64,000 bases of DNA, from assembly GCA_946500615.1 (NCBI GenBank), contig CAMMWP010000005.1, positions 1-64,000 of the forward strand, written 5' to 3'. Below, piece after piece: positions 1-64,000 of this stretch. The DNA comes from an uncultured Clostridium sp. GTDB taxonomy: Bacteria; Bacillota; Clostridia; TANB77; CAG-508. The notes under the pieces were generated by a model. It saw nothing but the letters and a program-made list of their open reading frames with translations. It made no database searches and was not told where the DNA came from. Both the position numbers and the translations under genes were made by a program. Numbering within the stretch: the first letter of the stretch is position 1; each line of letters starts with the position of its first letter.

Positions 1-2
1 AC

Positions 3-110
3 AGTAAATTTGAGAATCTAGAAAGTAAAGTAGACAATTTAGAAAATAAAGTAGACAGTAAATTTGAGAATCTAGAAAGTAAAGTAGACAATTTAGAAAA
101 TAAAGTAGAT
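3..110 (+). repeat. Two exact tandem copies of a 54-bp unit inside the coding sequence
   Basis: agtaaatttgagaatctagaaagtaaagtagacaatttagaaaataaagtagac at 3-56 and 57-110. Confidence 0.95.
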
Positions 111-278
111 ATTGTAACAAATGTAAATTTAGCACAAATATTAAATGAACAAACAAGAACCAGAAATGAAATTACAAAAAAATTAGATGAATATATTACA
201 AAAAATGAATTTGAACATAAAAAATTTGATTACCAATTAGCAGAAATAAAAATGAAATTTGGATACATAGCTGACTAA
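3..278 (+). CDS. C-terminal part of a coiled-coil protein with heptad-type repeats (SKFENLESKVDNLENKVD), truncated by window start
   Basis: Open frame from the window edge to TAA at 276-278; repeated SKFENLESKVDNLENKVD translation. Confidence 0.75.
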   Translation, partial: SKFENLESKVDNLENKVDSKFENLESKVDNLENKVDIVTNVNLAQILNEQTRTRNEITKKLDEYITKNEFEHKKFDYQLAEIKMKFGYIAD

Positions 279-312
279 TCAATGATACTGACAAAAAATA
301 TAGGTAAATTAA

Positions 313-374
313 CAAAAAAGAAGTCTAACATCAACTCTTTTATAAGAAAGATAAAGTAAAGACTTCTTTTTTAT
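313..374 (+). terminator. Terminator-like hairpin with long loop
   Basis: aaaaaagaagtct ... agacttctttttt. Confidence 0.5.
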
Positions 375-704
375 ATTGTATATATATTTAATGATGAAAT
401 TTTGGCACAGAACAAATTGAAAAGACTGAATTATACCCATTCGAAGAATGCAATATTTAAAAATTTTTAAAAAAACTTGTAAAAAAAATTAGATAATAGT
501 ATAATTGGAAAGTAAAATAAAAAGAAAAAATAATATATAAGAAGAAGGTTGAAAAATAATGACAATTTTGGTGTTGTCGACTTTATTTGAAATGTAATCA
601 ACGTACAATTCATATATATCATAAATTTCAGACTCATTTTGACTGTTCCAAATTTAAATTTTTTCCAACCAGATTTGTGCATAGTGAAAGGAATGAGATT
701 AATC

Positions 705-1748
705 ATGAGTAAAAATCAAGAAAAAACAGGAAGAAAAGGATTAAGAATATTTGGAATTATTATCTTAATATTAGTAATTTTGCTAGTTTTAATAATTGGA
801 AGTCTTTATATATTTATTAATAATAAATTAAGTAAAATACAGCGAGTGGATATTAATGAATCAGATTTAAGTGTATCGTCACAAGTAGAAGAAAATTTGT
901 CAGGATATAGAAATATTGCATTATTTGGAATTGATAGTAGAGACAGTAGCTTAGGAAAAGGAAATAGAAGTGATTGTATCATTATTGCAAGTATTAATAA
1001 TGAAACAAAAGAAGTAAAATTAATATCTGTATATAGAGATACTTATGTCAATATAGAAGGACATGGATTAGATAAAATAACACATGCTTATTCATATGGA
1101 GAAGCACCATTAGCAATTAAAACACTAAATGAAAATTTTGACTTAAATATAACAGAATTTGCCACAGTAAATTTTGACGCAGTTGCAGAGGCAATTAATG
1201 CATTGGGTGGTGTTACAATAGATGTTCAACCAGAAGAAGTAAAATATATAAATGACTATATAAATGAAACATCAAAAGTAACAGGATTAACAACAGAAAA
1301 AATAGCATCATCTGGGAAGCAAACATTGGATGGAGTACAAGCTGTCGCTTATTCAAGAATTCGATATACAGAAGGTGGTGACTACAAAAGAGCAGAAAGA
1401 ATGAGAACAGTAGTAGAAGCAATGGTAGAAAAGTTTAAAACAAAGAGTATTGGAGAAATGAATCAAATTATTGACAAAATTTTACCAGAGATATATACAA
1501 ATATTACAGCAAGTGATATATTTTCATTATTACCAAGTGTAGCAAGTTTCAAAGTAACAGATAGTATTGGATGGCCATATGAAACAAAAGGAATTACTTT
1601 GGATAGATGGTATGGAATACCAGTTACATTAGAAAGTAATGTTACGAAATTACATGAAGAAGCTTTTGGAGAAACAGATTATACACCATCAGATAGAGTA
1701 AAAGAAATTAGCAATCAAATTGTTCAAAAAACTGGTTATACAAATTAG
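705..1748 (+). CDS. LytR-CpsA-Psr (LCP) family phosphotransferase
   Basis: N-terminal TM helix, IALFGIDSRD, YRDTYVNI, ALGGVTIDV, GVQAVAYSRIRYTEGGDYKRAERMR motifs; start chosen at MSKNQEK with upstream AAAGG. Confidence 0.93.
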   Translation: MSKNQEKTGRKGLRIFGIIILILVILLVLIIGSLYIFINNKLSKIQRVDINESDLSVSSQVEENLSGYRNIALFGIDSRDSSLGKGNRSDCIIIASINNETKEVKLISVYRDTYVNIEGHGLDKITHAYSYGEAPLAIKTLNENFDLNITEFATVNFDAVAEAINALGGVTIDVQPEEVKYINDYINETSKVTGLTTEKIASSGKQTLDGVQAVAYSRIRYTEGGDYKRAERMRTVVEAMVEKFKTKSIGEMNQIIDKILPEIYTNITASDIFSLLPSVASFKVTDSIGWPYETKGITLDRWYGIPVTLESNVTKLHEEAFGETDYTPSDRVKEISNQIVQKTGYTN

Positions 1749-1852
1749 TCATAAAGTTTAAGAATAAGACTATAAATTAAATATGGTTAGAGCAAGTAAA
1801 AACTCTAATCATATTTTGTTGAAAAAACAGAAAATGAAAGAGTAGAACAAAA

Positions 1853-2329
1853 ATGAAGATAAATATCGTAAGAGGAATCTGTATAATATTACTGTTATGT
1901 ACATTTTATATTATATTTGGATTTTCAAGCCAAGATGGAGAAACATCTGGAGGAATTAGTAAAAAAATAACACAGACAATTTTAGAAAAATCAAATAGAT
2001 ATCATTCATTAGAGGAAGAACAAAAAAAACAAGTGTCACATAGAACAGAAAGTATTATAAGAAAGATAGCGCATTTTTCTATATATGCAGTAGTTGGCTT
2101 TCTTCTAATGGGGCTTTTAAGTACATATAAGATAAAAAACAAATGGAAAATAGCAATAACAATGATAGTAGGAATTTTATACGCAATATCTGATGAATTT
2201 CATCAGAGTTTTTCTCCTGGAAGAACCCCGAAATTAACAGATGTATATATAGATACATTAGGTGTCATATTAGGAACATTGATAATACTTTTTATTCAAA
2301 AAATATATTATAGTATAAAATGGCAGTAA
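1853..2329 (+). CDS. VanZ-like family membrane protein
   Basis: KIAHFSIYAVVGFLL ... SDEFHQSFSPGRTPKLTDVYIDTLG motif. Confidence 0.88.
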   Translation: MKINIVRGICIILLLCTFYIIFGFSSQDGETSGGISKKITQTILEKSNRYHSLEEEQKKQVSHRTESIIRKIAHFSIYAVVGFLLMGLLSTYKIKNKWKIAITMIVGILYAISDEFHQSFSPGRTPKLTDVYIDTLGVILGTLIILFIQKIYYSIKWQ

Positions 2330-2473
2330 ATTGTAAAGTTAAAATAAAGTCAGAAAAACTAAAAAAGTATAAAATGACATAAAATGTCACACAAAAACTA
2401 TTTACATAATGAAAATAGTATAGTATAATATAAATGTTAAAATTTGGAGAAAAATGTATATTATAGGGGGAAA

Positions 2474-3193
2474 ATGAAGGTGGATGTTAGAGATGATATA
2501 TTATCATTAAAACAAGATTACATAGAAAATTTGGGACTCATACCAAAACAAGTTGACAGAAATAGAACTATTTTAATGATAGAAAAAATATTAAAAAGAC
2601 TTTTAGATATCTTAGGTGGTTTTTGTGGTTTTTTAATTCTAATACCATTAACAATTGGTGTGTGGCTAGCAAACAAGCTATCAAAAGATAATGGACCAAT
2701 ATTTTATGCACACGAAAGAATTGGAAAAGACGGAAAAGTGTTTAAAATGTATAAATATCGTTCTATGGTAGTAGGTGCAGATGAAAAATTGAAAAAATAT
2801 TTAGAAGAAAATGAAGAAGCTAGAGAAGAATATAAGAAATATAAAAAATTAAAAAACGATCCAAGAATTACGAAAATAGGAAATATATTAAGAAAAACAA
2901 GCTTGGATGAATTTCCTCAATTTATCAATGTGCTTAAAGGTGACATGAGCCTAGTAGGACCACGACCATACTTATTAAGAGAGAAAGAAGAAATTAATGG
3001 TTTCTTCAAATACATAACGTCTTGTAAACCGGGTATTACCGGACTATGGCAAACAAGAGGAAGAAGTAATACGACTTTTACAGACAGATTAACAATGGAT
3101 ATGGAGTATTATTATAATCATACATTAAAAACAGATATTAGACTACTATATAAAACAGTAAAAAATGTAATAAAAAAAGAAGGGGCTATTTAA
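2474..3193 (+). CDS. Undecaprenyl-phosphate sugar phosphotransferase (bacterial sugar transferase family)
   Basis: KRLLDILGG, GPIFYAHERIGKDGKVFKMYKYRSM, LRKTSLDEFPQFINVLKGDMSLVGPRP, KPGITGLWQ; start after GGGGG site. Confidence 0.95.
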   Translation: MKVDVRDDILSLKQDYIENLGLIPKQVDRNRTILMIEKILKRLLDILGGFCGFLILIPLTIGVWLANKLSKDNGPIFYAHERIGKDGKVFKMYKYRSMVVGADEKLKKYLEENEEAREEYKKYKKLKNDPRITKIGNILRKTSLDEFPQFINVLKGDMSLVGPRPYLLREKEEINGFFKYITSCKPGITGLWQTRGRSNTTFTDRLTMDMEYYYNHTLKTDIRLLYKTVKNVIKKEGAI

Positions 3194-4398
3194 TGAAAAT
3201 ATTGCTAGTAAATAAATTTTTATATCCAAGAGGAGGAGCAGAAACTTATTTATTAAAAATTGGTAACGAATTGAAAAAAAGAGGACATGAGGTAGAATAT
3301 TTTGGAATGTATGATGAAAGAAATATAGTAGGAAATTCAGCAAAGCAGTATACTGCTAATATGGATTTTCATACTTCAAAAATAAAAAAAATAGTATATC
3401 CATTTAAAATAATCTATTCTTTTGAAGCAAAAAGAAAAATAAAAAAAGTGATAGAAATTTTTAAACCAGATATAATCCACTTAAACAATATTAATTTTCA
3501 ATTAACACCTTCAATCATAGATATAGCAAATAAGATGAAAATACCAGTTATTCAAACTGTACATGACTATCAAATGATATGTCCAAATCATTTACTATAT
3601 AATGGTAGTATATGTGAGAATTGTATAAAAAGTAGCAAGTGGAATTGCTCAAAAAACAAATGTATACATAATAGTAGAATAAAAAGTGTAATAGGTAGTA
3701 TAGAAGGAATATTATATACTAAAATCAAAAAAACGTATAGGAAAATATCAAAATTTATATGTCCAAGTCAGTTTTTAGAGAACAAACTGCTAGAAGCTAG
3801 CAATATATATATATATAAAACAGTAACTATTCATAATTTTATAGAATTGAGCAATATACAGAATGATTATGAAAAAAAAGATTATGTTCTTTTTTTTGGG
3901 AGGTTATCGGAAGAAAAAGGACTAAGAGTTTTTATAGAAACATGTAAAGAATTACCGAATATAAAGTTTAAAATTGCAGGAATGGGACCATTAGAGAATA
4001 TATGTAAAAATACTTCTAGTAATATAGAATTTTTAGGATTTAAAACGGGTAAAGAACTTAAAAAATTAATATCAGAAGCAGTTTTTTCTGTATATCCATC
4101 AATTTGGTACGAAAATTGTCCGTTATCTATCTTAGAATCGCAATCCTTAGGAACACCTGTGATTACAGCCAATTATGGAGGAATGAAAGAATTAGTAGAA
4201 AATAAAGAAACAGGGATACTAGTAGATCATATAAATAAGGACAGTTTAAAACAGAAAATTAGCGAACTATATAAAAATAAAGACCTATTAAAGCAAATGC
4301 AAATAAATTGTATAAATAAAAGAAATAAAATGATTTCTTTAAAGGAATATTGTGATAAAATAATAAAAATTTATGAAGAAATTGTACATGAGGTATAA
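3193..4398 (+). CDS. Glycosyltransferase family 4 protein
   Basis: FLYPRGGAETYLL, FFGRLSEEKGL, SIWYENCPLSILESQSLGTPVI. Confidence 0.93.
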   Translation: MKILLVNKFLYPRGGAETYLLKIGNELKKRGHEVEYFGMYDERNIVGNSAKQYTANMDFHTSKIKKIVYPFKIIYSFEAKRKIKKVIEIFKPDIIHLNNINFQLTPSIIDIANKMKIPVIQTVHDYQMICPNHLLYNGSICENCIKSSKWNCSKNKCIHNSRIKSVIGSIEGILYTKIKKTYRKISKFICPSQFLENKLLEASNIYIYKTVTIHNFIELSNIQNDYEKKDYVLFFGRLSEEKGLRVFIETCKELPNIKFKIAGMGPLENICKNTSSNIEFLGFKTGKELKKLISEAVFSVYPSIWYENCPLSILESQSLGTPVITANYGGMKELVENKETGILVDHINKDSLKQKISELYKNKDLLKQMQINCINKRNKMISLKEYCDKIIKIYEEIVHEV

Positions 4399-4400
4399 GA

Positions 4401-5519
4401 ATGAAAATTGCAATGATAGGACATAAACGTGTTCCATCAAGAGAAGGTGGAGTAGAAATTGTTGTAGAGGAACTTGCAACAAGATTAGTAAAAGCTGGAC
4501 ATCAAGTTGATGTTTATAACAGAAGAGGGAGAAATGTTCAAGATAAAAAAGCAGATTTTAATAAAGAAAAAAGAAAAGAATATAGGGGTGTTAAAATTAT
4601 TACAATACCAACAATTAATAAAAAAGGAATAGATGCATTATTATATTCTTTTTTAGCAAGTATAAGAGCTTTATTTGGAAAATATGATATATTACATTAT
4701 CATGCAGAAGGTTCTTGTGCTATGTTATGGATTCCTCATTTGTTTAAGAAAAGAATAGTAGTGACAATTCATGGGCTTGATTGGCAACGTTCTAAATGGG
4801 GAGGATTTGCTACTAAATATATTAAATTTGGAGAAAAACTTGCTGCAAAGTACGCAGATGAAATAATAGTATTATCAAAAGGAATGCAAAAATATTTTAA
4901 AGAAAACTATAATAGAGAAACTAATTTCATACCTAATGGAATTACTAAGCCTATAATAAGAGAAGCTAATATTATAAAGAAGAAGTATGGATTGAATAAA
5001 GAAGAATATATATTGTTTTTAGCGAGAATAGTACCAGAAAAAGGATTGCATTATTTAATAGAAGCTTTTAAACAAATAAATACTGATAAAAAATTAGTAA
5101 TAGCTGGAGGAGCTAGCCATACAAATAATTATTTAGAAAAAATCAAAAATATGGCAAATGAAGATAATAGAATAATAATGACTGGATTTGTTCAAGGAGA
5201 AGAACTTGAAGAATTATATAGTAATTGCTATTTATATTGTTTGCCAAGTGATGTTGAAGGGATGCCAATTTCTCTTTTGGAAGCTATGAGCTATGGATGT
5301 AATTGCTTAGTTAGTGATATAGAAGAAAATACACAAGTATGCGGAAATTATGGATACATTTTTAAAAAAAGTAATGTTAAAGATTTAGAGGAAAAATTGG
5401 ATAATATGATAACTGAAAATAACATTAATACAAATACAGAAGATATAAGAAAATATATTACTAATAAGTTTAATTGGAATGAGGTTACAGATAAATTAGT
5501 AGAGGTATATGTAGGGTAA
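4401..5519 (+). CDS. Glycosyltransferase family 4 protein (DUF1972-type N-terminus)
   Basis: GHKRVPSREGGVEIVVEELATRL, LARIVPEKGLHYLIEAF, EGMPISLLEAMSYG. Confidence 0.92.
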   Translation: MKIAMIGHKRVPSREGGVEIVVEELATRLVKAGHQVDVYNRRGRNVQDKKADFNKEKRKEYRGVKIITIPTINKKGIDALLYSFLASIRALFGKYDILHYHAEGSCAMLWIPHLFKKRIVVTIHGLDWQRSKWGGFATKYIKFGEKLAAKYADEIIVLSKGMQKYFKENYNRETNFIPNGITKPIIREANIIKKKYGLNKEEYILFLARIVPEKGLHYLIEAFKQINTDKKLVIAGGASHTNNYLEKIKNMANEDNRIIMTGFVQGEELEELYSNCYLYCLPSDVEGMPISLLEAMSYGCNCLVSDIEENTQVCGNYGYIFKKSNVKDLEEKLDNMITENNINTNTEDIRKYITNKFNWNEVTDKLVEVYVG

Positions 5520-5548
5520 AAAATTGTATTGAAGAGGAGAGCGTTAAT

Positions 5549-6668
5549 ATGGAAGAAAAAAAAGAATGGAATATTGCAATAGAAGTTCTTAGAATACTTT
5601 CTATGTGTATGATAATTATTCTTCACTTTTTTACTTATAGCAATGTTATACCAACAAGTAACAATTTATCTCTATTTAATATCGCAAGTATAGTTATTCA
5701 TAGCATATGTAATGTATCAGTTAACTGTTATATACTTATTAGTGGATATTTTTGTGTTAAGTCAAAATTTAGGGCTTCAAAGTTATACAAAGTAATAACA
5801 GAAGTATTTTTATATTCTATGTTAATTTTTTTGTTGATGGTAATAACCAATCAAGTTGAATTTTCTATTAAAGACTTATTATATAGTTTTTTACCAATTT
5901 TGACAAGACAATATTGGTTTATTACTTGCTATGTTGGAACATATATATTTTCACCAATAATAAGATTTGTATGTAGAAAAATAAATAAACAAGAGCATAA
6001 ACTAATTTTATTTATTGGCTTTTTACTGTTTGTAGTTTATTATAATTTATTCTTTTTTTGCGATAATCTCAATTTTGGTGGAGCTACTGGAATTGTATGG
6101 TTTATGTATTTGTATTTTTGGGGAATATATTTTCAAAAATATTATAAACCAAACTATTCGCTTAAAAATTTTAGAAGTTATATAATTGTAGTATTATTGG
6201 CTATAGCTTCTAGATTACCATTTTATATATTGTATATTATAACAAGAAATGATATTTTTTTAGAAGGATCGTCTATTTTTGATAGTGTATATAACTCAAT
6301 TTTTCCTTTTATTATAAGTATACTTTTATTTAAGGTTTTTTTAAATTTAAAGTTGAAAAATGTTAATAAAAATATAGTAAGATTTTTATCATCCTCAACA
6401 TTTGCAATATATATTACATGAGAATACATACTTAAGGGATTTTATTTGGAAGAAAATTGATTTTCATAATATTATAGGAACATCGACGTTCAAATTAGTT
6501 ATATATACATTGTTAATAGCAATAATAATATTTGCTATGGGATTAATAATAGATAAAATTTTTAAATTTATAGTTAGCAAAACTTGTTGGAATAGAAATT
6601 TATTAGAGTTTATTGATGATAAATCAAATAAAATTTGGAATAAATTTCAAACAAAGGTATTAAATTAA
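5549..6668 (+). pseudogene. Acyltransferase (acyltransferase_3 family), two ORFs (5549-6421 and 6402-6668) split by a frameshift
   Basis: Upstream ORF ends ...STFAIYIT*, overlapping frame continues QYILHENTYLRDFIW; combined frame gives FAIYILHEN, the conserved C-terminal region of this family. Confidence 0.75.
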
Positions 6669-6713
6669 CTTTTCGAAGGGAGAAATAATAAATTCATTTA
6701 TTATAAAAACAAT

Positions 6714-7643
6714 ATGAATAAAATAGTTATAATTTGTCCATATTTTGGTAAATTTCCATCTAATATAAGTATAACATTAGAAACTATGAAAAAAAACAAT
6801 TTTATTGATTGGTATATTTTTACAGATACAGAAAATTGTTATGGTAATTACGAAAATATTAAATTTATAAAATTTAGTTTTTCTGATATAAAAAAATTAA
6901 TAAAAGAAAAAATAGGTACAAGTATAGATAATATATATAAATTATGTGATTATAAACCAACTTATGGATATTTATTTGAAGAATATATAATGAATTACGA
7001 GTACTGGGGATATTGTGATCTTGATATTGTTTTTGGAGATTTACTAAAATTTTTTAGTATAAATAAATTAAGAGATTATTCCAAAATATATGATTTGGGG
7101 CATTTATCTATTCTTAAGAATACTAGAGAAATTAGAGAATGTTTTAAAAAATTTAACTATAAGAATAAAACATATATTGATATTCTAAATAGTAAATATA
7201 TTTTTGTATTTGATGAAACTTACGATAAGAATCATAGAGGTATAAATGGTATTTTAGAAGATATGGGATATAAAATTTACAATATAAGAAATGAATATGC
7301 GGACTTAGAGGTAAAATATAATAATTTTTATCCGAATTATTTAAAAAAATATAAATATTATTTTCTTTATACAAATAATAAATTGTATTTACGAAATCTG
7401 TATAACAGCAATTATATAAAAGAAATTGCATATGTTCATTTACAACAAAAAAAGAATTTAAAAGTGTTATGCAATAAAAAAAGTGAATTTCTAATTGTCC
7501 CTAAGGGCTTCTATGATATTCAAAATGTGACTAAAAATATGTTTTATAAAATAGATTTTAAAGCAATATGGTATATAAAATTTAGATTAAAAAGAAAAAT
7601 AAGTAATTATAAGAGAAATAAAGAACTTGGAGAAAGATGGTGA
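6714..7643 (+). CDS. DUF6625-like / glycosyltransferase-like protein
   Basis: IVIICPYFGKFP, DYKPTYGYLFEEYIMNYEYWGYCDLDIVFGDL pattern; position in polysaccharide locus. Confidence 0.65.
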   Translation: MNKIVIICPYFGKFPSNISITLETMKKNNFIDWYIFTDTENCYGNYENIKFIKFSFSDIKKLIKEKIGTSIDNIYKLCDYKPTYGYLFEEYIMNYEYWGYCDLDIVFGDLLKFFSINKLRDYSKIYDLGHLSILKNTREIRECFKKFNYKNKTYIDILNSKYIFVFDETYDKNHRGINGILEDMGYKIYNIRNEYADLEVKYNNFYPNYLKKYKYYFLYTNNKLYLRNLYNSNYIKEIAYVHLQQKKNLKVLCNKKSEFLIVPKGFYDIQNVTKNMFYKIDFKAIWYIKFRLKRKISNYKRNKELGERW

Positions 7644-8856
7644 GATTGATTTGAAAGCAAAAATAAATATAGTGAATTTGATAAATATTTCATTATTTAT
7701 TTTGATGTATGCTTTTAGAAGTTTTACTGATGCAATATATGTTTCGAAAGGAATTGAATCTAATTTTTTAATTAATATTAAATATGTTGTTTTGGGAGTT
7801 GCAATTTTATTTGGAATATTTCAACTTAAATATAAAAAAGAAAAAACAATATATAATAAGGAATTATTTAATATAATAATAGTCATTACAACTATTGTAG
7901 TTATATCTTTAGTGATGATGATTATAAGTGGGAGGCAATATTCCAGTTTTTTAGAAGGTATAATCAAACTTTTGTTACCTGTAATATATGTATATCTAGT
8001 ATTAAATCTATTTGAATTTAAAGATATTTATAAATGTATGTGTGTAACCTTAATTCTTTCTTTTATAGGATATATATTAGAAATTGGAATTAATAAGTTT
8101 ACTATTAATAATTTTATGAAGATAGATTTTTTGCACTCATATTCTCCTTTTGAATCACATTTTTCTGCAGGTACATCTATTGCTATGTGTGCATTTTTTA
8201 TGTATTATAGAAAAAATAAGTTATTTAAATATATGAGTATATTATTTGCTATTTTGACTTTTAAAAGAATGGCTGTTATATTTGCATTGTTATTATTATT
8301 TTTACCTAGAATTATAGACGTAAATAAAAATATAAAAAGAAAATATAAAAATATAATCAAGATTATATTTATTATTTTAACATTAGGGTATTTTTGGTTG
8401 TTAACGCCTCAAGCTAGTGTGACTTTTGAAAAATTTTTTGGACAAAGCCAAACTTCTATGACAATGGGAAGAAGTGATTTTTTACAAAGTTTGTTGAATA
8501 TGAATTTTGTAAGTTCTGGTTATGGCTCTATATCAAATACATTAGGCAGAGGATTAGAAATGGATTTAATAAGTATATATTTAGAAACAACGATTATAGG
8601 TTTGATTGTTTTTATTAATGGATATTGGAATTGTGCTGGAAATAAAGGATATACATTTATTTATATGATGTTTCAACTTTTAAATTTATTAGTATCACAT
8701 TCTTTATCTAATTCCTTTAACTGGATACTAGCGTTCTTAATTATTGGATGTATATCATACAAAAGAGATAAAAAATTTGAAATTAAAACTTTAAAATTGA
8801 ACAATAAAGTAGGAGAGATAAATGGAAAAAATATCAATAATTATACCCATATATAA
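7627..8856 (+). CDS. O-antigen/capsule polymerase-like polytopic membrane protein (Wzy-like)
   Basis: ~10 hydrophobic segments, locus context, FKRMAVIFALL. Confidence 0.65.
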   Translation: MEKDGEIDLKAKINIVNLINISLFILMYAFRSFTDAIYVSKGIESNFLINIKYVVLGVAILFGIFQLKYKKEKTIYNKELFNIIIVITTIVVISLVMMIISGRQYSSFLEGIIKLLLPVIYVYLVLNLFEFKDIYKCMCVTLILSFIGYILEIGINKFTINNFMKIDFLHSYSPFESHFSAGTSIAMCAFFMYYRKNKLFKYMSILFAILTFKRMAVIFALLLLFLPRIIDVNKNIKRKYKNIIKIIFIILTLGYFWLLTPQASVTFEKFFGQSQTSMTMGRSDFLQSLLNMNFVSSGYGSISNTLGRGLEMDLISIYLETTIIGLIVFINGYWNCAGNKGYTFIYMMFQLLNLLVSHSLSNSFNWILAFLIIGCISYKRDKKFEIKTLKLNNKVGEINGKNINNYTHI

Positions 8857-9751
8857 TGCAGAAAAATACTTATACCAATGCCTAAATAGTATTAAAGAGC
8901 AAACATATACAAATATAGAAGTATTAATGATTAATGATGGTTCTACTGATAATAGTGAAACTATTTGTAAAGAGTTTCTTAATGATTCTAGATTTTGTCT
9001 AATAAACAAAAAAAATGGAGGAGTATCGTCGGCGAGGAATCTTGGTATAAATAGATGCAATGGGGAATATGTACTTTTTGTAGATTCAGATGATTGGTGT
9101 CATAAGGAATTATTAAAACAAGCTGTTCAGAACATTAAATCATATGATATGTTATGCTTTGCTTACTATAAGGCATATAAGAATAAAAATATTTATGAAG
9201 AGTTAAAAGTGAATGAGAATGCTAATATAAGAGATGAAATACTTATCAATAAACTGATAGGGGGATATTTATGGAACAAATTATTTAGTACAAACATAAT
9301 AAAAGAACATGGAATAAAATTTAATGAAAGTATAACTTATTGTGAAGACTTAATTTTTATAATACAATATATAAAATATGTAAAAAAAGTAAATTATATT
9401 AATAAAGCTTTATATTACTATAGAGTTAGGAAAAATAGTGTTTCAAACGATTTTTATAATAATAAAAATATAAGCATATTGAATGCATATGAGTTACTAA
9501 TAAATGAATATAATGAATGTGATTTTTTTGTAAGTAATTTAAAATTTAGCTACTTATTAAATTATTATAAATTAAGAAAATTTATTCCAAAAGAATATAA
9601 TGTAAATTTAGATATTGTTGCAGAAGAAAAAAAATTTTTAGCAAATAAAAGTATAAAACAAAAAATAAAATTTAACTTGATTAAATATTTTCCAAAAGTA
9701 TTTATTAGATTAAAAGATATGAAAAATGGAAAGATGAATTTATATGATTAA
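8822..9751 (+). CDS. Glycosyltransferase family 2 protein
   Basis: ISIIIPIYNAEKYLYQCLNSIKEQTYTNIEVLMINDGSTDNS, VSSARNLG, FVDSDDW. Confidence 0.95.
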   Translation: MEKISIIIPIYNAEKYLYQCLNSIKEQTYTNIEVLMINDGSTDNSETICKEFLNDSRFCLINKKNGGVSSARNLGINRCNGEYVLFVDSDDWCHKELLKQAVQNIKSYDMLCFAYYKAYKNKNIYEELKVNENANIRDEILINKLIGGYLWNKLFSTNIIKEHGIKFNESITYCEDLIFIIQYIKYVKKVNYINKALYYYRVRKNSVSNDFYNNKNISILNAYELLINEYNECDFFVSNLKFSYLLNYYKLRKFIPKEYNVNLDIVAEEKKFLANKSIKQKIKFNLIKYFPKVFIRLKDMKNGKMNLYD

Positions 9752-9763
9752 TGGAGGAAAAGA

Positions 9764-10813
9764 ATGAAAAAGGTTGGAATTATAACAATTAATGATAATA
9801 ATAATTATGGAAATAGACTACAAAATTATGCTGTACAAGAAGTTTTAAAAAAAATAAATGTAGAACCTATAACTTTAAAAAATGAACCTGCCACTAATAC
9901 AAAAAATAAATATTTATTAAGAAAAATAAAAAGCTTTTTTAATAGAGGGTCATATAGTAAAATAATAGAAAGAAAAGAATGTTTTGAAGATTTTAATAAA
10001 AACATAAATTTTTCATCTAAAAAAATCACACCATATAGTAAATTAAATGAATATGATTATTTTGTTGTTGGTAGTGATCAAGTGTGGAATCCTAATTTTG
10101 GAAGATTAAGAGATGTGGATTTGTTAGAGTTTGCAGAATCAAGAAAGAAAATATCTTTTTCGGCTAGTTTTGGTGTTAGCAAATTATCAGAGGAATATAA
10201 TAGTAAATTAAAGAAAGATTTAAAAGACTTTAAAGCAATATCTGTTAGAGAAGATGCAGGTAAAGAAATTATTGAAGAGATAGTAGGAAGAAAAGATGTA
10301 CAAGTATTAGTGGACCCTACAATGTTATTAACACCGAACGAATGGGATAAAATTGCAAAAAAACCAAAACAATTGAAGTCAAATAGATATATACTAAATT
10401 ATTTTTTAGGAGAGTTGTCAGAAGAAAGAAAAAAAGAAATAGAAAGAATAGCAAAAGAAAACAATTGTGAAATAATAAATATACTAGATAGAAATAGTCC
10501 ATTTCATCAAACAGGTCCAGGTGAATTTGTATATTTAGAAAAAAATGCTTTTTTGGTATGCACAGATTCATTTCATTCTTGCGTTTTTGCCATTTTATAT
10601 GATAGACCGTTTATTGTTTTTGATAGAGAAGATTCATATGTCAAAATGAATTCAAGATTGGATACATTATTAAAAAAATTTAATTTAAAAGATAGATGGT
10701 ATAAAAATAAAATCATGAAAGAACAATTGAAAGCGAATTATGAAGAAGCTTTTAATATATTAGAAGATGAACGAAGAAAATCTAAAAAATTTTTAGAAAA
10801 TGCAATAGAATAA
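9764..10813 (+). CDS. Polysaccharide pyruvyl transferase family protein
   Basis: GIITINDNNNYGNRLQNYAVQEVL, VVGSDQVWNP, SFSASFG, VREDAG, CTDSFHSCVFAIL. Confidence 0.92.
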   Translation: MKKVGIITINDNNNYGNRLQNYAVQEVLKKINVEPITLKNEPATNTKNKYLLRKIKSFFNRGSYSKIIERKECFEDFNKNINFSSKKITPYSKLNEYDYFVVGSDQVWNPNFGRLRDVDLLEFAESRKKISFSASFGVSKLSEEYNSKLKKDLKDFKAISVREDAGKEIIEEIVGRKDVQVLVDPTMLLTPNEWDKIAKKPKQLKSNRYILNYFLGELSEERKKEIERIAKENNCEIINILDRNSPFHQTGPGEFVYLEKNAFLVCTDSFHSCVFAILYDRPFIVFDREDSYVKMNSRLDTLLKKFNLKDRWYKNKIMKEQLKANYEEAFNILEDERRKSKKFLENAIE

Positions 10814-12360
10814 TGGAAGGAAATAAAATGCAATCTAGTAAAGAAATAAAAATAGGAGCAATATTATCATATGTAATAATAGTTGTAAATATGTTAATAG
10901 GTGTTTTATATACACCTATATTGACAGCTAAACTAGGTCAGACAGAATATGGATTATATTCGTTAGTAACATCTGTAATTTCATATCTAACTATTTTGGA
11001 CTTTGGGTTTGGAAATGCAATTATCATATATACAACTCGATATAGAAATAAGAATGAAAAAGATAAAGAACAAAAATTGCACGGAATGTTCTTTGTTATT
11101 TATACATTTATTGGAGTAATAGCTGGTATCATAGGAGCAATATTATGGCTAAATGTAGATAAATTATTTGGCAATTCTATGAGTGTAGGTGAACTAAATA
11201 AAGCTAAAGTATTAATGGGAGTTTTAACATTTAATTTAGTTATAACTTTTCCTTTAAGCATATTTTCATCTATTATAACATCCTATGAAAAATTTGTATA
11301 TTCAAAGGTGCTAAACTTGGCAAGGATTATATTAAATCCGATAGTAATGTTAATATTATTAAATTTTGGATTTAAATCTATTGGGTTAGCTATACTAGTG
11401 ACGACATTAAATGTTACAACCTTAATATTAAATTTTATATATTGTAAGACTAAGTTAAAGATAAAATTAAAATTTGGAAAAATTGATTTTAAATTATTGA
11501 GAGAAATTATGGCCTATTCTGTTTGGATTTTCTTGAATGGTATAATGGATAAAATAAATTGGAGTTTAGATCAATTTGTTTTAGGTATATATTCAGGCTC
11601 TATAGCAGTTGCTATTTACTCAGTAGCAAGTCAACTAAATCAAATGTATATGAATTTTTCTACAGCAATTTCGGGAGTACTCTTGCCCCAAATTACTAAA
11701 ATGGAAACCAATAATGCTTCAAATGAAGAATTTACAAATATATTTATAAAGACAGGGAGAATTCAGTATATTGTTATGGCACTAATTATATCAGGATTTA
11801 TATTATACGGAAAAGAATTTGTAAATATTATGTGGGTAGGACCTAAATATTCAGAATCATATATTATTGCATGCATATTAATGATACCAAGTACTATACC
11901 ATTAATACAAAATGTGGGATTAAATATATTGCAAGCAAAAAATAAGTATAAATTTAGAGTAATAGTGCTAATAGTTTTTGCGATTGTTAATGTGTGTATT
12001 AGTATATTTTTGACTAAAATATATGGAGGAATAGGAGCGGCATGGGGAACTGCTATATCAACAATTTTGGGACAAGTAATATTTATGAATATTTTCTACC
12101 AAAAAAAGATTGGAATAAATATTATTGAATTTTGGAAGAATGTATTAAAAATGTCAATACCTATGATATTTGTAGTTGCACTAGCAATAATTTTAAAGAT
12201 ACTTATACCAATAAATAGTGAATTTATTTTAGTAGGGCAAATACTTCTATATGCTTTGATATATTGTTTAGTTACATATAAATTTTCAATTAATGAACAT
12301 GAAAAACAATTAATTTTAAAACCAATAAAAAAAATAATTAGGAGGAAACAAAATGCTTAG
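10813..12360 (+). CDS. Oligosaccharide flippase (Wzx / polysaccharide transporter family)
   Basis: ~14 hydrophobic segments, GQTEYGLYSLVTSVISYLTILDFGFGNAI. Confidence 0.9.
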   Translation: MEGNKMQSSKEIKIGAILSYVIIVVNMLIGVLYTPILTAKLGQTEYGLYSLVTSVISYLTILDFGFGNAIIIYTTRYRNKNEKDKEQKLHGMFFVIYTFIGVIAGIIGAILWLNVDKLFGNSMSVGELNKAKVLMGVLTFNLVITFPLSIFSSIITSYEKFVYSKVLNLARIILNPIVMLILLNFGFKSIGLAILVTTLNVTTLILNFIYCKTKLKIKLKFGKIDFKLLREIMAYSVWIFLNGIMDKINWSLDQFVLGIYSGSIAVAIYSVASQLNQMYMNFSTAISGVLLPQITKMETNNASNEEFTNIFIKTGRIQYIVMALIISGFILYGKEFVNIMWVGPKYSESYIIACILMIPSTIPLIQNVGLNILQAKNKYKFRVIVLIVFAIVNVCISIFLTKIYGGIGAAWGTAISTILGQVIFMNIFYQKKIGINIIEFWKNVLKMSIPMIFVVALAIILKILIPINSEFILVGQILLYALIYCLVTYKFSINEHEKQLILKPIKKIIRRKQNA

Positions 12361-13234
12361 AAAAATTTTAAATCTTTTCCTAGAAAAGGAAATAAAGGAT
12401 ATAGTGTGTACAGAAGATATATTAGATAGTATAGATATTTTAGATAAAGAATATATAAAGGAAAATTTCGATATGCAAAGTTTCAATGATTTGCGTAGTG
12501 CAACTTTTTTTTCTAATGGAGAGGTAAATAGCAATAATAAACCAGTAATTTTAATATTAAAAGGAGAATTTTTACCTAATATATATACAGGAATTACTGA
12601 AGCATGGTTTCAAAGATCAAATATTAATATAATTGCAATATTTGAAAATTATGATAATATGAAAGTAGAATATTTAAAAAGATGTATACCAGATATTTTA
12701 ACCATATATGATGATAATATAGAAAAATATAAAAATATAATCTATAAATTTATGAATAAAGATATGCCTTTTATGATTAATATAAAATGTATGTTAAAGT
12801 TAGAAGAAAAAAACAATTATACAAATATTATAAATGCATTGAATGATGATATTAAAGGCAAGAATGATATATTTGCATATAACATCAACATTGAAAGTGA
12901 CAACAATATAAATATAATAAATATAGAACCTAAATATAAGTATGGAGTCTTATCTAAATATATGGGATATATAACGGCAAAAGAAAAAAAATCTTTATTG
13001 ATATTGCCATATGAATTATTAAAAATAGATTTAAATATTTTTAATAATAGATATATAAATGAGAAAGTGAAAATCATTGTTAATAAAGAAAATAATCAAG
13101 TAAATAATATAGAAGAATGGATTAAAGATAATAATATAGAAATATTTCAAATGAAAAAACTAGATAAAAATATTCTTAAAAAATTTTGGGACTTAGATAA
13201 AGCAAGTATGTTAATAATAGAGGAGGAAAAATAG
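12353..13234 (+). CDS. Uncharacterised protein, faint resemblance to a TPP-enzyme PYR-type domain
   Basis: KPVILILKGEFLPNIYTGITEAWFQRSNINIIAIF segment; overlaps wzx stop and abuts the MenD-like gene. Confidence 0.45.
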   Translation: MLRKILNLFLEKEIKDIVCTEDILDSIDILDKEYIKENFDMQSFNDLRSATFFSNGEVNSNNKPVILILKGEFLPNIYTGITEAWFQRSNINIIAIFENYDNMKVEYLKRCIPDILTIYDDNIEKYKNIIYKFMNKDMPFMINIKCMLKLEEKNNYTNIINALNDDIKGKNDIFAYNINIESDNNINIINIEPKYKYGVLSKYMGYITAKEKKSLLILPYELLKIDLNIFNNRYINEKVKIIVNKENNQVNNIEEWIKDNNIEIFQMKKLDKNILKKFWDLDKASMLIIEEEK

Positions 13235-14971
13235 ATGTATACAAATGTAAGAAATGTTCAAATATTGATATCATTATTAAAGCAATTTAATATTAAATAT
13301 TTCGTTAATTCTCCAGGAACAAGAAATACACCACTAGTACATAGCATAGAACAAGATCCATTTTTTAAATGCTATTCTATTGTAGATGAAAGAAGTGCTG
13401 CATATTTTGCATTAGGATTGTCAGAAGCATTAGATGAACCAGTATGTGTAACTTGTACAGCAGCAACTGCAACCTGTAATTATATGCCTGCAATAAAAGA
13501 GGCTTATGAAAGAAATATACAATTAGTAGCGCTAACTTCAGATAGAGAAACTTATTCTATGTTTCATATGCAAGATCAATCTATTAATCAAGTGGATATG
13601 TATAAAGGATATATCAATTATAGTGTAGATATTCCGGCAATACTAAATCAAGAGGATGAATGGTTTGCTAATCGAAGTATAAATGAAGCTTTTTTAGAAT
13701 TAAACCATAAAAGAAAGGGACCAATTCAAATAAATTATCATGTACCATCTTGGGGGGCTTTTTGTGTTAAGGAGATACCTAAAGAAAGAAAAATAACTAG
13801 GTATGACAAGAATAATGTTAATTGGAAGGAAATAAAAGAAAAGCTAAAAGATAAAAAAATATTAGTGGTTTGTGGAATGAATTATAATAATAACGAGAAA
13901 AATCTACAAAATAGCGTAAAAGAATTTTATGACAAATACAATACTGCAATTGTACTAGACAATTATGCTAATATAAATGATCAAAGCTATATAAATGCTA
14001 GTGTATTAGGGGACGTATTAATGAAAGAAGAAGCTCAAGTACTAGCACCAGAGATTATGATTACGTTTGGAAAAGTTTTTTATTCACCCGTAAAAGAAAA
14101 ATTTAATGGTAGAAGACAAAATTTTGAACATTGGCATATTGATGAAAATGGTATAGTAATAGATGGTTTTAGAAATTTAACAAAGATATTTGAATGTAAA
14201 CCAGAAACATTTTTTACTGAAATAGTGAAAGATGTGAATTCAGAGAACAGATATGAATATGAACAATTATGGAAAAAAAGAATTAACAAAATAAAAATAG
14301 GAGATTTACCTTTTTCTAATTTTAGTGTTATAAGAGATTTTTGCAAAGTAATTCCTAAAAATTCTATTTTACATGCTAGTGTACTAAATAGTATAAGAAT
14401 AACTAATTATTTCAAAATAGATGAAAGTGTAAAGTGCTACGCGAATGTTGGTGCAGATGGTATAGATGGAGCTTTTTCTACGTTTTTAGGACAAGCTAAC
14501 AAAACAGATAAAATGTCTTTTCTATTAATAGGAGATTTAAGCTATTTATATGATTTAAATGCGTGTTTAAATGTAAATAAAATTAAGAATAGAAATATAA
14601 GAATATTAATAATTAATAATTACGCTGGAGCAGAATTCCATAAAAATTTTGGATTATTGATGATACCAACATTAAATTTACATATTGCAGCAGGACACAA
14701 TACAAAGATAGAAGAAACAACGGGAATGGAGAATGTAGAATACTTGGCAGCTAAAAATCAAGAAGAATTAAATAAAAATTTAAAAAAATTTATTGATGAA
14801 TCAGAAAAACCAGTAGTATTAGAAGTATTTACAAATGCTAATATGGATGCTCAAATATTAAAAGATTTTTGGATAAGAAATAGAAATGAAAAATTTTATA
14901 AAAAAATAGTAAGAAAGCTATTACCTAAAAAATATATTGCAAAATTGAAGAAAATTTTGAAAAGAGGATAA
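13235..14971 (+). CDS. MenD-like thiamine-pyrophosphate-dependent enzyme
   Basis: NSPGTRNTPLVHSIEQ, VDERSAAYFALGLSEALDEPVCVTCTAATATCNYMPAIKEAYERNIQLVALTSDRE, QSINQVDMYKGYINYSVDIP; C-terminal GDLSYLYDLNA (GD-type TPP motif). Confidence 0.8.
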   Translation: MYTNVRNVQILISLLKQFNIKYFVNSPGTRNTPLVHSIEQDPFFKCYSIVDERSAAYFALGLSEALDEPVCVTCTAATATCNYMPAIKEAYERNIQLVALTSDRETYSMFHMQDQSINQVDMYKGYINYSVDIPAILNQEDEWFANRSINEAFLELNHKRKGPIQINYHVPSWGAFCVKEIPKERKITRYDKNNVNWKEIKEKLKDKKILVVCGMNYNNNEKNLQNSVKEFYDKYNTAIVLDNYANINDQSYINASVLGDVLMKEEAQVLAPEIMITFGKVFYSPVKEKFNGRRQNFEHWHIDENGIVIDGFRNLTKIFECKPETFFTEIVKDVNSENRYEYEQLWKKRINKIKIGDLPFSNFSVIRDFCKVIPKNSILHASVLNSIRITNYFKIDESVKCYANVGADGIDGAFSTFLGQANKTDKMSFLLIGDLSYLYDLNACLNVNKIKNRNIRILIINNYAGAEFHKNFGLLMIPTLNLHIAAGHNTKIEETTGMENVEYLAAKNQEELNKNLKKFIDESEKPVVLEVFTNANMDAQILKDFWIRNRNEKFYKKIVRKLLPKKYIAKLKKILKRG

Positions 14972-14975
14972 TAAT

Positions 14976-15812
14976 ATGGGAATGAAATCGTATTTAAAAA
15001 GAGTAGTAAAATATATTATTAAAGAACATAAAGCGTCAATTGTAAAACCGGAAATTGTTCAAAAAACCCCTTCAGAAATGTTAAAAAATAAAAATATATT
15101 AATTACAGGAGGAGGGCATGGATTAGGATATTATATGGCGAAAAAATTAGCATCAGAAAATGCTAAAGTTATCATTACAGGAAGAAGTGAAGAAAAATTA
15201 AAAAAGGCAGTAAATGAGATTGGAAATGATATAGAATATATGGTATATGATGTAAAAAAATGTGACACTAATTTTATAAAAACAATATATGATAAATTTG
15301 GACAAATAGATTGCTTAATAAATAATGCAGGTATTTCTTTACATGAAGACAATATGCTAAATGTAACATTAGAAGGATTTCAAAATCAATTTGATACAAA
15401 TTTAAAAGGTGCATATTTTCTAGCACAAGAATATATCAAAGAAATTAGAAAAAGAAAACAAAAAAAGGGCAATATTATATTTATTTCTTCAGAAAGAGGA
15501 AATCAATGTGATGATATACCATATGGATTAACTAAAGTTGCAATGAATAGTTTAGTGGAAGGAATGTCGAGGAGATTCTATAGAGAAGGAATAAGAGTAA
15601 ATGCTGTTGCACCGGGAATTACTGCAAGTGATATGACAAATATAAAAAGAGAGGAAGATTTATATTGTGACTATAATGCATCAAGGCGTTTCTTTATGCC
15701 AGAAGAAGTAGCAGAGATAGTAGCTTTTATGGTAAGTGATTGCTCACAATGCATATCTGGAGAAGTTATACATTGTGATGCAGGAAATCATTTGAATCCA
15801 TGGTTTAAGTAG
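14976..15812 (+). CDS. Short-chain dehydrogenase/reductase (SDR)
   Basis: ILITGGGHGLGYYMAKKLA, NNAGIS, YGLTKVAMNSL, VNAVAPG. Confidence 0.95.
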   Translation: MGMKSYLKRVVKYIIKEHKASIVKPEIVQKTPSEMLKNKNILITGGGHGLGYYMAKKLASENAKVIITGRSEEKLKKAVNEIGNDIEYMVYDVKKCDTNFIKTIYDKFGQIDCLINNAGISLHEDNMLNVTLEGFQNQFDTNLKGAYFLAQEYIKEIRKRKQKKGNIIFISSERGNQCDDIPYGLTKVAMNSLVEGMSRRFYREGIRVNAVAPGITASDMTNIKREEDLYCDYNASRRFFMPEEVAEIVAFMVSDCSQCISGEVIHCDAGNHLNPWFK

Positions 15813-16030
15813 AATGAATACATAAATAGCAACAATCAATCATATACAATATTTAAGATAAGATGTAAAAATTTAGCTAGAAAAATTTTTTGAACATTGA
15901 CAAGAATTAAAAGTATTATTTAATTTTACCATCTTTATAAAACATTGGAATACTTAAAGAAAATAATACTGACAACAAGTGTCATAAAAACGAAAAAATA
16001 GTAAAAACTAATAATATAGCGGTTTGAAGT

Positions 16031-16062
16031 TAAGATAGTAAAAACATCTATCTTTTTTTCTC
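16031..16062 (+). terminator. Intrinsic terminator
   Basis: aagatag-taaaaacat-ctatcttttttt. Confidence 0.7.
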
Positions 16063-16149
16063 TAAAATATTGCAAAAAGGCATATAAAAATGTATACTAG
16101 TAAGGTATATATGTCAAAAGATAAAAGCTGAAAAATAAAAGGAGGAAAT

Positions 16150-16878
16150 ATGGAAGAAATAGACTTAAAAGAACTATTTGTAATGTTCTGGAACAAAAAA
16201 ACACAAATCATATTAATTATATTAATATTTATGGTAATAGGAATCATATACTCAGTAGGATTTGTAACACCAATGTATAGTTCATCAACAACACTAGTAT
16301 TAGCGGGGACATCAAGCAGTGCAGAGCAAAATCAAATAGCAGAAACAATAACAACAGCAGACTTAACTATTAACTCAAAATTGGTATCAACATATAGTGT
16401 ATTGGTAAAAAGTGAAAATATATTAGGACAAGTGATTTCAAACTTAGGAATTAATGTCAATGAAGAGGACTTGAGAAAACATGTACAGGTTACATCAGTA
16501 GAAGATACAGAACTAATTGAAATAACGGTTTCTAATGAAAATGCGGAATATGCTGCAAAAATTGCCAATGAAATTGCAAATGTATTTAAAGAAAAAATTG
16601 CAGGCGAAGTGTATAATATAAACAATGTATATATTTGGGATGAAGCTAAAGTAGCAACATCACCTTCAAATGTTAACCATATAAAAGATATCGTAATCTT
16701 TGCCTTTATTGGTGCAGTCATAGCAGTTATGTATGTATTAATTGCAAACATGTTAGACACAACAGTCAAAACACAAGAAGACATAGAAAAAGGAATAAAA
16801 ATACCAGTTTTGGCAACAATTCCAATTTATGACATGGAAATGGAAAAACTTAAGAGAAAAGGAGGAAAAAGAAAATGA
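16150..16878 (+). CDS. Capsular chain-length regulator / tyrosine-kinase modulator (CpsC/YveK/Wzz-type)
   Basis: EIDLKELFVMFWNKKTQI, two TM helices, AKVATSPSNVNHIKDI. Confidence 0.9.
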   Translation: MEEIDLKELFVMFWNKKTQIILIILIFMVIGIIYSVGFVTPMYSSSTTLVLAGTSSSAEQNQIAETITTADLTINSKLVSTYSVLVKSENILGQVISNLGINVNEEDLRKHVQVTSVEDTELIEITVSNENAEYAAKIANEIANVFKEKIAGEVYNINNVYIWDEAKVATSPSNVNHIKDIVIFAFIGAVIAVMYVLIANMLDTTVKTQEDIEKGIKIPVLATIPIYDMEMEKLKRKGGKRK

Positions 16879-17876
16879 AAAAAGAATTAATTGCACACAG
16901 AGATCCAAAATCTCCAGTCTCAGAAGTTTTTAGAACATTAAGAACCAATATTCAATTTATGAATACAAATAACAAGTTAAAAACACTTTTAATAACATCA
17001 ACACTACCAAATGAAGGAAAAAGTTGGGTAACAGCCAACCTAGCTGTTACATTTGCACAAGCGGGAAAAAAAGTAGTACTAGTAGATGCAGATATGAGAA
17101 AAGGAAGACAATATACAATTTTTGAAGTTTCTCCAAGACCGGGACTTTCTAATTACCTATCTGGATTTGATAGCAACACAGGAGAAGAAATATCAGAAGA
17201 TTTAGCAAACTATATACAAGAAACCCAAATACCAAATCTATATATTATCCCAGCGGGAAATATACCACCAAATCCATCAGAACTATTAATATCAACAAAA
17301 ATGGTAAATTTATTAGATAGATTAAAAGAATTATGTGACTTAGTCATTATTGATGGTACACCTTGCGAATTAGTAACAGATGCCATTATTCTTTCAAGAA
17401 TTGTGGATTCAACAGTAATCGTAACAGCACATAAACAAACGAAAAAAGATGATTTGCAAAAAATTGTTACAAATATCCAAAATGTTGGAGGAAAAATTGC
17501 AGGGATTGTATTGAACAAAATACCAGTATCAGTGAAAAAGTATGAACAATCTTATTATTACGGTTCAATGGATACTTCATCATCAGAAAGAGCAAGAAAT
17601 ATAAGGACATCAACTAATAGAGCGAAAAGTACACGAAATAGAGTAGAAGATATGAAAAGAAGAGTAAGACCAGAGAATGCACAAACTATACGAAATGGAC
17701 AAGAAAAAAGAATAACAAGACCTAGTGAAAACATAGAAGAGCAACCAAAGGCATTACAAAGCAAAATTAAAATAGAAGAAACGAAAGATGTATCATTAGA
17801 GAAAACGACAGATATATTAAATCAAATCAATGCTTATTTGGAAGAAGAAAAGAAGAATTTAAATAGTAATAAATAG
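16875..17876 (+). CDS. CpsD/CapB-family tyrosine-protein kinase
   Basis: SPVSEVFRTLRTNIQF, STLPNEGKSWVTANLAVTFAQAGKKVVLVDADMRKG, LVIIDGTPC; C-terminal YYYGS cluster. Confidence 0.93.
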   Translation: MKKELIAHRDPKSPVSEVFRTLRTNIQFMNTNNKLKTLLITSTLPNEGKSWVTANLAVTFAQAGKKVVLVDADMRKGRQYTIFEVSPRPGLSNYLSGFDSNTGEEISEDLANYIQETQIPNLYIIPAGNIPPNPSELLISTKMVNLLDRLKELCDLVIIDGTPCELVTDAIILSRIVDSTVIVTAHKQTKKDDLQKIVTNIQNVGGKIAGIVLNKIPVSVKKYEQSYYYGSMDTSSSERARNIRTSTNRAKSTRNRVEDMKRRVRPENAQTIRNGQEKRITRPSENIEEQPKALQSKIKIEETKDVSLEKTTDILNQINAYLEEEKKNLNSNK

Positions 17877-17882
17877 AAAAAA

Positions 17883-17926
17883 GAAATACACTTTTTAAAT
17901 GTAATAGAAAGTGTATTTTATTTTGA
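17883..17926 (+). terminator. Terminator-like hairpin
   Basis: aaatacacttt ... aaagtgtatttta. Confidence 0.55.
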
Positions 17927-18110
17927 AATAAAATCAGTTTTTTTGAGATTGTTTATTGATATGCTAAATATAGTATATAGTTTATTATAAAATTGAACGG
18001 CAACCAAAAATCGTCAAAATAGGACAAAATTCTAAATAAATATTGAAAAATTTTCAACTTAATTGTATACTATTAAAGATACCATAAAATAAAAAAGGAG
18101 CAAAAGAAAA

Positions 18111-18893
18111 ATGATAGACTTTCATTCACATATATTACCAAATATTGATGATGGTTCAAGAAGTATAGAAGAAACATTCAATCTAATTAAAGAAGCAGAA
18201 AAGGCAGGATTTGAAGCAATTATTTCCACTTCTCATTATATGGAAAATTATTATGAAACAGACGTACCAGAAAGAGAAGTATGGGTAAAAGCAATATTAG
18301 AAAATTTAAAAACAAAAAATATAAATACCAATTTATATTTAGGAAACGAAATATATTTTACAGATAATATGATAGAACTATTAGAAAAAAGAAAAGCATC
18401 AACGATTAATGACACAAGTTATTTATTATTCGAATTACCATTAAATGCAGAGCCAATGAACTTATATGATGTCATATATGATATATTACAATATAAACTA
18501 GTTCCTATATTAGCACATCCGGAAAGATATAGTTTTGTACAAAAAGAGCCAGAATTAATATATGATTTAATTGAAAAAGGTGTGTTAATGCAAGCAAATT
18601 ATGGAAGTATTATTGGCCAATATGGTGAAAAAGCACAAATGATTGTTAGAAAATTTTTTGAAAACAACATGATTCATTTTTTAGGATCAGATGTACACAG
18701 ACAAAATACAATTTATCCAAAAATACCAGAAATTTTAGACGAAATAGCAGATATTATTGGGGAAGAAAAACTAGAAGAACTAACCACGAAAAATCCAAAG
18801 TTAGTTTTAAATAACAAAAAAATAGAAATAGATGAACCATTAGATTTTAAACTAACATTAAAAGAAAAAATCATCATGAATTTCAAAAAATAA
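18111..18893 (+). CDS. CpsB/CapC-family PHP tyrosine-protein phosphatase
   Basis: MIDFHSHILPNIDDGSRS, ILAHPERY, FLGSDVHR. Confidence 0.95.
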   Translation: MIDFHSHILPNIDDGSRSIEETFNLIKEAEKAGFEAIISTSHYMENYYETDVPEREVWVKAILENLKTKNINTNLYLGNEIYFTDNMIELLEKRKASTINDTSYLLFELPLNAEPMNLYDVIYDILQYKLVPILAHPERYSFVQKEPELIYDLIEKGVLMQANYGSIIGQYGEKAQMIVRKFFENNMIHFLGSDVHRQNTIYPKIPEILDEIADIIGEEKLEELTTKNPKLVLNNKKIEIDEPLDFKLTLKEKIIMNFKK

Positions 18894-19044
18894 AGATAAC
18901 ATAATATGGAAATTTGAATAATATAAAGAGAAAATAGAGGGAATGCTATCAATTACAGAACCACAAAAGAGAGATAAATGATTGAGGTTTAAATAGAAGA
19001 TAAAATGAAAACACATTTTACTTTTATGGAAAGGAAGTTAAACG

Positions 19045-20409
19045 ATGAGAAAATATTTTGGAACAGATGGCATTAGAAGAATTGCCAATACAGAATTAAC
19101 ACCAGAGTTGGTATACAAAGTTGCAAAAGCTGGAGCATATGTGTTATCAAAACACACAGACCATGCACCAACTATTTTAATTGGTAGAGATACACGTTTA
19201 TCAGGAACGCTAATTGAAAGTGCTATGACAGCAGGATTTTTAAGCTATGGAGCAAAAGTGAAATTATTAGGAGTTATTCCAACACCAGCAGTTGCCTATT
19301 TAACAAGAAAACTAAAAGCAGATGCAAGTGTTGTCATATCTGCATCCCATAATACATTTGAATTTAATGGTATTAAATTTTTTAGTAATAAAGGAATGAA
19401 AATACCAGACTCTTTAGAAGAGGAAATAGAAGAAGTGATGGAAGCAGGAAATTTGGAAGAATTAACAGCTAAAAATGAAAAAATTGGAGTTGCAGAATAT
19501 AGCTTTGATTTAATGAATGAATACATATATTTCTTCAGAAAACATTTTGATGATACAATTGAAAAACATTTAAGAGACGATTTTGTTGTAGGAATTGACA
19601 CAGCAAATGGTGCAACTTCAGTCGTTGCAGAAAAAGTGTTCAAAGATTTAGGAATTAATTATAAAATTATTAACCATACACCAGATGGAATTAATATTAA
19701 TGAAAATTGTGGTTCTACACATTTAGAAGCCATAAAGAAATTTGTTGTGGAAAATAAATTAAGTTTAGGAATTGCATATGATGGTGATGGTGATAGATGT
19801 TTAGCCGTTGATGAAAAGGGAGAAGAAATTGATGGAGATAAATTATTAGCGATTATTTCTTCAAGCTTAAGAAAAAAAGGAACATTACAAAAAGATACAA
19901 TAGTGGCAACAGTTATGAGTAATTTAGGACTAAATAAATATGCTCAAAATAATGGATTACAGCTAATTCAAACAAAAGTGGGAGATAGATATGTACTAGA
20001 AGAAATGTTGAAAGAAGGATATAATCTAGGTGGAGAAAAATCAGGGCATGTTATATTGTTAGATTACAATCCTACAGGAGATGGAATATTAACTTCTTTG
20101 ATGTTAATTCAAACGATATTAGAAGAAAATAAAAAAGCATCAGAACTTGCAAACATGGTAACATTATACCCACAAGTATTAATTAATGCAAAAGTAAATG
20201 CAAATAAGAAGTATGACTATGAAAAAGATGAAGACATAAAAAAAGCAATAGAAGATGTAGAAAAAGAATTTGCAGGAAATGGAAGAGTAGTAATTAGACC
20301 ATCAGGAACAGAGCCACTAGTTAGAGTCATGATTGAAGGAGAAGATCAAGAATATTTAACCAAAAGAGCAGAAGAGATCGTCAGTTTAATTGAGAAAAAG
20401 TTGAAGTAA
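19045..20409 (+). CDS. glmM: Phosphoglucosamine mutase
   Basis: RKYFGTDGIRRIAN, VISASHNTFEFNGIKFF, AYDGDGDRCLAVD, RPSGTEPLVRVMIEG. Confidence 0.97.
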   Translation: MRKYFGTDGIRRIANTELTPELVYKVAKAGAYVLSKHTDHAPTILIGRDTRLSGTLIESAMTAGFLSYGAKVKLLGVIPTPAVAYLTRKLKADASVVISASHNTFEFNGIKFFSNKGMKIPDSLEEEIEEVMEAGNLEELTAKNEKIGVAEYSFDLMNEYIYFFRKHFDDTIEKHLRDDFVVGIDTANGATSVVAEKVFKDLGINYKIINHTPDGININENCGSTHLEAIKKFVVENKLSLGIAYDGDGDRCLAVDEKGEEIDGDKLLAIISSSLRKKGTLQKDTIVATVMSNLGLNKYAQNNGLQLIQTKVGDRYVLEEMLKEGYNLGGEKSGHVILLDYNPTGDGILTSLMLIQTILEENKKASELANMVTLYPQVLINAKVNANKKYDYEKDEDIKKAIEDVEKEFAGNGRVVIRPSGTEPLVRVMIEGEDQEYLTKRAEEIVSLIEKKLK

Positions 20410-20507
20410 GATGTAACCATTTTGTAATAAAAATGTAACTAAAAAAACATTGATATATGAATAGGAAAATGATAACATAAAGGTAGCAAGTTAGGGGGCG
20501 TTGTTAC

Positions 20508-20846
20508 ATGTTGATTTTTGATATATCAAATATTTTAAATTTATTTTTGATGCTAGCAGCAACAATATTATTGATATTTTTAGCACAAGAATTAAAAAAG
20601 AGTTATATTACAGGTATTGTATTGTTTGCATATCTAATTATATTAGTTGTCCATGCAGGACAATTAGTTACATTGCCAAATGAGTATAAAGATATGTTAC
20701 CAATTCTTACTAGATGTATAGCAATTGATTTTGTGTTTATACTTATTTCATTCTTTGCATATTTATGGGTAGATGACATAGAAGCTAAAAAAATGCAAAA
20801 GAAAAGTTTAGATGATAGTCTAAATTGGCTTTGGAAAAATGTATAA
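20508..20846 (+). CDS. Small multi-TM membrane protein of unknown function
   Basis: ORF with three hydrophobic segments, own terminator. Confidence 0.6.
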   Translation: MLIFDISNILNLFLMLAATILLIFLAQELKKSYITGIVLFAYLIILVVHAGQLVTLPNEYKDMLPILTRCIAIDFVFILISFFAYLWVDDIEAKKMQKKSLDDSLNWLWKNV

Positions 20847-20858
20847 AAATGAAGAACG

Positions 20859-20902
20859 AAAAAAGAATATATTACTAATACGAGTAGTATATTCTTTTTT
20901 TG
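20859..20902. terminator. Bidirectional intrinsic terminator between convergent genes
   Basis: aaaaaagaatatattact-aatacg-agtagtatattctttttt. Confidence 0.9.
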
Positions 20903-20905
20903 TGG

Positions 20906-21898
20906 TTAAACATTTATCAAATTTTCTAATATTTGCACAGCATTGCTTGCAGCACCTTTTCTTAAATTATCTGCTACAACCCATAAATTAAGACCATTTT
21001 TAACACTAAAATCTCTTCGAATTCTTCCGACAAAAATTTCATCATATCCATCAGCCTTCGTAGCAATTGGATAATAATTTTTTTCAATATCATCTACAAC
21101 AATAATTCCCGGAAAGTTCTGTAATAATTGTCTTACATCATACAAGTCAAACTCTTTTTCAAATTCAATATTAATTGATTCACTATGGCAATTTAAAACA
21201 GGAACACGCACAGTGGTTGCTGTGATGGGCAAATTAGGTTTATTTAAAATTTTTCTCGTTTCATTAATCATTTTATGTTCTTCTTTTGTATAACCATCTT
21301 CCATAAATACATCAATATGTGGTAGACAGTTATTAAAGATAGGATAAGGAAATTTTTTAGGAGCAAATCCATTCATTCCATTTTCTAGGTCTTCAATTCC
21401 TTCTCTTCCGGCACCAGATACTGCTTGATAAGTAGAATATACAATTCTTTTGATTGTATATGTGTCATCCAAAGGTTTTAAAGGCACAACTGCTTGAATT
21501 GTTGAACAATTTGGATTGGCAATAATTCCACTATTCTTAAAAGCTTCTTTCATATTTACTTCGGGAACAACCAAAGGAACATTTGTGTCCATTCTATAAA
21601 CACTACTATTATCAATACATATGCAGTCATGTTCTACTGCTATTGGTATATATTTTTTAGAGGTTTCACCTCCAGCACAGAAGATAGCATAATCAAATTT
21701 TTTGTCAAAAGAATGTTCATCTAATTCTTGAAGAATATAATTCATTCCTAAAAATTCAATCTTTTTACCAGCAGATTTTTTAGAACAAAATAGAGTGTAT
21801 TCAACATTTGGTAAAGATTTTTCTTCTAAAACTTTTAAGGCAGTTCTTCCAACAACACCACTTGCACCAATAATGGCTACTTTATATCTCGTTTTCAT
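20906..21898 (-). CDS. asd: Aspartate-semialdehyde dehydrogenase
   Basis: VAIIGASGVVGRTALKVLEE, NPNCSTIQAVVPLKPL, TYQAVSGAGREGI. Confidence 0.95.
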   Translation of the reverse strand: MKTRYKVAIIGASGVVGRTALKVLEEKSLPNVEYTLFCSKKSAGKKIEFLGMNYILQELDEHSFDKKFDYAIFCAGGETSKKYIPIAVEHDCICIDNSSVYRMDTNVPLVVPEVNMKEAFKNSGIIANPNCSTIQAVVPLKPLDDTYTIKRIVYSTYQAVSGAGREGIEDLENGMNGFAPKKFPYPIFNNCLPHIDVFMEDGYTKEEHKMINETRKILNKPNLPITATTVRVPVLNCHSESINIEFEKEFDLYDVRQLLQNFPGIIVVDDIEKNYYPIATKADGYDEIFVGRIRRDFSVKNGLNLWVVADNLRKGAASNAVQILENLINV

Positions 21899-22074
21899 AT
21901 AAAATCCTCCTATAAAAGTATATGTATCGTATATGACAAAAAGAATATAATTATATTTTTTTTGTTATACAAGAAAACTTTATATATACTTTTACAGTTG
22001 AATTTTATCATAAAAATATGATAAGTACAATTTTTTTAGAAAAATATTACTAAAGAATAGGTATATATTGTTAC

Positions 22075-22150
22075 TATTCAATATTTCCAATCGCATTCGA
22101 ACTCTTAAAAATATACCATATGCTAACCCTCAAATCGGAAATACTGAATA
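22075..22150. repeat. Short inverted repeat; interior resembles the right half of the 34742-34985 element
   Basis: tattcaatatttcc (22075-22088) / ggaaatactgaata (22137-22150). Confidence 0.6.
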
Positions 22151-22244
22151 ATAATATGTTTTTGCATAAATAATCTCATAGTTTAACATAAAACAAGAAA
22201 AGGAATACAATATATTAAACATAAAATGGAGGTGCTATATGTAG

Positions 22245-22475
22245 ATGAATGAAAAAACATTAAATGAATTAGGAATAGAACAAATAGGTATTGTTTGTAA
22301 AATTGTAGGAGAAGAAACGATAAAAAGAAGACTATTAGATTTAGGGCTGATAGAAGGAACAAATATAAAACCGGTATTAATTAGTCCATCGGGCGATCCA
22401 AGGGCTTTTGAATTTAGAGGAAGCTTAATTGCTATTAGAGAAGAAGATAGTAAAAATATAAAGATAAAAATTTAA
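22245..22475 (+). CDS. feoA: FeoA-domain ferrous iron transport protein A
   Basis: GIVCKIVGEETIKRRLLDLGLIEGTNI, GDPRAFEFRGSLIAIREEDSKNI. Confidence 0.93.
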   Translation: MNEKTLNELGIEQIGIVCKIVGEETIKRRLLDLGLIEGTNIKPVLISPSGDPRAFEFRGSLIAIREEDSKNIKIKI

Positions 22476-22568
22476 AAAGTAAATTGGTAACAAAAAATGA
22501 AAAATTTATATACAATACAATAGAGAAAATAGTGAATGAAAAACAAAAGAAAAATAAAGGAGGGGTTT

Positions 22569-23864
22569 ATGAATAAAGTAGAAACATTGTCTATAAAGCA
22601 AAAGGAGTCAACAGGTAAAGTAGATTATATAGTTGCATTAGCAGGCAACCCGAATGTTGGAAAATCAACAATATTTAATAATCTAACGGGAATGAATCAA
22701 CATACTGGAAATTGGACAGGTAAAACAGTTGCAAATGCAACAGGTATTTTTGACTATAGGGGAGAAAAATATCAACTTGTTGATATTCCCGGTACATATT
22801 CCATAATGTCACATTCTGAAGAAGAAGAAATTGCGAGAAATTATATTTGTTTAGGAAATCCAGATACAACAATTGTTGTTGTTGATGCAACTTCTTTAGA
22901 AAGAAATTTGAATTTAGTATTACAAATAACAGAAATAACAGATAATATAGTCGTATGTGTTAATTTGTTGGATGAAGCCAAAAAAAAGAAGATAACAATA
23001 GATTTGGATACATTATCAAAAATACTTAAAGTACCAGTTGTAGGCGTTACTGCTAGAAGTAAATATACATTAAGAGATTTATTAAAGGTAACCAAAAGTG
23101 CATGTAATAATAAAGAAGAGAAAAAAACGATATATCACATAGAATACACAGAAACAATTGAAAAAGTGATTCATGCATTAAAAGTAGTTATCATTGATAA
23201 ATATCATGTAGAAGAAAAATTAGCAAGGTGGATTAGTATAAAACTTTTAGATGACGATGAATGTATTCTAAATGAAATCCAAAAACAGTTAAATATTGAA
23301 TTGATAAATGATAAGGCGATACAAGAAACAAAAAAAGAAATGCTAAGAGAATTAGAAGCTAAGGGAATTGATAAACATGTTTTTAAAGAAAAAATTATAG
23401 CTACAATTGTAAAAAAAGCAGAAGATATTGCTAAAAGAGTTTGTAAGTTCGAAAATAAAAATTATGCAAGTAGAGATAGAAGGATTGACAAAGTTTTAAC
23501 TTCTAAAAAATATGGAATTCCTATTATGCTTTTGTTTTTATTGCTCATCTTTTGGATTACGATTGTAGGAGCGAATTATCCATCACAATTTTTATTCAGC
23601 TTTTTTGGAAATATACAAGAGAAATTAATTGGATTTGCTACATACATACATTGTCCGGAATGGTTATCGAATATGCTGATTTTGGGAGTTTATCAAACTT
23701 TGACATGGGTAATATCTGTTATGCTACCACCAATGGCTATCTTTTTTCCATTATTTACGATATTAGAAGATTTGGGATATTTGCCTAGAATTGCTTTTAA
23801 TATGGATGGCTTTTTTAAAAAGGCTTGCTGTAGTGGGAAACAGATGATAACCATGTGCATGGGA
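22569..23864 (+). pseudogene. feoB: FeoB ferrous iron transporter, N-terminal G-domain/first membrane part, interrupted by element
   Basis: ALAGNPNVGKSTIFNNLTG, GNWTGKTV, DIPGTYS, NLLDEA; frame runs into element (…MCMG-VTKW*) and resumes at 28771. Confidence 0.95.
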
Positions 23865-25472
23865 GTAACAAAGTGGTAATAAATTTTTTTGAGTACCATA
23901 TTTGTTACTCAAAGTGTTTAGTTGCCTGAGTTTGCTTGGCAAATTTATATCAATTAATTCTTTTGTATTTAATATAACTTGTAGTTCTGATTTTTCTTTG
24001 CTGTTTTTTACAATAATTTTATCTAGAAATGTTTCAATATAATTTTCTAAATTTGATTCATTTACATCAAGATGTTTTAATATATTTTTATTTAAAATTT
24101 CTATGTATTGTTTTGTGTTTTTATTTTTTGAAGAACGCACCTGAAATTCTTCCAATTTTGCTTTTAAATCATTTATTTGTGTTTGGATTATATTTAACTT
24201 ATGTTTTAAATCTTCTTTACTTAAAATATCATCTAAAGCTAAATCAAGTAGTTTTTCTTTTTTGTTTAAAAGATTATCAATTTGATTTTGTAATTCTATT
24301 TCTTTATTTTTGTTTCCATTGCTGTGTAAAACTTCAATATAAAAAGATAATAACTCTTGTGAAATTTGTTCTTTGTATTTTTCATAAGATTTAAAAACTT
24401 TTAACAAAATACTATAAATATCTTTTTCTAAAACAAATGAAGTAGAGCAATTTTTTCTTCCAGTATTGTTATAATCTTGGCAAATCCAACGAACTACATC
24501 ACCTTTTGTTTTATAATGCTTAACTTTTCTAACAAAACCACATTTATGCTTTTCACAATATATTTTTCCAGATAGTGCATATTTTGCTTGGTGTTTTTGA
24601 TACATTGCTGAACACTTACTTCTACTTAAAAGTTTTTGATTAGCTTTTTCCCAAAGTTCTTCTGATACAATAGGGGGAACTTTATCATAATCTTGATAAA
24701 CTTTCCATTCTTCTGGTTTGTAAAAATTCCTTTTTTTACTTCTGTAGTCTACAACTGTTGATAAATTGCCAGTATAAAACCCTTTATATTTAGGATTTTG
24801 TATGATTTTTTTCAAAGTGTTTTGATGAATCGGTTTACCATTTCTATTCAAATATCCCATTGTTTCTAACTTTAAAGATAAATTTTTTAATCCAATTTTG
24901 CTATCATTTGCATATATCTCAAAAATATTTTTTACAATAGGAGCTTCGGATTCATCTATAATAAGCTTTCCTTTCTCTTTTTTATACCCCCAAATATTAT
25001 CAGTTCCTAAAACAGTTCCTTTTTCTAGAGCTCTCTTAAAACCAAATTTTGTTCTTTCCGATATTTTACGAACTTCATCTTGTGCCATACTTGACATTAT
25101 TGTAAGTCTTAATTCTCCATCCGATGAGGCCGTAACAATATTATCAGATAAGAAATAAACACAAACATCATATTCTAATAATTTTCTAGTATAAAGCAAA
25201 CTATCAATCGTATCACGAGAAAATCTTGAAACTTCTTTAGTTACAATTAAATCAAATTTTTTATTTTTTCCGTCTTCGACCATTCTCATAAAATTTTCAC
25301 GCTTTAATGATGTTGTACCACTTATTCCTTCATCAACATATCCTTTTATAAAAATCCAATTTGTATTTTTTTTGATGTATTCTTCAAAAAAACTAACTTG
25401 ATTTTCTAGTGAGTTTATTTGTTCTTCTTTTTCGGTTGATACTCTTGCATAATATGTTACTTTTAAATTCAA
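23763..25472 (-). CDS. Large serine recombinase (resolvase N-terminus, recombinase and zinc-ribbon domains); C-terminus reads across att into feoB antisense
   Basis: YYARVSTEKEEQINSLENQ, DEGISGT, VSRFSRDT, SSMAQDEVRKISERTKFGFKRALEKG, zinc-ribbon region CEKHKCGFVRK…WICQDYNNTGRKNC. Confidence 0.95.
   Translation of the reverse strand: MNLKVTYYARVSTEKEEQINSLENQVSFFEEYIKKNTNWIFIKGYVDEGISGTTSLKRENFMRMVEDGKNKKFDLIVTKEVSRFSRDTIDSLLYTRKLLEYDVCVYFLSDNIVTASSDGELRLTIMSSMAQDEVRKISERTKFGFKRALEKGTVLGTDNIWGYKKEKGKLIIDESEAPIVKNIFEIYANDSKIGLKNLSLKLETMGYLNRNGKPIHQNTLKKIIQNPKYKGFYTGNLSTVVDYRSKKRNFYKPEEWKVYQDYDKVPPIVSEELWEKANQKLLSRSKCSAMYQKHQAKYALSGKIYCEKHKCGFVRKVKHYKTKGDVVRWICQDYNNTGRKNCSTSFVLEKDIYSILLKVFKSYEKYKEQISQELLSFYIEVLHSNGNKNKEIELQNQIDNLLNKKEKLLDLALDDILSKEDLKHKLNIIQTQINDLKAKLEEFQVRSSKNKNTKQYIEILNKNILKHLDVNESNLENYIETFLDKIIVKNSKEKSELQVILNTKELIDINLPSKLRQLNTLSNKYGTQKNLLPLCYSHAHGYHLFPTTASLFKKAIHIKSNSRQISQIF
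23850..23864 (+). other. Left attachment-site core (att junction of serine-recombinase element)
   Basis: ACCATGTGCATGGGA, identical to 28771-28785. Confidence 0.9.
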
Positions 25473-25592
25473 ATCAAATATTGTTTTTCCGTGATGATAA
25501 TTCTTGTTTCATTTCATATAAGGTCATTTATAACTCCTTTCTCAAACCTTATACAATTAATACCTATCAAATATATCACAATTGCCTAAAGT

Positions 25593-25739
25593 TCTCTAGT
25601 TTTTTTATTTAATTCATATAATAATTTTAATAATTTTTCTTTAACTAATTTATATGTATTTTCGTCAATCATTTTTTCTTCATAGAGTTTTTGATTAACT
25701 ATATTTTCAATGTTATATTTTATAAATTTATCTTTCATA
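25593..25739 (-). CDS. Small element-associated protein (MKDKFIKYNIENIVNQKLYEEKMIDENTYKLVKEKLLKLLYELNKKTREL)
   Basis: Manual reading of minus strand; charged helical short ORF beside the LSR (coordinates approximate). Confidence 0.5.
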
Positions 25740-25766
25740 GTTCATATATATTAAAATTTTTATATG

Positions 25767-26097
25767 TTATTCATTAGAAATAACATTATTTTTCCATTGA
25801 TTGTTAGTATATAATTTTTCAAAATTCTCTATTGTGTAATTTCTTTGTGTAAAATTAGTTTCTTTTTTATTAAAATTATTTTTATTATATTTAATATTAT
25901 TATTTCGGATTTTTTCTGTATGAGTTATAGAAAATTTTCCGAATCTTTCTATAAAAAGTATATAAAATAAGCTTTGCGTTAGAACTTATTTTAAAGTATT
26001 CTTTGATATGCAATAATTTATTTGGCACAGGAATAAATTGATAGTTCAAAATTTCATCTGTTATTTTTAATAGTTTCATCTTTTTCCTTTCAAACAC
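25767..26097 (-). pseudogene. RepA_N-like replication initiator fragment, 1-nt frameshift
   Basis: MKLLKITDEILNYQFIPVPNKLLHIKEYFKISSNAK | LFYILFIERFGKFSITHTEKIR…YTIENFEKLYTNNQW…NE* when shifted by one base near 25971. Confidence 0.6.
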
Positions 26098-26569
26098 GAA
26101 AAATCAAGAGAAATTTGAAACTTAAACTTTCTCTTGCTTCAATATTTATTATTTTAGATACTACTATTTTAACAGATAAAAAATTGCTTGTATACTGCAT
26201 GATTTTGCAATGTTTTTGCAAAATGTTATGTTAAATATATAGATAATTTACTTGAATTTTAAGTAGTAATTTTAGTAAAAAATACACCGAAGTGTATGTT
26301 ATCTGCATAATATCTGCCAATTTCTTTACTAAACAGAGCATTAGAAAGCTTGACTTTCTAACTATTAGCAGAAAACCCTCTGCTTTTCTTATTCTGCCAT
26401 TAATATTTGGAAGTAGAATAAAATTTTTATAAAATAGGTATTGACTGTAGCAAACAAAAGTTTTATAATATATTCGTATTAAAAATATAAATTTTATTCA
26501 AAAGATAAATAATGTACTGAATAATGGTATAGAAGTTGATAACCAATTTTTAACAAAGGAGAGATTATA

Positions 26570-27148
26570 TTGCAAGTAGAATTAACAAAAGTACAAAATT
26601 TATTAGAGTGGATAAAAACTAAATTATTTTTAGATTCAAATTCTGTAAAATCAATAAAAAGAGTAGTAAGAAGAGGTGAAATATATAAATGTAATTTTGG
26701 TATAGGAATTGGTTCAGAAATTCAAAAAGAAAGACCTTGTATCATTGTGCAAAATAATACAAGAAATTCACGTTCAGGAAATGTTATTGTCGTTCCAATA
26801 TCTCACACAAATAAAAATATATCTTGTATTGTACCAATAGATACTAAAAAAGACAAAGAAGGCGAAATTATTTTAGATGGATATGCCAATGTTTCTAATT
26901 TAATGTGTGTAAGTAAAGCGAGATTAGGTACATATATTGCAAAACTATCTAAAGAAGAAATAAAAAGAGTTGATACTGAATTAATGTCTACTTTAGATTT
27001 GATACAGTATTATAAAAAACTTGAAAATCAATTAAAGGATAGAGAACTATATATTAGTAAATTAAAAGGGCAAATTAATGAGCTTAAGAAAATAACTAAT
27101 ACAGAAAATTTTGAAAGTTTAAAACAAAAAATTTTTGAAAAAATGTAG
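26570..27148 (+). CDS. PemK/MazF-family toxin-like protein with N-terminal and C-terminal extensions
   Basis: RRGEIYKCNFGIGIGSEIQKERPCIIVQNNTRNSRSGNVIVVPIS…NVSNLMCVSKARLG; TTG start after AAAGGAGAG. Confidence 0.88.
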   Translation: MQVELTKVQNLLEWIKTKLFLDSNSVKSIKRVVRRGEIYKCNFGIGIGSEIQKERPCIIVQNNTRNSRSGNVIVVPISHTNKNISCIVPIDTKKDKEGEIILDGYANVSNLMCVSKARLGTYIAKLSKEEIKRVDTELMSTLDLIQYYKKLENQLKDRELYISKLKGQINELKKITNTENFESLKQKIFEKM

Positions 27149-27177
27149 ACAAACAAATATTTTTCATGCTATAATTA
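27147..27177 (+). promoter_or_regulatory. Putative promoter for small RNA unit
   Basis: TAGACA (27147-27152), 19-nt spacing, TATAAT near 27172. Confidence 0.45.
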
Positions 27178-27178
27178 A

Positions 27179-27255
27179 ATTACAATAAAATTGTTGTTAG
27201 AATACAACAATCGTAATAAACTTTGAAGAAAAAAGAGCCTAGAATGGCTCTTTAG
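27179..27255 (+). ncRNA. Putative small structured RNA unit 1 (hairpin + terminator hairpin)
   Basis: attgttgt-TAGAAT-acaacaat at 27190-27211; aaagagcc-TAGAAT-ggctcttt at 27232-27253. Confidence 0.45.
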
Positions 27256-27293
27256 CATTTTTATGAATAAATTTTAACTTTAAATAATATACT

Positions 27294-27365
27294 ATTATTA
27301 CAATAAAGTCATAATTAGAATGTTATGACCGTATTAAAAGGATACTAGTTTTTTTAGTATCCTTA
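27294..27365 (+). ncRNA. Putative small structured RNA unit 2 (hairpin + terminator-like hairpin)
   Basis: gtcataat-TAGAAT-gttatgac at 27308-27329; aaggatact…agtatcctt at 27338-27364. Confidence 0.4.
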
Positions 27366-27414
27366 ATATTTACTTTAATAGTTTAAAACTATATATTTCA
27401 ATTTATTATACTTA

Positions 27415-28047
27415 TTATAAGTTTTTATTCTGTATAGTATTTACTACTTCATCTATTTTTAGTTTTATATCTTCAATATTCAAGTTATTTTCAATAAAAA
27501 AATTAGCTTTATAACCATAATCATTTAAGGCTGTTATTTTTACTCTTTTTTCTATCGCCTCTTGTTCATATGACCAATAAGATCTATCGCCATAACCATA
27601 TATGTTACTATCTTTTAATCTATTAATTAATCTGTTTAGTCGTTTATTATAATCTGCATATACACATACTGTATAATTACAAATATCATATAATCTAGTT
27701 AAAGGAATGGCATACCAATCTATTATTACATAATCATATTTACCTTTATACAAATTTATCTCATTTAGTACATTTAAACATACATCTTTTTCCATAATTC
27801 CTATTGCTATTTTATTTATTTCTAAAGATTGTACTGTATGATTGCAAATATATTTATTTCTATCGGAACCTTTAATATTTAATGTGTTTAATATTTCCTC
27901 TCTTTTAATATCAAATTGTTCATGCATATATTGATCAACATTAACTATTATTGAGTTATTTATTTTCTTATTTATAATTTTTGAAACTGTACTTTTTCCA
28001 GTTCCACTTCCACCAAAAACTCCTATTATTTTCATATTTTTTTCCAA
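27415..28047 (-). CDS. P-loop kinase, CoaE/uridine-kinase-like
   Basis: IIGVFGGSGTGKSTVSKIINKK Walker A; VIIDWYAIPL; RLNRLINRLKD. Confidence 0.7.
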   Translation of the reverse strand: MEKNMKIIGVFGGSGTGKSTVSKIINKKINNSIIVNVDQYMHEQFDIKREEILNTLNIKGSDRNKYICNHTVQSLEINKIAIGIMEKDVCLNVLNEINLYKGKYDYVIIDWYAIPLTRLYDICNYTVCVYADYNKRLNRLINRLKDSNIYGYGDRSYWSYEQEAIEKRVKITALNDYGYKANFFIENNLNIEDIKLKIDEVVNTIQNKNL

Positions 28048-28578
28048 TTAACATTTTTTACATTTTTCTATAATATCAGTAGTGTGATGTCTAAATTCTT
28101 TATTATTTTGGTCTTCGAGAAGTTTGACATTCAACTCATTGCAAATGTCGACAATTGATTCATATGGCTTTATATTTGGTATGTAAAAATAAATATCAGG
28201 TTTTAACTTTTCAATTACATATCCATCTTTTTTCAATTTGCATTGATTCTTTGTATCATACTTATTTTTATATATTAAATTAGTAATCAAAGGTGTTAGA
28301 TGCTCTTCATCTAATAATAGAGTATAATCTACATATTTAATACTATCAATGATTTCCATTCTTTCATCTTGAGGAATAATTGGGCGATTTTTTCCTTTTT
28401 CTTTTAAATCTTGATCTGTTTTTACTTCAACAACTAAAATATCAACTTTTTCTTTATTCTTTTTTAGAAGTTGCAAATGGTCATAATGAAATAAATCCCA
28501 ACTGCCCTTTACAATTCCTATTGTTTTATTTTTATGTTTCTTTCTTATTCTATCTAAATCATTATAATCTATAATCAT
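28048..28578 (-). CDS. Cytidylyltransferase/adenylyltransferase-family nucleotidyltransferase
   Basis: GIVKGSWDLFHYDHLQLLKK (HxxH-like NTase motif), RPIIPQDERMEIIDSIKYVD. Confidence 0.82.
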   Translation of the reverse strand: MIIDYNDLDRIRKKHKNKTIGIVKGSWDLFHYDHLQLLKKNKEKVDILVVEVKTDQDLKEKGKNRPIIPQDERMEIIDSIKYVDYTLLLDEEHLTPLITNLIYKNKYDTKNQCKLKKDGYVIEKLKPDIYFYIPNIKPYESIVDICNELNVKLLEDQNNKEFRHHTTDIIEKCKKC

Positions 28579-28770
28579 ACACTAACTCCTTACTAATTAC
28601 TATTTTTACAAAATGATTATATCACAATGTTCTTTTATAAACAATAAGAATCGTATTAGTTGTATAAGGTTAATTTTTATTTATAATTTAAAATAAACAT
28701 CATAATAAATTTTATCAAACATAATTTTTTCTTGCTTGTCCAATAATTCTAGGGTTACCATATTGTCACT

Positions 28771-28785
28771 ACCATGTGCATGGGA
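28771..28785 (+). other. Right attachment-site core
   Basis: ACCATGTGCATGGGA, duplicate of 23850-23864. Confidence 0.9.
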
Positions 28786-29622
28786 TTTGGTTGTAATAGT
28801 TGTGGAGTTACAGGATGCCGAATTATAGACTCACCAAGAGAAAGGTTAATAGCTATATTAACCAACAATTTTGTTCCATGTAACGGAAGATTTCCTTTTT
28901 TAATCACAGTTGCAACCATATTTATAGCAGGAACGATGGGGGGAATAAGAGCTTCGCTTATATCTACATTAGTGGTAATGTTTGTAATTGTCCTAGGGAT
29001 CATTATGACTTTAGTCATATCTAAAATATTATCAAAAACCATATTAAAAGGAATGCCGTCTTCTTTTGTATTAGAATTACCACCATATCGAAAACCACAA
29101 TTCTTGAAAGTACTAGTTAGGTCTATTTTTGATAGAACCATCTTCATATTAGGAAGAGCAATCGCAGTGGCAGCGCCTGCTGGTCTTGTCATATGGTTAT
29201 TTGCTAACATTGGAATTCAAGGAGAAAGCTTACTGACTATTATTGCAAATTTTTTAGAGCCATTGGCTAATCTTATGGGCTTAGATGGATATATATTAAC
29301 AGCATTTATTTTAGGGATACCTGCAAATGAGATTGTACTTCCCATTATACTCATGTGTTATATACAAGGAACTTCTTTGGTAAATATGGAAGATACTTTT
29401 GCCATAGGAGAGATTTTAAGACAAAATGGATGGACGATATTAACCGCGATAAATGTAATGTTATTTACAGTATTTCATTTTCCTTGTGCGACAACTTTAC
29501 TTACAATTAAGAAAGAAACAGGAAGCTTGAAATGGACGGTTATTAGTTTTTTAATTCCAACGGTTTGTGGAATTGTTGTTTGTATATTGACGACTTTGGT
29601 ATATAATATTTTTCTATTGTGA
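28774..29622 (+). pseudogene. feoB: FeoB C-terminal part (displaced by the element)
   Basis: MCMGFGCNSCGVTGCRIIDSPRERLIAILTNNFVPCNGRFP, conserved FeoB core after the att junction. Confidence 0.95.
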
Positions 29623-29762
29623 ATGATAGAATTATAAAAACAGTGTAGATTTATATGAATAATGATTTACTTAAGGAAAGGGGTATTTTCTTTTGAAAAT
29701 AAAACTTATTATTTTTTTTCACTTTGAGCCTAAGTAACTTAAAGTTTCATATTGTATAAAAA

Positions 29763-29806
29763 TAAAACCAAAGCATCTACTAAAAGTGAATAGTGCTTTG
29801 GTTTTT
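29763..29806 (+). terminator. Intrinsic terminator
   Basis: aaaaccaaagca…gtgctttggtttttt. Confidence 0.75.
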
Positions 29807-29857
29807 TAGTGTTAGCCATGTGAAGCAAAGTAAAACAAAACCACACGTTTTATATGG

Positions 29858-30727
29858 TTATGATTTAGACAGTTTGTCAAAAATTATATCTAATTTACCT
29901 TGATTATACATTTTCATTGTTACATCATATCCAGCATTGAAACAACTTAATACATCTTGTTCATTACCTATGATATCTACTTGATTACAATTTACAGTTA
30001 TCCAAATAGTAGAAGCATTTTTTTGATGAATCACAGCAGATCTTCTCATTCCTTGAAATGTGTTTCTTATACCGGTTATCAAATTAACTTTTTTGTTATT
30101 TGCATATTTATTATAAAGATTTTCTACCCCAACAACAATATCTACAAAATCGTTCATATGTATTGAAGGAGTATTGTTTGTCATTCCACCATCTAAAAAT
30201 TGATGTAATTGACCATCTATATAAACATTATTAGGCATATATAACAGAGGTAAGGAAGAACTATTTTTTACTGCTTCCCAAATTGTTCTGTTAGTAAAAC
30301 ATTTTTCATTTTCTATTATTTTAGATGAAGAATACACAGTTTCTTTAAATGTTATATCTAATGTAGGAATAAAAATTGGCATATCTATATCTGACATATA
30401 TTTTTTTCCTTTTTTCAATACAGCTTCTTTCATTGTGTTTTCTATTATTTAGGGATTTTTTCCTCCACCTCTAAAAATCAGTTTTATAGGTGCCAATAAT
30501 TTATCACACATAGAGAATTTAGGATATTGAATGGTATAATATTTCATCTGTTCTAAAATTTCATCAACTGAATATCCAACAGCATATAAAACAGCTATAC
30601 AGCTTCCTATACTTGTTCCAGAAATTGCTGATATTTTTATTCCCAATTCTTCAAACGCTTTTATTACTCCCAAATTACTTAGAGCCTTAGTTCCTCCGCC
30701 AGTGCAAGCTAAGCCTACTGAGTTCAT
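29858..30727 (-). pseudogene. Patatin-like phospholipase interrupted by one in-frame TAA (ORFs 30449-30727 and 29858-30433)
   Basis: GLACTGGGTKALSNLGVIKAFEELGI, GTSIGS, DGGMTNNTP; both parts are in the same frame. Confidence 0.88.
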
Positions 30728-30731
30728 AGTA

Positions 30732-31343
30732 TTAATTCCTTTCCTTTAAATTATAAATTTCCTTTATTAATTGTTTTGACTTTTCTTCAATTTGTTTTTT
30801 ATTGATAATTTCATTTTTGCTTATATAAATTGGATTACCAAAAATAACTTTTACTTTTGTAAAAAATTTTGGACGCATTGTGATATATACTGGAATAATT
30901 GGTATTTTACAAGTAGCAGAGATATAAACAGCTCCTTTTTTATAATATTTGCCAATATCATTTTTTACTTTTATTACTCTTCCTTCTGGAAACATTAGCA
31001 ATTTGTTATTATTGTCTCCGTCAAAAATAGATAATGAATGTGATAAACTTTTAAAGTCTATTTTTTCTCTATTGGTTGGAAAAATATGATATTTAGTAAA
31101 TAGCCAACGAATTAATCTATTTTTAAACAATTCTGACTTGGCCATTATGTATAAATTATCAACTTGAGCATATATAAATGTGGGGTCAAAAACATTTGAA
31201 TGATTGGGACAAATAATACAATTTTTAATATTCTGTATATTTTCAAGATTTACATATTCAACTTTATATAAAAATTTACAAAATATAAATTTTACGATAT
31301 TTTTCATTACTTGCACTTTTATCACCAAATGATATTCTATCAT
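30732..31343 (-). CDS. PlsC-type 1-acyl-sn-glycerol-3-phosphate acyltransferase (start may be 31307)
   Basis: CPNHSNVFDPTFI (HxxxxD-type), FPEGRVIK. Confidence 0.9.
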   Translation of the reverse strand: MIEYHLVIKVQVMKNIVKFIFCKFLYKVEYVNLENIQNIKNCIICPNHSNVFDPTFIYAQVDNLYIMAKSELFKNRLIRWLFTKYHIFPTNREKIDFKSLSHSLSIFDGDNNNKLLMFPEGRVIKVKNDIGKYYKKGAVYISATCKIPIIPVYITMRPKFFTKVKVIFGNPIYISKNEIINKKQIEEKSKQLIKEIYNLKERN

Positions 31344-31478
31344 AATGGTCGACCTTTTTCAACAAAAAATTTATAGCTGACAGTTATATAAATATAGTAA
31401 AAGTTAATTTAATTGTACAATAAGATTAAATTTGTATTAAAGTAAAATTACTATGTTAGATACTAAATACAAAAAATA

Positions 31479-32564
31479 TCATATTTCTAAATTTTTTAAC
31501 AATGTATTTATTTTTATGGTAACATTAGTAACAAACTGTAGGATATTATAATAAATCCAAAGAGTATTTTGATCATTAGAGCTTTTTAATATATTAGGTT
31601 CAAACATAACTCCTGTATCAAATCTAATATAGATATTATGATTTTTCATGATTATTTCAAACTTAATTTTATATGTATTATAAAACTGTACCAATTCTTC
31701 CATGACATCATGTGTCAAAACTTGCATTGCTAAAATATTGGAATGAGAATATACATCAAAATATTTTTCAAACTCATTGTTATCCATTTCAACTTTATTA
31801 CAGTCTAGCTTTAATGAATATTTGTTTTTTTCAATTCTGATTTCGTCGGATAGATAAATATCTAATTGTGTAACAGAAAAAATGCCTTCATATACTAAAT
31901 TTAACAATTCACCGTTCTCATTCACATTTTCTAAAGAAATATTACACATTTCTATGTTTGTACTATTATCAAGATATCCTTCTATATAATCATCTGTAAC
32001 AAAACGGCTAAATGGATGACCTTTAAATTTTGCATCTAAATAATAATGTAATAAATGTTTTCCACCATATTGATGATAATATAAATTAGGATTTATATAG
32101 TTAACAAAATTATGTATAATCTTACTTTTAAAAACTTGTAGATATGCTGTATTATATTTCTTGTATTTATAAGTATAATATATAACAAGAGGAATAAACA
32201 ATAAACCTAATATTCCATATCCATTTTTGCTTTTTATATCTAAAGTTTGACGTAAGAACAGTAGTAGTGAAAAAGATATAATAAATAATACAAGACAGAT
32301 TATGATAGATTTTAATAGAGTTTTTCGATTTTTTTCTACTTCTTTTGCATAGTTGGTTTCAATATAGTGATATATTTTTTTAAATTCTTTACTTACTTTG
32401 GATTTTTTTATTTTAGTATGCATATGTCTTTTGTGAGGTTTAGCGATTCCAAATGATAAAACCATTGTTTCAATAACATAAAAAATGATTCCGAATACAA
32501 CAATGCCTAAAATAACAAAAGGCCAAATTCCTTTTGCTGTAGCAATTAAATATGAAATTATCAA
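31479..32564 (-). CDS. DUF3137 (galanin-like) membrane protein
   Basis: FEKYFDVYSHSNILAMQVLTHDVMEELVQF…NIYIRFDTGVMFEP. Confidence 0.8.
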   Translation of the reverse strand: MIISYLIATAKGIWPFVILGIVVFGIIFYVIETMVLSFGIAKPHKRHMHTKIKKSKVSKEFKKIYHYIETNYAKEVEKNRKTLLKSIIICLVLFIISFSLLLFLRQTLDIKSKNGYGILGLLFIPLVIYYTYKYKKYNTAYLQVFKSKIIHNFVNYINPNLYYHQYGGKHLLHYYLDAKFKGHPFSRFVTDDYIEGYLDNSTNIEMCNISLENVNENGELLNLVYEGIFSVTQLDIYLSDEIRIEKNKYSLKLDCNKVEMDNNEFEKYFDVYSHSNILAMQVLTHDVMEELVQFYNTYKIKFEIIMKNHNIYIRFDTGVMFEPNILKSSNDQNTLWIYYNILQFVTNVTIKINTLLKNLEI

Positions 32565-32785
32565 TACACCGTATGAATAATAGGAATGATAGGATAATCC
32601 ATTTGATAATCTTTTTTATTATATTCATGTACTTGTTCCTCCATTAAAAAGTTTTTACCGTAATTTGAAATATATGAAAATGAATTTATTACTATTATAT
32701 CATTTCATAGTAAAGAAAGTATATACCTAAATTTAAAATTTTTAGGTAGTATATGTTGCAAAAAAGAATGCAAAATATATTAAAA

Positions 32786-32812
32786 GACCGCCTGTTTAAA
32801 ACAGACGGTCCC
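32786..32812 (-). terminator. Terminator-like hairpin in a higher-GC island
   Basis: gaccgcctgtttaaaacagacggtc. Confidence 0.55.
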
Positions 32813-32850
32813 ATTGACGGTTTTTGAAGAAATAGCTTCTTTAAAAATCG

Positions 32851-33054
32851 TCAATCTCCAACCCGGTGATAGGAATCCGGGCTGCGATACTGTTTATGAG
32901 TTTCCCGACCGGAATCAGTTACAATGGTTATAGTATAATTACCATTGCTGTCAAATCCGGTCGTTACATCACGCTTCAACTCTGTAGAAACCTTTTTTAA
33001 AAAATCCTGTACGAGCTGAGTATCCTCGTAGTACCGTTTTTCAGATTCTCTCAT
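32851..33054 (-). CDS. Small hypothetical protein in a compositionally distinct island
   Basis: 67-aa ORF after GGAGGG; local GC visibly above surroundings. Confidence 0.6.
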   Translation of the reverse strand: MRESEKRYYEDTQLVQDFLKKVSTELKRDVTTGFDSNGNYTITIVTDSGRETHKQYRSPDSYHRVGD

Positions 33055-33280
33055 AAGAATCCCTCCTATAAATAATTTATTTGCCTTGAATTTTCAAAGC
33101 ATGATTACATATTAACATAATTCTGAGAAAAAGTCAATTAATAATCCATTATTTTCTCCAATTACCAATATATAACATATCAAATATTGGTAAATTGGAA
33201 AGAAAATATAGAAAAATTCATGTTTATATTAATGGCATAATGAGTTAAAGGAAAAGTTAATCCATCTCAGAAAGCATCAA

Positions 33281-34648
33281 TTACCCTATTCCATGATCAA
33301 TATCATGACAAATAGCTTTATGAGTAGAAAAACGAGAAGCAGGAACGGTAGAAGTTGAAACCTTTTGCGCATCTTTAAATCTCTCTACCAAAAGGTCTTT
33401 AGATAATTCAGTAAAAAGTGTTGTTGCAGGTTTAATAAATTTCTTTTTTGTATGTTCTTTAGGATTATGACTCCCACCTGTAGAAGGAATAAATACCATT
33501 GTCTTTTCTCTAGCTGGTATATATCCCGTATCTTGACCGGCATATGAAGGCATTTCAACTGCTTGAATTGCTTTTTGCTCACAAAAAGTTTTCAATTTTT
33601 TGTTTAATTCTTCACTTGTAATAACAGGAGAACCTTTAGACACAACAGTTTCGGCAATCAATGTTTTTGTCTTTTTTTCTACTTGCTGTTTAATGCTATT
33701 AAAATCTTCTAGTACAGAATCTGGCGTATTGTTTCCCAAAAGACGAAAATCAATTAAACCATTTGCTTGATTAGGTATTTGATTAAAACTACCATTATGT
33801 CCGGGAGTGTTAATTTCCACTTGACTAGCCCTACCAAGACCTTGCTTTTCATAATATTTTCCAAGTTTTCGAACTTTTTTACCTATAAAAGCAGTAGCAT
33901 CAACTGCATTTTTTCTCTTCTTCATAGGCGTAGAACCGGTATGATTTGCCTGTCCCTGTACATCATATTTAATTCTTACTGCTGATCCAATAGAAGTAAT
34001 GATGCCAATGATATCTTCCTTATTCTTTTTATATAATTTTTTTAAACTATCATATTGTTCAATATGAGCTTCTAAAGAATAATCAACTGAATCAAAAATT
34101 TTTTCAACTTCTTGGATACCATCAACATGTTCTTTTAAATAAGAATTTGCAAAATCGATGGATTCTTGTAAGGTAATTGTTTTTCCACTTTTTAAAGCAT
34201 CTTGGTCTACAATAGAAGAAAAATCTTCTGGAGAGATAGTACCATTTAAATATTTGCTTCCTAAACAAGCATTGCCAAATCGACTGGATTCTTCGCAAGC
34301 ATAGATAGGGACTTTAATAATTCCTGTTATATTTTTACAGTTTATTAAATTTTCAGCTGTTTGTAGTCCCACAATAACGCCCACTGGTCCATCAAATTGA
34401 CCTCCATTGTAAACAGAATCAGTATGAGAACCGATAGCAATTGTTTTTTGAGGATGGTTACCAACGGAAATCGTACCACAAATGTTTCCTGCTTTATCAA
34501 GTGTAATATGCATTCCTAACGCTTTCATTTTTTCAATAATTTTTATCTTATATTTCATATCTTCTTCTGTATAAGCTAATCGATTAATTGGATTTTGCGA
34601 ATCAAAATCAAAAAAATCTTCTAAATGAATAATACCTTTTTGTTCCAT
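33281..34648 (-). CDS. M20-family Zn hydrolase (N-carbamoyl-amino-acid hydrolase/allantoate amidohydrolase-like)
   Basis: IAIGSHTDSVYNGGQFDGPVGVIVGL, CEESSRFGNACLGSKYL, HIEQY, GSAVRIKYDVQGQANHTGSTPMKKRKNA. Confidence 0.92.
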   Translation of the reverse strand: MEQKGIIHLEDFFDFDSQNPINRLAYTEEDMKYKIKIIEKMKALGMHITLDKAGNICGTISVGNHPQKTIAIGSHTDSVYNGGQFDGPVGVIVGLQTAENLINCKNITGIIKVPIYACEESSRFGNACLGSKYLNGTISPEDFSSIVDQDALKSGKTITLQESIDFANSYLKEHVDGIQEVEKIFDSVDYSLEAHIEQYDSLKKLYKKNKEDIIGIITSIGSAVRIKYDVQGQANHTGSTPMKKRKNAVDATAFIGKKVRKLGKYYEKQGLGRASQVEINTPGHNGSFNQIPNQANGLIDFRLLGNNTPDSVLEDFNSIKQQVEKKTKTLIAETVVSKGSPVITSEELNKKLKTFCEQKAIQAVEMPSYAGQDTGYIPAREKTMVFIPSTGGSHNPKEHTKKKFIKPATTLFTELSKDLLVERFKDAQKVSTSTVPASRFSTHKAICHDIDHGIG

Positions 34649-34741
34649 ATAGAGTAGGCTCCTTTCAAAAAAATCATAAAAAGTATATCACATTATGTAA
34701 TCTTTGACAATTCTAAAAATAAAATATGATAAAATTTTTAA

Positions 34742-34985
34742 ATTTAAATGTTAATGTTCAGACCTTCCCATTTTGGTGTAGGTATATGTTAAATTTTTAA
34801 TTTTCTCGGCTACCCTCCAATTGCCGTTTAAGAAATTTTAATATCTAAATCGTAACAATACCCGAAAACAGGACCCTTTACGACTTATATAAGAATTTCT
34901 AAAACGATTCCAGTCACATTTGAACCTTAAAAATTTAACATATACCTACACCAAAATGGGAAGGTCTGAACATTAACATTTAAAT
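34742..34985. repeat. Long perfect inverted repeat (59-bp arms, 126-bp spacer), MITE-like or foldback element
   Basis: Arms 34742-34800 and 34927-34985 are exact reverse complements. Confidence 0.95.
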
Positions 34986-35122
34986 AGAGTCTGAATAATA
35001 ACAAATGAAAAAGATTAATTGCATAAATTATGGATACCCCCTTTAAAAAATAAAAAAAATAGTATACAATATAAAAATAAAGAAAGACTTTATGTAATAA
35101 AAACTAGGATTGGGAGAAGAAT

Positions 35123-36814
35123 ATGAACAAAGAATGGCAAATATATGATGTAGAAGAAGAAAAAATACAAGAAATATCACAAAAGTACAATGTAAATAAA
35201 TTGTTAGCAACCATACTTGCCAACAGAAATATTATAAATGAGGAACAAATCAGACTATTTTTAAAGCCAACACGAAAAGACTTTCATAATCCATATCTCA
35301 TCACAGATATGGAAAAAGCAATAGATAGAATCATCACAGCAATAAACAAACAAGAAAAAGTAACAATATATGGAGACTATGATGTAGACGGAATTACAAG
35401 TATCACAGTATTAAAAAGCTTTTTGAAAGATAGAGGGCTAGAAGTTGCACAATACATTCCAAATCGACTAGACGAAGGATATGGATTAAATAAGCAAGCA
35501 ATTGAAAAAATTCATAAAAATGGTTGTCAGCTAATGATAACAGTAGACTGTGGAATATCTGCTATAGAAGAAATTAAATATGCAAATGAACTAGGAATTG
35601 AAACCATCATCACAGACCATCACGAGCCGGGAAATATACTACCACAGGCGTTAGCTGTTATTGACAATAAAAGAAAAGATAGTACCTATCCATTTAGAGA
35701 ACTAGCAGGTGTGGGGGTAGTTTTTAAAGTGATACAAGCTTTAGGAATGAAATTAGGGCTAAAAGAAGAAGAATACTTAAAATACTTAGACATTGTTTGT
35801 ATTGGGACCATATCTGATATCGTTCCATTAGTAGATGAAAATAGAGTTATTGCAAAATTAGGATTATTATTAATTAGACAAACGAAAAATATTGGATTAA
35901 GGTCTATTATCCAAGCATCAGGTTATACAAAAATAGATTCAAACAGTATTTCATTTGGAATTGCTCCAAGGATTAATGCTTGTGGAAGAATGGGAAAAGC
36001 AGAAGATGCATTACAGTTATTTTTATCAAAGAATTTAAACGAAGTATCAACACTAACCACAAAATTAAATGAATATAATAGATTAAGACAAGATACAGAA
36101 AAAAAGATATTTGAAAGTGCTGTTAAAGAAATAGAAGAAGAACAATTAGATAAAAATTCAGCAATTATTGTAGGTGGGCATAATTGGCATCATGGGGTTA
36201 TTGGAATTGTATCATCCAAAATTACAGAAATGTATTTTAAACCAAGCATATTGTTAAGTTTTGAAAAAGATGGCATAGGAACAGGTTCTGGAAGAAGTAT
36301 ACCGGGATTTGACTTACATGAAGCGCTTTTAAAATGTACAGATACCATTGAAAAATTTGGTGGACATAGTATGGCAATCGGAATTACCATTAAAAAGGAG
36401 AAATTTAAAGATTTCAGAAAAGAATTTGAAGAAATTGCTAAAAAAGCGAATATAAATGAAATTGTCCCTATTATTCATATAGATGCTAAAATTAATGTTA
36501 GTAATCTTAACAAAGAAATGGTAGAGAGCTTAAAAGAATTAGAGCCTTTTGGAGAAGGGAATAAAATGCCAATATTTGCTTTCAAAAATTTGAAAATAGA
36601 CTCTATTAGGGCTTTATCGGAAGGAAAACATTTGAAACTAACATTAAAAGAGGGGAATACAGTAGTAAATGCAATTGGATTTAATATGGGGAATTTGGTA
36701 GAAGAGTATAAAATTGGAGATAAAATAGATGTTGTGGGAGTATTAGAAATTAATACTTTCAATGGTGTGGATACGTTGCAAATTAATATGAAAGATATCA
36801 TGAGAGCGATTTGA
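35123..36814 (+). CDS. recJ: Single-stranded-DNA-specific exonuclease RecJ
   Basis: TIYGDYDVDGITSI, TVDCGISA, ITDHHEPG, GVGVVFKVIQAL, FGIAPRINACGRMG, GGHSMAIG. Confidence 0.96.
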   Translation: MNKEWQIYDVEEEKIQEISQKYNVNKLLATILANRNIINEEQIRLFLKPTRKDFHNPYLITDMEKAIDRIITAINKQEKVTIYGDYDVDGITSITVLKSFLKDRGLEVAQYIPNRLDEGYGLNKQAIEKIHKNGCQLMITVDCGISAIEEIKYANELGIETIITDHHEPGNILPQALAVIDNKRKDSTYPFRELAGVGVVFKVIQALGMKLGLKEEEYLKYLDIVCIGTISDIVPLVDENRVIAKLGLLLIRQTKNIGLRSIIQASGYTKIDSNSISFGIAPRINACGRMGKAEDALQLFLSKNLNEVSTLTTKLNEYNRLRQDTEKKIFESAVKEIEEEQLDKNSAIIVGGHNWHHGVIGIVSSKITEMYFKPSILLSFEKDGIGTGSGRSIPGFDLHEALLKCTDTIEKFGGHSMAIGITIKKEKFKDFRKEFEEIAKKANINEIVPIIHIDAKINVSNLNKEMVESLKELEPFGEGNKMPIFAFKNLKIDSIRALSEGKHLKLTLKEGNTVVNAIGFNMGNLVEEYKIGDKIDVVGVLEINTFNGVDTLQINMKDIMRAI

Positions 36815-36868
36815 GAAGCATTAAAATAAGAGAAGAATGATATTTACTATAAAAGAAAGAAGATTAGC

Positions 36869-36900
36869 AAAATATACATGTATAATTTTGCTAATCTCCA
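36869..36900. terminator. Bidirectional terminator-like hairpin
   Basis: gattagcaaaat…attttgctaatc. Confidence 0.55.
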
Positions 36901-36908
36901 TAAGGAAA

Positions 36909-37151
36909 CTATTTTTGTTCTTCCTGTGCTTGTTTAGCCCCAGCACGGTAAACTAAATGATAGCTGTAAAGGAACATAAAAAATCCTGCAACTAGAAGTA
37001 GGATCCCTATGTAGGGGGCTAGAGCACCTAAAGTGACGCTAGGCGGTGTCTTCAGAAAGAATATGGCTGCTTTGAATAGAAAAATGCTTTCAATAACACA
37101 AAGCAAAGTATCTCTGAATAAGCGTTTTACATCACTAGACAATTTTTTCAT
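36909..37151 (-). CDS. Small two-TM membrane protein, higher-GC island
   Basis: 80-aa ORF with AGGAGG-type site upstream; hydrophobic segments. Confidence 0.6.
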   Translation of the reverse strand: MKKLSSDVKRLFRDTLLCVIESIFLFKAAIFFLKTPPSVTLGALAPYIGILLLVAGFFMFLYSYHLVYRAGAKQAQEEQK

Positions 37152-37273
37152 AAAGTTTCCTCCTTTTGCTTATGATTCCAATATAGCTTGGAATGTTTAT
37201 AAAGTATCATTGCTAATAAGTATAATGTAAAAAGGTAAAAAAATCAAGTAAAGAAAAAAAGGGAAGTGTATAT

Positions 37274-39472
37274 ATGCAAGAAGAAAAAAAAGAAATAACC
37301 ATAAAGGATGTTATTAATAAAAGAAAAGAACATGCTAGAAGAGTAGATATAAAATTAATCATGAGAGCCTATCGATTGGCTAGTGAAAAACATAAAGGGC
37401 AAAAAAGAAGTTCGGGTGAACCATATATCATTCATCCTTTAAATGTTGCATACATCTTAGCAGATATTGGTCTAGATGATAGTACCATTTGTGCAGCACT
37501 TCTTCATGATGTGGTTGAAGATACAGAAGTAACAGATAAAGATTTGAGAAATGAATTTGGAAATGAAATTGCAGATATGGTATTAGGCGTAACCAAATTA
37601 AGTACCATACAATTTGAATCTGTCGAAGAACAACAAGTGGAAGATTACCGAAAAATGTTTCTAGCAATGGGAAAAGATATCAGAGTTATTTTAATAAAAT
37701 TAGCAGATAGATTACATAATATGAGAACACTAAAATATTTGAAAAGAGACAGACAAATTGCCAATGCAAAAGAAACAAGAGAACTATATGCACCACTTGC
37801 CAATCGATTAGGTATTTATTCTTTGAAATGGGAATTAGAAGATTTAGCCTTTAAATATTTAGAGCCAGAAGAATATCATGAATTAGTAGAAGGCATTAAT
37901 AAAAAAAGAGAAGAAAGAACAAAATTTATTGAAAAAATCATGGATGATATACGCATAGCCTTAAAAAAACAAAGAATTGATGCAGAAGTAACAGGAAGAG
38001 CGAAACATTTATATAGTATATACCGAAAGATGAAAAGAGATAATAAAACATTAGATCAAATTTATGATTTATTTGCATTAAGAATATTAGTAAATTCAGT
38101 AAAAGATTGTTATGCTGCATTAGGTGTTGTTCATGAACTATATAGCCCAATGCCGGGAAGATTTAAAGATTATATAGCAGTACCAAAACCAAATATGTAT
38201 CAATCGATTCATACCACTTTATTAGGAGAAAAAGGAACACCATTTGAAGTACAAATTAGAACATGGGAAATGCATAAAATTGCAGAATTTGGTATTGCAG
38301 CCCATTGGGCATATAAGGAAGCAAGTTATTTTGGAAAGAAGCAATCTGTAAAAGTAGAAGAGGACAAATTAGCATGGCTTAGGGAAACATTAGAATGGCA
38401 GAAAGAGTTGCAAGACCCTCAAGAATTTTTAAACACACTAAAAACAGAACTATTCGAAGATGAAGTATATGTATTTACACCAAAAGGTGCTATAAAAGTA
38501 CTGCCAAGAGGAGCAACACCAATAGATTTTGCTTATACCATACATGCTGAAATTGGAAACCGAATGACAGGATGCAAAATTAATAGCAAAATGATGCCAA
38601 TTATCACACCTTTGCATAGTGGAGATATTGTCGAAATTATCACATCAGATAACTCAAAAGGACCAAGTAGAGATTGGTTAAAATTTGTAAAAAGCTCTGC
38701 AGCAAAAAATAAAATCAAAAGTTGGTTTAAAAAAGCACAAAAAGAAGAAAACATAGAAAAAGGAAAAGAACTAATTGAAAAAGAATTAAAAAGAATTGGA
38801 TTTACACATGCAGATTTATTTAAAACAGAATATATCGAACCAATGCTTGAAAAATATAAATATAAGAACTTAGATGAAATGTATTCTGCTGTTGGATTTG
38901 GTGCAAACTCATCAGTCAAAGTTATTGCAAGAATGCTTCAAGAATATCGAAAAGAACATGAAGAAGAAGATATTGAAAAGAAAATAGAAGAACTAAAAAA
39001 AGCAAAACAAAAGAAGCCAAAACCATCAAGTTCTGGTATTATTGTCAAAGGAATTGATAACTGTCTTGTAAAACTTTCAAAATGTTGTAATCCACTTCCG
39101 GGGGATGAAATTGTTGGTTATATAACCAAAGGAAGAGGTGTATCTGTTCATAGAAAGGACTGTTATAATGTCAAAGACTTGATATCAGAAGAAAATAGAA
39201 TGATAGATGTAGAATGGTATGAAGAAGAAAAATCATCATATCAAGCAGAAATCGAAATTTTCTCAAATGATAGAACAGGACTATTGGTAGACATTTTAAA
39301 AGAATTAGCAACCACCAAAGTAAACATTTTAGGTGTGAATACAAAAACCACAAAAGAGCGAATTGCAATTATTAATATCATATTACAAGTAGAAAACTTA
39401 GAAGAATTAAACAAAGCACAAAGAGTTGTTAGAAAAGTAGACAGTGTTTATGATGTAAAAAGGAAGAAGTAA
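37274..39472 (+). CDS. rel: RelA/SpoT bifunctional (p)ppGpp synthetase/hydrolase
   Basis: HD domain AALLHDVVEDTEV, synthetase YDLFALRILV, TGS region ATPIDFAYTIHAEIGNRMTGCKIN, ACT at C-terminus. Confidence 0.97.
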   Translation: MQEEKKEITIKDVINKRKEHARRVDIKLIMRAYRLASEKHKGQKRSSGEPYIIHPLNVAYILADIGLDDSTICAALLHDVVEDTEVTDKDLRNEFGNEIADMVLGVTKLSTIQFESVEEQQVEDYRKMFLAMGKDIRVILIKLADRLHNMRTLKYLKRDRQIANAKETRELYAPLANRLGIYSLKWELEDLAFKYLEPEEYHELVEGINKKREERTKFIEKIMDDIRIALKKQRIDAEVTGRAKHLYSIYRKMKRDNKTLDQIYDLFALRILVNSVKDCYAALGVVHELYSPMPGRFKDYIAVPKPNMYQSIHTTLLGEKGTPFEVQIRTWEMHKIAEFGIAAHWAYKEASYFGKKQSVKVEEDKLAWLRETLEWQKELQDPQEFLNTLKTELFEDEVYVFTPKGAIKVLPRGATPIDFAYTIHAEIGNRMTGCKINSKMMPIITPLHSGDIVEIITSDNSKGPSRDWLKFVKSSAAKNKIKSWFKKAQKEENIEKGKELIEKELKRIGFTHADLFKTEYIEPMLEKYKYKNLDEMYSAVGFGANSSVKVIARMLQEYRKEHEEEDIEKKIEELKKAKQKKPKPSSSGIIVKGIDNCLVKLSKCCNPLPGDEIVGYITKGRGVSVHRKDCYNVKDLISEENRMIDVEWYEEEKSSYQAEIEIFSNDRTGLLVDILKELATTKVNILGVNTKTTKERIAIINIILQVENLEELNKAQRVVRKVDSVYDVKRKK

Positions 39473-39479
39473 GCTAATG

Positions 39480-39597
39480 GGGACAGGCCAAATTGGACAT
39501 TTTTTGTCTAAAAGGGACAGACCTAAAAGTTTGAAGTAATCTGTAATTTATAAGGTCTGTCCCTTTTAGACAAAAAATGTCCAATTTAGCCTGTCCC
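39480..39597. repeat. Long inverted repeat (45-bp arms, 1 mismatch, 28-nt loop)
   Basis: gggacaggccaaattggacattttttgtctaaaagggacagacct / aggtctgtcccttttagacaaaaaatgtccaatttagcctgtccc. Confidence 0.95.
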
Positions 39598-39618
39598 TAA
39601 AAGATCAAAGGAGGAAAT

Positions 39619-40269
39619 ATGATTTTAAAAGAGTTAAAAATTGATACATGGGTAGGGGATCCAACGAACTGTTATGTTATTTTTGATGAAGAAAGTAAGG
39701 AGATAATGGTAATCGATCCAGCAGGAGACACTGATAAAATTGTTGATTTAATTAGGAATATTTTTAAAGGTCATCTAAAGTATGTTTATTTAACACATTG
39801 TCATGGAGATCATATAGCAGGTGTGACAGAATTGAAAAATCAATGTGGTGGAAAAATTTTAGTTCATCGATTTGACAGTGATGGATTAAATGATGTAAAT
39901 ATTAATCTTTCAGCGATTATTGACTTACCACCAATAGAATTAGAAGCAGATTCAATAGTAGATGACAAGGATTTATTGCACTTGGGAAATTTGACTTTTA
40001 CAGTTATTCATACACCGGGGCATACGAAAGGGTCAAGTAGTTTATATTGCAAAGACCAAGCATGCTTATTTTCGGGAGATACGCTATTTAAGGGGACTTG
40101 GGGACGAACAGATTTACCAACAGGAAGTATAGACGATATTATGGACTCTATCATAAATAAATTATTAAAACTTCCAGATAATACGATCGTGTATCCCGGA
40201 CATGGCAAGGCAACAATGATTATGGAAGAGAAGCCTATATATTTGGAATTAAAACCCAAAATGTATTGA
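39619..40269 (+). CDS. MBL-fold metallo-hydrolase (glyoxalase II-like)
   Basis: THCHGDHIAGV, HTPGHTKGSSSLY, FSGDTLF, PGHG. Confidence 0.95.
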   Translation: MILKELKIDTWVGDPTNCYVIFDEESKEIMVIDPAGDTDKIVDLIRNIFKGHLKYVYLTHCHGDHIAGVTELKNQCGGKILVHRFDSDGLNDVNINLSAIIDLPPIELEADSIVDDKDLLHLGNLTFTVIHTPGHTKGSSSLYCKDQACLFSGDTLFKGTWGRTDLPTGSIDDIMDSIINKLLKLPDNTIVYPGHGKATMIMEEKPIYLELKPKMY

Positions 40270-40335
40270 ATTTAGATGAAATTTATAGTATACTTATTGC
40301 AGAAACTCGAGGTTTTTGCATTAAGGAGGAAGCGT

Positions 40336-40572
40336 ATGTTTGGAGTGATTGTCGACGAGGGGAGAAGTTTGCAACGGGCAGGATATCAGCTTGTTGAAAA
40401 TGAAACTGGAGACAAAATGCAGCTCTTCAAAAATGACAAAATATTCGGAGAGCTGAAGGTAACAAAAACTGGCGAGCTAGAGTTTTGTAGTAATGTAAGA
40501 AATACTTTAGCCAAAAGTTTTTTTATAACTCAATTAGAGAGTAGACTTGTTATAGTCGGCTTCAAAGATTGA
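40336..40572 (+). CDS. Small hypothetical protein (78 aa), higher-GC island
   Basis: Start MFGVIVDEG after AAGGAGGAAGCGT. Confidence 0.6.
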   Translation: MFGVIVDEGRSLQRAGYQLVENETGDKMQLFKNDKIFGELKVTKTGELEFCSNVRNTLAKSFFITQLESRLVIVGFKD

Positions 40573-40591
40573 GATTGACTTCAAATAAATA

Positions 40592-40621
40592 ATGGGCTGA
40601 ATTAATTTTTAATTCAGCCCC
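40592..40621 (+). terminator. Terminator-like hairpin
   Basis: gggctgaattaatttttaattcagccc. Confidence 0.6.
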
Positions 40622-40649
40622 CAAATCTAAAAATAGGAGAGAAAAGTAT

Positions 40650-41972
40650 ATGGAAAAAGTAGAACCAAGAACATTGGCAGGTTTTATGGAATTATTGCCA
40701 AATGAACAAATATTATTTAATCAAATGAAAGAAAAAATAGAAAGTACGTATAAAAAATTTGGATTTTTGCCACTAGATACACCAGTAATAGAATTAGCAG
40801 AAGTATTGCTAGCAAAGGCAGGAGGAGAAACAGAAAAACAAATTTATCGTTTTCAAAAAGGAGACACAGATTTAGCATTACGATTTGATTTAACAGTACC
40901 ACTTGCTAAATACGTTGCAAAAAATTATGGAAATTTAAGTTTTCCATTCAGAAGATATCAAATAGGAAAAGTATATAGAGGAGAAAGAGCACAAAAGGGA
41001 AGATATAGAGAATTTTACCAATGTGATATAGATATTATTGGAGATGGAGAATTAGAATTAATTAATGACGCAGAAATTCCAGCAGTCATATATAACATGT
41101 TTCGTGAATTAGGTTTTGAAGATTTTACGGTAAAAATTAATAATAGAAGAATTTTGAATGGCTTGTTTGAAAGTGTTGAACAAAAAGAAAATTCAGTTGA
41201 AATATTAAGAATTATTGATAAAATTGAAAAAATAGGAAAAGAAGAAGTAATAGAAGAATTTAAAAAAATAGGTTTGAAAGAAAATCAAATAAAAAACATA
41301 CTTGATTTTATAGAAATAGAAGGTACATCTGATGAAAAAATAGAGAAATTAGAAAAATTAGGAATTATGAATGAAACCTATCAACAAGGAGTCGAAGAAT
41401 TAAAAACAGTTATAAAAAATGTAAGACTTTTTGGTGTTCCAGAAGCAAATTTTGCAGTAGATTTAACAATTGCAAGGGGACTAGATTATTATACAGGAAC
41501 AGTATATGAAACATTTTTAAATAATTATAGAGAAATAGGAAGTGTATGTTCTGGAGGAAGATATGAGAATCTAGCTGAATATTATACAGAAAAAAGCTTG
41601 CCGGGTGTAGGTGTTTCTCTTGGATTGACTAGACTATTTTATAAGCTAAACGAATTACAGATTATTAAAGCAAATAAGAAATCAATTGCAGATATATTAA
41701 TTATACCAATGATAGAAAATTTGGAAGAACCAATAAAATTGGCTACTAAGTTAAGAAGGGAAGGAATTAATACTGAGATATATTTGAATGATAAAAAGCT
41801 AAAAGCAAAGTTTAAATATGCAGATAAGTTGGAAATTCCTTATGTAATTGTAGTAGGAGAAGATGAGATACAGTCTAATGAAATAACATTAAAAAATATG
41901 GTAACAGGTATGGAAGAAAAATTGCCAATGGATGAAAAGATAATAAAAGAAATAATTGAAAAGAACAAATAA
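40650..41972 (+). CDS. hisS: Histidyl-tRNA synthetase
   Basis: LRFDLTVPLAKYVAKN, RYQIGKVYRGERAQKGRYREFYQCDIDIIG, RGLDYYTGTVYE, GGRYENLAEYY. Confidence 0.93.
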   Translation: MEKVEPRTLAGFMELLPNEQILFNQMKEKIESTYKKFGFLPLDTPVIELAEVLLAKAGGETEKQIYRFQKGDTDLALRFDLTVPLAKYVAKNYGNLSFPFRRYQIGKVYRGERAQKGRYREFYQCDIDIIGDGELELINDAEIPAVIYNMFRELGFEDFTVKINNRRILNGLFESVEQKENSVEILRIIDKIEKIGKEEVIEEFKKIGLKENQIKNILDFIEIEGTSDEKIEKLEKLGIMNETYQQGVEELKTVIKNVRLFGVPEANFAVDLTIARGLDYYTGTVYETFLNNYREIGSVCSGGRYENLAEYYTEKSLPGVGVSLGLTRLFYKLNELQIIKANKKSIADILIIPMIENLEEPIKLATKLRREGINTEIYLNDKKLKAKFKYADKLEIPYVIVVGEDEIQSNEITLKNMVTGMEEKLPMDEKIIKEIIEKNK

Positions 41973-41981
41973 GAGGGTGTC

Positions 41982-42037
41982 CTAAAATAGCAAACATAGT
42001 TCTATACATTTTATAGAATATGTTTGTTATTTTTTGA
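41982..42037. terminator. Terminator-like hairpin between convergent genes
   Basis: aatagcaaacata…tatgtttgttatttttt. Confidence 0.65.
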
Positions 42038-42053
42038 GGGGTCCTATCTTGGA

Positions 42054-42674
42054 CTATACCCTCTTTTTTGTATTTAATTTGAATTTAAAAGGACAATTCT
42101 TTTTTATGAAATCTCTAAAAGTCAAAGGATTTCCTTTTTTGAATCCGGATTTGTCTAGTAGAAATGAATGCCTATGATCCAAATATAAATAAAAAAAAGT
42201 ATCAGTTTCATATATTTTATAAATTTTTTGATAAGATATAATAGAATATTCTCTTTTGGTATATACTTTAAAGTAACCTTTATAAAAAGAAAATGTAAAA
42301 CACTGTTTTTGGGTAATTTTCTTACTATGATATTCTTTGCATACTTCTTCTATCGGATGAAAATATCTATATAAGATAAAAGAAGTTAGACAGGCACAAA
42401 AGATAACTGCTAGTCCATAATAACCATTTTGTACATATAGCATGATTAAAAAAAGAAATAACATAGATATCAAAAGTGAATATACATGATATTTTAAAGA
42501 AAATGTTTTAGCATGAAAGTTTAAAAACTCATCATATACTTTTTTAGAATATGTAGTTACATTCTTAAATAAACAATCCAATTTTATCACCCAAAAACAG
42601 TATACCATAAAACCAAAAAAATGAAAACAAAATAAGCAAAAACAAAAAAACATAACTTGCACAAAAAAAACCAA
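42054..42674 (-). CDS. YcxB-like membrane protein
   Basis: Two TM segments and C-terminal YKGYFKVYTKREYSIISYQKIYKIYETDTFFYLYLDHRHSFLLDKSGF. Confidence 0.65.
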   Translation of the reverse strand: MVFFVQVMFFCFCLFCFHFFGFMVYCFWVIKLDCLFKNVTTYSKKVYDEFLNFHAKTFSLKYHVYSLLISMLFLFLIMLYVQNGYYGLAVIFCACLTSFILYRYFHPIEEVCKEYHSKKITQKQCFTFSFYKGYFKVYTKREYSIISYQKIYKIYETDTFFYLYLDHRHSFLLDKSGFKKGNPLTFRDFIKKNCPFKFKLNTKKRV

Positions 42675-42779
42675 AATGATATAATCATGCTGAAAACAGA
42701 AAAAATAAAAAGTAAATTTACAATGAAATTGTCAAAATCTTAAAATACAATAAAAAAATAAAAGAAAGGTTTAAGATTT

Positions 42780-43643
42780 ATGTATGATGTTATAATAATA
42801 GGGGCAGGACCGGCAGGGATATCAGCAGGATTATATACTAAAAGAGCAAACTTAAAAGTACGAATTATGTATAAAGATGAATCAGCCTTAGAAAAAACAG
42901 AGCTGATAGAAAACTACTATGGTTTTGAAAAAGGAATCTCTGGAAAAGAATTGTATAAAGCAGGAATACAACAAGCAAAAAAATTAGGAATTGAAATTAA
43001 CAAAGAAGAAGTTATTAAAGTACAAATAGGAGAAAATAAAGAATTTATTGTACAAACGGAAAATGAAACTTATAAAACAAAAACAGTCATCTTTGCAACA
43101 GGAAATAAGAAAAACACACCAAAAATAAAAGGAATTAAAAATTTTGAAGGAAAAGGTGTCAGTTATTGTGCTGTATGCGATGGTTTTTTTTATAGAAATA
43201 AAGAAGTGTCTGTTATAGGTAATGGAAGATATGCTATCTCTGAAGCAAATGAGTTAATGAATATTGCAAAAAGAATTACAATATTAACAGATGGGAAAGA
43301 AGCGCCAGAAATTAGAGCAGATAATATCAAAATTGACACGAGAAAAATTCGTGAAGTAAAAGGAAATCAAAAAGTAGAAGAAGTAGAATTTGAAGATAAT
43401 GACAAATTGAAAACAGATGGCATATTTGTAGCACTTGGTGTAGCAGGAGGCACAGAATTTTCAAAAAAATTAGGAATCATAACACAAAACGATAGAATGA
43501 TAGTTAATGAAAATATGGAAACCAATATCCCGGGAATATATGCATGTGGCGATTGTGTAGGAGGTCTATTACAAATATCAAAAGCTGTGTATGAAGGAAC
43601 AAAAGCTGGTTTACAAGTAATTCAATACATAAGAAAAACTTAA
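42780..43643 (+). CDS. trxB: Thioredoxin reductase-like FAD-dependent oxidoreductase
   Basis: DVIIIGAGPAGISAGLYTKRANL, SYCAVCDGFFYRNKEVSVIGNG (CxxC), GIYACGDCVGG. Confidence 0.9.
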   Translation: MYDVIIIGAGPAGISAGLYTKRANLKVRIMYKDESALEKTELIENYYGFEKGISGKELYKAGIQQAKKLGIEINKEEVIKVQIGENKEFIVQTENETYKTKTVIFATGNKKNTPKIKGIKNFEGKGVSYCAVCDGFFYRNKEVSVIGNGRYAISEANELMNIAKRITILTDGKEAPEIRADNIKIDTRKIREVKGNQKVEEVEFEDNDKLKTDGIFVALGVAGGTEFSKKLGIITQNDRMIVNENMETNIPGIYACGDCVGGLLQISKAVYEGTKAGLQVIQYIRKT

Positions 43644-43715
43644 GTTATTGAAATCAGTACACAAATGTATAATTTACCATAAAAATAATACAATAATAAA
43701 GAAGGAGGAAAAAGT

Positions 43716-44027
43716 ATGAATGTATTAACATTAGAAGAGGAGAATTTTGAAGAAGAAGTATTAAAAGCAAGTGGAAAAGTTTTAGTAGATTTTTATGCTG
43801 ATTGGTGTGGACCATGTAAAATGATGGCACCAATTATTGAAGAAATTGCTGACGAGGTAAAAGAAACTGCAAAGGTAGGAAAAGTCAATGTAGACAATAA
43901 TCAAGAATTAGCAATTCAATATGATGTCATGAGTATACCAACCATTATACTATTTGAAAATGGAAAAGCACAAAAAACATTTATTGGTGTAACAGACAAA
44001 CAAGAAATATTAGATGTATTAAAATAA
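43716..44027 (+). CDS. trxA: Thioredoxin
   Basis: VLVDFYADWCGPCKMMAPIIEEIA. Confidence 0.97.
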   Translation: MNVLTLEEENFEEEVLKASGKVLVDFYADWCGPCKMMAPIIEEIADEVKETAKVGKVNVDNNQELAIQYDVMSIPTIILFENGKAQKTFIGVTDKQEILDVLK

Positions 44028-44157
44028 AAGTGTTATTTATGAAAAATGCTCTAATTTATATTAGAAAATTTTGAAAAAAACATTAACATATCCAGATACA
44101 AAGGATGTAGAGAATGTGAAAGAATTTGCAAAAAGAATGATAAAGAGGTGTGTATAA

Positions 44158-45042
44158 ATGGAAGTAATTTATTTTTTAGCAACAGATGGTATTAAATTAG
44201 ATGGATTGCTATATACAAGCAAAAACAAAACAGAAGATGTTATATTATCGGTTCATGGAATGGGTAGTAATTGTATGAAAAAAAGAGAAACAACAATGGC
44301 AAAATTAGCGAATGAAAATGATATAGACTATTTTTGTTTTAACAATCGTGGCAGTGAATTAGTAAAATATATAAGAAGATACACAGAAGGCAAAAGAGAA
44401 AAAGAATTGGGGGGAACAAGTTATGAAGATGTACTAGAAGGATATGAAGATATTACAGGAGCGATGATAAAGTTAAAAGAATTGGGGTATAAAAATATAT
44501 ATTTACAAGGACATAGCTTAGGATGTACCAAGATCGTTTACACCTATCATGAATTAAAAGATGAGCAAGATGAAATGATAAACAATATAAAAGGAATCAT
44601 ACTAAATTCTTTGATTGATATTCCAAGAGCATTAAAAGTATATTTAAGAGACAATTTTGATAAATATTTACAATATGCTGAGGAGAAAGAAAGAGATGGA
44701 CAAGGAAAAGAAATGATGCCAAACGAAGCTTTTATCCATCCAATTAGTGTTAAAACATTTCTAAGATATGCACGAGATTATCAAGATATTAATTTTGCAA
44801 ATTTTGGAGAAGATAAAGAACTAAAAGTATTAAATACAATTGATGTACCATTATTTATGCGTTGGGGAAATGTAAATGAAATGATTGTACAAATGCCAGA
44901 AGAGTTAGTAGATATCGTAAATAATATCATTGTAAATCCGAATAAAGATATTTATTATATTGATGGTGCAAATCATAGTTATGAAGGTAAAGAAGAAGAA
45001 TTGGCAAAACAAGTTATTGAATTTATTAATAAGAATAAATAA
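44158..45042 (+). CDS. Alpha/beta hydrolase
   Basis: VILSVHGMGSN, LQGHSLGC (GxSxG-like), DGANHSYEG. Confidence 0.85.
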   Translation: MEVIYFLATDGIKLDGLLYTSKNKTEDVILSVHGMGSNCMKKRETTMAKLANENDIDYFCFNNRGSELVKYIRRYTEGKREKELGGTSYEDVLEGYEDITGAMIKLKELGYKNIYLQGHSLGCTKIVYTYHELKDEQDEMINNIKGIILNSLIDIPRALKVYLRDNFDKYLQYAEEKERDGQGKEMMPNEAFIHPISVKTFLRYARDYQDINFANFGEDKELKVLNTIDVPLFMRWGNVNEMIVQMPEELVDIVNNIIVNPNKDIYYIDGANHSYEGKEEELAKQVIEFINKNK

Positions 45043-45112
45043 TATTGCAATAGAGAAATAATCAATTTCGAATTATTAATTAAAATTAGAAATAAGAAAC
45101 AAAGGAGAAAAA

Positions 45113-46568
45113 ATGAAAGCACATGAATTAGCAGAAAAATTTAGAAATAATACAAAAACAGAAGCAAGTTATCAAGAAATTATAAAATGGTGTAGTGAGA
45201 ATGCTAGTAAATTAGATTTAAAAGATAAGGACCAACAGTATTTATATGAAATGTCAACAAGATACCTAATGAAAGTTAAAATAGGACATTGGAACGAGCA
45301 AGATGCAAATACAATCATTCATTATTTTGCAAAATTATATGCAGATATATATGGCATGGCAGATAAAGTTACAGTAGAAGTACTGGACTTACCTGAGTAT
45401 AGAGAAAGGTTCAAAGATAATAGTGAAGCAAAACATATTCGTTATAGTACTGGAAGATCAGATTTAGTATATTCTTCGGAAGTAGTGGAATATTTAAAGA
45501 GCAATGATATGCTTAAATTTATGGAAGGGTTACAAACAATATTTCATGAACCAGTTCATGTAGTACAATATAATAGATTATATGAGACACAAAATCATGG
45601 TGAATTTCATTATAATGGAGATACATATAGAACAGCATTAGAAGTAATAACGAGAAAAGTTGATTCTAATTTTTATGAGAACAATTATTTTAAACTATTT
45701 ATGGAATATCAAGCAGAATATATAGGGCTTGCTCAGGCAATGAATATGATGAATACCTATTATAAAAAAGATTTATTCCCAATAAATGATAAAGAAAAAA
45801 TAGAAGAAATGTTACGGTGAAATACTTGAACAAGAAGGAAAAGGAACTTTTCAGGTTGACAGTGAAACTCAAATTGGGGAAGCTACGGCTAATGTAAATG
45901 CTTTAATGAATTATATTACGGAGAAATATGTTAAAGAAGCTCCAGAAACAATAAAAGAAATACCAGTTTTGCAGTTTGCTTTTCATTCTGATGGTACAAG
46001 GAAAGATATCATACAATTAATACAAGATAGGGAAAATTTAATAGGCAATAATCGTAGTATAGATATACAACAAGTAGATGATTTATATAGAACCATAGCA
46101 AATTATAGAAGTATTACAAAAGAAGAAACATTAAATATTTGGGATTATATAGAAAAAACAGGAACAAATGATGAGTTTGTTTTTGACCTATTGCAATTTA
46201 GATTAGAAAAAAGTAATTTGACTGAAGAGCAAATAAGTAAGGTTATGGGAGATATACGAACGGCAGCTACTAAGACTATGGAACAAAAAGGAGAACAAGA
46301 ATTAGAGCACGAACACGAAGAAAGTATAAAGGATGAGGTAGGGGATGAATTTCAACCAGAAACAGAGAATAAAAAACAAGAAGAACAACAAGTAGAAACG
46401 ATGTGGATGAATAGATTTCAATCATGGGATAGAAACTCAATTAATTTGCCTAATATGGCAAAAAGAAAAGAAGAAGCTGTTAGATTGATGCAAAATATTG
46501 AAAAACAAAGAGACCAGCAAGAAAAACAAGAAGAACAAGGTGAACAAGATGATAGTACAAACAGATAG
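45113..46568 (+). pseudogene. Zincin-like (HExxH) protein with long C-terminal region, apparently frameshifted at ~45812-45820
   Basis: FHEPVHVVQY (HExxH); second frame continues without a stop before the break as …GEILEQEGKGTFQVDSETQIGEATANVNALMNYITEKYV. Confidence 0.6.
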
Positions 46569-46580
46569 GAGTAGTTTATA

Positions 46581-47036
46581 TTGAAAGAAATATATAGAGA
46601 AGCATTTTCAGAAATTGATGCTATATTTGAATTAATGCCTAAAAATTTATTAAATAAAATACCAAAAAAATTTAGAGAAATTATCAAAAATGAAAAAGCA
46701 GTAAAGTATAAACCTAATATAAGTGAGCCAATAGAGGAAGTAGAATTAAAGGAAGAGACAATTATAATTCTAGCATTAATTTATAGAGATTTTTTATGTA
46801 GCAATGAAGAAAAAGAAAGATTAAAATTACGAGATGCACAAAAAATGAAAGAGGCAGAAGAAGTAATAAGAAAAAAATATAATCCCGATGATATATTTAA
46901 AAATAGAAAAAATACACAAATAGATAATATAAAAGAAAATAAACACGAAAGCCATGATAAACGATTAATTGTTATAGAAGAAAAGTGGTATACAAAAATA
47001 TTTAATATGATAAAGAAAATATTCAAGAAAGGTTAA
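46581..47036 (+). CDS. Hypothetical protein
   Basis: ORF adjacent to 45113-46568, charged, lysine/glutamate-rich. Confidence 0.5.
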   Translation: MKEIYREAFSEIDAIFELMPKNLLNKIPKKFREIIKNEKAVKYKPNISEPIEEVELKEETIIILALIYRDFLCSNEEKERLKLRDAQKMKEAEEVIRKKYNPDDIFKNRKNTQIDNIKENKHESHDKRLIVIEEKWYTKIFNMIKKIFKKG

Positions 47037-47107
47037 AACTTAGTTATATGGTTTATTTGGAAAAACAAATTTTTTATAGTTATAAAATATTGTAGGGGGG
47101 ATTTAGT

Positions 47108-49126
47108 TTGAAAAATAAAAAAGTAATTATTGGAAGCATTATTGGTATCATATTAATTGTAGCAATTATCATAACCATTATTTTCATCAATATGCCAAAA
47201 GAAAAACCAGAAGAAGTATTAAATAGATATTTTTCATATGTAAATGAACAAAATTATGAAGCAATGTATCAAAAATTAAGTAGCTCTTCAAAAGAAAAAA
47301 TCAGTCAAGAAGACTTTATAACTAGAAATCAGAACATTTATGAAGGAATTGACAGTAATAACATCAAAATAAATATTCAAGACATAACAAATGAAGAAAA
47401 AAAGAAAAAAGTATCTTATAATGAGGAAATGGTAACATCAGCAGGAACAATTACTTTTCATAATGAAGTATATCTCGAAAAAGAAGAAAAAGAATATAAA
47501 ATAGAATGGTCATCAAAGCTAATTTTCCCACAATTGCAAGAAGAATATAAAGTAAGAGTAGAAACTTTAAGTGGTAAAAGAGGAAGCATCTTAGATAGAG
47601 ACGGAAATGCTCTTGCTTATGATGGAATCATATCTCAAGTAGGTATTGTGCCCGGAAAATTAGGAGATAATCGAGAAGAAAACATAAGTAAAATAGCAGA
47701 ATTAACAGGTGTATCAGTAGAAACGATTAACAATTATTTATCAGCATCTTATGTGAAAGAGGACACATTTGTACCAATCAGAAAAGTAGCCAAAGATGAT
47801 ACAGAGTTAAAAGAACAATTATTACAAATTTCAGGAATTATGATAAACGATGCAGAAGGAAGAGTATATACATTAGGAGAAGAAGCAGGGCATTTAATAG
47901 GATATGTACAAGCAATAAATGCAGAAGAATTAGAAAAATATGCAGATAAAGGATATAGTTCTACTAGTTTAATAGGAAAATCTGGGTTAGAAGCAGCATA
48001 TGAAGAAAAACTAAAAGGAACAGACGGTGTGAAAATTTACATAGTTGATTCAGAAGGAAATCAAATAACAACATTAGCAGAACAAAAGCAAAAAGATGGA
48101 GAAGACATAAAACTTACAATAAACAGCGATATTCAAACAAAATTGTACGAACAATTAGAAAATGATAAAGGATTATTTGTCGTTATGCAACCAGCAACAG
48201 GAGAATTGTTAGCATTAGTTAGTACACCAACATTTGACTCTAATGACTTTACACTAGGAATGACAAATGACCAATGGAATATGCTAAATACTGACGAAGC
48301 AAAACCACTGTATAACCGATTCACACAAAGTTATTGTCCGGGTTCAACATTTAAAACAATTACAGGAGCTATTGGATTAGAAACAGGAAGTATTAATCCA
48401 GATGAGGATCTCGGATATACAGGAACCAGTTGGCAAAAAGATTCTTCATGGGGAGACTACAAAGTAACAACATTAACAGGATATAATGGACCTAAAAATT
48501 TATTAAATGCTTTAATGTATTCAGACAATATCTATTTTGCGCAAACAGCGTTGAGGATTGGAACTAGCAAATTTACAGAAAGTTTAGACAAAATTGGATT
48601 TAATCAACAATTGGAATTTCCATTGTCACTTACAAAATCACAATATGCAAATGAAGATGGAATTAATTCAGAAGGAAAATTAGCAGACACTGGCTTTGGA
48701 CAAGGGAATTTATTAGTAAATCCAATTCATATGGCTTCTATTTATTCAAGTTTCTATAACAATGGAAATATGATAAAACCATATATTGAATATAAAGAAA
48801 ATAAAAATCCAGAAATACTAATCGAAAATGCCTTTTCTAAAGAGACAGCAAACACCATCAAAGAAGATTTAATTCAAGTAGTAGAACAGGGGTCAGCAAA
48901 CGATATGAAAGTCAATGGTGTAACCATTGCAGGAAAAACAGGTACAGCAGAATTAAAAATAAATAAAGAAGATAATGAAAGTGGAACATTAGGCTGGTTT
49001 GATTGCTTTACAACAAATCAAGGAGATAAGGATATGCTGATCATAGGTATGGTAGAAAATATCCAAGACAATAATGAAGGAGGAAGTCATTATCTAATAA
49101 AAATGATAAAAACATTGTTTGAATAA
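47108..49126 (+). CDS. Penicillin-binding protein (class B transpeptidase) with MecA-like NTF2 N-terminal domain
   Basis: GSILDRDGNALA, CPGSTFKTITGAIGLE (SxxK), YSDNIYFAQ (SxN), AGKTGTAEL (KTG). Confidence 0.95.
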   Translation: MKNKKVIIGSIIGIILIVAIIITIIFINMPKEKPEEVLNRYFSYVNEQNYEAMYQKLSSSSKEKISQEDFITRNQNIYEGIDSNNIKINIQDITNEEKKKKVSYNEEMVTSAGTITFHNEVYLEKEEKEYKIEWSSKLIFPQLQEEYKVRVETLSGKRGSILDRDGNALAYDGIISQVGIVPGKLGDNREENISKIAELTGVSVETINNYLSASYVKEDTFVPIRKVAKDDTELKEQLLQISGIMINDAEGRVYTLGEEAGHLIGYVQAINAEELEKYADKGYSSTSLIGKSGLEAAYEEKLKGTDGVKIYIVDSEGNQITTLAEQKQKDGEDIKLTINSDIQTKLYEQLENDKGLFVVMQPATGELLALVSTPTFDSNDFTLGMTNDQWNMLNTDEAKPLYNRFTQSYCPGSTFKTITGAIGLETGSINPDEDLGYTGTSWQKDSSWGDYKVTTLTGYNGPKNLLNALMYSDNIYFAQTALRIGTSKFTESLDKIGFNQQLEFPLSLTKSQYANEDGINSEGKLADTGFGQGNLLVNPIHMASIYSSFYNNGNMIKPYIEYKENKNPEILIENAFSKETANTIKEDLIQVVEQGSANDMKVNGVTIAGKTGTAELKINKEDNESGTLGWFDCFTTNQGDKDMLIIGMVENIQDNNEGGSHYLIKMIKTLFE

Positions 49127-49170
49127 ACTAGAACATAAAATTCATTGATAGAAAGGCAATCCATAAGAAA

Positions 49171-49216
49171 GGATAAAAGTCCATAGTGTTAATTAATTAT
49201 ACAATGGATTTTATCC
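49171..49216. terminator. Hairpin downstream of PBP (no U-tract)
   Basis: ggataaaagtccatagtgt … acaatggattttatcc. Confidence 0.4.
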
Positions 49217-49351
49217 AAAGTAAAAATATGTTAATTATTTAAAATATAAAATAATGGTACCATTAAACCAAAATTTTTAGCAATAAAAATAAAATAATTA
49301 ATGGAGAAAGGTATGTATAATATATAAATTTATTATACAAGAAGGAAAAAA

Positions 49352-50122
49352 TTGAAAATTTTAGCAGTTGGAGATATTATTGGAGAAGTAGGCGTAAAAG
49401 AACTAAAAAATAAATTATATCAAATAAGACAAAAAGAAGAAATTAATTTTGTTATTGTTAATGGAGAAAATGCAGCAGAAGGAATGGGAATTACTAAAAA
49501 GAATTTCGAAGATATCATTTCTCAAAATGTTGATGTTGTCACTATGGGAAATCATACATGGGGAAAAAAAGAAATTTTTAAATTTATTGATCATCCTAAA
49601 TTAATAAGACCGGCAAATTATCCTAAAGAAGTAGTTGGAAAAGGATACAATATTTATGAATGCAGAAATAAAAAAATAGCAGTTATCAATTTAATAGGAA
49701 GAGTGTATATGAATGTATTGTCAGAAAGTCCTTTTTTGGCAGTTAGTGATATTCTAAAAAATATAAAAAATAAAGTAGATATTATCATTGTTGACTTTCA
49801 TGCTGAAGCAACAGGAGAAAAAATAACGATGGGATACTATTTAGATGGTAAAGTAACAGCTATTTTTGGAACACATACACATGTACAAACAGCAGACGAA
49901 AGAATATTACCAAAAGGAACAGCATATATTAGTGATATCGGTATGACAGGTGTAAAAAATTCAGCACTTGGAATGGATGTATCAGTAGCCATAAAACGAT
50001 TTGAAACAGCATTGCCAGAAAAATATAAAGTAGCAACAGGAGAAGGCATGCTAAATGGTGTTATTTTTGATATAGACGATAAAACAAACAAAGTAAAAAC
50101 GATAACAAGAGTAAATATGTAA
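49352..50122 (+). CDS. TIGR00282/YmdB-type metallophosphoesterase
   Basis: AVGDIIGEVG, NGENAAEGMGITKK, TMGNHTWGKKEI, IIVDFHAEATGEKI, FGTHTHVQTADERILPKGTAYISDIGMTG. Confidence 0.96.
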   Translation: MKILAVGDIIGEVGVKELKNKLYQIRQKEEINFVIVNGENAAEGMGITKKNFEDIISQNVDVVTMGNHTWGKKEIFKFIDHPKLIRPANYPKEVVGKGYNIYECRNKKIAVINLIGRVYMNVLSESPFLAVSDILKNIKNKVDIIIVDFHAEATGEKITMGYYLDGKVTAIFGTHTHVQTADERILPKGTAYISDIGMTGVKNSALGMDVSVAIKRFETALPEKYKVATGEGMLNGVIFDIDDKTNKVKTITRVNM

Positions 50123-50332
50123 AAAATATAAGCTAAACCATAAAGAAAATATAAAAAGAAATGAAAAAATCCACGATTAATGAACAGAATAAAAAATGTC
50201 GAATAAGTAGATTTATTGCGATGAAAACCTATAAATTTTTATAAAAAATACTTTACACTAATTTCCAGATATTGTAAAATACAAAATGTAAAAGTTGCAA
50301 CAAAAAATAAAAATTATAGGAGGCAAAAGAAA

Positions 50333-50596
50333 ATGGAAGTTTTAAAAATTTCATCAAAATCAAATCCTAATTCAGTAGCAGGAGCTATTGCTGGATTAGT
50401 AAAAGAATCAAACAAGGCAGAAATGCAAGCAATCGGAGCGGGAGCATTAAATCAAGCGGTAAAAGCAGTTGCAATAGCAAGAGGCTTTGTAGCACCAGCT
50501 GGTGTAGACTTAGTATGTATACCTGCATTTGCAGAGGTCGAGGTTGAGGGAGAAGATAGAACAGGTATAAAATTGATAGTAGAATCAAGAGGATAA
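50333..50596 (+). CDS. spoVS: Stage V sporulation protein S
   Basis: MEVLKISSKSNPNSVAGAIAGLVKE…AIGAGALNQAVKAVAIARGFVAPAGVDLVCIPAF. Confidence 0.97.
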   Translation: MEVLKISSKSNPNSVAGAIAGLVKESNKAEMQAIGAGALNQAVKAVAIARGFVAPAGVDLVCIPAFAEVEVEGEDRTGIKLIVESRG

Positions 50597-50663
50597 AATA
50601 AATAACAGACTACAAATATAGTGGTCTGTTTTGTTTTTGTACAGTTAGGTGTCCATTTTTGTC

Positions 50664-50846
50664 CATTTGGGTGTCCATTCGGGGACGTTTCTTCTTGGGA
50701 CATTTTTATGTAAATTTAAAACATTAACAACAAAAAAGAAAAATGTATTTATTTTTATGTAATAATTAATTATCCATAGATCAATAATATGCAAATTTAC
50801 ATAAAAATGTCCCAAGAAGAAACGTCCCCGAATGGACAACCAAATG
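50664..50846. repeat. Long inverted repeat (54-bp arms, 1 mismatch, 75-nt spacer)
   Basis: catttgggtgtccattcggggacgtttcttcttgggacatttttatgtaaattt and its reverse complement at 50793-50846. Confidence 0.95.
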
Positions 50847-50930
50847 TTAATTAGATATTAGACTTGACAATTAGAAGATAGTATGAAAAAATACGGAAGG
50901 TATAATATTAAGATATAGGGGGAACAAAAA

Positions 50931-51392
50931 ATGGAAAAAAAGAGAGGATTTGAAATTGCCAAAGGATTTGAAGATAAAAATATTAATCTTCCAGTAAGGA
51001 AAACAAAATATAGTGCTGGATACGATATAGAAGCAGCAGAAGATACAATTATTCCAAGTTTCAAAAAGGGTATGAATCCAACATTAGTAAAAACAGGATT
51101 AAAAGCATATATGCAAGAAGACGAGATGCTATTATTATACAATCGCAGTTCTAATCCTAAGAAAAAGGGATTAATCATGGCAAATAGTGTTGGAGTTATT
51201 GACAAAGATTATTATGGAAATCCAGATAATGATGGGCACATGATGTTTGCTTTTTATAACATAAAGGAAGAAGATGTAGTAATCAAAAAAGGAGAAGCAA
51301 TAGGACAAGGAATCTTTCAAAAATATTTAATAACAGATGATGATGTAGCAGAAGGAGAGAGAGTAGGAGGTTTTGGTTCAACATCTAAGTAA
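50931..51392 (+). CDS. dUTPase-family nucleotidohydrolase
   Basis: RKTKYSAGYDIEAAEDTII, LLYNRSSNPKKKGLIMANSVGVIDKDYYGNPDNDGH, GEAIGQGIFQKY, GGFGSTSK. Confidence 0.92.
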   Translation: MEKKRGFEIAKGFEDKNINLPVRKTKYSAGYDIEAAEDTIIPSFKKGMNPTLVKTGLKAYMQEDEMLLLYNRSSNPKKKGLIMANSVGVIDKDYYGNPDNDGHMMFAFYNIKEEDVVIKKGEAIGQGIFQKYLITDDDVAEGERVGGFGSTSK

Positions 51393-51452
51393 TTAAAAAA
51401 TATAAAAAAATATATTCTTAGAGCAACAAGGATTACAGCAAAAATACACATA

Positions 51453-51498
51453 AAAAATGGCGGTAATGGCTTTGACTTTTACCGTTTTTTATTGTATA
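51453..51498 (+). terminator. Intrinsic terminator
   Basis: aaaaaatggcggtaa…ttttaccgttttttatt. Confidence 0.7.
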
Positions 51499-51581
51499 AT
51501 AGATATGGTTAAAAAATCCAATAAAGTTATTAATAGGTATTGACATAACTTTATTATATTTTTTCTGCCAAATAAATCAAA

Positions 51582-52169
51582 ATGCTGAAAGGAGTGACTT
51601 ACATGTTCAATGTAGGAGACAAAATTGTATACCCAATGCACGGGGCAGGAACAATAGATGCAATAGAAGAAAAAGATATTTTAGGACAAAAACAGTCTTA
51701 TTATATTTTAAAAATGCCGGGAGAGGTTAAAGTAATGATACCAACTGCAAAAGCAGAAGAAGTTGGGGTAAGAAATATAATTAATAAAGAATCAGCAGAT
51801 AAAGTATTTGGAGTTTTAGAGAGAGACGAAACAGCTATGGATAAAAATTGGAATAAACGTTATAGAGATAATATGGAAAAAATGAAAAGTGGAGATATTT
51901 ATGAAATAGCTGATGTTGTTAGAAACTTAAGCTTTAAACAAAAAGAGAAAGGACTGTCAACTGGAGAAAAGAAAATGCTTAATAATGCAAAGCAAATTTT
52001 GGTAAGTGAATTGGTTTTAGCAGAGCATGCTACACAAGAAGAGGTAGAACAACTTGTTGATAATAAAATTAATACATCTTTTATGATGTTTAGAGCAGAT
52101 GATGTAACAACAGAAAGTGTCGTAAATAAATTTATACCTTTTGAAGGAACGGGAACAAATGATAATTAA
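51582..52169 (+). CDS. CarD-family transcriptional regulator (start may be 51603)
   Basis: FNVGDKIVYPMHGAGTIDAIEEKDILGQKQSYYILKMP. Confidence 0.92.
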   Translation: MLKGVTYMFNVGDKIVYPMHGAGTIDAIEEKDILGQKQSYYILKMPGEVKVMIPTAKAEEVGVRNIINKESADKVFGVLERDETAMDKNWNKRYRDNMEKMKSGDIYEIADVVRNLSFKQKEKGLSTGEKKMLNNAKQILVSELVLAEHATQEEVEQLVDNKINTSFMMFRADDVTTESVVNKFIPFEGTGTNDN

Positions 52170-52194
52170 AATAGTATAGAAATTTTTTCGGTTT

Positions 52195-52252
52195 TTTGTT
52201 ACTACTATGAGGACAAAATAATTTGCTTTCGTAGTGGTAACAATTTTTTTTG
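52195..52252 (+). terminator. Intrinsic terminator
   Basis: ttgttactacta…tagtggtaacaatttttttt. Confidence 0.75.
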
Positions 52253-52476
52253 TAAACGTGTAAAAAAGTTACTGTTCCGATTGTATCAAATTGATGTAAG
52301 CCTTACAATTAGTATAGTGTATAACTTATATATATATTATTTGATATTTAAACTTGATTTTACTTTTACAATATACGGTAATTAAGAAAATATAAAAAAT
52401 GTGCAAAAACTATTGACAAAAAAAAAAACAAATATTATAATAAGTATTGTCGTTAAGGCAAATCCAGTTCAAATAT

Positions 52477-52564
52477 GCAGATGTGGCGGAACTGGTAGAC
52501 GCACAGGACTTAAAATCCTGCGGTTGAATAAACCGTGCCGGTTCGATTCCGGCCATCTGCACCA
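52477..52564 (+). tRNA. tRNA-Leu (anticodon UAA), CCA encoded
   Basis: gcagatg…catctgc acceptor stem, ggacttaaaatcc anticodon arm, long variable arm, ggttcgattcc T arm. Confidence 0.95.
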
Positions 52565-52567
52565 TTA

Positions 52568-52605
52568 GAACCTCAAGTGTTTCGAAAGATTAGACTTGAG
52601 GTTTT
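52568..52605. terminator. Terminator hairpin after tRNA
   Basis: aacctcaagt…acttgaggtt followed by ttaa. Confidence 0.6.
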
Positions 52606-52738
52606 AATTATAAAAAATTTTGTAGTTCTACAAAAAGTTCTACAAAATTCACAACATTTTATTTTTATAAAATCTTTATTTAGTGGCTTAAATAAGGATT
52701 TTTTTATTTCTAATTTTTCTAACATTTCTAACAATTTT

Positions 52739-53974
52739 CTATAATTCCATTTCTTCTTCATCATCTTCTTGGGTATCTTGTGTACTTTCCGAAAAATTTA
52801 AAGCATTTCCAATTACAAGTGCTGAATGTTGTTTTGACTCTATATCTACATGAGTATATATATTAGCAGTAGTGTTGTAACTAGAATGACCTAACCATAT
52901 TTGAATATCTTTCATGCTAACTTTATTTGATAATAACAAACTAGCACACGAATGTCTTAAATCATGAAAACGGATAGGTCTTAAATTATTATTTTTTAGT
53001 ATTTGGTTAAATTTATGAGAAACATAGTCTGGTTTTAATATAGAGCCATCTGTATTTACACAAACATAACCATTTTTATTTAAGTATGATTTTTTAAATA
53101 TTTTTTTATTATACTCTTGATTTGCTTTTTCTTCTAAAAGCAGTTCTTCAATTTCTGGAATTAGTGGCAAAGTTCTATAACTAGATTGATTTTTTGTTTT
53201 ATCTTCTGCAACAATTTGCAACTTTCCATTTACTTTTGTTTGTGAAATGGTATGCCTTATAATTAGTGTTTTATTATCAAAGTCGATTGCATCCCATTTA
53301 ATACCTAGAACTTCACTTCGTCTAAGCCCATAATATGATGAAATAAGAACAGGCAACTTTATTGGTGTATCTCGTATTGCAACAAATAAATCGTTTAATT
53401 CTGATTTATTATAATAAGTTGCAATATATTGTTCTTTTTTTGGCTTATCTACTTTATCTGCTGGATTAGTTAAAATTAATTCACATTTAACTGCATATTG
53501 CAGAGCATTTCTAATATTAGCATGGTAACGAAGAATAGTGTTTCCTTTTAAACCTAATTTATATAATTCTGTATAAAAATCTTGTATGTGATAAGGTTTT
53601 AAATCCTTTAGAGAAATATCTAATTTTTTAAAATAGTTATAAACTTTGCCTTTTACAATTCTTTCATAACCTGCATAAGTTGTTTTTACAACTCTAGGCT
53701 TTATAATTTCTAACCAATTAACCATAAAATCACAGAACTTTATATTGGCTTTATTATTTATGTCTAATTCAGAAAGGGTAGGTTTTTCATTTAGTGTTTT
53801 TTCATATTCATGTCTTATTTCTTCAACTTTTCTTTCTGCAAGTTTTTTATTATTCTTGACTTTTAGTTTAGTAGAAATCCATTTTCGTTGTATATTGTTA
53901 AATTCATCTTTGTAATATAAAACTGCATAATAAATATTTTTCTTTTGCTGTAATGTAGCTGTTACTGTTATCAT
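52739..53974 (-). CDS. Tyrosine recombinase/integrase (Tn916-Int-like)
   Basis: SYYGLRRSEVLGIKW, IRFHDLRHSCASLLLSNKVSMKDIQIWLGHSSYNTTANIYTHV. Confidence 0.97.
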   Translation of the reverse strand: MITVTATLQQKKNIYYAVLYYKDEFNNIQRKWISTKLKVKNNKKLAERKVEEIRHEYEKTLNEKPTLSELDINNKANIKFCDFMVNWLEIIKPRVVKTTYAGYERIVKGKVYNYFKKLDISLKDLKPYHIQDFYTELYKLGLKGNTILRYHANIRNALQYAVKCELILTNPADKVDKPKKEQYIATYYNKSELNDLFVAIRDTPIKLPVLISSYYGLRRSEVLGIKWDAIDFDNKTLIIRHTISQTKVNGKLQIVAEDKTKNQSSYRTLPLIPEIEELLLEEKANQEYNKKIFKKSYLNKNGYVCVNTDGSILKPDYVSHKFNQILKNNNLRPIRFHDLRHSCASLLLSNKVSMKDIQIWLGHSSYNTTANIYTHVDIESKQHSALVIGNALNFSESTQDTQEDDEEEMEL

Positions 53975-54012
53975 AAAATGACCTCCTTATAATGGCATAA
54001 ATGTCTTTATTT

Positions 54013-54219
54013 TCAATTTTGATTTATTATGTATGAAATTATATTAGCTTTTGGAATTTTATATTGTCTGCCTATTTTAATAGCCTTGATTTTCTTTTCT
54101 TTAATAAGTCTATATGCTAATGTTAAACTAATTCCACCTAACATATTTCGCATTTGTTCAATATTTATAATATCTGGGTAATTTGTAAACATAATAGAAT
54201 ATTGTTCTTTTACATCCAT
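54013..54219 (-). CDS. Excisionase-like helix-turn-helix protein
   Basis: MRNMLGGISLTLAYRLIKEKKIKAIKIGRQYKIPKANIISYI. Confidence 0.85.
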   Translation of the reverse strand: MDVKEQYSIMFTNYPDIINIEQMRNMLGGISLTLAYRLIKEKKIKAIKIGRQYKIPKANIISYIINQN

Positions 54220-54240
54220 TTTAATTGTACCTCCTTTGTT

Positions 54241-54648
54241 TTAATAAACTGTTTTCGGAATATCGATTGAAACATTTAATTTTCTATCTATTTCAAATCT
54301 TTTCCTTTTAGAGTTGTATTTATATGCACTAGCATTAAATTTTCTAAAACTACGATTTGAAATATCAAAATAATAAGATAGTTCTTCAGCATCTTTTTCT
54401 AGTTGATATTTAAGAGCTTCATAACTATCTTTATTGGATTTTTGTTTTTTTCTAATGTAGTCAATGGTTTGTTCCTTATGTTTAATCTTGTTTTGCTGTT
54501 TTCTTTGAGTTTTTTCCTTATGATACCTAGAATCCTTTTTTATTATTTTTGTTACATAACTATTACTAATATCAAGTTGTAAAGCAATATCAACTGGTTT
54601 TAAATGTTTAGTATAAAATAAATGAATTATTTTTTCTTTATTTGACAT
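54241..54648 (-). CDS. HTH (sigma-region-4-like) DNA-binding protein
   Basis: KPVDIALQLDISNSYVTKIIKKDSRYHKEK. Confidence 0.65.
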   Translation of the reverse strand: MSNKEKIIHLFYTKHLKPVDIALQLDISNSYVTKIIKKDSRYHKEKTQRKQQNKIKHKEQTIDYIRKKQKSNKDSYEALKYQLEKDAEELSYYFDISNRSFRKFNASAYKYNSKRKRFEIDRKLNVSIDIPKTVY

Positions 54649-55064
54649 TATGCACCTCCAGAAAAAAGGTTAAATTTTTGCTAATAAATTTTAGACATAA
54701 TAATCTAAATGAATACTTATGTCTAAATACTCATTTTTAAAATTATTTGTTAAGGGAATTATATAATCACAATTAGTAATAATCAATTCCGTTTTTTCCC
54801 TTTTTTCTAAAATTTAAAAATGTTTAAAATAAATTGTAAATAGATTGTAACAGGGAATATAAAATAAATCAATGAATGTTTTTTGAACGATTTTTGAAAA
54901 AATTTTGTGCAAAGTATATAAAGAGATACAAAAAAAGTAGCCACATTGCTACTAAACAAATTTATGAAAATGAAGAATTTTACAAAACTCGGATTTTATG
55001 ATGGAATACGAATAATACTAGAAAGTATAAAAAAAGATAATAGCAAATAATATTTAATTTACTA

Positions 55065-55313
55065 TTATTTATCAATTTTTTTATTAAATACATCTGCTGA
55101 TACATTAAAGATTTTAGCAAATGCAAACAATTCAAAGTCTTGAACTAATCTATTATCATTTTCTATTTTTGAAATTTCTTTAGAAGTTAGTTCAACACCT
55201 AATAATTGCAATTTTTCTGCTAAATCTTGTTGAGATAAGTTAGCTTTTAATCTCAATTCTCTTAAAACAGAGCCAGATATATTTTTAAAATTGTTATATT
55301 TATTAATTTTCAT
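55065..55313 (-). CDS. XRE-family HTH transcriptional regulator
   Basis: LRLKANLSQQDLAEKLQLLGVELTSKEISKIENDNRLVQDFELFAFAKIFNVSADVF. Confidence 0.9.
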   Translation of the reverse strand: MKINKYNNFKNISGSVLRELRLKANLSQQDLAEKLQLLGVELTSKEISKIENDNRLVQDFELFAFAKIFNVSADVFNKKIDK

Positions 55314-55324
55314 ATTCTCACCTT

Positions 55325-55390
55325 ATTCGCTTTATTATAGATATTATTCTACTATTATTTTTTTATATACATATCCCTAATAAAGCGAAT
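55325..55390. promoter_or_regulatory. Perfect 13-bp inverted repeat, candidate regulator operator
   Basis: ATTCGCTTTATTA (55325-55337) and TAATAAAGCGAAT (55378-55390). Confidence 0.65.
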
Positions 55391-55407
55391 AGATTAATAA
55401 AAATATA

Positions 55408-55436
55408 TTGACAAATTATTCCATATATGATATTAT
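55408..55436 (+). promoter_or_regulatory. Sigma-70-type promoter for cargo operon
   Basis: TTGACA-N17-TATTAT, immediately downstream of the inverted repeat. Confidence 0.75.
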
Positions 55437-55464
55437 GAATGTATTTAAATAGGAGGTACTTTAA

Positions 55465-57105
55465 TTGGATAATGAGGTAGGTTGCTTTAAAGAAAGTGAA
55501 ACAAAAAATAGAAGAAACGTATTAATTGGTGGGGCTTGGCCTTATGCAAATAGTTCTTTACATTTAGGACATTTAGCAGCATTAATTTCTGGAGATTTTT
55601 TAAAAAGATATCATGAGTTATTAGGAGATAATGTTTTATATGTTTCTGGGACTGATTGCCATGGAACGCCTATTACGGAAAGAGCTAAACGTGAGAACAT
55701 AGAGCCAAAAGATATTGCAGAAAAGTATCATAATGAATTTAAAGATATTTTTGAAAAAATGAATTTTTCTTATGATTTATATACAAAAACTTGTGATGAA
55801 TATCATAAAAAACATGTTGAAGAAATGTTTTTAAAAATGTACAAAAATAAATATATTTATCCTAAAAAGAACTTACAACCATATTGTGAACATTGTGGCA
55901 AATTTGAAGCTGATAGAGAATTGGAATTAATTTGTCCTAATTGTGGTTTAGTTACAAAAGGAGATCAATGTGATTGTGGATATGTTCCTAATGAAGATGA
56001 TTTAATTGTAGCAACTTGTAGAGAATGTGGAAATAAAACAATACCAAAAGAAAACATCCATTTATATATATCATTGTCAAAATTTCAAAATCAGATAGAG
56101 CAGTATGTCAAAGAAAAACAAGAAAATTGGAGAATTGCATCAGTAAATGAAACTGAAAAATATTTAAAAGAAGGATTGAAAGATAGAGCAGTAACAAGAG
56201 ATTTGTCTTGGGGAGTTGATATTCCGATTGAAGGTTTTGAAGATAAAAAAATGTATGTATGGATTGAAGCAGTATTAGGGTATGTTACTGCGACACAAAA
56301 AATTTGTGAAGAAAAAAGATTAAATTGGGAAGATTTTTGGAAAGAAGATAATAATATTAAAATGTATATGTGTCATGGAAAAGATAATATAACATTCCAT
56401 ACCATAATTTTACCGGCCTTATTGATGGCCATGGAAGAAAATTATCATTTACCAGATGTGATGGTTGCAACACAATACTTAAATATAAACTCTGAAAAAA
56501 TATCAAAAAGTAAAGGTAATGGGATAACAATACAACAAATGATAGGAGAATATAATGTAGATTCTCTAAGATACTATATGATAGCTCATGGACCAGAAAA
56601 TAAAGATGTAGATTTTACGGTGGAAAATTATATTAGTGTCCATAATTCTGATATGGTTAATAAATTTGGGAATTTTGTAAATAGAACTTTAAGATTTAAA
56701 GGTTTAGAGGAAATTCCTTTAGGAATTATGGATACACAAATGATTGAAAAAATTAATGAAACTTATAAAGTGGTTTCTGAATATATAGAAAATCTAGAAT
56801 TTAAGAAAGCATGTAGTAAAATAGTTGAACTGATTGAGATAGGAAATAAGTATTATGATGAAAGAAAACCGTGGATACAGAAGAAAGAGAATATAGAAGA
56901 ATTTAACAATACTATTTATACTTGTACTAATGTAATTGCTAATTTATCTAATTTGATTGAACCAATAATGCCACAGACATCTAATAAATTAAGAGAATAT
57001 TTAAAAATTGAAAAACCATCATGGAAACAAATGCAAATAAAAGAGAAAATATCTCTTGACAATATAGAAATACTTTTCGAGAGAATTGATATTAATAAAA
57101 AATAG
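55465..57105 (+). CDS. Methionyl-tRNA synthetase-like class I enzyme (element-borne paralog)
   Basis: GGAWPYANSSLHLGHLAA (HIGH-type), CEHCGKF…CPNCG…CDCG…CRECG zinc motifs, KISKSKGNGI (KMSKS-type); TTG start after AGGAGG. Confidence 0.93.
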   Translation: MDNEVGCFKESETKNRRNVLIGGAWPYANSSLHLGHLAALISGDFLKRYHELLGDNVLYVSGTDCHGTPITERAKRENIEPKDIAEKYHNEFKDIFEKMNFSYDLYTKTCDEYHKKHVEEMFLKMYKNKYIYPKKNLQPYCEHCGKFEADRELELICPNCGLVTKGDQCDCGYVPNEDDLIVATCRECGNKTIPKENIHLYISLSKFQNQIEQYVKEKQENWRIASVNETEKYLKEGLKDRAVTRDLSWGVDIPIEGFEDKKMYVWIEAVLGYVTATQKICEEKRLNWEDFWKEDNNIKMYMCHGKDNITFHTIILPALLMAMEENYHLPDVMVATQYLNINSEKISKSKGNGITIQQMIGEYNVDSLRYYMIAHGPENKDVDFTVENYISVHNSDMVNKFGNFVNRTLRFKGLEEIPLGIMDTQMIEKINETYKVVSEYIENLEFKKACSKIVELIEIGNKYYDERKPWIQKKENIEEFNNTIYTCTNVIANLSNLIEPIMPQTSNKLREYLKIEKPSWKQMQIKEKISLDNIEILFERIDINKK

Positions 57106-57113
57106 ATAATAAT

Positions 57114-57158
57114 AAAAGCAAAACAGTATAAGTAAAGACTGATTTTGCTTTTATTTAT
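57114..57158 (+). terminator. Terminator/attenuator-like hairpin between MetRS and decarboxylase genes
   Basis: ataaaagcaaaacagt…actgattttgcttttat. Confidence 0.5.
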
Positions 57159-57178
57159 ATACCTGAAAAAGAAAGGTT

Positions 57179-58669
57179 GTGTTTGAAGTGAATAATGTAT
57201 TAAATAATGAAAACAAAAATGAAGTAAAGGAAGAATTAAAAAAAGTAATAGATATAGGAATAGATTTTAAATGTCAAGAAAATTTTGCTCAAAATAAATT
57301 TACAGAAGGAGAAATACAAGAGATTTTAGAAACACCAATAGAAGGAGTTGAACTTGATAAGTTAGTAGAAAAATTCAAAGAAGAGATTTTACCATATTGT
57401 TCAAATTTTTCTACAACTAATTTTATGGGATTTCCTGATGCAGGAAATTCAATTGCAGGATTAAGTGGTGCAATTTTTACTGATCTACTTCAACAAAACT
57501 TAATAAATTCAAGTTTTTGTGCTCCTATTGCAACATTTATGGAGATAGCTGTAATTAAATGGCTAAGGGAAGTAATAGGCTATAATATTAAGCAGATAAA
57601 AAACATATATGATGTTGGGGGAATTATTACATATGGAGGTACTGGAAGTAATGCAACAGCAATGCTTTTAGCAAGAGAAAACCACAGAAAAAATACAATG
57701 AGCAGAGGGGTAACAAATCCAAATGAATATAAGGTAATCATTCCAAAGGGAATAGGACACTATAGTATCAGAAGTAGTTGTATGTGGATAGGATGTGGAG
57801 ATAATATTATAGAAGTACCAACAAATAATTTCAAATATGACTTAGAAGAATTAAGAAAAGTAATAAAGGAGAATAAGGGAAAAATAATGTGTGTTGTTGC
57901 CTATGTAGGCGACAGCAGAACGATGTCGATTGAAAATTTACAAGAAGTTTATGAAATAGTTAAAAGTGAAGATAAAAATATCTGGTTACATGCTGATGCT
58001 TGTCATGGATTTTCACTTGCTTTTAGTGAAAAATTAAAAAACAAAATAAAAGGATTAGAGTTATTTGATAGTATTTCAACAGATCCTCATAAAGTATTAA
58101 TGATACCATATACATTAAGTGCATTATTAATAAAAGAACCAGAAAAGATAAAAATGATATCATCAACATCTGATTTAATAATGCAGGAACCATATGCATT
58201 TGGACAAGTTACACCATTTATAGGTTCGAAAAGTTGGATATCTCTAAAAGCATGGTTTGTATTGAAAAATTTAGGTGTAAAAGAAATAGGAAATATAATA
58301 GAACGAAGACATGAAATGGCGATTTTTTTAGGAGATGAAATAAACAAATCAAATGATTTTGTTTTGTTAAATGATATTAATATAAATTCAGTTGTATTTA
58401 TGTATGTTGGTAATAAAAACAATATTAAATACAGTATTGACGAACTAAATAGTATAAACAAACAGATAAAAGAAGTTATGGACAATGAAAAAATATATTA
58501 TTTGCATCAATTTTCAATACCTGATAATTTAGGGATTTTGAAAAAAGATACAATTGTTTATCCATTAAGGTATATGTCAGGAAATGATAATATACAGAAA
58601 AATGATATAACAAAAATGCTTTCATATGTCAGAAAAAAAGCAGAAGAAATTGTAAATAAAATGAAATAG
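57179..58669 (+). CDS. PLP-dependent group II decarboxylase-like protein
   Basis: GGTGSNATAMLLARE, WLHADACHGFSLAFSE, DSISTDPHKVLMIPYT (PLP lysine context). Confidence 0.9.
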   Translation: MFEVNNVLNNENKNEVKEELKKVIDIGIDFKCQENFAQNKFTEGEIQEILETPIEGVELDKLVEKFKEEILPYCSNFSTTNFMGFPDAGNSIAGLSGAIFTDLLQQNLINSSFCAPIATFMEIAVIKWLREVIGYNIKQIKNIYDVGGIITYGGTGSNATAMLLARENHRKNTMSRGVTNPNEYKVIIPKGIGHYSIRSSCMWIGCGDNIIEVPTNNFKYDLEELRKVIKENKGKIMCVVAYVGDSRTMSIENLQEVYEIVKSEDKNIWLHADACHGFSLAFSEKLKNKIKGLELFDSISTDPHKVLMIPYTLSALLIKEPEKIKMISSTSDLIMQEPYAFGQVTPFIGSKSWISLKAWFVLKNLGVKEIGNIIERRHEMAIFLGDEINKSNDFVLLNDININSVVFMYVGNKNNIKYSIDELNSINKQIKEVMDNEKIYYLHQFSIPDNLGILKKDTIVYPLRYMSGNDNIQKNDITKMLSYVRKKAEEIVNKMK

Positions 58670-58683
58670 ATGGAGGAAATAAT

Positions 58684-60345
58684 GTGAATAGTTTATGCTT
58701 AAAATTTAAGACTGAAATGTATAATGAATTTCCAAAATTGGATTTTGGAATAATAATATATGGTTCAAATATTTTAGATACTAATCAAAATGATTTGGAT
58801 GTATGCATTATTGGTGATAATATTTGTGCCAAAGATAAAGAAGAAATAACTAAAAAAGTTATAGAGTTTCATTATGAAAATAATTTAAAAATTGATCATG
58901 AAGTACCATACGAAAGCAAATTAATATTATCATATCAAGATATAAAAAATGCAATTATTGACAATCCTTTTGTAAATAAAGGTATAGTTTCAATAAATCC
59001 AATTGTGAAAACAGAAGAATTTCTCTCATCAGAAGAAATGAAAAAGAGACTAATATTAAATATACTTACAACAAAACATATATCAATTAATTGTAAAGAA
59101 ATTATTAAGGAATATGAAAAAAAGGCTTGGGATCTTATACTCAATACAATTGTTGAATATGCAAGTTTGAATGATTTATCACCAGAAAACATATTAAAAA
59201 ATCTTTATTGTGATGCTAATACTGGAAATGAAGGCGAAATGTTCTTGGGATATAAAAGCAATAATATTGAAAAGGAAAAGTATTTAATAAAACAAATAAA
59301 GAAGGCATTAAATAGATATAAAAAGAAAAGAAAAACAATAATTTTATGCAATAATTTAAATCCATATTTACCTAATAAACAAATGATATTGAATTTGGCC
59401 TCTAATGTAAAATTGTTAAAAACTTATCCAACTGCAACATCAAATAAGGTAAATAGAGTAATATCAGATAAATTGAGTGTCCCAATAGAAACGACAATTG
59501 TTACTAATGGTTCTACAGAAGCATTTGACTATTTATTAAGAATACCTAATATAAAAAAAGTTGGAATTTTTACTCCAACATTTTGGGGATATGAAAGTGC
59601 ATGTAAAAGAAATAATTGTGACATTATAAAAATTCCGTTGAAAGATAACAGATATTATGAATATAACGAGATTGATGAATTAAGTAAAAATGTAGATATG
59701 ATATTTTTATGTAATCCGAATAATCCTACATTAGATACTTTAAATAGAGAAAAATTGTTGAATATTATAAGAAAAAATCAAAATTGTCATTTTGTAATAG
59801 ATGAAACTGAACTTGTATTTAATGCAGACTATCCTGAAAGAACATTAATTAATGAAACCATAAATAATATTAATTTGTCAGTTATTACATCAGTATCCAA
59901 ATTTTTTGGAGTGCCAGGTTTAAGATGTGGTTTTATTATTACAAATGAAGTTAATGCAAAAGAAATTAACAAAATTAGAATATTGTTTTCCATTAACATA
60001 TTTTCTGAATTGTTTATGATAAATTATTTTAATAGATTTAATGATATAAAATTAATAAATAAAATTCAGAAAAATTTTACATATCTTATTTCAAATTTAA
60101 ATTCAAAATATATAACAGAAATAATAAATGTAAATACAGGATTTATTTTAATAAGATTTGAAGATTCAATTGATGTTAATGATTTAACGGAGTATCTTCA
60201 AACAAAAGGGATTATAATTAGAAATATAAAAAAATCATATCCTAATTTTTTAGGAGAATGTATAAGAGTATCAGCAGGAAAAAGAAACGAGTTTAGTAAG
60301 TTGATTAAATATATTAATTTGTATATGAAAAATAAAATAAAATAG
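58684..60345 (+). CDS. Fusion: N-terminal polymerase-beta-type nucleotidyltransferase domain + C-terminal class I/II PLP aminotransferase (HisC/CobD-like)
   Basis: IIIYGSNILDTNQNDLDVCIIGD (GS…DxD); TNGSTEAFDYLLR, CNPNNPT, VIDETELVF, SVSKFFGVPGLRCGF. Confidence 0.85.
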   Translation: MNSLCLKFKTEMYNEFPKLDFGIIIYGSNILDTNQNDLDVCIIGDNICAKDKEEITKKVIEFHYENNLKIDHEVPYESKLILSYQDIKNAIIDNPFVNKGIVSINPIVKTEEFLSSEEMKKRLILNILTTKHISINCKEIIKEYEKKAWDLILNTIVEYASLNDLSPENILKNLYCDANTGNEGEMFLGYKSNNIEKEKYLIKQIKKALNRYKKKRKTIILCNNLNPYLPNKQMILNLASNVKLLKTYPTATSNKVNRVISDKLSVPIETTIVTNGSTEAFDYLLRIPNIKKVGIFTPTFWGYESACKRNNCDIIKIPLKDNRYYEYNEIDELSKNVDMIFLCNPNNPTLDTLNREKLLNIIRKNQNCHFVIDETELVFNADYPERTLINETINNINLSVITSVSKFFGVPGLRCGFIITNEVNAKEINKIRILFSINIFSELFMINYFNRFNDIKLINKIQKNFTYLISNLNSKYITEIINVNTGFILIRFEDSIDVNDLTEYLQTKGIIIRNIKKSYPNFLGECIRVSAGKRNEFSKLIKYINLYMKNKIK

Positions 60346-60362
60346 AAAGGAAGAATATATAT

Positions 60363-61388
60363 ATGTATAATATTGATAAAGAATTATTTATAAGAGATGA
60401 ATTAAATGGTATAACAGTTTATGATATAGTAAAGAATATTTATAAATTTTATGAAGGAGTTGAATTAAAAGAATATTTTTCAAAAAATGAAAAATTAGAA
60501 AAAAACAAATTTAAAAAATTTTTAGAAGAAAATAAAAATGCAATTTCATCAAATGTAAAAGTTAAATATCCATTTAGAATAAATTGGTTGGTCTCAGACG
60601 TATGTAATTTAGATTGTATTTATTGTTGTGCTAATAATAAAATGAATCCTGCAAAATTAAATGGAGAACTTTTAAAAGAAACAGCAAAACATATGTTGAC
60701 ATTATCACCACTAACAGTAGGGTTAACTGGAGGAGAACCAATGCTATGCCCTGAAATTGGTTCTATAATTGATATATTAGATGGTAAATGTGCTATTGTT
60801 ATAGATACAAATGGAACAATTTCTAATTTAGAAAAATATATTGATAAGATAAAAAATAGTAACACTACAGTTAGAATAACAATAGATAGTATGGATAATG
60901 ATATTTCAAATAAAGTTAGACCTTACGATGAAAATCAAGTCAATAAAATAAAAAGAAACATTGAATTACTTAAACAAAATAATGTTAGAGTTAGTGTACA
61001 TACGGTAGTTACAAAAATAAACTATGATTCGATAATTGAAATAGGAAGATATTTGCGTAAATATAAAATAGAAAAATGGCAACTTTATCCTGTGAATTAT
61101 TCAGAAAAATGTAAGGATTTCTTTGACGAAATAAAGGTTTCTGATGAAGAACTAGAAAAACTTGAAAAAGAATTAAACCAAGAATTAGAAAAGGAAATGT
61201 TAATAAGAGTTTATAGAAATCAAGTTGATTTTCGTGCAAAAGGAGTTATTTTTGCAAATTCTATAGGAGAATTTTACACAGATACGATATTTAATGGTAT
61301 AGACATGATTGGAGAAAAACCAACTCTACAAAAATTAATTGAACATACGAATGTGGAAAATCATATTAAAGATTATCTATTTAATTAG
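60363..61388 (+). CDS. Radical SAM protein with N-terminal extension
   Basis: WLVSDVCNLDCIYCCANNK (CxxxCxxC-type cluster), GLTGGEPMLCPEI, TVRITIDS. Confidence 0.88.
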   Translation: MYNIDKELFIRDELNGITVYDIVKNIYKFYEGVELKEYFSKNEKLEKNKFKKFLEENKNAISSNVKVKYPFRINWLVSDVCNLDCIYCCANNKMNPAKLNGELLKETAKHMLTLSPLTVGLTGGEPMLCPEIGSIIDILDGKCAIVIDTNGTISNLEKYIDKIKNSNTTVRITIDSMDNDISNKVRPYDENQVNKIKRNIELLKQNNVRVSVHTVVTKINYDSIIEIGRYLRKYKIEKWQLYPVNYSEKCKDFFDEIKVSDEELEKLEKELNQELEKEMLIRVYRNQVDFRAKGVIFANSIGEFYTDTIFNGIDMIGEKPTLQKLIEHTNVENHIKDYLFN

Positions 61389-61419
61389 TAATATATATGA
61401 AAAGATAGGTTGTGAGGAT

Positions 61420-61983
61420 ATGTTAAAACAAGAAAATATTTTTAATTTGCCAAGAATAGAAACCAAAAGATGCATTCTTAGAAAATTTACTAAAAATGAT
61501 ATTGATGATTTATATGAATATGCAAGTGATGATGAGGTTACAAAATTCTTGTCGTGGGATACATATAAAAGTATAGATATGGCCGCAGATTATATTGAGA
61601 ATATATTACTAAAGTATTCTAAAAGTGAAATTGCACCATGGGGAATTGAATGGAGAGAAAATTCTAAGCTGATTGGAAGCATTGATTTTGTACAATATGA
61701 TGAAAAAAATTTTTCTGCTGAAATTGGTTATGTACTTAACAAAAAGTATTGGAATAAAGGAATAATGACAGAAGTTTTGAAGGAAATAGTTAAGTTTGGA
61801 TTTGATGAAATGAATTTAGTAAGAATTGAAACAAGACTTGATTCAATGAATGTAGCTTCTGAAAGGGTAATGCAAAAAAATGGACTTAAATATGAGGGGA
61901 CTCTAAGGAAGAAAGAATTTCTAAAAAACAAATTTATAGATGTAAAATATTATTCTATTTTAAAGGATGAGTATTCTAAGTAA
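61420..61983 (+). CDS. GNAT N-acetyltransferase (RimJ/RimL-like)
   Basis: ETKRCILRKFTKNDIDDLYEYASDDEVTKFLSW, AEIGYVLNKKYWNKGIMTEVLKEIVKFGFDEMNLVRIETRLDSMNVASERVMQKNGLKYEG; start after GAGG. Confidence 0.95.
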   Translation: MLKQENIFNLPRIETKRCILRKFTKNDIDDLYEYASDDEVTKFLSWDTYKSIDMAADYIENILLKYSKSEIAPWGIEWRENSKLIGSIDFVQYDEKNFSAEIGYVLNKKYWNKGIMTEVLKEIVKFGFDEMNLVRIETRLDSMNVASERVMQKNGLKYEGTLRKKEFLKNKFIDVKYYSILKDEYSK

Positions 61984-62165
61984 GAAAATGTATATAAAGA
62001 GATGCATTGAATGAAAACAAGAAGAGGGTGGTGATTTTTCCATCTTTCTTCTATTTTTTGAAATCTAGATAATTGGCTGTTAATCAATTTTATTAAAAAG
62101 AATTATTAGTATATTTACAATGTTATTGCAAAGAAAAAATAGTATAAAGAAACAGAAAGAAAGCA

Positions 62166-63407
62166 TTATAAAGACAATTCTTCTGTTTCTTTTTCTAATT
62201 CATATTTAATTTGTTTTTCTGGATTAATAAAAGTATTAGTTTCTTTTTGAAAATCTCTAATAAGTGCATCTTCTTCACTAATGGCAAACTTTTTACAAAT
62301 CCAATGTATAAATTTTTCAAGAGTTTCTATAAATTTATTTATAATTTTGTTTAAGTAGATATTTTCTTTCAATAAATCATTATATTTTTTATTAAAATTT
62401 TGTTCTAATTCCTCAACTTTAATATTATAATCATTTTTAAGTTGTTGAGTTTGTTTTTTATAATTTTTTTCTAATTTAATATAGTTTTGTTCTAAATTAG
62501 ATTGTTCTTGTAAAATTGTTTGTTTTTCGTTTTCAAATTTTTCAGCCTTATTAACGAGATTAACTTGTTTTTCTAGTTCAAGATGTAATTTTTTATTATC
62601 ATTATATAGCTGTTTAATAAGTTGGTCTTTTGGTTCAATTATTTCTTTTTGTATTTTTTCATCTCTTTTTACTGTTAATTTTCCAAAATCTTTAATATTA
62701 GGAACACTAGGTAATTCGATTTTAATATCTTCTAAAGTTTTTTTAGTTTTTTCATAATTAGTAATTTCTTTATAATCTTTTACAGATAAATGTTCTTTTA
62801 AAGATGATTTTCCTCTTTCTAAATTAAAGTTATTTTGGGTAATATACGAATAAAAAGCATTTTGTAATTGAAAGTAACTATCTTTTTCTTTCCAAAATTC
62901 ACTACAAGCGACTTTATCAATGGCATTTCCTTTTTTATCAGTAGTATGAACAACAGGAATGAAAATTAAATGTAAATGTGGTGTTTCTTTATCCATATGT
63001 ACATTGGCAGATAGAATGTATTGTTCTCCTAAGTTTTTATATTCACATACAAATTTATAGGCTGTTTCAAAATATCTTTTAGTTTCTTTTTCTCCAATAG
63101 ATTCAAAAAATTCTTTATCTGATGTAATTATGTATTCACAAACAATATTACTGACGGTTTTTATTTGTCCTTTAAGATTATATTTTTCTTTTATTTTATC
63201 AAATTCTTTTTCATAACTATATTGAGGAGATTTAAGAGAATAATTTAGATATGTTTTGCTTTTATCTATGTTTTTATTAGAATAATTTTTATTTCTTCTT
63301 TCATTATGGTGATATATTCCTTTTAAATTGTCTCTTTTATATTTTTCGTTTCTTATTATTGCATAACTCATAAATAAAGACCTCCTAAATTGATTTTGAA
63401 AAGACAT
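62166..63407 (-). CDS. MobV-family relaxase (Pre/Mob plasmid recombination protein)
   Basis: MSYAIIRNEKYKRDNLKGIYHHNERR, ILSANVHMDKETPHLHLIFIPV (HxDExTPHLH), long coiled-coil C-terminus. Confidence 0.93.
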   Translation of the reverse strand: MSFQNQFRRSLFMSYAIIRNEKYKRDNLKGIYHHNERRNKNYSNKNIDKSKTYLNYSLKSPQYSYEKEFDKIKEKYNLKGQIKTVSNIVCEYIITSDKEFFESIGEKETKRYFETAYKFVCEYKNLGEQYILSANVHMDKETPHLHLIFIPVVHTTDKKGNAIDKVACSEFWKEKDSYFQLQNAFYSYITQNNFNLERGKSSLKEHLSVKDYKEITNYEKTKKTLEDIKIELPSVPNIKDFGKLTVKRDEKIQKEIIEPKDQLIKQLYNDNKKLHLELEKQVNLVNKAEKFENEKQTILQEQSNLEQNYIKLEKNYKKQTQQLKNDYNIKVEELEQNFNKKYNDLLKENIYLNKIINKFIETLEKFIHWICKKFAISEEDALIRDFQKETNTFINPEKQIKYELEKETEELSL

Positions 63408-63445
63408 AGATATTAAAGCTGTTTATTGTGATTTTCAATTGTCTT

Positions 63446-63486
63446 GTAACACACTACAACACTTTTTTGCTGTTAGCCAAAAGTGT
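63446..63486 (-). other. Putative oriT (pMV158/MobV type)
   Basis: Minus strand reads ACACTTTT-loop-AAAAGTGT-TG-TAGTGTGTTA; TAGTGTG/TTA is the pMV158 nick sequence; lies just upstream of mobV. Confidence 0.75.
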
Positions 63487-63669
63487 CAGTGTGGCAGGGA
63501 AAAATTTTTTCCCTACAACCCTTTGCATAAAAAATACACTAAGTGAATTTTTTATGTTTTCAATAAATTGCAAAATGTAAGTTTATTGAAAAAAAGAGCC
63601 AAGAAAAACATTTTACTAATTTTTTCTTAGGCCTTATGAAACCTAGCTCGGTTTCAAACTTCCACGCGT

Positions 63670-63711
63670 ACTGACAAAAAATTTATATAGTCATATAAAC
63701 TTTTTGTCAGT
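63670..63711. repeat. 19-bp-arm inverted repeat with 4-nt loop
   Basis: actgacaaaaaatttatat-agtc-atataaactttttgtcagt (1 mismatch). Confidence 0.85.
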
Positions 63712-63721
63712 TTAAGCAAGG

Positions 63722-63770
63722 GAAATTGACATCCAATATCAGCGATACGCCAACATTGGACATCAATTTC
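63722..63770. repeat. Imperfect inverted repeat
   Basis: gaaattgacatccaat … attggacatcaatttc. Confidence 0.7.
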
Positions 63771-64000
63771 GCACAGAAATAACTGTACTACAATATTTTA
63801 AATTAGATATTTGTTAAAATATAAAAAATTATATATATTTTTTATATTAAATTTTAATGACTAGAAACCAGAGGGAGGGAGCATGAGAGAAATAGGTGCA
63901 ATAATCCCATAGTGCGAAAAAAGGATTAGTACACCTAATATTTTAGAAACCGTCAGTTGGCCGCTTTCGGTCATAGGTAGTCTAGTATGTAGTAAAACTA

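What the first reader, a model, noticed from the sequence alone, without database searches (positions are those of the whole stretch)
27176..27365. Three 8-bp hairpins sharing an identical hexaloop TAGAAT downstream of the toxin gene
Seen: attgttgt-TAGAAT-acaacaat (27190-27211), aaagagcc-TAGAAT-ggctcttt (27232-27253) and gtcataat-TAGAAT-gttatgac (27308-27329). The stems differ completely but stay paired (one G-U), while the loop is constant. The first and third also share the frame TTACAATAAA-[stem-loop]-CGTA, with outer pairing ATTAC/GTAAT. Covarying stems with a fixed loop indicate selected RNA (or ssDNA) structure. Each unit is followed by a terminator-like hairpin, and a promoter-like TAGACA/TATAAT precedes unit 1.
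Basis: partly seen in the sequence, partly recalled or inferred. Interest (0 to 1): 0.75.

Follow-up and report, generated by a model that had tools for sequence, protein, structure and literature searches.

The report
RNA antidote beside a MazF toxin
Next to a gene for an RNA-cutting toxin lies an independently transcribed set of small RNA hairpins, seen beside this toxin type in many Bacillota (and one Fusobacterium plasmid), that most likely is the toxin's RNA antidote, a pairing I did not find described for MazF-type toxins.

Summary
The three 8-bp TAGAAT-loop hairpins are real and far beyond chance (0 of 2000 shuffles). They are part of an RNA gene that starts at its own sigma-70 promoter (TAGACA-18-TATAAT, overlapping the stop codon of a PemK/MazF gene) and ends at an intrinsic terminator. 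All 18 intact close homologues of this toxin that I examined have such an array directly downstream; more distant ones from other Bacillota families, a Bacillus velezensis plasmid and a Fusobacterium plasmid have one too. The general unit is UACAAAKA-[6-10 bp stem]-loop-[stem]-GUA. Stems vary freely yet stay paired. The loop is characteristic of each toxin clade (UAGAAU, ACGAGUG, AGGAY, CGAWGW), strictly constant in two clades and looser in others. In one side group the RNA lies on the opposite strand, so it is not a 3' UTR. Four broken toxins keep the RNA; no intact close homologue lacks it. No antisense match to the toxin's ribosome-binding site and no MazE are evident. Best reading: a type III-like toxin-antitoxin family in which an RNA neutralises a MazF/PemK toxin; UACA matches the U^ACAU site of Bacillus MazF. 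Inhibition itself is inferred, not shown. I found no prior description in the searchable literature.

The parts
26570..27148 (+). PemK/MazF-type toxin gene (192 aa, TTG start) with N-terminal helix and C-terminal coiled-coil extensions; no MazE-like gene evident next to it
   Evidence: Pfam PF02452 E=1.1e-22; PDB MazF matches; ORFs
27146..27175 (+). Sigma-70-type promoter of the RNA array, TAGACA-18-TATAAT, overlapping the toxin stop codon
   Evidence: 11 of 12 matches, 1/200 shuffles as good; same position in homologous loci
27179..27217 (+). Unit 1: outer helix ATTAC/GTAAT, single-stranded ACAATAAA (contains UACA), hairpin ATTGTTGT-TAGAAT-ACAACAAT (27190-27211)
27232..27253 (+). Hairpin 2, AAAGAGCC-TAGAAT-GGCTCTTT, also terminator-like
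   Evidence: kept in the clade I relatives
27297..27335 (+). Unit 3: ATTACAATAAA-GTCATAAT-TAGAAT-GTTATGAC-CGTATT (hairpin 27308-27329), preceded by TATACT at 27288-27293
27338..27364 (+). Intrinsic-terminator-like hairpin that ends the array
   Evidence: stronger U-tracts in relatives L082, L083
23763..25472 (-). Context: large serine recombinase of the mobile element that carries the module
   Evidence: PF00239, PF07508, PF13408
23853..23863 (+). Context: left copy of ATGTGCATGGG, probable attachment core inside feoB
   Evidence: feoB split
28774..28784 (+). Context: right copy of ATGTGCATGGG, feoB resumes here

Best explanation
The hairpins are the core of a non-coding RNA, transcribed from its own promoter just downstream of a PemK/MazF-family endoribonuclease, that most likely acts as that toxin's antitoxin (type III-like). 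Shown by comparison: an RNA gene with promoter, two or more hairpin units and a terminator; stems under pairing selection; a conserved single-stranded UACAAAKA beside the hairpin; a loop characteristic of each toxin clade; a tight genetic link to this MazF subfamily. Inferred: the cognate MazF binds the units, recognising the clade-specific loop, with UACA (the core of the U^ACAU site of Bacillus MazF) lying in or near its active groove, so the RNA blocks, and perhaps is processed by, the toxin. When the carrying element is lost or transcription stops, a labile RNA would vanish first and free the toxin, which would stabilise the element or abort phage infection.
For: Same-loop hairpins 0/2000 shuffles. 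All 17 TAGAA[TGA] sites in clade I arrays are flanked by 8 of 8 paired bases against 0 of 65 elsewhere in the same loci; ACGAGTG 12 of 12. Covariation in clade I, score 1.08 against 0.38 shuffled, and in the ACGAGUG clade, 1.22 against 0.26. Downstream arrays in all 18 intact toxins of the close group and in other Bacillota families, Bacillus and Fusobacterium plasmids. Promoter 11/12 at the same place in most loci. UACAAAKA before the hairpin across clades. The loop label changes 7 times on the toxin tree, the minimum possible; 0 of 200 shuffles as low. Opposite-strand RNA in L100, L105, L110 but same strand in L106, L109. Broken toxins with intact RNA: L095, L096, L117, L127. U^ACAU specificity of Bacillota MazF (PMC5408214). 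Type III toxins share the MazF fold (PMC5086642).
Against: No transcript, binding or toxicity data. Loop constancy is exact only in the UAGAAU and ACGAGUG clades; elsewhere loops are similar but not identical and the exact test fails. Loops and clades were named after seeing the data, so the tree test shows clustering, not cause. Clade V promoters are no better than shuffles. Two orphan RNAs lie without a nearby MazF (L021, L022). Some solitary PemK toxins have no array (L113, L114). The outer helix barely varies, so it is unproven.
Confidence: 0.66

Rival explanations
1. Structured 3' UTR or terminator complex of the mazF mRNA that controls its stability or is cleaved by MazF for autoregulation.
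For: Immediately downstream on the same strand in most loci; terminator-like hairpins.
Against: Own promoter at the stop codon; in L100, L105 and L110 the equivalent RNA is on the opposite strand; kept behind truncated toxin genes (L095, L117); units can stand alone (L021, L022).
Confidence: 0.12
2. Type I antitoxin: an antisense RNA that pairs with the mazF mRNA.
For: Small RNA next to a toxin gene; such pairs are known in Clostridia (PMC6563280, listed).
Against: No duplex with the mazF ribosome-binding region beyond shuffles in the loci with a correctly placed start; the RNA does not overlap mazF in antisense; stem sequences drift freely, which a pairing site would not.
Confidence: 0.05
3. 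RNA partner of another kind: the RNA guides, activates or is sensed by the MazF-like enzyme rather than inhibiting it.
For: The same comparative data (clade-specific loop, UACA motif) fit any cognate RNA-protein pair.
Against: Intact RNA persists where the toxin is broken, and no intact close homologue lacks RNA, as expected for an antidote.
Confidence: 0.12
4. ssDNA hairpins used by a recombinase, relaxase or transposase of the mobile element.
For: The window copy sits in a serine-recombinase element; hairpins at L022 lie close to the feoB junction.
Against: Arrays track MazF, not a given recombinase, and occur on unrelated plasmids and chromosomes with promoters and terminators.
Confidence: 0.03

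Closest known systems
Type III toxin-antitoxin systems ToxIN / CptIN / TenpIN (PMC5086642)
   Same: Endoribonuclease toxin with MazF-like fold; repeated RNA units; units differ between and track with toxin clades; RNA in multiple copies per locus.
   Different: Toxin here is PF02452 PemK/MazF by sequence; the RNA lies downstream (or convergent) with its own promoter, not upstream in one operon with an intervening terminator; units look like plain hairpins, and no sequence complementary to the loop was found for an H-type pseudoknot.
AbiF / RCd22 of Clostridioides difficile (PMC12373285, Rfam RF03085)
   Same: Toxic protein neutralised by an adjacent RNA with two repeated motifs, direct RNA-protein contact.
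   Different: Unrelated protein (Abi_2/AbiD/F family); RNA upstream of the toxin gene; different RNA.
AvcID (PMC10511110)
   Same: RNA antitoxin for a protein toxin.
   Different: Toxin is a deoxycytidylate deaminase.
MazEF / PemIK type II systems
   Same: Toxin family PF02452; the conserved RP and PI(S/T) segments of the MazF core are kept.
   Different: No MazE evident; RNA array instead.
DUF3800-I and related RNAs (Rfam RF02969)
   Same: Several different structured RNAs named for one protein family (from my own knowledge of that RNA series).
   Different: Different protein; one copy happens to lie near a MazF locus (L093).

Membership tests
Type III toxin-antitoxin (ToxIN superfamily) | Toxin belongs to ToxN/AbiQ, CptN or TenpN (Pfam ToxN_toxin) | tested here: not met
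   Only PF02452 PemK_toxin matched for the toxins tested from several clades; no specific NCBIfam family
Type III toxin-antitoxin (ToxIN superfamily) | RNA repeat array upstream of the toxin in one operon, separated by a terminator | tested here: not met
   Array is downstream with its own promoter, or on the opposite strand
Type III toxin-antitoxin (ToxIN superfamily) | Multiple repeated structured RNA units, co-evolving with toxin clade | tested here: met
   2-4 units in most loci, loop class tracks toxin tree
Type III toxin-antitoxin (ToxIN superfamily) | Antitoxin forms an H-type pseudoknot | tested here: inconclusive
   No consistent loop complement in the arrays; tertiary folds not testable
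Type III toxin-antitoxin (functional sense) | RNA binds and inhibits the toxin protein | not testable with these tools
   Needs expression and binding experiments
Type II MazEF | MazF/PemK toxin | tested here: met
   PF02452 E=1.1e-22; MazF structures
Type II MazEF | Adjacent MazE/PemI-type antitoxin gene | tested here: not met
   No antitoxin-like small ORF upstream in the window; some relatives carry a conserved 110-127 aa gene there without a Pfam match
Type I toxin-antitoxin | Antisense RNA to the toxin mRNA | tested here: not met
   Duplex energies with the mazF start region no better than shuffles
Known Rfam family | Match to any of 4227 Rfam models | tested here: not met
   No match over the arrays

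The most novel reading that the evidence does not exclude
A new family of RNA-neutralised toxin-antitoxin systems in which solitary MazF/PemK RNases of Bacillota and Fusobacteriota are held by adjacent RNAs. Each toxin clade reads its own hairpin loop next to a UACA bait, so stems drift freely while loop and toxin co-evolve. It would bridge type II MazF and type III ToxN.
Probability: 0.6. Interest if true: 0.9.

Novelty: new variant of a known kind. Interest (0 to 1): 0.85.

Why it matters
Type III toxins have the MazF fold, but how a protein-inhibited RNase lineage came to be RNA-inhibited is open. A MazF/PemK subfamily with its own RNA partner would be a missing link and would re-annotate many 'orphan' PemK/MazF genes. 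The clade-specific loops give a ready set of cognate and non-cognate pairs for testing RNA-protein specificity and its evolution. It also shows that an antidote RNA can lie downstream of, or opposite to, its toxin, where searches for upstream repeats would miss it.

Tried and rejected
Rfam: no match over the arrays. Antisense pairing with mazF: not above chance; the 12-nt inverted repeat between the terminator and mazF (I7) looks like chance in this AT-rich sequence. Pseudoknot or kissing loops: no consistent loop complement. Loose pattern searches (most 2-3 mismatch hits, weak R1 hits G060, G080, G161, G197, G261, G424) are chance. Scans of viral contigs failed on the server. Single-sequence structure prediction was poor (pLDDT 58) and was not used for fold searches. 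The exact shared-loop test is significant only in clades I and IV, so the claim for the other clades rests on similar, not identical, loops.

Full report
WHAT IS THERE. The window is from an uncultured Clostridia genome (2.0 Mb, 82 contigs). A gene for a PemK/MazF-type RNase (26570-27148, PF02452 E=1.1e-22) is followed by the three hairpins described, exactly as stated. The module lies in a mobile element with a large serine recombinase that splits feoB; the short repeat ATGTGCATGGG marks both junctions. A sigma-70 promoter, TAGACA-18-TATAAT, overlaps the toxin's stop codon and places the start of transcription at about 27180 (inference from promoter position). The array ends in a terminator-like hairpin at 27338-27364. 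Same-loop hairpins of this kind did not arise three times in any of 2000 shuffles.

RELATIVES. The strict pattern TTACAATAAA-N8-TAGAAT-N8-CGTA occurs in three public Clostridia contigs. A same-genus genome has a copy with loop TAGAAG and a different, still paired stem. A covariance model of the unit finds two-unit arrays in other genera of the family. Searching instead with the toxin gave the main result. In the group at about 47-79% identity, the 18 intact toxin genes examined (window, L054, L078, L080, L082-L094, L128) all have a promoter and a hairpin array right after the stop codon. A profile of the toxin (A3) reaches other families of Bacillota, and there too arrays follow the gene. A Bacillus velezensis plasmid (L112) and a Fusobacterium nucleatum plasmid (L111) have arrays as well.

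ANATOMY. The unit is UACAAAKA, then a 6-10 bp stem, a loop, the other arm, then (A/C)GUA(A/U)U. The loop is typical of the toxin clade: UAGAAU (clade I, window), AGGAY (II), UWUC-like (III), ACGAGUG (IV), an NNNG tetraloop (V), CGAWGW (Bacillus plasmid). In clade IV fifteen distinct hairpins share ACGAGUG or AUGAAUG with stems that differ at every pair. To avoid choosing hairpins because they pair, I also took every occurrence of the loop word: 17 of 17 in clade I arrays have 8 of 8 paired flanks, against 0 of 65 elsewhere in the same loci; ACGAGTG gives 12 of 12. On the toxin tree the loop label changes 7 times, the least possible for 8 labels, and no shuffle does as well; the labels were defined by me after seeing the data. 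Exact loop identity within one locus is significant in clades I and IV only.

INDEPENDENT GENE. In a more distant PemK group (about 30% identity) a different but internally conserved RNA lies on the toxin's strand in L106 and L109 and on the opposite strand in L100, L105 and L110, with a TATAAT-like box in each sense. In L095, L096, L117 and L127 the toxin reading frame is truncated or shifted while the RNA is kept; in L097 both are lost. L021 and L022 carry RNA units without a neighbouring toxin. This asymmetry is what an antidote and a poison would leave behind. In the mapped canonical MazF neighbours (L098, L099, L101-L103) no array of this kind was seen. Two solitary PemK genes on Paenibacillaceae plasmids (L113, L114) also have none, so not every PemK without MazE has such an RNA.

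HOW IT MOST LIKELY WORKS. Shown by comparison: an RNA gene with its own promoter and repeated hairpins under pairing selection, a conserved single-stranded UACA motif beside them, and a clade-specific loop. Established elsewhere: MazF of Bacillus and Staphylococcus cut at U^ACAU (PMC5408214), and type III toxins, inhibited by RNA repeats, have the MazF fold (PMC5086642). Inferred: the toxin binds the units with its RNA groove, the UACA acting as bait and the loop as an identity tag. Antisense action on mazF is not supported, nor is a loop-mediated pseudoknot.

KNOWN OR NEW. It works like a type III system but fails two features that define the ToxIN superfamily: toxin family and gene order. 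The nearest described analogue in Clostridia is AbiF/RCd22 (PMC12373285). Ten full-text searches found no report of a MazF/PemK toxin with an RNA antitoxin. That library lacks most subscription journals and bioRxiv preprints, so priority is not assured.

LIMITS. No expression or biochemical data; many loci come from metagenome-assembled genomes; some loop classes are loose; promoters in clade V are not above chance. In one search the mazF start was misplaced for L116, L118, L120, L125 and L126, so the antisense test rests on the other ten loci. The failed viral scans leave phage distribution open; tblastn in phages gave only weak matches of about 28-36% identity.

Noticed in passing
window 22536-29622: feoB is split by a roughly 4.9 kb serine-recombinase element at ATGTGCATGGG; similar insertions in feoB occur in G070 (L078) and probably G076 (L022), while MazF modules also lie beside intact feoB in G021 (L054) and near feoB in G090 (L080).
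   Followed up: partly
window 27415-28578 (-): The same element carries a small P-loop kinase (CoaE/AAA_18-like) and a cytidylyltransferase-like gene of unclear role.
   Followed up: no
L054 end and L055/L023 start (G021): What look like the 5' and 3' ends of a group II intron lie between hairpin 2 and unit 3, as if an intron had inserted right after the terminator-like hairpin.
   Followed up: partly
L079, L080, L084, L106: A conserved 110-127 aa gene (MKYxYNKLVRDKIPENI...), resembling a MazG-like pyrophosphohydrolase but without a Pfam match, sits just upstream of the toxin.
   Followed up: partly
L093 1054-1179 (+): An Rfam DUF3800-I RNA (RF02969) lies a few hundred bases beyond the MazF gene, on the other strand.
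   Followed up: no
L107, L108: Another PemK group with a long N-terminal part has its own conserved structured RNA downstream (GTTAAC...CTGCCGAAAGGC...GCATAG hairpin).
   Followed up: no
L021 4120-4202 (-): A lone unit 3 with promoter and terminator lies between other genes (NUDIX and Xre-type regulator nearby) with no MazF on the 7.4 kb held.
   Followed up: partly
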